Source: Chrysophaeum taylorii
Taxonomy: Eukaryota; Sar; Pelagophyceae; Pelagomonadales; Pelagomonadaceae
Assembly (NCBI GenBank): GCA_029834535.1
Contig: JAQMWT010000676.1
Span: 1 to 27,500, forward strand
Direction of reading: 5' to 3'
Length of the DNA stretch: 27,500 bases
The translations under genes and the position numbers were made by a program. Positions 1-27,500 of the stretch are shown piece after piece. The notes under the pieces are model-generated. The model saw nothing but the letters and a program-made list of their open reading frames with translations, made no database searches and was not told where the DNA came from. Numbering within the stretch: position 1 is the first letter of the stretch; each line of letters opens with the position of its first letter.

Positions 1-1165
1 GAAGATGTAGTCAGGATGTTCCCATGCCTTTGGCACTCAGGCGTTCACTCAAACGTAACGCCTTCAATACACAATCGCCTAAGCGGCTCCACAATCTTCG
101 AATAATTCTTCACATATCGGCGGCAATAGTTGCTCATGCCAATGAAAGATCGAATCTGGGTCTTCGGGGACGCTGGGCAACGTACCGGGAATCGGCATCT
201 GCTGCAACGCTTCTAACGTCTTGGGATTCGGCTTCAAGCCTTCCGGAGTCGAAATATGTCCCAAAAACTCGATTTCATCCTTGAGGAGGTGGAACTTCGA
301 AGTTCGTCCACTATATCCTCGCTGTGCTAAATGGCACAACACTTCAAAAAAAACTTGCAAAAGTCGGTGGAGTTCATCCGATCCCATCATAATATCATCG
401 ACAAACGCGACCAAGTCCCTATACATCCATGTGGACAAATCGCTAGCCATCTGCTTACAAAGAGAGCTCCTGCTGTTTTACTCCTAGAGGCAAGCGCAAG
501 AAACTATGGGCTCCAAGTGGACTAACCATCGTAACGGCGTCCTGAGCAGCGGCGTCAAACGTAAGGTTATGATAACCCCATCGAATATCAATGCACGTCC
601 GCCAACGGCGCATGGCAAGAAAAGCCAAAGCATCATCTTGACGAATATTCGGCCAACTGTCATTGACCAGCTGATCATTGAGCTGACGCAAGTCAACTGC
701 AGCACGAAAAGCATTCGACGTCCCGGCCTCTGCTCCCTTCTTAGGCAGCATCAGTACAGGGAATCCCCACGGAGAGTTCGCCGGTCGGATGACTCCATCG
801 CGACACCACTCAGTGATCTGCTTTCTGAGACACTCGAGCTTTGCTGGCGTCAACCTATAAGGCGTCATCTTGATCGGTCGTGGGTTTGCGTCTTTAAATC
901 GTAGAGAAACCGGTGGCGAGTCCACGGGTCTCATAATCGGATCAACAGAAGCCCACGCGTATTGCACGCAGTGGCTCAACATCATCTTCGCATCATCATC
1001 CAGATGCGGGGTCTCGGAAATTCCCAGATCTCGAACAACCTTCTCGACTTCTCTTCCTTCGTCGGAATTACGACTTTCATCGCATCTCATTGTCCTTGAC
1101 GTGCTCGGGAATCTGCGGTAACGGTACACCGTCCGCATCGCGCGGCGCATCCTTCCATGGCACAT
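1..1165 (-). pseudogene. Ty3/gypsy reverse transcriptase, frameshifted, continuing past the left edge
   Basis: Reverse transcriptase motifs are spread over three frames. From about 1090 to 455: a lead-in, then 'GVIRPANSPWGFPVLMLPKKG', 'FRAAVDLRQLND', 'CIDIRWGYHNLTFD' and 'LRLPLG', which correspond to the fingers and palm of gypsy RT. From about 470 to about 190 in a second frame: FVDDIMMGS, the YxDD catalytic box with Phe in first place, then 'FHLLKDEIEFLGHISTPEGL', the usual connection motif. From about 190 to 1 in a third frame: 'RSFIGMSNYCRRYVKNYSKI', the normal segment leading to RNase H. In that part a TGA at 45-47 replaces the conserved Trp of the FEW-TPEC motif. The gene is therefore broken by two internal frame changes plus a stop, and RNase H and integrase are outside the window. 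Confidence 0.88.
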
Positions 1166-3152
1166 CGAACTTTTCTTCGTATTTGAACCTCACCTCAGGG
1201 TGGCTCTTATTGATCTTTTCACCTTTGACGCGCACATTCGGCTCGCTCCTTACTTTCGGCTCCTGTTCAGGTTCGGGATCCGGCGGAACGTCCACTTTTG
1301 ATTGTCGGGGGGGGCCAGCAGAAAAAGCATGAGCCGTCCCCGGCGCATCAGTTGGAAGCGGAAGCACAGGAACTTCTGGCGGTTCCCATTTAGTGGGATC
1401 CTGGAGATCATCCTTTGACACCCACCTAACGACACGAGTACGCGTATTTAACAGCGGAATCTCTACGTGACGAAAGGTGGTGTCGGAGATTCGCAAATAC
1501 TGCTCAATGGATCGATCTGTCGGGCTCAACGCGGTCGGCAGGACTTCACCACTTTGGCGGAAACCTCTGGTCACGGAGTTGTGCAGATCGACTGCTAAAA
1601 TCGCAAGAGTATCTGGAGGGACGACAGATGCTAAGTGTTTGAACGAGTCTGTCTTAGACAAGCTAGCCCAATCATGATCCACCGGCATCGTGAGCAACTC
1701 GGCCGTCATCTTGAGAGTTAAAGGCTGAGTGTCCGAGCGATGCGGCCCCAAACGAAGAGGAACCCGCGTCACGGTGTAAGCCGTATCGGTTGCTTCTCGG
1801 GACGAGCCAAGATTATTCAGCTGGAGAAGGTGGCGTTCATGAGCATAACCTAAAGCTGTAGCAAATTTTTGTTGCATGTTCACACATGTCTTCGGAGCCT
1901 CTTGCAAGTGCAGTGGGTGACTGGAAACCAACAATCGCACGCGAGAGCTCATCAGAGTAGGTGTGATATCATGAAAGTCGACGACGTACACGTAAGGGTG
2001 TAAGCGCGCTATATACGAAATAATGGACGGCTCCTGTTCAATCAGCCACATCATGAAGCCAGCCATCTTGCACAACTTCATCGTCCAGTTAGTGGCCGTA
2101 ACACCCTTGCCAACATCTCTGGATGTCAAGTTGCAGAGTGCGGAATGAACGCAGGGCGGAGACGCTATACACATCGACGATGACCATTCCGCTTCAGGCA
2201 AATAAGCCTTGATCAACCGGAGGGTTGAGTCATATCGTCCACAGAGCGTGTGCTGGACCACAGGTATCTTCGGAAAATTCTTCTGATGAACCTTGTTGGC
2301 AGCTGTTGACGAGTCAAGAGCAAGGACGACTCGAAACGATGTCCCGCACAACTCGTTCGCTCGTTGCAGTCCTAAAGTACTTCCTCCGGCGCCGCTGAAG
2401 AGCATCACAACCTTGCGATACGTGACCGGCACCCAGTGGACCTTTTCAAACCTTCGGCGAATCTCGCATTCTGCAACTTCTCGGCATTTCGTTTCCTCCT
2501 CGTCAGTTCGTCGGTCGAAATCGCCGTTACCGAGCGATGCTCGACGAGAGCTCTTCTTCTTATCGGCAGAAGGAGACGCCTTCTGCACTGAGCTCAAAAG
2601 CATCAGTTCAGGAGCCGCATTGCCTTGAGTAAGATGGCTTGCGACCGAAACAGTGAATGATAGGTTAGCCTTGTTAGATTCGGCTTCACCATCCTTCGTT
2701 AAATCGTCGACCGTCACAGCATTCAGCTCGTCATCAAAACGAACAATATCGCCCAAAGCAAGGACCTCACCTTGAGTGATCACGGTCGGCACATCCTGGG
2801 TATAAGATATCGCCACTCGAGCTGCGAACTTATCATGATCCTCAGGAGAAGAACACATTCCTTCGACTACCCCGAGTTGCTCGTACCCAGAAGACGTAGC
2901 AACGAAAACTTGCCCAGTTTCCACGGGCTCCGAAAGAGCGACTGGCACGCAGTAGGTGCGCCCAGGCTCGACCTTCATCGTGCGCGCAGCATAGGCTTTC
3001 ACTTCATAAGCATCGCTGTTCGAACTTTGAGAAGGCGTAACTGGAGGAACTCCCCAAGTCGTCGAAGCTCCCGCTCGTTTCGGCGGTGAACGCTGGAGGT
3101 CTTCAATCTTGCACGAGCGAGCGTAGACTCGGTTCTCAACTGTGCTCAGGCT
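1077..3152 (-). CDS. Pol segment: beta domain plus C5-cytosine DNA methyltransferase-like domain
   Basis: The frame is open from just after the TAA at 3153 to a stop at 1077, in phase with the protease. Numbering from the GTG at 3002, residues about 5-95 (ending near GEVLALGDIVRF) resemble the dUTPase-like beta domain that follows the protease in many gypsy elements. Residues about 197-478 (near 2415-1569) match a C5-cytosine methyltransferase, which transfers a methyl group from SAM to cytosine in DNA. Motif I is LFSGAGGSTLGLQ (201-213), motif II ends in D230, and motif IV is ASPPCVHS with the catalytic-type Cys284. A motif VIII-like stretch is SSRVRLLVS (352-360). Motifs IX and X resemble 'LTLKMTAELLTMP' and 'VVPPDTLAILA'. 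The ENV of motif VI is not visible between motifs IV and VIII. A Pro/Glu/Lys-rich linker leads to the reverse transcriptase, which continues in another frame near 1090. Confidence 0.83.
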   Translation of the reverse strand, partial: SLSTVENRVYARSCKIEDLQRSPPKRAGASTTWGVPPVTPSQSSNSDAYEVKAYAARTMKVEPGRTYCVPVALSEPVETGQVFVATSSGYEQLGVVEGMCSSPEDHDKFAARVAISYTQDVPTVITQGEVLALGDIVRFDDELNAVTVDDLTKDGEAESNKANLSFTVSVASHLTQGNAAPELMLLSSVQKASPSADKKKSSRRASLGNGDFDRRTDEEETKCREVAECEIRRRFEKVHWVPVTYRKVVMLFSGAGGSTLGLQRANELCGTSFRVVLALDSSTAANKVHQKNFPKIPVVQHTLCGRYDSTLRLIKAYLPEAEWSSSMCIASPPCVHSALCNLTSRDVGKGVTATNWTMKLCKMAGFMMWLIEQEPSIISYIARLHPYVYVVDFHDITPTLMSSRVRLLVSSHPLHLQEAPKTCVNMQQKFATALGYAHERHLLQLNNLGSSREATDTAYTVTRVPLRLGPHRSDTQPLTLKMTAELLTMPVDHDWASLSKTDSFKHLASVVPPDTLAILAVDLHNSVTRGFRQSGEVLPTALSPTDRSIEQYLRISDTTFRHVEIPLLNTRTRVVRWVSKDDLQDPTKWEPPEVPVLPLPTDAPGTAHAFSAGPPRQSKVDVPPDPEPEQEPKVRSEPNVRVKGEKINKSHPEVRFKYEEKFDVPWKDAPRDADGVPLPQIPEHVKDNEMR

Positions 3153-4259
3153 TTATTGCATCGCATGATGCTGTTGCCCATAAACCTGAACTACCACGGG
3201 ATTGCTCTCGTCATAAGTTGTTCTGAACGTCAAAATCGGAGAATCTACTCGTCGATCCTGCACCTTTAACTTCTTACGCCCGTAAGCGACTCGTGTGCGT
3301 AGAAACGCAATGCGATTCCGCGGGTAATCCACTATGGCTCCAAACACCCGAATATCGCGCGCTCCCAGCAAAAATAGATGATTAGTATCGGCCACAATAG
3401 CAACAACTGGAACGGCAACGTCGTCCGCAAGCGCAATCCGCAATGCAACCCATTGGTGGATAGTCGTTTTGTTCAGTCCTGACCCATACAAAGTGCGCTC
3501 GACTGGAAGATCGCCCTGGTCAAGGATGATGCTATCCTTTTCCAGTTTTTCAACCATCCCCCGACAAATATAAGAGACATCAGCCATCCCATCCACGCCT
3601 AAAGTCGTTGCAAACTTCGGCCCGTCTCGTCGTCTATAAATATGACCCACTATAAACGTAAGGGTACCAGGGTCCAGGCAACCGATGGTGATGAGGTCTT
3701 GCTCGATCCTTTTCCCATCGCTCGGCGACAGTGCAGTGTGATGACATCGTATCTCCGGTTTCGCATCGCCCGGAATCTGCATCGTCACCGCTGCTATATC
3801 TGGCGTACTACATCTCGCCGCGGAATCTATATTGGCGCTCGCCGCTTCGGCTGCTTCTTCATTCCCCAGTTTCGCTGACAACAAATTCTGACACTTCTCA
3901 ATCGGAGGCACATATATCTCATCCTTTATCTCTTCTGGTAATCGTTTCTCGTCCAACAAATCGGACATTCCCGTCAACTTCTCCTCCATCGGCGCCACTG
4001 TGGTCTGTTCAGCTGCGACCAAAACTGTATCGGCTAGAACATCGGCTAAAACGGTCTCGGGGGGCCCCGTAGGAAAAGAAGACGTCGTCCTCGACGTCAA
4101 CTCACAAGGTCTAACGTCATCATCGTAAAGTGCCCTGCAGGACATGCACATTGACGAATGGGGGGACACTGGAACCTGCGGCATGGGCTCGTCAGTCTCC
4201 GAATCTGAGTCTTCCCAGTAGTGCGGAGAATCCCAAGTAGCATCTGACATTGCTTCCAT
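3153..4259 (-). CDS. Retropepsin-like aspartic protease region of gypsy Pol
   Basis: This 368-codon frame starts with ATG at 4259 immediately after the Gag TAG and in the same phase. Residues 1-180 are acidic and unrecognised. Residues about 195-330 look like a retropepsin: 'TLGVDGMADVSYI' at 219-231 occupies the place of the usual L-V-D-T/S-G-A-D-V-S-F-I flap strand, and 'LLGARDIRVFGAIVDY' at 297-312 matches the family's I-L-G-x-D-x-L ... A-x-I-D-Y element. The catalytic triplet reads D-G-M instead of D-T/S-G, so activity is doubtful. The frame closes with TAA at 3153-3155, after which the same frame stays open into the beta domain and methyltransferase. An alternative is a non-catalytic, protease-derived domain. 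Confidence 0.7.
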   Translation of the reverse strand: MEAMSDATWDSPHYWEDSDSETDEPMPQVPVSPHSSMCMSCRALYDDDVRPCELTSRTTSSFPTGPPETVLADVLADTVLVAAEQTTVAPMEEKLTGMSDLLDEKRLPEEIKDEIYVPPIEKCQNLLSAKLGNEEAAEAASANIDSAARCSTPDIAAVTMQIPGDAKPEIRCHHTALSPSDGKRIEQDLITIGCLDPGTLTFIVGHIYRRRDGPKFATTLGVDGMADVSYICRGMVEKLEKDSIILDQGDLPVERTLYGSGLNKTTIHQWVALRIALADDVAVPVVAIVADTNHLFLLGARDIRVFGAIVDYPRNRIAFLRTRVAYGRKKLKVQDRRVDSPILTFRTTYDESNPVVVQVYGQQHHAMQ

Positions 4260-5648
4260 CTACGATGTAGAAGGCCACCGAACGATCCGAGCGTTGGCGG
4301 TATGTTGCTCCTGTTGCAAACGATGGCTGCTCGTCACAGCGACATCGGCAACATCATTGGAGACTCGGGCAGGGCGCGCCGTCGGGTAAAAGACAACCCC
4401 CGACATTGGCGGCGCGTCGCATAAAGATTGGAACGCGAAAGATGCGCTCGAATGTCCCGAACTATCCTGATATCTGCCTCCGTCATACTCGTCATCGTGA
4501 TGTCGATGACGTCGGCGCCGGCGCGTATGGCGACTAGAGCTCCGGTGACGGCAAGGACTCGGGCTGTCTTGAGTAGTATGGGCTTTTCGATCAGGGCTCT
4601 GGCTTCGATGTCGGCGCGACGATAGTCTAGAAGGTGATCGTCCGTCTCGCTGTCGTGTAGAAAACGACGTAGTATCCTTGATGCTTCTGACCTCGCTCAC
4701 CATGGTCGCCATTGTGGTTCCAAGATCGGTGAGGGCCGTTTGAATTTCATTAGAAGGCTCCGATCCGTGCGTGGCGTTCGCATTAGATGCATCATCACGC
4801 TTTGCCCAATCGGACCGCGATATGGGCTGCTTCTTCTGCTTACGAACTCGCTTCCACATTGCACAGTAGTAACGATCCGGATCGCGATTGCAAACTACGC
4901 GATTTCCGTGTTCATCTTCATCATAGGTGGTCCAGAAGAACCCACAGTGCGGGCACGTTCTCTTGCCCCACAGAAAAGGATCTCGTAAAATCAGCGGATC
5001 CGTATTCCCAGACGGTTTATCCGCATCTTGCTTGGCTTGTTGATCGGAGGCCATAGCTCGAACTCCCCGCCCTCGCGGCTGTTTATTCGATTTCGGATTA
5101 GGTGGGGCTTGGTCCTTCTCCTCCTCCATCAACTTTCGTAAGTCGTTCTCGAGCCGCGTAATAAGCGCTACCATCGACTTAAAAGTCACATAACTATCAG
5201 GATGTCCGCTCCTCATAGTCCGCACACGGGCCCTCAACTCCTTGGACGTCAATCCACTGATAAGCTGGTCGAGGATATCGACATCATCCATCGTGCGGCT
5301 GGACACGGAACAAAACTCCAAGGCTTCAGATTGGAATCTGGTACAATAGGTTTGGACGTGCCGCTCCCCAGACTTCTTCGGAACTGAAACCTGGGTGACC
5401 TTCCGCAGCTTGTCAAGCAGCTCCTGCTGCGTGCGCGGAGGTCGGCAAGTCGATCTAAAATAATCCAAAATCTTGTCGCAATACGTCTTGTTAAGACGAC
5501 GGATACGACGAACCGAGACTCCATGCTCTTTATCGTCAGTATCTAATTTCAAGTAAAACGACGGACCGTGTGGTAGCTCATCGCAGAGCTCCTCGTATTT
5601 CTGCAAGTGTTCCTCAAAAATTGGTGCAACGGTGTCCCGTAGATGCAA
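4260..5648 (-). CDS. Gag core with atypical Cys finger and Arg/Ser-rich tail
   Basis: This 462-codon frame begins without its own ATG and continues the Gag region from upstream in another frame. Residues about 5-175 have the helical, charged character of Ty3/gypsy Gag cores, including a segment like 'YCTRFQSEALEF ... LISGLTSKEL' where many Gag proteins have 'F..L....' and 'GL....'. Residues 232-262 form C-X2-C-X17-C-X8-C, with cysteines at 232, 235, 253 and 262, in place of the usual C-X2-C-X4-H-X4-C knuckle; this could bind zinc. Residues about 335-395 are rich in Arg, Ser and His, like an RS-type RNA-binding tail. The frame ends in TAG at 4260-4262, and the next base starts the ATG of the protease frame, in the same phase. 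That layout would suit readthrough or stop-start reinitiation. Confidence 0.75.
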   Translation of the reverse strand: MHLRDTVAPIFEEHLQKYEELCDELPHGPSFYLKLDTDDKEHGVSVRRIRRLNKTYCDKILDYFRSTCRPPRTQQELLDKLRKVTQVSVPKKSGERHVQTYCTRFQSEALEFCSVSSRTMDDVDILDQLISGLTSKELRARVRTMRSGHPDSYVTFKSMVALITRLENDLRKLMEEEKDQAPPNPKSNKQPRGRGVRAMASDQQAKQDADKPSGNTDPLILRDPFLWGKRTCPHCGFFWTTYDEDEHGNRVVCNRDPDRYYCAMWKRVRKQKKQPISRSDWAKRDDASNANATHGSEPSNEIQTALTDLGTTMATMVSEVRSIKDTTSFSTRQRDGRSPSRLSSRRHRSQSPDRKAHTTQDSPSPCRHRSSSRHTRRRRRHRHHDDEYDGGRYQDSSGHSSASFAFQSLCDAPPMSGVVFYPTARPARVSNDVADVAVTSSHRLQQEQHTANARIVRWPSTS

Positions 5649-6475
5649 GGTAGTAAGTAACGTAATTTCTCGACCGAGTAACGGTCATCTGCTAAAGTAT
5701 GCATCATCGCCGCCGAATCCAAATTAAATTGCCGTTGGTCTCGGCCGTCGATGACGAGTTTGAAGTTATCAGGCTTCAAACTGGAAGTGGGTCGATGGGA
5801 TCGGCTCAAGTTGCCCTTTTCGAAGGCGTTGGCAACCGTCTGCGACATTCCCCGCGACAATTCCCGTAAAATTTTCGTACTTTCATTCTCAATGTCCGCC
5901 CTACCCTCATTCTCCGTATCGACTCGGGGCGGAGGTTCATTCCCCGTTTCAGTGTTCCTTTCCGGTTCAGGCGGCCTCACGGGCGTTTCCGGTTCGGGTC
6001 GACTCACGGGTCGTTCGCGGCTACTCTCCCGACGCGTACGTTCGGCTAACAATTCATCTCGTTCACGACGAAATCGTTCAACCTCTTCGCGTAGGGTCTT
6101 CGAGGTCTCGGTCTCTTGTTGTAATGCATCATTGAGCATATCAACTTCTCGTCGAGCCGCTTCCTCTTTCGCTTCAGCCCTTTCACGAGCAAAAAGCTCA
6201 GCTAATCGTTCATTTTCGCGACGTCTCCGCTCGAGGTCTTCACGAAGTCGACTTCGGGCTGCAGATCCGCGCTCAATAGTAACACGCTCGCCACGACCCG
6301 GAGTCGTTGGACTCAACGGCGAAAAAATGGCAGTATCCGGAGGCACATCAGGGGGTACGTCAGCAACGTCGACTGCCTCGGCCTCTCTTAATTCACCTTC
6401 CTCGCGGCCTATCTCAGGGGCGGCGGGAAGAACTGGAGGAGATTCTTCCTCACGCACGTCTGCGTTTATCTCCAT
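5549..6475 (-). CDS. Gag N-terminal region with long coiled coil (retrotransposon)
   Basis: This open frame starts with ATG at 6475 and runs 308 codons. Residues about 1-70 are acidic and proline-rich. Residues about 75-150 are dense in Arg, Glu and Leu with heptad-like spacing, typical of a coiled coil that could drive Gag assembly. A Pro/Glu/Arg linker follows. Residues from about 230 (PTSSLKPDNFKLVIDG) resemble the start of a gypsy Gag core. The last residues are out of frame: the Gag core continues in the neighbouring frame from about 5650, so a one-base indel or a frameshift site lies near 5650. The methionine start is the first in the frame and lies after a non-coding stretch that could hold the leader. 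The role is inferred from position upstream of the Gag core and protease. Confidence 0.7.
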   Translation of the reverse strand: MEINADVREEESPPVLPAAPEIGREEGELREAEAVDVADVPPDVPPDTAIFSPLSPTTPGRGERVTIERGSAARSRLREDLERRRRENERLAELFARERAEAKEEAARREVDMLNDALQQETETSKTLREEVERFRRERDELLAERTRRESSRERPVSRPEPETPVRPPEPERNTETGNEPPPRVDTENEGRADIENESTKILRELSRGMSQTVANAFEKGNLSRSHRPTSSLKPDNFKLVIDGRDQRQFNLDSAAMMHTLADDRYSVEKLRYLLPCIYGTPLHQFLRNTCRNTRSSAMSYHTVRRFT

Positions 6476-7235
6476 ACTGTATCAAATTTCGATCAAGAAT
6501 CTCGAAACACGTCCGGATCCGATTACTCGAAGTAATTCACGTTGATTCCAACAACGCTATCTGTCGCTGTAAAAACAGCACTCACGGAATTCCAATCCGC
6601 TGGCAATTCAAAAATGCCCGTGGGTAGCGATCCCACTCGCTAAACAGCTTCCACCGTTCAGCTATACCAAAATCAATTCCCGGGAGAATGCGCTGCGATT
6701 TCCAACTCGCACGCGTGTTCGTCGTCACTCGGATCGTACGAACACAAACAACGTTCGCGTATATTCTCAACGCAAACCGGTCCAATGGAACTCCGTGTGC
6801 TTGATCAGGGCGCACGTACAAATCCGGACCTCGTAATACAACACGTACGGCAGCACTCGCTCGTCGGCGACCGATGTAGTCGCACGATCTCGTGTACTCC
6901 ACCACGTATGGCGGCACAGAAAAAAAAAAACCTTCCCGACCCCCGGGTGACAAAGGGGGTACTCACCGACTCGTCCTAGACCTCACTGAACGAGGAAAAC
7001 ACGGACGCGGGGTCGGATAAGCTCGCCACACACCTTGCTCACGCTCACCAAGCCTCTCGACAAGATGGAGAGATGGAATATGATAGCAAGGAAACTACAA
7101 GAATACAGCAAGAATGCTTCTCACAAAAGAGAGGTATGATGTCACTAAAAAGATCGGGAAAGGTGTCCCGTTGAACGGGTATCAAGCCTCGAGAGATTTG
7201 GGGTAAGCCTTAGCGATCAGGAGTTGCCGCCACAC
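6476..7235. other. Leader / possible 5' LTR region of the gypsy element, then unassigned sequence
   Basis: No convincing gene was seen. By position, the stretch up to about 6960 should hold the primer-binding site and 5' LTR of the minus-strand gypsy element. Candidate minus-strand TGG starts for a primer-binding site occur near 6550 and 6593, but no tRNA match could be established and the partner LTR is outside the window. An A11-12 run lies near 6920. From about 7000 to 7235 nothing was recognised. Confidence 0.35.
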
Positions 7236-7490
7236 CAGATACATGATTGATCGTGTCGTTGTCACCGAGGCTCCTCCAACCTGTATCCCTTAAGGCCCGC
7301 CTACGCCAAACGATAAACAAGAGCCAGGGCCAGACGCCCCGCGAGGTCCGCATCCTCTTGCCCACAAGCCCGTCTTCTGTCACGTCCAGCTCTACGTGGC
7401 TCTCTGTCGATCGGCAACCCCGAGAATATGCTCTTATGAGTCGACGACTCCACCCTACCCCACACGTGCTCCGCAATACCGATAAGCCCC
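7236..7490 (+). pseudogene. Helitron (Pif1-like) helicase C-terminal fragment, copy 1
   Basis: The plus strand encodes 'ARLRQTINKSQGQTPREV', the hallmark of the C-terminal part of Helitron/Pif1 helicases (usually A-M-T-I-N-K-S-Q-G-Q-T). After a frame change comes a segment reading like 'KPVFCHVQLYVALCR', matching the family's V-F-S-H-G-Q-L-Y-V-A-L-S-R. Helitron helicases unwind DNA during rolling-circle transposition. Only the last roughly 80 residues are present, with the frame broken near 7365, so this is a relic. It is the left member of a direct repeat with 11723-12233, which contains the same helicase end. The plus-strand minisatellite follows at once. Confidence 0.72.
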
Positions 7491-7732
7491 CTCCCGGCGT
7501 CTACACGCGCACTGTAGGTGAACTTACTGGGACCAGGTGAACTTACTGGGGTTTGAGATTGGGACTAGGTGAATATAGTGACCAGGTGAACTTACTGGGA
7601 CCAGCTGAACTTACTGAGGGTTTTAGAGTAAACTCAAAGGTTAGCGGCGTGTGCGGATCAAAGCAGCTTAGATTGGCGGAGGCAAGAGCGACGAGCTCGA
7701 AGGAGTGGTGTGAGCACGAGTGGGTTTACGCC
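7236..7732 (+). repeat. Direct repeat unit, copy 1 (partner 11723-12233)
   Basis: Starting at CAGATACATGAT, about 500 bases match the region from 11723 with scattered substitutions and small indels. The unit contains the Helitron helicase end, a block of AGGTGAACTTACTGG repeats, and a unique tail ending near GTGGGTTTACGCC in both copies. The order of parts is the same, so the unit was duplicated as a whole. Confidence 0.85.
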
Positions 7733-7856
7733 GAACTTACTGGGGTTAGCGATTGGGACTAGGTGAACTTACTGGGACCAGGTGAACTTACTGGGACCAG
7801 GTGAACTTACTGGGGTTAGAGATTGGGACTAGGTGAACTTACTGGCCTGCACTTGT
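7511..7856 (+). repeat. AGGTGAACTTACTGG minisatellite, first locus
   Basis: The core AGGTGAACTTACTGG recurs in two blocks (about 7511-7615 and 7733-7856). Spacers alternate between GACC (19-base period) and a longer form containing GAGATTGGGACT (about 32 bases). The last 57 bases (7800-7856) reappear with one difference at 16678-16734, both ending in GGCCTGCACTTGT. A unique spacer with no clear coding content separates the blocks. Confidence 0.9.
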
Positions 7857-9160
7857 GGAATATTAAGCTCGACTCATTTCTTCGACAGCATGAGTTCGAA
7901 CGCTCAAAAGTCGATACTTGTCTTTATATCAATTGGGATCGATATATCAACCAATGGGTATTACTATCCGTTTCAGTCGACGACCTATTGATCACTGGTA
8001 CCAACACTGCGAAAATTGCGTCTCTTCGCACCGCTCTGGAGACCGAATATGGCAAGGGTACATGGCATGACAACATCCGATCCTTTCTTGGCATCGATGT
8101 CCACTACAATGTCTCCGCTGGCCATCTCACTATGAATGTTGCAGCGAAGATCAACCAGATGCTTGCTGAGCATAAGCTCAATCTACATAGCCTAGACGTC
8201 CCCTATTCGGACATCCTTGTCCAAAAACCTTCTATTAAACTTTTCTCTGACTTGGCTACTACCTTAGATGTATTACGCCAAAACCCCCCTTTCTATTGTG
8301 GCACCAGCATTTACTTGTCTGTCACATGTCGGCCGGACATCACCACCTTGTGCAACAAATGCTGCAAAGGGATGCACAACCCTGACCAAACCCATCTTCT
8401 GCACTTATATGTTTGACTTCGCTATTTAAAGGGCACTCCGAGTGATTCCCTTGACTATTCATCCAACAGCCCGTCTATCACCCCCTTTATTCAGCATCTG
8501 ACCGTTCACCATCCTGAATTGCATCTTCGTTCACCTATTATCTGTTTCACTGATGCAAGCTTTGCCGATCGTTCTGACCCTCGCTTACGATCCAATTCTG
8601 GTGTATGTATATTCGTCTCTGGCAGTCTCGTATTTTGGTCTAGCAAACGCCAGACTCTCACTGCCAAGAGCACCATGGAAGCTGAACTCATCGCCGCCAG
8701 CGCAGCTGCTGATGAATGTCACTGGTTCTACAAGTTTTTCTCCTCCCACCCCTATCTGTTTTCGTGTGATCAAGCTCACGCTATCCCCTTGCTTATTGAC
8801 AACGCTAGCGCACTACATGTCGCTAATCATCCTAAAGTCAGTGCTCCTTCTCGTCATATCAACTTACGGGAATTTCGCATTCGTGACTACCAAGCTAACG
8901 CGATCATTAGACCTCTCTGGTGTCCTACTCTCTACCAGGTCGCTGATCATTTTTCGAAGCTCTTACCACGCAATTTATTTCACAAGTTCAAAAACGCCTA
9001 CGGTGTTCACTCAACCTCCTCCTCACCGCCATCTTATCAAGTTACTCTTCCACCGTACGACTCTGTCCAGAGCACTCTCTACATTCTTGTCGATGGTAAG
9101 ACGCTTCCCGCTTAGTTTGATCCAGATTTCGCTCCCCACGTTCAATCTGTGAGGGCGTAG
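7857..9160 (+). pseudogene. Ty1/copia pol fragment: reverse transcriptase C-terminus and RNase H
   Basis: The frame starts abruptly after the minisatellite with 'WNIKLDSFLRQHEF', which fits the middle of copia RT, followed by 'SKVDTCLYI' and the catalytic box 'SVDDLLITG'. The RT-RNase H connection 'CRPDITTLCNKC' and 'LRYLKGT' follow. RNase H shows 'CFTDASFAD', 'SGSLVFWSSKRQTLTAKS' and 'STMEAELIAASAAADE', the typical copia metal-binding and KxQ..ST.EAE elements, then 'PLLIDNASALHVANHP' and 'HINLREFRIRD'. A TGA at 8414-8416 breaks the frame just before LRYLKGT. A TAG at 9113-9115 comes before the apparent ancestral end at 9158-9160: the residues between them (PDFAPH, VQS) are matched at 20076-20130 on the other strand. 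Gag, protease, integrase and the RT N-terminus are missing. Confidence 0.9.
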
Positions 9161-9175
9161 AGATAGAAAATCCGA
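9136..9175 (+). other. Copia 3' end: GAGGGCGTA motif and purine-rich tract
   Basis: GAGGGCGTAGAGATAGAAAA follows the end of the copia pol. It is purine-rich, as expected for the plus-strand primer tract next to a 3' LTR. Nearly the same sequence, including the preceding TTCAATCTG, lies on the minus strand at 20059-20100. Shorter related forms lie at 22797, 24403 and 26217 on the minus strand. Confidence 0.65.
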
Positions 9176-9243
9176 ACTAGGGTTAGTACCCCCTGTTATA
9201 GGGTTAGTTCACTTAACTTTGCCACCTTTGATTTAAGAAAACG

Positions 9244-9333
9244 CTGTGTTATTCACACCGGCTGTCCTCGATTAAGAGACAGATTCGAGGACAGACTACC
9301 ACTGTTCTCACGCTCGGCTGAAGGGTAACACAG
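9244..9333. repeat. Nested inverted repeat (hairpin)
   Basis: An outer pair CTGTGTTA (9244-9251) and TAACACAG (9326-9333) encloses an inner perfect 10-base pair CTGTCCTCGA (9262-9271) and TCGAGGACAG (9285-9294) with a 13-base loop. It lies about 85 bases after the copia 3' end. Confidence 0.75.
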
Positions 9334-9354
9334 TTGTGATTACTATTCTCTAGT

Positions 9355-9450
9355 TCGGGTTCGCTACGGGTTCACGTTTGCGGCGAGTTCGCGTTCGATC
9401 GGGTTCGCGTTCGCGGCGAGTTCGCGTTCGCTGCCTGTCCGCATTCGCGA
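9355..9450. repeat. GTTCGCG/GCGAGTTCGCGTTCG tandem repeat, locus 1
   Basis: Degenerate copies of GTTCGCGTTCGCGGCGA follow one another here. The same unit forms a second cluster at 11155-11285. It has no coding signature. Confidence 0.8.
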
Positions 9451-9863
9451 TTGTCTGCCCTCTGCACTAAGTCTTACTCACTTTTTGATAGTACAACTGC
9501 GTTGCCGCAGGCCGCAGTTTGTGGGCGCGGCAGTTTTGGGGAGGGGAGGGGGGGGGAGGGTTTTTTAAAGGTCGACTGCTAAGAGAGGAGGGGTTGGTTG
9601 CAGAGTTAACTCTAAGGATAAGGCGGGGCTGGCAAAGAAGGAAGCGGGGGGGGGGATCAAAGCCAGAGCGTTGAGTGAGGCGAGAGCAGAGCGAGGGGAG
9701 CGGGGGTTGGGAGTAAAGGGGAGGGGGTAGTAGGGAGCGTGGTGGTGGTGGTAGAAGCTGCGGCATGTCCTAGAGTCTTCGACGTTCCGAGACACGGCAC
9801 CAGGTGCATGTGAGAAGAACATGGCGGTCGTATATATCGTGTTGTTTTGATGCCTCTCAGTCG

Positions 9864-10969
9864 TCAGAAGTCGTTATCGTTCTCTTCCTCCGCATCTTCG
9901 CCGTCATCATCATCATCATCGACGTCAGTTTCTTCGCCTGGAAAATCATGATCGGCTAGTGTGTTTGGCGTCTTCTTGTAGATTTCCCACCGGCGGTCAT
10001 AATCACTGTCGCCATGCACGTACTTCCAGAAGGGGTTGTTGTGTTTGATGACGACAGACGAACCAAGAATTATCGGCGATAGACTTGAAAGGAGCGCGCT
10101 TTTCATCAGTTTGCCGAATCGGAACACACGTTCCTCGTGCGCCTCAATTTGAGTCGCGCTGCCTTTACTTTCGAACATGAGCGTCGCAGTCGGGTAATCT
10201 GCCCGGATCTTGGGATCAGCGTACATTTGAAGCAGGTCCACTCGCTTGCCTCGAATGCCATCTTCTTTGACGAAACGTGACCATTCTGTCCTGGGCATAG
10301 AGAGGAACTTCGCCTTTTCTACTTCTGCGTTGTGGGCTTGCGGAGAAGTTTCGGCCTTCGAGTTGTCGCCGTCGTCACCTGAATCTAGCTGATCGTCGTC
10401 GTCGTCGTCGTCGTTGTCATCACTATGACTCGTTTTGCGTCGCTTCATTGGGGAAGGCAGCGTTGGCTCCGGTTGCATCAAGTCCAACGCGCGCGCTGCC
10501 TCTCTCCATGTACTGTCGAACCGAGTCTCTTGACTAAAGTAGCCTGCGCAACAGGGAGCACTTTTTCAATATTGATCGAAGGGCTCAGCATCATCAGGTT
10601 GCCGACAGCCTTCGGTGGGGCGAACTGCGTGCAGCGCCTCTCCGGTTCTTTTATGCAAATGTCCCGAGCAGTTGAGACCAATCCATCGCATTCCCCCCGT
10701 CAAACCACATGGAACTTGCGCTTGTTCACGAGGCCCGTCTTGCGCATCGGTACCTGAAGTGTGTCTCGTTTCTGCTTGTTGAGTGCGCGGGCGGTGAAGG
10801 CGCGAACCATATCGACGACCGGGACGTCGCCTTCGGTTTGGAGTGTCAGCACATGCAGAGGCTTCATGAAGCCTTCCAGTTGAGCACTACATCTCCAGTC
10901 TCTTAACGACATCGCAGGGACTCGGGGCTGTGATGGCTTGAATGGCTTCTCCTCGTCATCCTCGGACAC
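9864..10969 (-). pseudogene. hAT-family transposase, C-terminal half, interrupted
   Basis: The minus strand first encodes 'DWRCSAQLEGFMKPLHVLT' and a helical stretch like the middle of hAT transposases (W..L..L..FL.P...T). A TGA at 10700-10702 interrupts it, and the same frame then continues to about 10480. The frame shifts near 10485 into a 207-codon stretch with two Asp-rich runs coded by short trinucleotide repeats. That stretch also holds the dimerisation region, 'DYPTATLMFESKGSA' then E-E-R-V-F (residues 118-122) and 'LSPIILGSSVVIKHN', matching the hAT C-terminal signature (YP.L..A....P.S.A..ERVFS....L.P......+.+.N). The BED zinc finger, first catalytic region and terminal inverted repeats were not found, so the copy is 5'-truncated. 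hAT transposases cut and paste their own DNA. Confidence 0.72.
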
Positions 10970-11154
10970 GTCACAAGATTTTGTGCACGAAAATTAGTAT
11001 ACCCCGTTGATACGTGCGACGTCACGTACTTACGGTGTTAGGATACAAGTAGGAATGTACACTACGTGTAGGGAGCTAAGGATATACGTACGACTCGTAT
11101 TCGAAACCACGGCCATCGCTGCGTGTGTGCCTTCGAGTGCCTGCTGGCTGCGCG

Positions 11155-11285
11155 GTGAGTTCGCGTTCGCGGCGAGTTCGGGTTCGCTACTGGTTCGCGT
11201 TCGCGGCGAGTTCGCGTTCGCGCGCTGTTGGGATGCGAACCAAAGCGAACGCGGCCCGAGTTCGCGCGTCGAACGCGAACCATGT
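11155..11285. repeat. GTTCGCG/GCGAGTTCGCGTTCG tandem repeat, locus 2
   Basis: The unit GCGAGTTCGCGTTCG occurs several times, mostly in one orientation, with inverted relatives (CGAACGCGAACC) at the right edge. It is the same family as 9355-9450. Confidence 0.8.
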
Positions 11286-11327
11286 CGTGGTTCGTTGCTT
11301 CCTTTAACAGTCCTTACTACTAATCGA

Positions 11328-11372
11328 CAGATGTTTGTCTCTCTGTCTGTTTGTCTGTCTGTTTGTCCCTCG
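11328..11372. repeat. TGTC/TTGT microsatellite
   Basis: Imperfect CTGT/TTGT tetranucleotide run, for example TGTCTGTTTGTCTGTCTG. Confidence 0.85.
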
Positions 11373-11410
11373 ATTTAGTGTAAGGATCAGGTAGGCCCGC
11401 GAGCCAGACA

Positions 11411-11970
11411 GTGATCCTCCAGGCCGTCTACGGCGACCTCGCAGACTGTTTCCACGACCCGCGGCGGCTCTTCCAGCGCGCCATTCTCACGCCCCGTCGA
11501 AACGATGTTGTCGATGCTGACAACGCGCGCATGACCGCGGCCTTTTTTTCCCGGAGACGAGGCGTCGGAGTTCTTTTCGGCCGACTAGGTTGGGTCGGAA
11601 GACGACGCCTCGCTTTCAAGAGTCGAGTTTTGAACTCCCTGACAACCAACGGCATGCTGACTTTGATCGCGAGCTTAAAGTCTTCGCAACCTCGACCCGT
11701 CGCACGGCCACTGCAACGGTAACAGATACATGATCGATCGTGTCGTTGTCACCAAGGCTCCTCCGACCGGTATCCCTTGAGGCCCGCCGACGCCAAACGA
11801 TCACCAAGAGCCAGGGCCAGACGCCCCGCGAGGTCGGCGTCCTCTTGGCGAAGCCCGTCTTCTGCCACGTCCAGCTCTACGTGGCTCTCTGTCGATCGGC
11901 AACCCCGAGGATATCCTCTTCGGGGTCGACGACTCCACCCTACCCCACACGTGCTGCGCAATACCGATAA
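11411..11970 (+). pseudogene. Helitron (Pif1-like) helicase C-terminal region, copy 2
   Basis: The plus strand encodes 'VYGDLADCFHDPRRLFQRA' then 'ILTPRRNDVVDADNARM', matching the Helitron helicase segment (D..W...RAIL.P.N..VD..N). After a frame change it reads like 'FPGDEASEFFSAD' and 'NSLTTNGMP', matching the next conserved blocks (PG....Y.SAD; FLN.L...G.P). The 3' part, again shifted, contains 'RRRQTITKSQGQTPREVGV' and 'KPVFCHVQLYVALCR', the helicase C-terminal motifs VI region, ending at a stop near 11968. At least three frame changes and an internal deletion separate these blocks. The enzyme would have unwound DNA for rolling-circle transposition; this copy is dead. The Rep/HUH nuclease half is absent. 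Confidence 0.78.
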
Positions 11971-12233
11971 GCCCCCTCCCGGCGTCTACACGCGCACTGT
12001 AGGTGAACTTACTGGGACCAGGTGAACTTACTGGGGTTTGAGATTGGGACTAGGTGAGCTGAGTGACCAGGTGAACTTACTGGGACCAGGTGAGCTTACT
12101 GGAGTTTTTTGACAACTCAAACTCAAAGGTTGGCGGCGCGTGCGGATCAAAGCAGCTTAGATTAGCGGAGGTGAGAGCGACGAGTTCAAAGGAGAGTGGG
12201 GTGAGTGGGTGTGAGCTCGAGTGGGTTTACGCC
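11723..12233 (+). repeat. Direct repeat unit, copy 2 (partner 7236-7732)
   Basis: This is the same order as copy 1: helicase end, then the stretch with CCCCTCCCGGCGTCTACACG, then AGGTGAACTTACTGG repeats, then the tail ending GTGGGTTTACGCC. Differences are scattered substitutions and a few indels. Here the upstream helicase is preserved, so this copy is closer to the source arrangement. Confidence 0.85.
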
Positions 12234-12290
12234 GGGACAGAGATTGGGACTAAGTGAACTAACTGACCAGGTGAACTTACTGAGACCCCG
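12000..12290 (+). repeat. AGGTGAACTTACTGG minisatellite, second locus
   Basis: Units of AGGTGAACTTACTGG with GACC or GAGATTGGGACT spacers occupy about 12000-12105 and 12234-12290, with the unique tail of the direct repeat between them. The last unit runs into the C-rich array that starts at about 12300. Confidence 0.88.
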
Positions 12291-12295
12291 AGAGT

Positions 12296-12990
12296 CGAAA
12301 GGGGAAAATCCCCGTCCCCGCACCTTCCCCGCGCCCCGCACCTTCCCCGTCCCCGCACTTTCTCTCCCCGCGCCTTCCTCGCTCCCCGCACCTTCCCCGT
12401 CCCCGCACCTTCCCCGTCCCCGCACCTTCCCTCCCCGCACCCCCCCCGTTCCCCGCACCTTCCCTCCCCGCACCTTCCCCGTCCCCCGCACCTTCCCTCC
12501 CCGCACCTTCCCCGCTCCTTGCACCTTCCCCGTCCCCGCGACCTCCTCGTCCCCGTGACCTCCCTGCTCCCCGCACCTCCCTCTTCCCCGCGATCTCCCC
12601 GTCCTCGCACCTTCCCCTTTCCCCGCGACTTCGTCGCTCCCCGCACTCTCCTCGTCCTCGCGCTCTCCCCGTCCTCGCACCCTCCTCGTCCCTGCACCTT
12701 CCCCGACCTCGCACCTTCCTCTTCCCCGCGATGTCCCCGGTCCCCGCACCTTCCTCTTCCTCGCGACATCCCTGTCCTCGCACCTTCCCCTTTCCCCGCG
12801 ATCTCCCCGTCCTCGCACTCTCCTCGTCCCCGCATCTTCCCCAACCTCGCAACTTCCTCTTCCCCGCGATATCCCCGCCCCCCGCACATTCCTCTTCCTC
12901 GCGACCTCCCCGTCCTCGCACTCTCCTCGTCCCCGCACCTGCCCCATCCCCGCACCTTCCTCTTACTCCGCGGCTTCCCCGCTTTCCGAG
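12296..12990. repeat. C-rich minisatellite array 1 (CCCCGCACCTTCCCCGTC)
   Basis: About 690 bases of tandem CCCCGCACCTTCCCCGTC-like units, more diverged toward the right, where CTTCCTC and CGCGATCTC variants dominate. The complementary strand is G-rich with closely spaced G4 runs. Long open frames through it are only repetitive Gly/Arg or Pro sequence and are not genes. Confidence 0.93.
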
Positions 12991-13046
12991 GATCCTCTTT
13001 CCTCGCGAAGCCACACCCTCTCTCAGGGCGGTTTGCGAGTAAACCC

Positions 13047-13063
13047 GGGGGGGGGGGGGGGGG
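13047..13063. repeat. G17 homopolymer
   Basis: Seventeen consecutive G residues between ACCC and TCCGCGG. The length may be unreliable in the assembly. Confidence 0.9.
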
Positions 13064-13215
13064 TCCGCGGGAGTTCCTCTCGCCCAAGGACTCCTTAACC
13101 CGGGACCACCGCGTACTCTGATCCCCCCTACCCCCCCATGCTTTCTCTCTCGTGCGTCCCGCCGGTTCAGTCCTGTAAACGTGCAGCTCTAAAAGGACAA
13201 GTACCTTAAGAGGCA

Positions 13216-13490
13216 TAAGGGGAACGGGGAAAGTCGCGGGGACGGGGAAGAGAAGGTGCGGGGAGCGAGGAAGGTGCGGGGAAAGGAAGGTGCGGGGGCG
13301 GGGAATGTGCGGGGTCGGGGAAGGCGCGGGGAGCGGGGAAGGTGCGGGGAGGGAAGGCGCGGGGACGGGGAAAGTGCGGGGGCGGGGAAAGTGCGGGGAC
13401 GGGGAAAGTACGGGGACGGGGATGTGGCGGGGAGCGGGGAAGGTGCGGGGACGGGGAAGGTGCGGGGACGGGGTGGTCGCGGGCAAAAAG
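13216..13490. repeat. G-rich minisatellite array 2, inverted partner of array 3
   Basis: Tandem GGGGAAGGTGCGGGGACG-like units. Reading right from AAGGGGAACGGGGAAAG at 13217, it follows the reverse complement of 16656 leftwards almost base for base for about 65 bases. The same unit order then continues with a few differences, including a rare GGCGGGGAGCGGGG variant in both. It is therefore one arm of an inverted repeat. Confidence 0.92.
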
Positions 13491-13870
13491 GAAGGTGTAG
13501 CGGATACCCGTTTCTCCCGCCCCTCTAGGCCGGACCGGCTGTCACAACGCGGCCTTTCAAATAAACCTGCGGTTTTTCGAAGGCGCAAATCGGTCGATGA
13601 GTTTCGATGAGCTTCGTTCGGGTCTCTGAGGGGTCCTCTAGGGCTGTGCTTAAAAGTACACGTGACTCCGGGGGAGCCCGTATGGCTTATGCACACTATG
13701 CCTGAAGTTGGCGACAGTGTATCGAGTCCAACTTCGGCGCCCTACGTCCCGCCAGCGGTCGGAAGCGACTCAAGTCGGACCGCAGAGCGGCCCCGAAACG
13801 CGAGGGGACTGTTCCTTTTCCTCTCGCCACGCTTTTCGTATGCCGAGGTCACCACCAGGGTCATACATAT
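13491..13870. other. Gene-free stretch between the G-rich array and the DDE remnant
   Basis: Nothing coding was recognised on either strand. It may be the 3' flank of the transposon that carries the DDE remnant. Confidence 0.4.
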
Positions 13871-15015
13871 AGCTAGCCAGCGACGTTATCTTGCAGAGTC
13901 TCCGTGGATAGAACTGGCACGTCGATCGCGCGATGGGAGGAGTGTTTGCGCTTGAGACGCGCGGCCTCTCTTTGTCGATCGATTTTGGCGTGTTCGAACT
14001 GGGCGGTGCCACCGTCCTCGGAGCGGCACACGAGTTTATACTCGCAGGCGACGCGAGCGCCACACGAGCCGGAAGAGGCGGAAGGTCTTCGGGGAAAATG
14101 ATGTCGAAGACGCGCCCACGTTGTCGCCGCGCCATCTCACTTTCTGTTCCGGTGTTATGTTGGCGGTAGTGCTGCTTTGACTGGCCCCAGCCGTACTCAA
14201 CGCCAACTCCGGCGAGCTCTTGGTGGCATTCGGTGACGAGAGTAGGATGTGGCAAGGGTCAAGGGCGAGCTGCTAATACGGCAGCCGCTTCTAGGGAATC
14301 AAACCAACCGCGCTCGAAGATCGCTTTGTGAATTCCTTCGCTTTGCCGACGTAGGCCTCGGGCTTCCAGTCGGGGTGGGTGGGTCACCCGGCTGGAAGTT
14401 CATGTGCTGGTCTTGGCCAGGCTCGAGCTTGACGTTCCACTAATCGACCACCTTCTGCCGCTCGCCCTTTGCGCTGCGCTCCGACCTTGAGTTCGAAGAT
14501 GGCCGAATGAGCTTCGATGCAGCCCGCATCGAGTTTCGTCGAGGTTTGGAGGAGGTGCTGCGTCTTGGCGCCAACGCCGGCGGACATGTTGTCGACGTTG
14601 AAGCTGTCGGGTTAGAACTTGTCGTGTTCCGACGGTCAACCTCAATTAGGATCTGGTGATGAGGGAACCAAATCTCCATGACATCGAGGACGTCCTCGAC
14701 CTGAAAACGAAAATTGTCCGAGTCCCAGAAGCCTTGGTGCTGAATGCCAATCTTGATCGTCTGGAAAGCCGGAGACTGGAACCACTTGAAGCCGTCGCCG
14801 CTATCAAAGAGGAAGACCTTTTCAAAGGGATGCTTGAGTGTCGGATCGATCGTGAGGTCGACATCGTTTTCGCCGTCGTCGTCGTATTCGTCGTAAACCC
14901 TCTGGCACGTTGGTCGCTACTTGGCGAAGCTTGTCACCTGAGTTGTAAAACCCGTGGAGCCACGCGTTTCGTTCGTGGAGGCCATCAACAGTTGCAGGAG
15001 CGTCCAGCACCACTT
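13871..15015 (-). pseudogene. DDE-superfamily transposase-like gene, heavily frameshifted
   Basis: Read on the minus strand across changing frames, the conserved blocks appear in order. 'GFWDSDNFRFQVEDVLDVME' and 'PHHQILIEVD' lie near 14770-14650 (an L-x-E-x-D block, probable catalytic Asp). 'FNVDNMSAGVGAKTQ' lies near 14600. 'KPEAYVGKAK' and 'HKAIFERGWFDSLEAAAVL' lie near 14370-14280 (cf. G-K-x-K-G-L ... ERG). 'CHQELAGVGVEYGWGQSK' lies near 14230-14180, where many eukaryotic DDE proteins have C-H-x-E-L-A/N-x-x-x-E-x-x-W-G and the Glu is catalytic. A terminal 'HSSHRAI' lies near 13940 (cf. K-x-Y-x-S-H-R). At least three frame changes and a TGA near 14265 show that it is dead. The gene sits inside the loop between two inverted G/C-rich arrays. 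The exact DDE family was not named. Confidence 0.7.
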
Positions 15016-15135
15016 CCAGTACATACGCTGCCGACCTGGTATCGCGCTCTTCGGCTGGTCAGCAGCGGCACGCAAAAGACACACATGAAGCACCACAAAC
15101 CCTTACCCATCGATTATACTCCCTAACCCTGTGGC

Positions 15136-15213
15136 TTTCTCCCTTACCACCTTTGTTTTCTCCCTTACCACCTTTCTTTTTACCTTACCACCTTAATTTC
15201 CCCCTTACCCTTA
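15136..15213. repeat. TTTCTCCCTTACCACC minisatellite
   Basis: Three to four degenerate copies of an about 20-base unit containing CCCTTACCACCTT. Confidence 0.8.
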
Positions 15214-15239
15214 AATTACACTTCATACCACTCCTAAAC

Positions 15240-15635
15240 CCTGCGATCGCTAACCGTATGGTTGCGATGGAGGACGGCGCCTAACACGCTTGCTCCCTGC
15301 GGCGGCCCCGGCCGTCCCGGAGTGAGACGGTGCCTGCTTACTTCCCGGGCTGGCCGGTTAGCACCCGGAAAGTCCGCGCTGGGATGGGGTTCGCTCGGTT
15401 GGGCAGAACGCGACGGACAGGTCGATTGTTCGTGGATCAACACGTCCGCGGCCTGCGACGCTTTTGCAAGACCTCGCACAAGACCGCGCGCAGTGGCGGT
15501 CCGCCATCAACGCCTTTTCATCCCTCGCCTCTACCCCAACTGTGTGATTTTGCTCTGTGATCCTGGACCGGCTCCTGCCGGCCCAGCCTGGCTCCCATGC
15601 CCGGGAGAGGTCCGAAGTTAGTTAGTTAGTTAGTT
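15240..15635 (+). mobile_element. Possible 3' end of a non-LTR (LINE-like) element
   Basis: A GC-rich block, unlike its AT-richer flanks, ends in five AGTT units (15616-15635). Simple tandem tetranucleotide tails are common at 3' ends of LINEs. One frame just upstream reads 'QWRSAINAFSSLASTP', which has the flavour of a LINE ORF2 C-terminus, but no reverse transcriptase motif is present. The alternative is an unrelated GC-rich segment beside a microsatellite. Confidence 0.3.
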
Positions 15636-16239
15636 CATGAACGCCCTTCGTGTTCACCAACTCACCCTAGATCTTGGCACATTTTTGGGAGGTTTTGGGG
15701 TTCAAATTGATACTGGATCGAGGGCGCGTCGATCGGCGTCCAAGCCTGCGGCAGTAGCGACACTGAGCAGATTTTACAGATGGAAGTAGTTATTAGTCCC
15801 AGTCTAGATGCGTGCTATCGACGCATGCAGCTAAGGCTGAGTCGCCGATCGCAGCGACTTAAACCCTCCTGGATGTCCGAACAACGAACTTGACACAAAA
15901 CCCTAAAAAAATGCGCTGTATGTGCTGTTTATGGTCGAACGAGCTTGTGCGAGAAGTAGATTGAGTGCTAGATCCGGTACATCTAGGAAGGACAGCGTCG
16001 ACTTGGGGTATTAACCAACACCCAGCTGAGCCGACAACAACTGCCTCGGTTTCTCGTTTTCGAAACGCGTTCGCTCGCGCCGCGAGCGGGTTCGGATTAA
16101 TTGCTGACTCACCCCGAACCAGGCCCCGCGCCACGCACTCTCCCCCCCTGCGTCGCGTCGCGAGCCAGGGCGAGCCATGTACGTGTTTGAAAGGGATGTA
16201 CGTAAGACAGTCTCATAAACATTGGTGATGCTGTCTCTG

Positions 16240-16656
16240 CGATGTCCTCGTCCCCGCGCCTTCCTCGCTCCCCGCACCTTCCCCGCCCCCGCGCCTTCCC
16301 CGTCCCCGCACCTTCCCCGCCCCCGCACCTTCCCCGTCCCCGCGCCTTCCCCGCTCCCCGCCATATCCCCGTCCCCGCACCTTCCTCGTCCCCGCACCTT
16401 CCCTCCCCGCACCTTCCCCGCTCCCCGCGCCTTCCCCGTCCCCGCACCTTCCCCGCCCCCGCACCTTCCTCGTCCCCGCGCCTTCCTCGTCCCCGCACCT
16501 TCCCCGTCCCCGCACCTTCCCTCCCCGCACCTTCCCCGCTCCCCGCGCCTTCCCCGTCCCCGCACCTTCCCCGTCCCCGCACCTTCCCTTCCCCGCACCT
16601 TCCTCGCTCCCCGCACCTTCTCTTCCCCGTCCCCGCGACTTTCCCCGTTCCCCTTG
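16240..16656. repeat. C-rich minisatellite array 3, inverted partner of array 2
   Basis: Tandem CCCCGCACCTTCCCCGTC-like units, more regular than array 1. Its right end, CTTTCCCCGTTCCCCTT at 16640-16656, is the exact inverted counterpart of the left end of array 2. Confidence 0.93.
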
Positions 16657-16677
16657 AGACTCACGGTCCAGGGACCA

Positions 16678-16734
16678 GGTGAACTTACTAGGGTTAGAGA
16701 TTGGGACTAGGTGAACTTACTGGCCTGCACTTGT
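16678..16734 (+). repeat. AGGTGAACTTACTGG minisatellite, third locus
   Basis: A 57-base block matches 7800-7856 with one mismatch. Both end in GGCCTGCACTTGT and then diverge completely, to copia sequence at 7857 and to unrelated sequence at 16735. Confidence 0.92.
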
Positions 16735-16779
16735 ACTTTCTACTGTGCTACCCTTCGACACTCTAGGTACATAACGGCA

Positions 16780-16800
16780 GGAGACGCGCGCCGCGTCTCC
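16780..16800. promoter_or_regulatory. Perfect palindrome upstream of the Crypton-like gene
   Basis: GGAGACGCG and CGCGTCTCC flank a CGC centre, about 205 bases before the recombinase ATG. It could be a protein-binding site or a recombination site; function is unknown. Confidence 0.35.
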
Positions 16801-17005
16801 CAAACCAACGGATCGTCTTCCGGGAAACAGGGCGCATTCGAGCCGTTGAGGCGTCCCAAGGCGCGGGTGAGGGCGACCGGTCCGAGTCCCAGAGTCCCAG
16901 GGACACTGGGAAACTTGCAGTCCTGACGCGGCGCGGGCGCCCGGTCGTTGATGCCGTCGGCGACGCTTCAACGCGCAGTCAACGAGAACCGCGCGCGCTC
17001 GAGCG

Positions 17006-19573
17006 ATGGACGAAGCGGCGAGCGGCGAGCGGCCGGCGGACGCCGCGACGGCGCCGACGGACGACGCTCTCCGCGCGTCGCGTCTCGCGCGCCGCGAAGT
17101 TGTCGAGGCGCATCGAAAGAATAAGGGCACGGCGGAGGCGTACGACCTCTGGGTGAGGCAGTGGCATGCTTGGTGTTACGCGAGGCCGGGCGACGTCGTC
17201 TGCGGCATGACGATGCCCGTCGACAAGCAGGTGTACTCCGGAGCCGCGGTGCCGTCAACGGTCGAGCTCTGGCTCGCCGCGTTCGTAACGGTTCGGCCGA
17301 AGCTGAAGAAGGGCAAGCCTGTGCCCGGCACGGGCGGCGCCGGAGGGGGGTCGGGATCGAATCCGTGCGCCAGGCCATCAAGGCGGTCACCGACTTGCAA
17401 GCAGCTCAGAGGCTCGACGATGAGTTCCGCGCGGAACTGGAAGGCGTCCCCGCGCCTCGCGCTGGTGGCCTGGTACGCCTCGCGTTTTGGCCGATCAGCC
17501 GTCGTCTTGACAGCGTCTCGTCCTCGCAGCTCAAAGCCATTCTTGAGGAGCACGCGCACCAGACGGCAATGCGGCGCGAGGAGCTCTGCGGAGATAGGGC
17601 CTCGGGTCGTGACATCAACGGCGACTACGACGACAAGCAAAAGTACCAGTTGAGCACGATCGGGCTGTTCGAGGACTCCGCTCGCCCCCACAAGCTTGCC
17701 GAAAAGCAGGCAATGCTCATGCGCCTGTCGCAGCTGCTTCGCGATTCGCTTTCGTTTCGAGGGGACGACGCGAGGAAACTCCAGCTGGCCGACGTATTTC
17801 TGGCGTATGCAATGGCGAGAGAGGGACCGCAACCGTGCCGGGTAGTTGTCTTTGCGCTCAACAACGGAAAATCCAACCTCGACGGCAAGGTTATGTTAAG
17901 CGCGTCGATGCGACACGCGACGAAGCCCGAGCTGTGCCTGCAATTCCACTTGGCGCTGTCGTTCTTCGAATTGTACGTCGTATTTAAGGTGGACGTGCCC
18001 CGGTGGCGACCCAAACGCGACGAGGAGGGTCGCCTCCATCGAGATTTTTATTCCTTCCACGTGCTCCCGGGCTGCAAATGTCGCACCGGCGATTTTAACG
18101 TGCGCACAAGCCTCACGCCGCAGACGATGTCCAACCAATGCAGCTGGATGTTCGCGAACATTCGCAACCTGCTGGTGAATGCCCCGAAGAAAGTCCACCT
18201 CAATCGCGGGAGGTCGTTGCGAGACGGGATTGCCAGCGGCGTCTCGGAGCAGCAAGTCGGGCGCGCCGGGAATTATCGTGGATACACGGCGCTGAACCGA
18301 AGCTACCTCACCGACCTGCCGTGGGATATGATCCGGCATACAGCCGGGTTCCCGACGCGATCCGGATACTTCTTCTTGTTACGTGCGTTGGTCCAACCTC
18401 CCGAGCCGTTGGTGAAGAAGGTTTTCGCGACATTGCTGGACTCATACTACGAGTGGCTCGAATCGCCCGACTTCAATAAGGACGACCTCGACGTCGCCAC
18501 GAAGCAGTTTGTCGAGGTCGTCGAGCATCTTGCTGTCGTGCTCTGCCAGGACCTCGCGGTCCTTTACGGGAAAATGAAGCACTTCCACATCTTCTCTCGC
18601 GCACCTTTCAACGACGACACCTACGGCTTCTTAACATTCCGGCAGGAGCTCCTCCAGGCAATGACGGACCATGGCGCCAACCAGCTGCAGCGCACTACCG
18701 AGGCAGCGCAGGAACGGGGAGATGAGAAGTGCGCCGCCTTTGCTCGCGAGGTGCTTGGTTCGGTCGCGACGATGCTGGAGCAGCACAAGGTCACAGCCTC
18801 GGCCAACGGTCCACCTGCGCAGCCAATCCAGATGCGATTAAGCGGAACGCCTGCTAGGCACATCAGCGAGATCCACGACCAAATATGTGGCAATGACGCG
18901 CCGCGGCGTCTCACCGGCGCGATATCGGACCCCCCTGCGACCACTCCCGCTTTGTTTCCAGAGACACCGCCACGGGCTTCGGCCGCCGACTCAAACGACG
19001 CCTCAGACGACGCCCTTCTGTTTGGTCAACAAAGACTGGTTGTGTCGGATAAATCGACCTGGTCGGTTGACCCCCCCCGCGCTTCCAAACTTCGCTCTTG
19101 CGACGAAGCTCGCCTCATGCCCAGCGACCATAGGTGAGTTGGCCGAACAGTACTTCCGCGGCGTCGGCGGCGGTGCTCCTCTCAAGTACCTTGACGAGTA
19201 CTACGGTCCCATCAGACGCCCGGGTACCGGCAAAACGGGTTTCTCCTGGCGCAGCGCCAGAGCGTGCGATCCGAGAAGCAAAAGCCGCAAGTTTAACACG
19301 GCGTACGAGAAGTGCAAGCCTATCTTCGACTATCTCGAAAAGCACGGCGAGCAGCAGGGTGTCGCACTGCTCGAGGCTCGTGTCAACGCGCGTCTGCAAC
19401 CCGGTCAAGAATCCAACTGGAAGGCCATCTGTGATCTCCTCCCGGAGATTATCAAGGAACTCCGTCCCGAATCCTTCGAAAAGAAAAGCAAGCGTGCTCA
19501 GGTGGCGCGAGCCAAGTCGCGGGATGCCAAGCGCCAGCGCGTGGTGCCGCACGCGTCGAGCACGAACGACTAA
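17006..19573 (+). CDS. Crypton-like tyrosine recombinase (Ndc10_II type) with GCR1_C-type domain; two frame breaks
   Basis: The first ATG of the coding block is at 17006. The N-terminal part (17006-17350) has 'AYDLWVRQWHAWC', the core-binding helix typical of fungal Ndc10/GCR1-like proteins. The frame then shifts at a G6 run (17345-17350); one more G would restore it. The next 1.7 kb encode 'VRQAIKAVTDLQAAQ', then 'FRGDDARKLQLADVF' with the box I Arg near 17760. His at 18196, 'GVSEQQVGRAGNY', and Tyr at 18304 in 'NRSYLTDLP' follow, giving the R..H..R..Y catalytic pattern of Crypton recombinases. A second break is at a C8 run (19071-19078). Beyond it, 'LAEQYFRGVGG', 'LDEYYG' and 'RKFNTAYEKC' match the GCR1_C DNA-binding domain, ending at TAA 19571-19573. 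Cryptons integrate circular DNA by tyrosine recombination. A spliced or domesticated host gene is the alternative. Confidence 0.78.
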
Positions 19574-20050
19574 ACTGCTGGCTCTTCAGCCTGGGAGTTC
19601 CTTACCGTTATTACGGCGATAGATCCTTCTTCTCCCCGCTTCCCGAGAGGTGGGTAGCAACCGCGTGCGGTCTTAGGTGGCACTAGACCATTCCGCCTTA
19701 CCACATGCTACGTGCGTGGGGCAAATAGAGTGCCTGACATCACAGGTACATAGTGGCCTGCTAGCTTTCACACTGTCAGAGAAATACATAGCTACCGTCA
19801 TCTACACGAGAGGACTCTGCATCTTTCGGCAAGCATGGTGGAACGCTTCGAGAAAGAGGAAGGGCCCGACGGGCGAAATGCCTAGTTTAAAAGTGGTAGA
19901 GAACAGTAAGTGGTAGAGAATGGTGGCAGTGGTAGTGCTGCCATTCGTCCTGTCCTCTAGCGACACAAAGAGCAGCACGGTGTGCGACACGGCGATTTAG
20001 TGGTTGTAGGTGTGTGAAAGTGTGGTGTGGTAAAGGGGGGGGGGGTTCCT
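19574..20050. other. Gene-free stretch
   Basis: No gene was recognised. A G11 homopolymer lies at 20035-20045, next to the presumed LTR start of the element on the minus strand. Confidence 0.5.
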
Positions 20051-20446
20051 AACCCTAAATGGAATTTTCTATCTCTACGCCCTCGCAGATTGAACTCGGT
20101 GATGAGCGAAATCTGGGACAAACAAAACAAATGTCTGACCAAGAGGACTAATGGATGTCGAGTCGTGAGGAGGCGTTGAAAGAAAGTGTGCGAAGTGCAT
20201 GAAAGAGATAGAGGAAAACGAAACGCAGGTAGTGTGTGAAGTGAGAAAGGAGAAAGAGCGGAAGATCAAAGAAAGGAGAAAGCATCGATCGTGAGTAAGA
20301 AGAAAAGCGGAGGAAGATGCTAAGTAGGATAACGATGAAGTATGGCGAATGTTGTGCGAGAGATCAGATCGTCGTCTTGCTCGGTGGCTAATGATATAGG
20401 GGACGGTGTGTACCGGTGGATAAATCCGAAGTGGCTGGGCAAGCAT
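20050..20446 (-). pseudogene. Second copia-like 3' end (C-terminal tail, purine tract and LTR start)
   Basis: A minus-strand frame ends with 'VPDFAHHRVQSARA' and a TAG, matching the ancestral tail of the copia pol at 9116-9160 ('DPDFAPHVQSVRA'), with a similar PPHDS/PPYDS segment before it. The following GAGGGCGTAGAGATAGAAAA is the same in both. After it comes TAGGGTTAG and a C run, as after 9170. Upstream, however, no RNase H or reverse transcriptase was found, so only the extreme 3' end is shared. The residues 20200-20446 are Ser/Phe-rich and unrecognised. Confidence 0.6.
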
Positions 20447-20721
20447 CTGAGAAGAGCGGGGGGTCTATCGAATAATAACAGTAGGTATCATGGGTCAGGC
20501 AGTCGGGAATTGTGCAGCAGACCAATGATTGATCGGAAGGCGAATAGTGATTGTGGCCGTAGGGATGAGATTCTATTGTGACTAATGTTGGGCTAGTCAA
20601 GGTTTGACGATGTGACTGAGCGCCAGCGTTGTCCCACGAAGAGATATGACCATTGAACCAAAGCGGTTTCGACATGGTAAGGTAATCGTCGTAATGAGAG
20701 CGAGCAAGGCGGAGCTGTTTC

Positions 20722-20820
20722 TGGTGTGGTGGAAACTCAGCTCACCCGCCCCTCTTCGCCTGACCGTCGGTCACAACGTGACCGCTCAACGGTCCTGAAC
20801 CACGGGTGGTTCCACCACAC
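20722..20820. repeat. Inverted repeat GGTGTGGTGGAA / TTCCACCACAC
   Basis: GTGTGGTGGAA (20723-20733) pairs with TTCCACCACAC (20810-20820). The 76-base interior holds further small complementary pieces (GACCGTCGGTC and GTGACC/GGTCC). No coding content was recognised. Confidence 0.55.
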
Positions 20821-20882
20821 GTCCAACCAAGCGCTCACACTCCGCTCACGCCATGCTGTCGAACATTTAATTGAGGGTAATT

Positions 20883-22472
20883 TCAAGGAAACAACAAGAA
20901 TCGATAGATTCCAATGGGTGATCCAGCAAGATATGCTAGATCGGCGAGAGCAACACAGGTTCTCGGTACAGGAGTATCCTTGGAGAAGCAGGTGTGGGTG
21001 TCAAGCATGACACCGCCAAATTCAAGGTAACAGGCAGGTAACAGGCACATAAGTGGGGGGGGGGGATGGTTATTACCGCCACACTGGAAGATGAGAGAAC
21101 CAGAATTGCCTGTCACATACGTGTCAAAGCTGTCGTCCTGAGTGTAGCGTGGGACAGCTGAAGCTAGGCTATGAGCGTCCAAAAAAATATGCGGATAATC
21201 GTAGCGCGATGAGGATATCGGGATAAAGTTGTCTGGAGGTGGCCATAAATATGAAAACTCTAAATTTGCTGTAGCTTGGGGTTCGTAGTCTCGTGTAAGT
21301 CGCCAATGGCTATCATCGAAAGATGATTGGGCGGAGACTGAGGTTTGCGAGTGTATCGCGTATGATGGTGGATACAGGCGTGTGTCCTGTGCTGACGAGT
21401 CGGTGCCCTGTGCAGAAAATGCAGAAGAGTGGGGCAACAGAAGAAAATGCCTGAAGGCGATGGACTGCTTGAAGAAAGTGTCCGTGCCAGGGGGAGAGTT
21501 GACTTCGAAGGTATGGTCAAAGTCGCATCTTTCGTGTTCTATGTTGCGAAGTGATCCTGAACTGTGACAATCGACTGATCCATTCATTTCATGTCCGGAG
21601 TCGTTGACATCCGAATCAAACGAAGCGTTTTCACCAGAATCAAACTTCCCTTGATGTACAAGCGCGAGGGAGCGTGGTGCACCCCTGGTGAATCGTGCAG
21701 TGACTGAAAGGGGAGACATTCGACAGAAGGGTGTTGTCGATATGCGAGAGCTGTACAGTTTACAACGTGTAGGGAGCGTATGTTGCAAGAGAGGATTAAT
21801 CTGTGGACGAGGGATGTCCGAAGAATGAACATGATGTGAGGTCCTGTCCATAATGCGAGAACTGTCCGATAATGAGTCATGCGAGACTGTGGCTAGCAGC
21901 GAGTGTGTGGGAATGAAGAAGTGAATAGTCATGGCAGTTAACTTCCCTTGATTCGTAACACAACTGGGTGGAGCTAGCGGTGTGCGGCAGTGAGATGCGG
22001 TGGAATGCTTAGTGCAGAGCGCGTGTCCAACCTGTGGAGATTGGGGGTTATCCTCGAGGGTGCTACAGAAAGCGTCGGCTGGGTGCGAATCGCAATGGCG
22101 GCTGTTGGGCTCAGAGTTCTGGAAGATGGAACCTGCAGTGCGAACGGAGATGAGCGAACCGAGTGCGTCATAAGAGCGTAATACGCTAGTGCTGTCTGAG
22201 CTGTGTCCGAAGCATGATTCTGATAACAATGTCGACAGATGCGAGATATGATCAGAACTGGACGAGGATTTCGCGTGAAGTTGTGTTGTAACCGAACCAT
22301 AGTGGTGCAGAGCTTCAACGTCAAGCATAGTGCAGGGAGGGACGTGAAAAGAGGTGAGTAAAGGACTCTGCGTGCGGCTATCATTTTGTGGCGGGCATTT
22401 ATTACGCGAGACTAGCGATAACTGCGAAGTGTGGCGTCGGCGTGACTGAACTTCGTTTGCATATGGCAGCAT
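20883..22472 (-). CDS. Unrecognised Ser/His/Thr-rich protein
   Basis: An ATG-started frame of 529 codons with no stop. It is rich in Ser, His, Thr, Pro and Leu, without transmembrane segments or recognisable domains. It looks disordered. Some stretches, such as 'PQATANLEFSYLWPPPDNFIP' and 'GNSGSLIFQCGG', look less random. An open frame of 1.6 kb is unlikely by chance in ordinary sequence. The strand is pyrimidine-rich, however, which lowers stop-codon frequency, so chance cannot be excluded. It lies on the same strand as the other long frames to its right and upstream of the copia-like 3' end near 20080. It may belong to an unknown retroelement. Confidence 0.4.
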   Translation of the reverse strand: MLPYANEVQSRRRHTSQLSLVSRNKCPPQNDSRTQSPLLTSFHVPPCTMLDVEALHHYGSVTTQLHAKSSSSSDHISHLSTLLSESCFGHSSDSTSVLRSYDALGSLISVRTAGSIFQNSEPNSRHCDSHPADAFCSTLEDNPQSPQVGHALCTKHSTASHCRTPLAPPSCVTNQGKLTAMTIHFFIPTHSLLATVSHDSLSDSSRIMDRTSHHVHSSDIPRPQINPLLQHTLPTRCKLYSSRISTTPFCRMSPLSVTARFTRGAPRSLALVHQGKFDSGENASFDSDVNDSGHEMNGSVDCHSSGSLRNIEHERCDFDHTFEVNSPPGTDTFFKQSIAFRHFLLLPHSSAFSAQGTDSSAQDTRLYPPSYAIHSQTSVSAQSSFDDSHWRLTRDYEPQATANLEFSYLWPPPDNFIPISSSRYDYPHIFLDAHSLASAVPRYTQDDSFDTYVTGNSGSLIFQCGGNNHPPPPLMCLLPACYLEFGGVMLDTHTCFSKDTPVPRTCVALADLAYLAGSPIGIYRFLLFP

Positions 22473-22802
22473 GCTGGATAAAATTGAGCGAGGGTGGAAT
22501 GCTGAGACTTGAGAGGTGTGACCTGCGAGAGACTGACGGAGGAGCGTGGGAGGCTCTGAATTGCATTGATGACGGAACTTAGTGTCATCACAAATCGTCG
22601 GGGATTTGGTCGTCGGGAGTCGCGTTGAAGCGGGGAGGAACGACGAATACTCATCAGGTCTTGGCGTGTGACAGAGGTCCTTAGAAAGAGGGACTTCGGT
22701 ACGTGCCTTGAATTGAGTTCCGATGTAGCCAGAGTAGCCATAGGAGGCATGACTGATACGAATCGAAACGAATCTTGTAGTCGGTGGAATACTAATGCGC
22801 CC

Positions 22803-23522
22803 TCATAATTCGAACTGGGTGGAATCTTCGAATTGCCGGTGAGACCGAGAGACCATGATTATGAAATGAGCGCGGAGCCGGGCGGCGGTCGGAGGAGGCG
22901 CTTCAGCGGTGGCTGAGACGACAGTGTTCTGCGTATCATGAATCAAAAGGTGTTTGGGCATCGTACTGTGCGACAAGCGAGCGTGCGTCTCAGTTGACTG
23001 CGAGTGTACCATGGGTATGGCGCTATGTTTGTAGTCTGAACCGAGAGGGGCGGTGAGCGTGCCGTCGCGAGTGCATTGTGGCCTGTGCGGTGTCTGGGCT
23101 TTAATCGGAAAATGACATATGACGTCATACAAAGCGATGGGAGCTGAATCAGATGTGATGGGACTGGCTAGTAGTGCCGGGAGCAGCATGTCGGGGGTGG
23201 CGCTCAGAGATGAGGGTGGAACGCAGTCCACTTCTATCTTGGTTGCCGTGTGTCGCGGTACTATGGGCGTAAACAAATGACATGAAGTAAATGCTTGTGT
23301 CCCAAACGAGAACGCGGTTATAGTCGCATGGGGAGGTTTCATTTTGTCTCTGCTGCAGTCAAATGCTTTGGAGGAAACCAATGGAGAAACCACGAGCGCA
23401 TGGGTGGCGCCTGGAGGCCAAAGTTCCTGTGGGAGTGGTTGAGGTGACTCCAAAGTAGGATTCCTTCTTGGGTATGACTCAAGCGTTTCAATGAGTTCAT
23501 GCTCGAGATCATAGTCGTCCAT
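22803..23522 (-). CDS. Unrecognised protein ending at a GAGGGCG motif
   Basis: An ATG-started frame of 239 codons beginning with an acidic 'MDDYDLEHELIETLESYP', followed by Pro/Ser/Thr/His-rich sequence. No known domain was seen. The stop TGA overlaps the GAGGGCGCA sequence at 22797-22805, a relative of the motif at the copia 3' end. The frame may be a module of the same unknown element as its neighbours. Confidence 0.4.
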   Translation of the reverse strand: MDDYDLEHELIETLESYPRRNPTLESPQPLPQELWPPGATHALVVSPLVSSKAFDCSRDKMKPPHATITAFSFGTQAFTSCHLFTPIVPRHTATKIEVDCVPPSSLSATPDMLLPALLASPITSDSAPIALYDVICHFPIKAQTPHRPQCTRDGTLTAPLGSDYKHSAIPMVHSQSTETHARLSHSTMPKHLLIHDTQNTVVSATAEAPPPTAARLRAHFIIMVSRSHRQFEDSTQFEL

Positions 23523-24028
23523 TAGATGACTTGAGGTGGTCGCGAATGAGCGATACGTCGACCTGGTGTCGGGGGAGACTGAGGTGGTGCAGTGACCTGA
23601 CTGGCTGAGGTAGCCGTGCTGGTAAGATTCCAGCGGGTGCGCATAACTCTGCAGAGTGCTGACATTGGCTTGTGCCTGATCTGCAGTCGTGCAGGGAGGC
23701 GAGATCGTCTGTGCTAATACGGATTGCAGCGACAGGAAGGGTCAGGTGCCTGGGGGGCCGAGAGGCGGCCTTTGTCTTCCAGAGGCGAAGGGGTCAAGCA
23801 AAGCTGTAGCTTCGTCTCGTCGTGATCGGATAGGCGCAATGAGCTTGTGCGCATGATCGTGGTGCGCTTACCTGTGTCTTCATGATGTACCTTTGTGTCC
23901 TGTGGTGGTGCTTCTGCGAGCGGGACATTTCTTCGGGATTGGTCCATCGGATGGGGTGCATCGGTTATGAATGAGACAGGAGCCAGTAGCAGTGAATGGT
24001 CAGGTGACAGAACGTTTGCGTGGTCGAG
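23523..24028 (-). other. Stretch between long frames, no clear gene
   Basis: Only a 77-codon minus-strand frame (23714-23947) is present, rich in charged residues and unrecognised. It could be a decayed link between the two larger frames. Confidence 0.35.
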
Positions 24029-26293
24029 TTATTGAGCGTTGGACCTGAGCATCGTCCGCATAGTCTGGAACCGAGCTGTGCAGTTGGTTTGCGTTGTCTC
24101 GTCTGCTACATCAATGAGCTGGCTGGTGTAGCTGGCCGTTGTGGTCTTATCTTTCGTCTTGTCGTCCAATAGAGACTGCGAGATAGTACTCGTTGCTATG
24201 TGCGAGACTTTAAGTAGCTGTTGAGCAGCTGTTGAGAGCTGAGTGCTCTCTTGTCTGGCAGTTTCTGTTGCTTTGGAGTTCCAGAGACATGATTGTGCAG
24301 CTTCAAACGTCTTGGCATTGGGGATTGCCATAAAGTAACTCGTAAGTTCAAAGTCGGACGTCGGAAAATGCATCGAAAGGCTTGTGAGGTCACCAATTGA
24401 AATACGCCCTCGTAAGGCGTGCGCGACGTGGTGCGGGCGCGAGCGATTTATGTTGGTGATCTGATGGTCGTGAGATACGTTGCGGCGCGGAGTGTCGGTG
24501 GAAATGACGAGTGTCTTGGTGTTAAAGGCGGTGACGCGGAGAGCATCGAAAAGCGTGTCATGCTCCAAGAGCGAAAGCGCGTGATGCGGGTGGTCCGAAG
24601 TCAGTGCCAAAAGGAGTGTGGCTCGCGGCTGACCTGTTTGCAAGGTAGGGCAGATGGGCACGTGAGCTGAGATCCCGTGGTGGAGAGTATCCGGCCTGAA
24701 ATGCTTGGGGTCCAGTGCGGGAATTCGAAAAGAGGGGTCGCCGAAGGAGAGTGCAGTAGAACCAAGGGCAATGTAAGTCCTGCTGGGTGCATCCTCAATA
24801 GCGGAGATGCTGAGACCAGAGCGGTGAGTGCCGTAGTGACTAGGGTTTCCCTTGGGCGTGTAGAGCATTCGAAGGTGCGGGCATGTGACATGCGTCCTCA
24901 AATGAGGAGTGACGTGCTGAGCGATATGACGCTTTTGAGGGAGGCAACGTACGTGACTTGGGTGCATGTTTGTGGTGGAGCCGGTAGCTGGCGTGGAACG
25001 TTTGTCGTGCATTCCAGTGATGCGAAAATGCTTACAGAAGTGGTTCAGTTGGAGCGAGTCTGTGCATAGTGTGCGGAGAATGTTTCCTGAGAGCGCAACG
25101 TCGATTTTTCGGAGGCAGCGCAAGCGTGTGGCGTCCAGAAGAGAGCTATGCAAGGGGACACACAGGACCGAAGTGGTCGCAATGGAATCGTGCATAGTTT
25201 GCGGTTGATCGGGTCGTTCAGAACTCTCGAAATCTGTGTCTGTTACTGCAGCCACGGGGAAAGGTTTCCTGAGGCTTGGTCGCGGTGAGACATAAGGATC
25301 GGCAGCCGAAAGGATAGCGTCCTCTGACCGAAAGTTGGGGAGCGGGTGATCAGGTGTTGCGACTGGTGTTCGTGCAGAGACATCCATCAAATCGTTACAT
25401 GGTGGTCGCAGATGGGTCCATGCAACCTGCTGAGCAGTGTCATCCAGTGCATCCGACCGAGAAGGTGGATGGTGGGTGCAGCAGCAAGCGCCGGTGAGCG
25501 GCAGTGCGCGCCTGTCTTCGAGGAGGGGAGGCGGCGAGGCGGAACCAGCTTCGAAGTGATCGGGAGCTGCTGATCGAGAGATATCGAACGAGGCGGGAAT
25601 GCCTTGTGAATCTGAGCTGATACCTGCAGGTGCGGTGAGTGCCTGCGAGTATGTTGACCGTGGGACCGTCGACAGCGTGTCTTGTCCTTGTGGGTTCGGC
25701 ATTGCGGGGTCATTGGTGGTGCTTGGATCAGGCGGCTGATCTGGAATGGTCGAGGAGACCATATTCGAGACTTGTGAAGTGGGTCTTGTTTCTTCGCTGT
25801 ATGCATCATACCAGGGGACTGAATCAGAGGGGATGTTGTCAGTGGCCTGCGGCTCTTGCGCCCGGTGCATGGGATACGACGGAGCTTTAGAGTCTTGGGT
25901 GTGGTTGCCATAGTCGATGTAGGCGCAATACTCGGGAACATCTCGAGGTGTCTTGGTCTTCGACTTGTCGAAAGTGGGAACGAGATGGCTGGTGTTTCTT
26001 CGACAAGACTGCTTCCTGGGCCGTTGTGCCCGAAGAGAGAAGAAGCCATTATACATGTCTTGGCAGCATGATGGTGAGCATGACCATCTGGCAAAGAGCT
26101 GTCTTTTGATAGTTCGGAACTTGTCGACTCTTGATGTGGGTGGTCTTGATTTTTGGTGGGGCTTTGCACGTGGTGATCGTCGCTGGTGGTAGGGGTACGG
26201 TCGCCGGTGTTGAATGTACGCCCTCGCAACTCGGACGTGGGGATGTGGTCGAGTTGGAATGAACCAGGTGGCTGATAAGGCGAGCGGGCTCAA
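24029..26293 (-). CDS. Unrecognised large protein, His/Ser/Thr/Pro-rich with a helical C-terminus
   Basis: A frame of 754 codons, open without an ATG at its left edge (it opens at a TTG; the first ATG is about codon 80). Most of it is polar and probably disordered. The last 110 residues differ: 'FELTSYFMAIPNAKTFEAAQ' followed by 'QLSTAAQQLLKVSHIATSTI' reads as amphipathic helices and ends in 'RFQTMRTMLRS'. That part looks like a genuine folded or coiled segment. GAGGGCGTA occurs within it (24403-24411), where it encodes LRGR. No polymerase, integrase or protease motif was seen. A structural (Gag-like) protein is possible but is only a guess. Confidence 0.45.
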   Translation of the reverse strand: MSPLALSATWFIPTRPHPHVRVARAYIQHRRPYPYHQRRSPRAKPHQKSRPPTSRVDKFRTIKRQLFARWSCSPSCCQDMYNGFFSLRAQRPRKQSCRRNTSHLVPTFDKSKTKTPRDVPEYCAYIDYGNHTQDSKAPSYPMHRAQEPQATDNIPSDSVPWYDAYSEETRPTSQVSNMVSSTIPDQPPDPSTTNDPAMPNPQGQDTLSTVPRSTYSQALTAPAGISSDSQGIPASFDISRSAAPDHFEAGSASPPPLLEDRRALPLTGACCCTHHPPSRSDALDDTAQQVAWTHLRPPCNDLMDVSARTPVATPDHPLPNFRSEDAILSAADPYVSPRPSLRKPFPVAAVTDTDFESSERPDQPQTMHDSIATTSVLCVPLHSSLLDATRLRCLRKIDVALSGNILRTLCTDSLQLNHFCKHFRITGMHDKRSTPATGSTTNMHPSHVRCLPQKRHIAQHVTPHLRTHVTCPHLRMLYTPKGNPSHYGTHRSGLSISAIEDAPSRTYIALGSTALSFGDPSFRIPALDPKHFRPDTLHHGISAHVPICPTLQTGQPRATLLLALTSDHPHHALSLLEHDTLFDALRVTAFNTKTLVISTDTPRRNVSHDHQITNINRSRPHHVAHALRGRISIGDLTSLSMHFPTSDFELTSYFMAIPNAKTFEAAQSCLWNSKATETARQESTQLSTAAQQLLKVSHIATSTISQSLLDDKTKDKTTTASYTSQLIDVADETTQTNCTARFQTMRTMLRSNAQ

Positions 26294-26870
26294 AGGGGTT
26301 CAGGGGATGCCAGAGAGGCGAAGAGTGATTTGGGAGAGGAGGAGGGGCCAGAGATGGCGGGGGGTTGAGAACAGAGAGACGGAGTGGGCGGTGAACCAGG
26401 AGAACCAGGTCCGGGGCATCCGTGGAGGTGGTGATGATACTCGGGGAGAATCGGGGGAGAGGCAGTGGAGGTTGGTTCGGAAGGGGATGAAGGTTGGTTG
26501 CGGATGGGGAAAGGAGGTGAAAGATGCGATGCAGCATCTTGGGTGGGGTGGGTGGCATCCAATGAGGTAAGAATGGTTTGGAGGACGGCGTTGGTTTCAA
26601 GGTGGGAGCTGCGGATGTCAGCGTGGGCAGTTTCGAGTGCCTTGAGCTGGGTGTGGGTGAGATGGAGTTCGGCTTGGGAGGAGACCAGTTCGTCGGCTTG
26701 GATGGCGAGCTGGGCAGTGGCGAAAGCCAGGGCGGCGTCGGTGATGATGAGTTTGTTGGCTGTGGAGGACAAAGCGTCATCCCTGCGAATGAGCGTGGCC
26801 TTAGTTGCGGCCAATTCAGCGGTTTGGGAGCGGAATGCAGCCTTAGTGGTGGCCAGCAGCGTTGGAGCTC
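26217..26870 (-). CDS. Coiled-coil segment of an unrecognised protein
   Basis: From about 26866 the frame encodes 'LLATTKAAF', 'TAELAATKATLIRRDDALSS', 'LAFATAQLAIQADELVSSQA' and 'THTQLKALETAHADI', a heptad-rich Ala/Leu/Gln stretch of about 95 residues. Pro/Ser-rich sequence then runs to a TGA near 26290. A TGA lies just upstream of the coil at about 26867, so it must join the preceding repeat region through a frame change or an intron. The same frame continues after 26290 toward a further YGHDGPG-like block near 26020. Confidence 0.45.
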
Positions 26871-27500
26871 AGACGGAGGTGCATTGGAACTTGGAGAAAG
26901 GAGGTGGGTGGTTGCTTGAGTGGGGACGGAGGAATGGTCGTAGTCGTGGAATGCATAGTCACGCGGGTGGAGGGGCAAATCGTAGGAACAGCGACTTTCG
27001 AAAGGTGATGAAGGTCTGTCAGGAGGGTCCGATGGTTGGGCGGTAGGAACTTGAGCCGCGGAAGGAGCTGTGGTAGAAATGGAAGTGCCGGGGACGTCGT
27101 GGCCGTAGGTGGCATTGTCTTGTGGATGGAGAGGAAAGTCCTGAGGAGAGTCACTTGCGGAAGATGATGGGTATCGGACAAGGGAATCCGACAGTGGGGC
27201 GGCATGAGGTCGAGCCGCGGTGGGCTCTTGGTCAGGGATGAAGGTGCCGGGGCCGTCATGGCCGTATATGGCATGATCATCAAGGAGATGAGTGGTGCGG
27301 CGAGAGGGTTGACGAGGATTTGGGAAACTTGTATATGTGGTGTAGCGGGAGTCGCCGATAGTGGGGAGTTTGGCTCCAGTGAAGGAGGTGGAGGCTCCGG
27401 TGGGGTTGGCGGAGTGAAGGGAGTAGTGTTTAGTGGTGGTGGTGGTGGAGTGTTCAATATTGCTGGTGCGATATTCGAACAAGGTGGAGTGTCCTCGTGA
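26868..27500 (-). CDS. 53-residue tandem-repeat protein segment, open to the right edge
   Basis: The frame is open to the window end. It contains three units of exactly 53 residues, each marked by 'AIYGHDGPGTFI', 'ATYGHDVPGTSI' or 'AFHDYDHSSVP' and preceded by 'PLHPQD' or 'PLHPRD'. Keeping the frame across repeats that have diverged in sequence supports real coding. A degraded relative, 'FGHNGPGSS', occurs near 26020 in another frame. Function is unknown; the repeats look like an extended structural or surface region. It probably continues into the coiled coil downstream. Confidence 0.5.

Follow-up and report, generated by a model that had tools for sequence, protein, structure and literature searches.

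A divergent C5-cytosine methyltransferase-like domain in the Pol of a Ty3/gypsy element family of the pelagophyte alga Chrysophaeum taylorii

Does a retrotransposon carry a cytosine methyltransferase (MTase) of its own, and if so, where did it come from and what might it do for the element? This question is raised by the beginning of a 27,500-nucleotide stretch of DNA (hereafter the window), in which a preliminary description noticed a C5-MTase-like domain inside a Ty3/gypsy Pol and proposed a probably fungal capture. The fungal attribution finds no support. The host Dnmt2 gene (locus L001; match to the solved structure 1g55, E=3.9e-39) matches CTAYLR_008533 from Chrysophaeum taylorii with 100% identity, which makes the host a pelagophyte alga and not a fungus. 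The genome searched comprises 70.8 Mb in 697 contigs (71 Mbp and 702 contigs as given in the published account, PMC10366177). It also encodes a DNMT5 (L002; match to 7r76, E=1.9e-128) and yields 84 matches to the light-harvesting family, which by eye look to be of the fucoxanthin type.

The Gypsy copy in the window and its parts, including the motifs of the domain, are the following:

1–7234, minus strand: subfamily A copy of a Ty3/gypsy long terminal repeat (LTR) element; 5' end at 7234, 3' side truncated by the contig end, frames broken
6905–7234, minus strand: 5' LTR; start placed by homology, inner end approximate and read from the sequence, a TGG... primer-site-like sequence next to it
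5549–6475, minus strand: gag-like open reading frame (ORF), assigned by position; no domain above cut-off
4260–5648, minus strand: gag-like ORF, assigned by position; no family match
3153–4259, minus strand: ORF with a protease-like region (VDGMAD and FLLGARD), by motif only; no Pfam match
1563–2462, minus strand: predicted C5-cytosine MTase-like domain, 300 aa; PF00145, phrog_116, alignment and model
2382–2402, minus strand: motif I, LFSGAGG; F22–G27 invariant and in register in 25/25 copies
2151–2162, minus strand: motif IV, SPPC, with the candidate catalytic Cys (25/25 copies; preceding Pro 24/25)
2031–2039, minus strand: EQE, candidate motif VI in the place of ENV; E142 in 24/25 copies, gap-facing in the alignment
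1935–1943, minus strand: motif VIII, R.R; both Arg in 25/25 copies, leading Gln of QxRxR not seen
1614–1631, minus strand: motif X-like ASVVPP replacing GNSVPP; degenerate, by alignment and copy comparison
12–1051, minus strand: reverse transcriptase (RT) region, frames broken; 81–91% identity to the Pol of L029 (tblastn)

Profiles, alignment and modeling together confirm that positions 1563–2462 (minus strand) encode a predicted, though divergent, C5-cytosine MTase domain, lying between the protease-like region and the RT. The ORF that holds it (1077–3002, minus strand) matches PF00145 with 24 bits (E=3e-5), and the 300-aa domain alone with 27.3 bits (E=3e-6), both above the curated cut-off of 22, so that the profile search proposed in the preliminary description came out in its favor. 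The corresponding domain of L032 reaches 28.6 bits, and the full frame of L029 stays below the cut-off with 18.6. Among the PHROGs, the domain matches phrog_116 ('DNA methyltransferase', E=4.5e-8), and with TIGR00675 (dcm) it attains E=0.0011 and 18.7 bits, far under that model's cut-off of 100.65. The matches of the window sequence are confined to about domain residues 16–77, that is, to motifs I–II. The later motifs are supported by the alignment with Dnmt2, the structure model, and their persistence across copies. When six element copies were aligned with 31 hits of the host Dnmt2, SPPC and R.R were invariant and the C-terminal block was in register, and the ENV block of Dnmt2 faced a gap in the element copies.

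The complete motif series originally reported holds only in part. Motif I, the motif IV Cys, and both motif VIII Arg are retained in 25 of 25 copies (L010, with a 7-residue insertion, was dropped from 26), and changes at other motif positions occur in single copies. Other alignments omitted L018 and L007, each of which contains a stop. Motif VI, on the other hand, reads IEQE without a clear ENV, its Glu ending a modeled strand (136–142), and motif X is degenerate. With motif VI replaced and motif X degenerate, catalysis may be weak or lost. The structure model (pTM 0.70, mean pLDDT 63.5, middle region poorly predicted) resembles C5-MTases over 207–254 residues among the 50 matches displayed; it is not independent of Dnmt2, as its alignment includes host Dnmt2 hits. 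A model from ten element sequences alone was discarded (pLDDT 31).

Is the domain a regular part of the element? The window copy is itself broken. The protease-like ORF shares its frame with the MTase, as had been claimed, but one stop codon separates the two, and the RT region (1051–12, minus strand), though homologous to the element's Pol, lies in a different frame, with a net +4 bases at the junction. Other copies are open throughout. Among them, L029 has an uninterrupted frame of at least 2,890 codons that encodes, in this order, the protease-like region, the MTase, and the Pfam domains RVT_1, RT_RNaseH, the integrase zinc finger H2C2, and rve (frames of 3,063 and 3,067 codons are listed on its contig). 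Pieces of its Pol match the window from 4496 to 12 (tblastn), and the window copy shares 97% DNA identity with L031 over 7234–686 (6.5 kb), including an LTR start match at 7234–7200. The RT–RNase H–integrase order of L029, together with LTR pairs, marks the family as Ty3/gypsy. An aspartic protease found no Pfam match in the window ORFs or in L029, only the motif-like VDGMAD. The sequence after the LTR begins with TGG like a primer site, although a pattern search for the primer tRNA found no matching tRNA end. LTR pairs of Gypsy copies are 99.7%, 98.2%, and 95.2% identical, and such near-identity indicates that members were mobile recently.

The Gypsy MTase was scored at no fewer than 69 loci (70–100% identity), a lower bound since only part of 1,543 first-look candidates was scored, and the copies fall into two subfamilies, namely the window-like A (83–100%) and B (70–74%). 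The preliminary description had allowed that other copies might lack the domain, leaving a chance insertion. Out of 88 RT loci scored, five that were absent from the 69-locus list were read upstream: four contain the MTase region, its frame being interrupted internally or at its side in each of them (L047 included), and the fifth keeps its C-terminal part alone, adjoining an insertion. The domain thus belongs to the Gypsy element, and we regard it as confirmed, on sequence grounds, to be an integral and conserved part of its Pol. At L048 an insertion cuts the MTase region; by eye, it looks like LTR-element sequence flanked by a short direct repeat. In several Gypsy copies the frame is broken next to the MTase, on one side or on both. 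In L044, L046, and L047 the MTase/RT junction is one base short on balance, and in five RT loci the open frame measures exactly 1,233 codons, a pattern as though one sublineage had spread with MTase and RT in separate frames.

The Gypsy MTase domain is maintained by purifying selection. Pairwise dN/dS is 0.19 in subfamily A (171 pairs among 19 copies, namely the window plus 18 further loci, L010–L028 without L010) and 0.26 in subfamily B (6 copies, 15 pairs). L018 and L034 were kept with their stops skipped; between the subfamilies dS is saturated, and no ratio is therefore given. By stretch, pN/pS in subfamily A is 0.19 for the MTase versus 0.40 and 0.41 for the protease-side stretches, 0.62 for the linker, and 0.41 for the RT part, whereas in subfamily B the RT part (0.085) is tighter than the MTase (0.25); the copy sets differ among stretches. 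These values leave out L009 and L036 (the window itself), L031 (identical with L010), L018 and L034 (stops), and matches covering <95% of a stretch. Across the 25 copies, motif sites showed no significant extra conservation over the rest (7/22 versus 108/277 variable, p=0.65), nor did fixed differences between A and B differ significantly (0/22 motif sites versus 34/277 others, p=0.15).

A durable CpG mark is expected to deplete CpG. The observed/expected ratio is 1.21–1.32 in stretches with Gypsy copies versus 1.26–1.46 in stretches with host genes, and C/T differences at CpG versus other sites are slightly raised in A (0.051 versus 0.041) and lowered in B (0.028 versus 0.050). By these two measures the Gypsy stretches and the A and B copies show no consistent footprint of CpG self-methylation. 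Undepleted CpG lends no support to lasting CpG self-methylation; a mark, if any, would be transient, non-CpG, on RNA, or well repaired. The proposal that the enzyme serves camouflage or control of copy number likewise found no support here, given a CpG ratio near that of host genes and C/T differences that disagree between A and B.

The Gypsy family is not the only candidate carrier of such a domain. PF00145 gave 57 matches in the host genome, two of which are host genes; of the remaining 55, seven were opened (L003–L008 and L038), and these define a second, multi-copy MTase-like family, which by its sequence is Ty1/copia. Its MTase region has PCQ in 7/7 and ENV in 6/7 copies and a pN/pS of 0.22 (21 pairs, the 29% match in the window excluded). 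It follows a DGGAS protease-like motif and precedes a weak rve match (L038, 17.6 bits, under cut-off); RT, RNase H, and LTR make up the downstream part (L039). Two relatives occur in the window:

7853–9353, plus strand: 3' end of the Copia family with RT, RNase H, and LTR (9158–9353); 91% DNA identity to L039, 90% to the L038 LTR
24614–25114, minus strand: region weakly related to the Copia MTase domain; 29% identity, E=3e-6 (tblastn), no Pfam match

The former matches RVT_2 with 48.9 bits and has 93% and 89% protein identity (tblastn). The latter sits inside a 754-codon open frame without a Pfam match and could represent either a third, divergent family or a relative in decay. Comparison of the Gypsy with the Copia MTases gave no support for a shared ancestry (hhalign E=0.1, over non-matching columns). 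As no specific likeness links the two, separate captures into a similar Pol slot are the simplest, though unproved, reading. CpG observed/expected of Copia-family DNA (L038, L039) is 1.02–1.05, below the Gypsy and host-gene stretches, with TG/CA higher. Elsewhere, the window contains a 658-aa ORF with NDC10_II (17161–19137, plus strand; 62 bits), a domain known from Crypton-like elements, and G+C-rich minisatellite arrays in both orientations at 12300–13500 and 16240–16650.

How may these observations be read? We put the probability at about 0.5 that a Ty3/gypsy lineage in C. taylorii captured a divergent C5-MTase gene, which became fixed in Pol between protease and RT, was kept by selection, and acts by methylating nucleic acid of the element itself. 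The position, the copy number, the purifying selection, and the conservation of the SAM-binding motif and the candidate catalytic Cys are direct observations; the remaining steps are conditional. From its place in Pol, the MTase would be released together with RT and act within the particle or on freshly made cDNA or RNA. It would most likely be made with RT and travel in the element particle, and in the course of replication it may methylate the element's cDNA or its RNA, for instance the primer tRNA, presumably to the element's benefit. Against this reading count the altered motifs VI and X, the tighter RT part in subfamily B, the undepleted CpG, the broken frames around the MTase in several copies, motif sites no better conserved statistically than other sites, a model that depends on Dnmt2, and the L029 profile match below the cut-off. 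That the resemblance arose by chance, or through a one-off insertion in the window copy, could appeal to profile matches that reach motifs I–II only; this idea is refuted by copy number and conservation, with three profile libraries in agreement, 69 loci, and purifying selection, and deserves practically no credence. Very improbable, too, is that the copies are domesticated genes now serving the alga: the subfamily A MTase is under stronger purifying selection than the neighboring stretches measured, but the copies are embedded in LTR elements whose Pol is open and whose LTRs are nearly identical.

Because motif VI is altered, a more serious rival is an MTase fold that has no catalytic function and persists as a module binding nucleic acid or SAM (e.g., as an RT cofactor or for the titration of host methylation factors). 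IEQE in place of ENV, ASVVPP in place of GNSVPP, the poorly predicted middle of the model, and the absent CpG footprint all speak for it; yet the candidate catalytic Cys and both motif VIII Arg persist in 25/25 copies, and a Glu ends the predicted strand at the expected place of motif VI, so we consider it possible but doubtful. The weak leaning toward Dnmt2 makes another real rival of the notion that the substrate of the domain is RNA (e.g., the primer tRNA or the genomic RNA) and not DNA, just as Dnmt2 methylates tRNA. By hhalign, the host Dnmt2 gives E=2e-4 (probability 45) and DNMT5 E=0.53, so that DNMT5 was set aside as a source for want of a match. The MTases among the weak solved-structure matches are Dnmt2 (E=0.13–0.35), although in one such search an unrelated GGA1 chain stood level with it at E=0.32, and DNMT2 takes ranks 1–6 in Foldseek with the model; an absent DNA footprint would fit as well. 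The Gypsy domain and L001 have 27–28% identity around motifs I–IV, SPPC, and R.R in common, whereas single comparisons reach only E=2e-4 and ENV is not kept in the Gypsy domain. CFT is a Dnmt2-specific motif; its place reads AYT in the aligned Gypsy domain. Against an RNA substrate, moreover, VIA with the model puts HhaI first (Dnmt2 within 1 Z), and Dnmt2 was included in the model's alignment. We judge this reading rather unlikely. Bolder, and improbable, is the combination in which two unrelated LTR superfamilies independently captured different C5-MTases into the same Pol slot, the Gypsy enzyme being an RNA/tRNA MTase derived from Dnmt2 and acting on the primer or genome RNA of the element; if true, the convergence would reveal a step of LTR-element replication, common to both, that gains from cytosine methylation. 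As for more distant relatives, the protein database gave none for the Gypsy MTase ORF at E<=0.001 or for the Copia domain at E<=0.01 among word-sharing, length-fitting candidates, a filter that misses long polyproteins, and in viral contigs neither of the two MTases (Gypsy and Copia) nor the Gypsy RT had a relative.

Cytosine MTases borne by retrotransposons have been described before. PMC5890265 reports Dnmt-bearing LINE and DIRS elements in Symbiodinium and a Dnmt3-bearing Gypsy element in Klebsormidium, with de novo CG methylation by retrotransposon DNMTs, and C. taylorii lies outside both of these lineages. KnitGypsy-Dnmt3 of Klebsormidium nitens is close in kind: its Gypsy Pol polyprotein includes a cytosine MTase, and it occurs in several copies with a reported Ka/Ks < 0.2 (PMC5890265). 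It differs in its Dnmt3 type and charophyte host, whereas here the host is a stramenopile, a second superfamily also has an MTase-like domain, and the nearest sequence to the Gypsy MTase is, weakly, Dnmt2 (in comparisons with the host Dnmt2 and DNMT5 and with solved structures). SymbioDIRS-Dnmt3 and SymbioLINE-Dnmt are likewise high-copy retrotransposon cytosine MTases of an alga; they belong to DIRS and LINE elements, and the Symbiodinium Copia elements are described in that paper as devoid of any DNMT domain, whereas a Copia family here has an MTase-like domain. PMC12344493, citing PMC5890265, places DNMT3 members in 'LTR Copia and DIRS' elements. In orchids, Gypsy elements acquired another nucleic-acid modification enzyme, an m6A demethylase, so that enzyme and host differ (PMC9289625). 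For transposon methylases, antiviral roles have been proposed in PMC6338049, which also mentions adenine- and cytosine-methylase Ty3/gypsy and DIRS elements in stramenopiles among others, the kind being unspecified there; this tempers any claim of stramenopiles as new hosts. Open-access literature, covered mostly at listing level (subscription journals and preprints fell outside this scope), contained no description of a C5-MTase in pelagophyte Gypsy or Copia elements. MTase-carrying retrotransposons are thus already known from dinoflagellates and a charophyte, and the pelagophyte pair extends the detailed cases of PMC5890265 by different C5-MTase-like domains on Gypsy and Copia side by side in a 71-Mb stramenopile genome with a DNMT5 gene. 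With both elements in one small alga, what retrotransposons gain from such enzymes becomes testable there.
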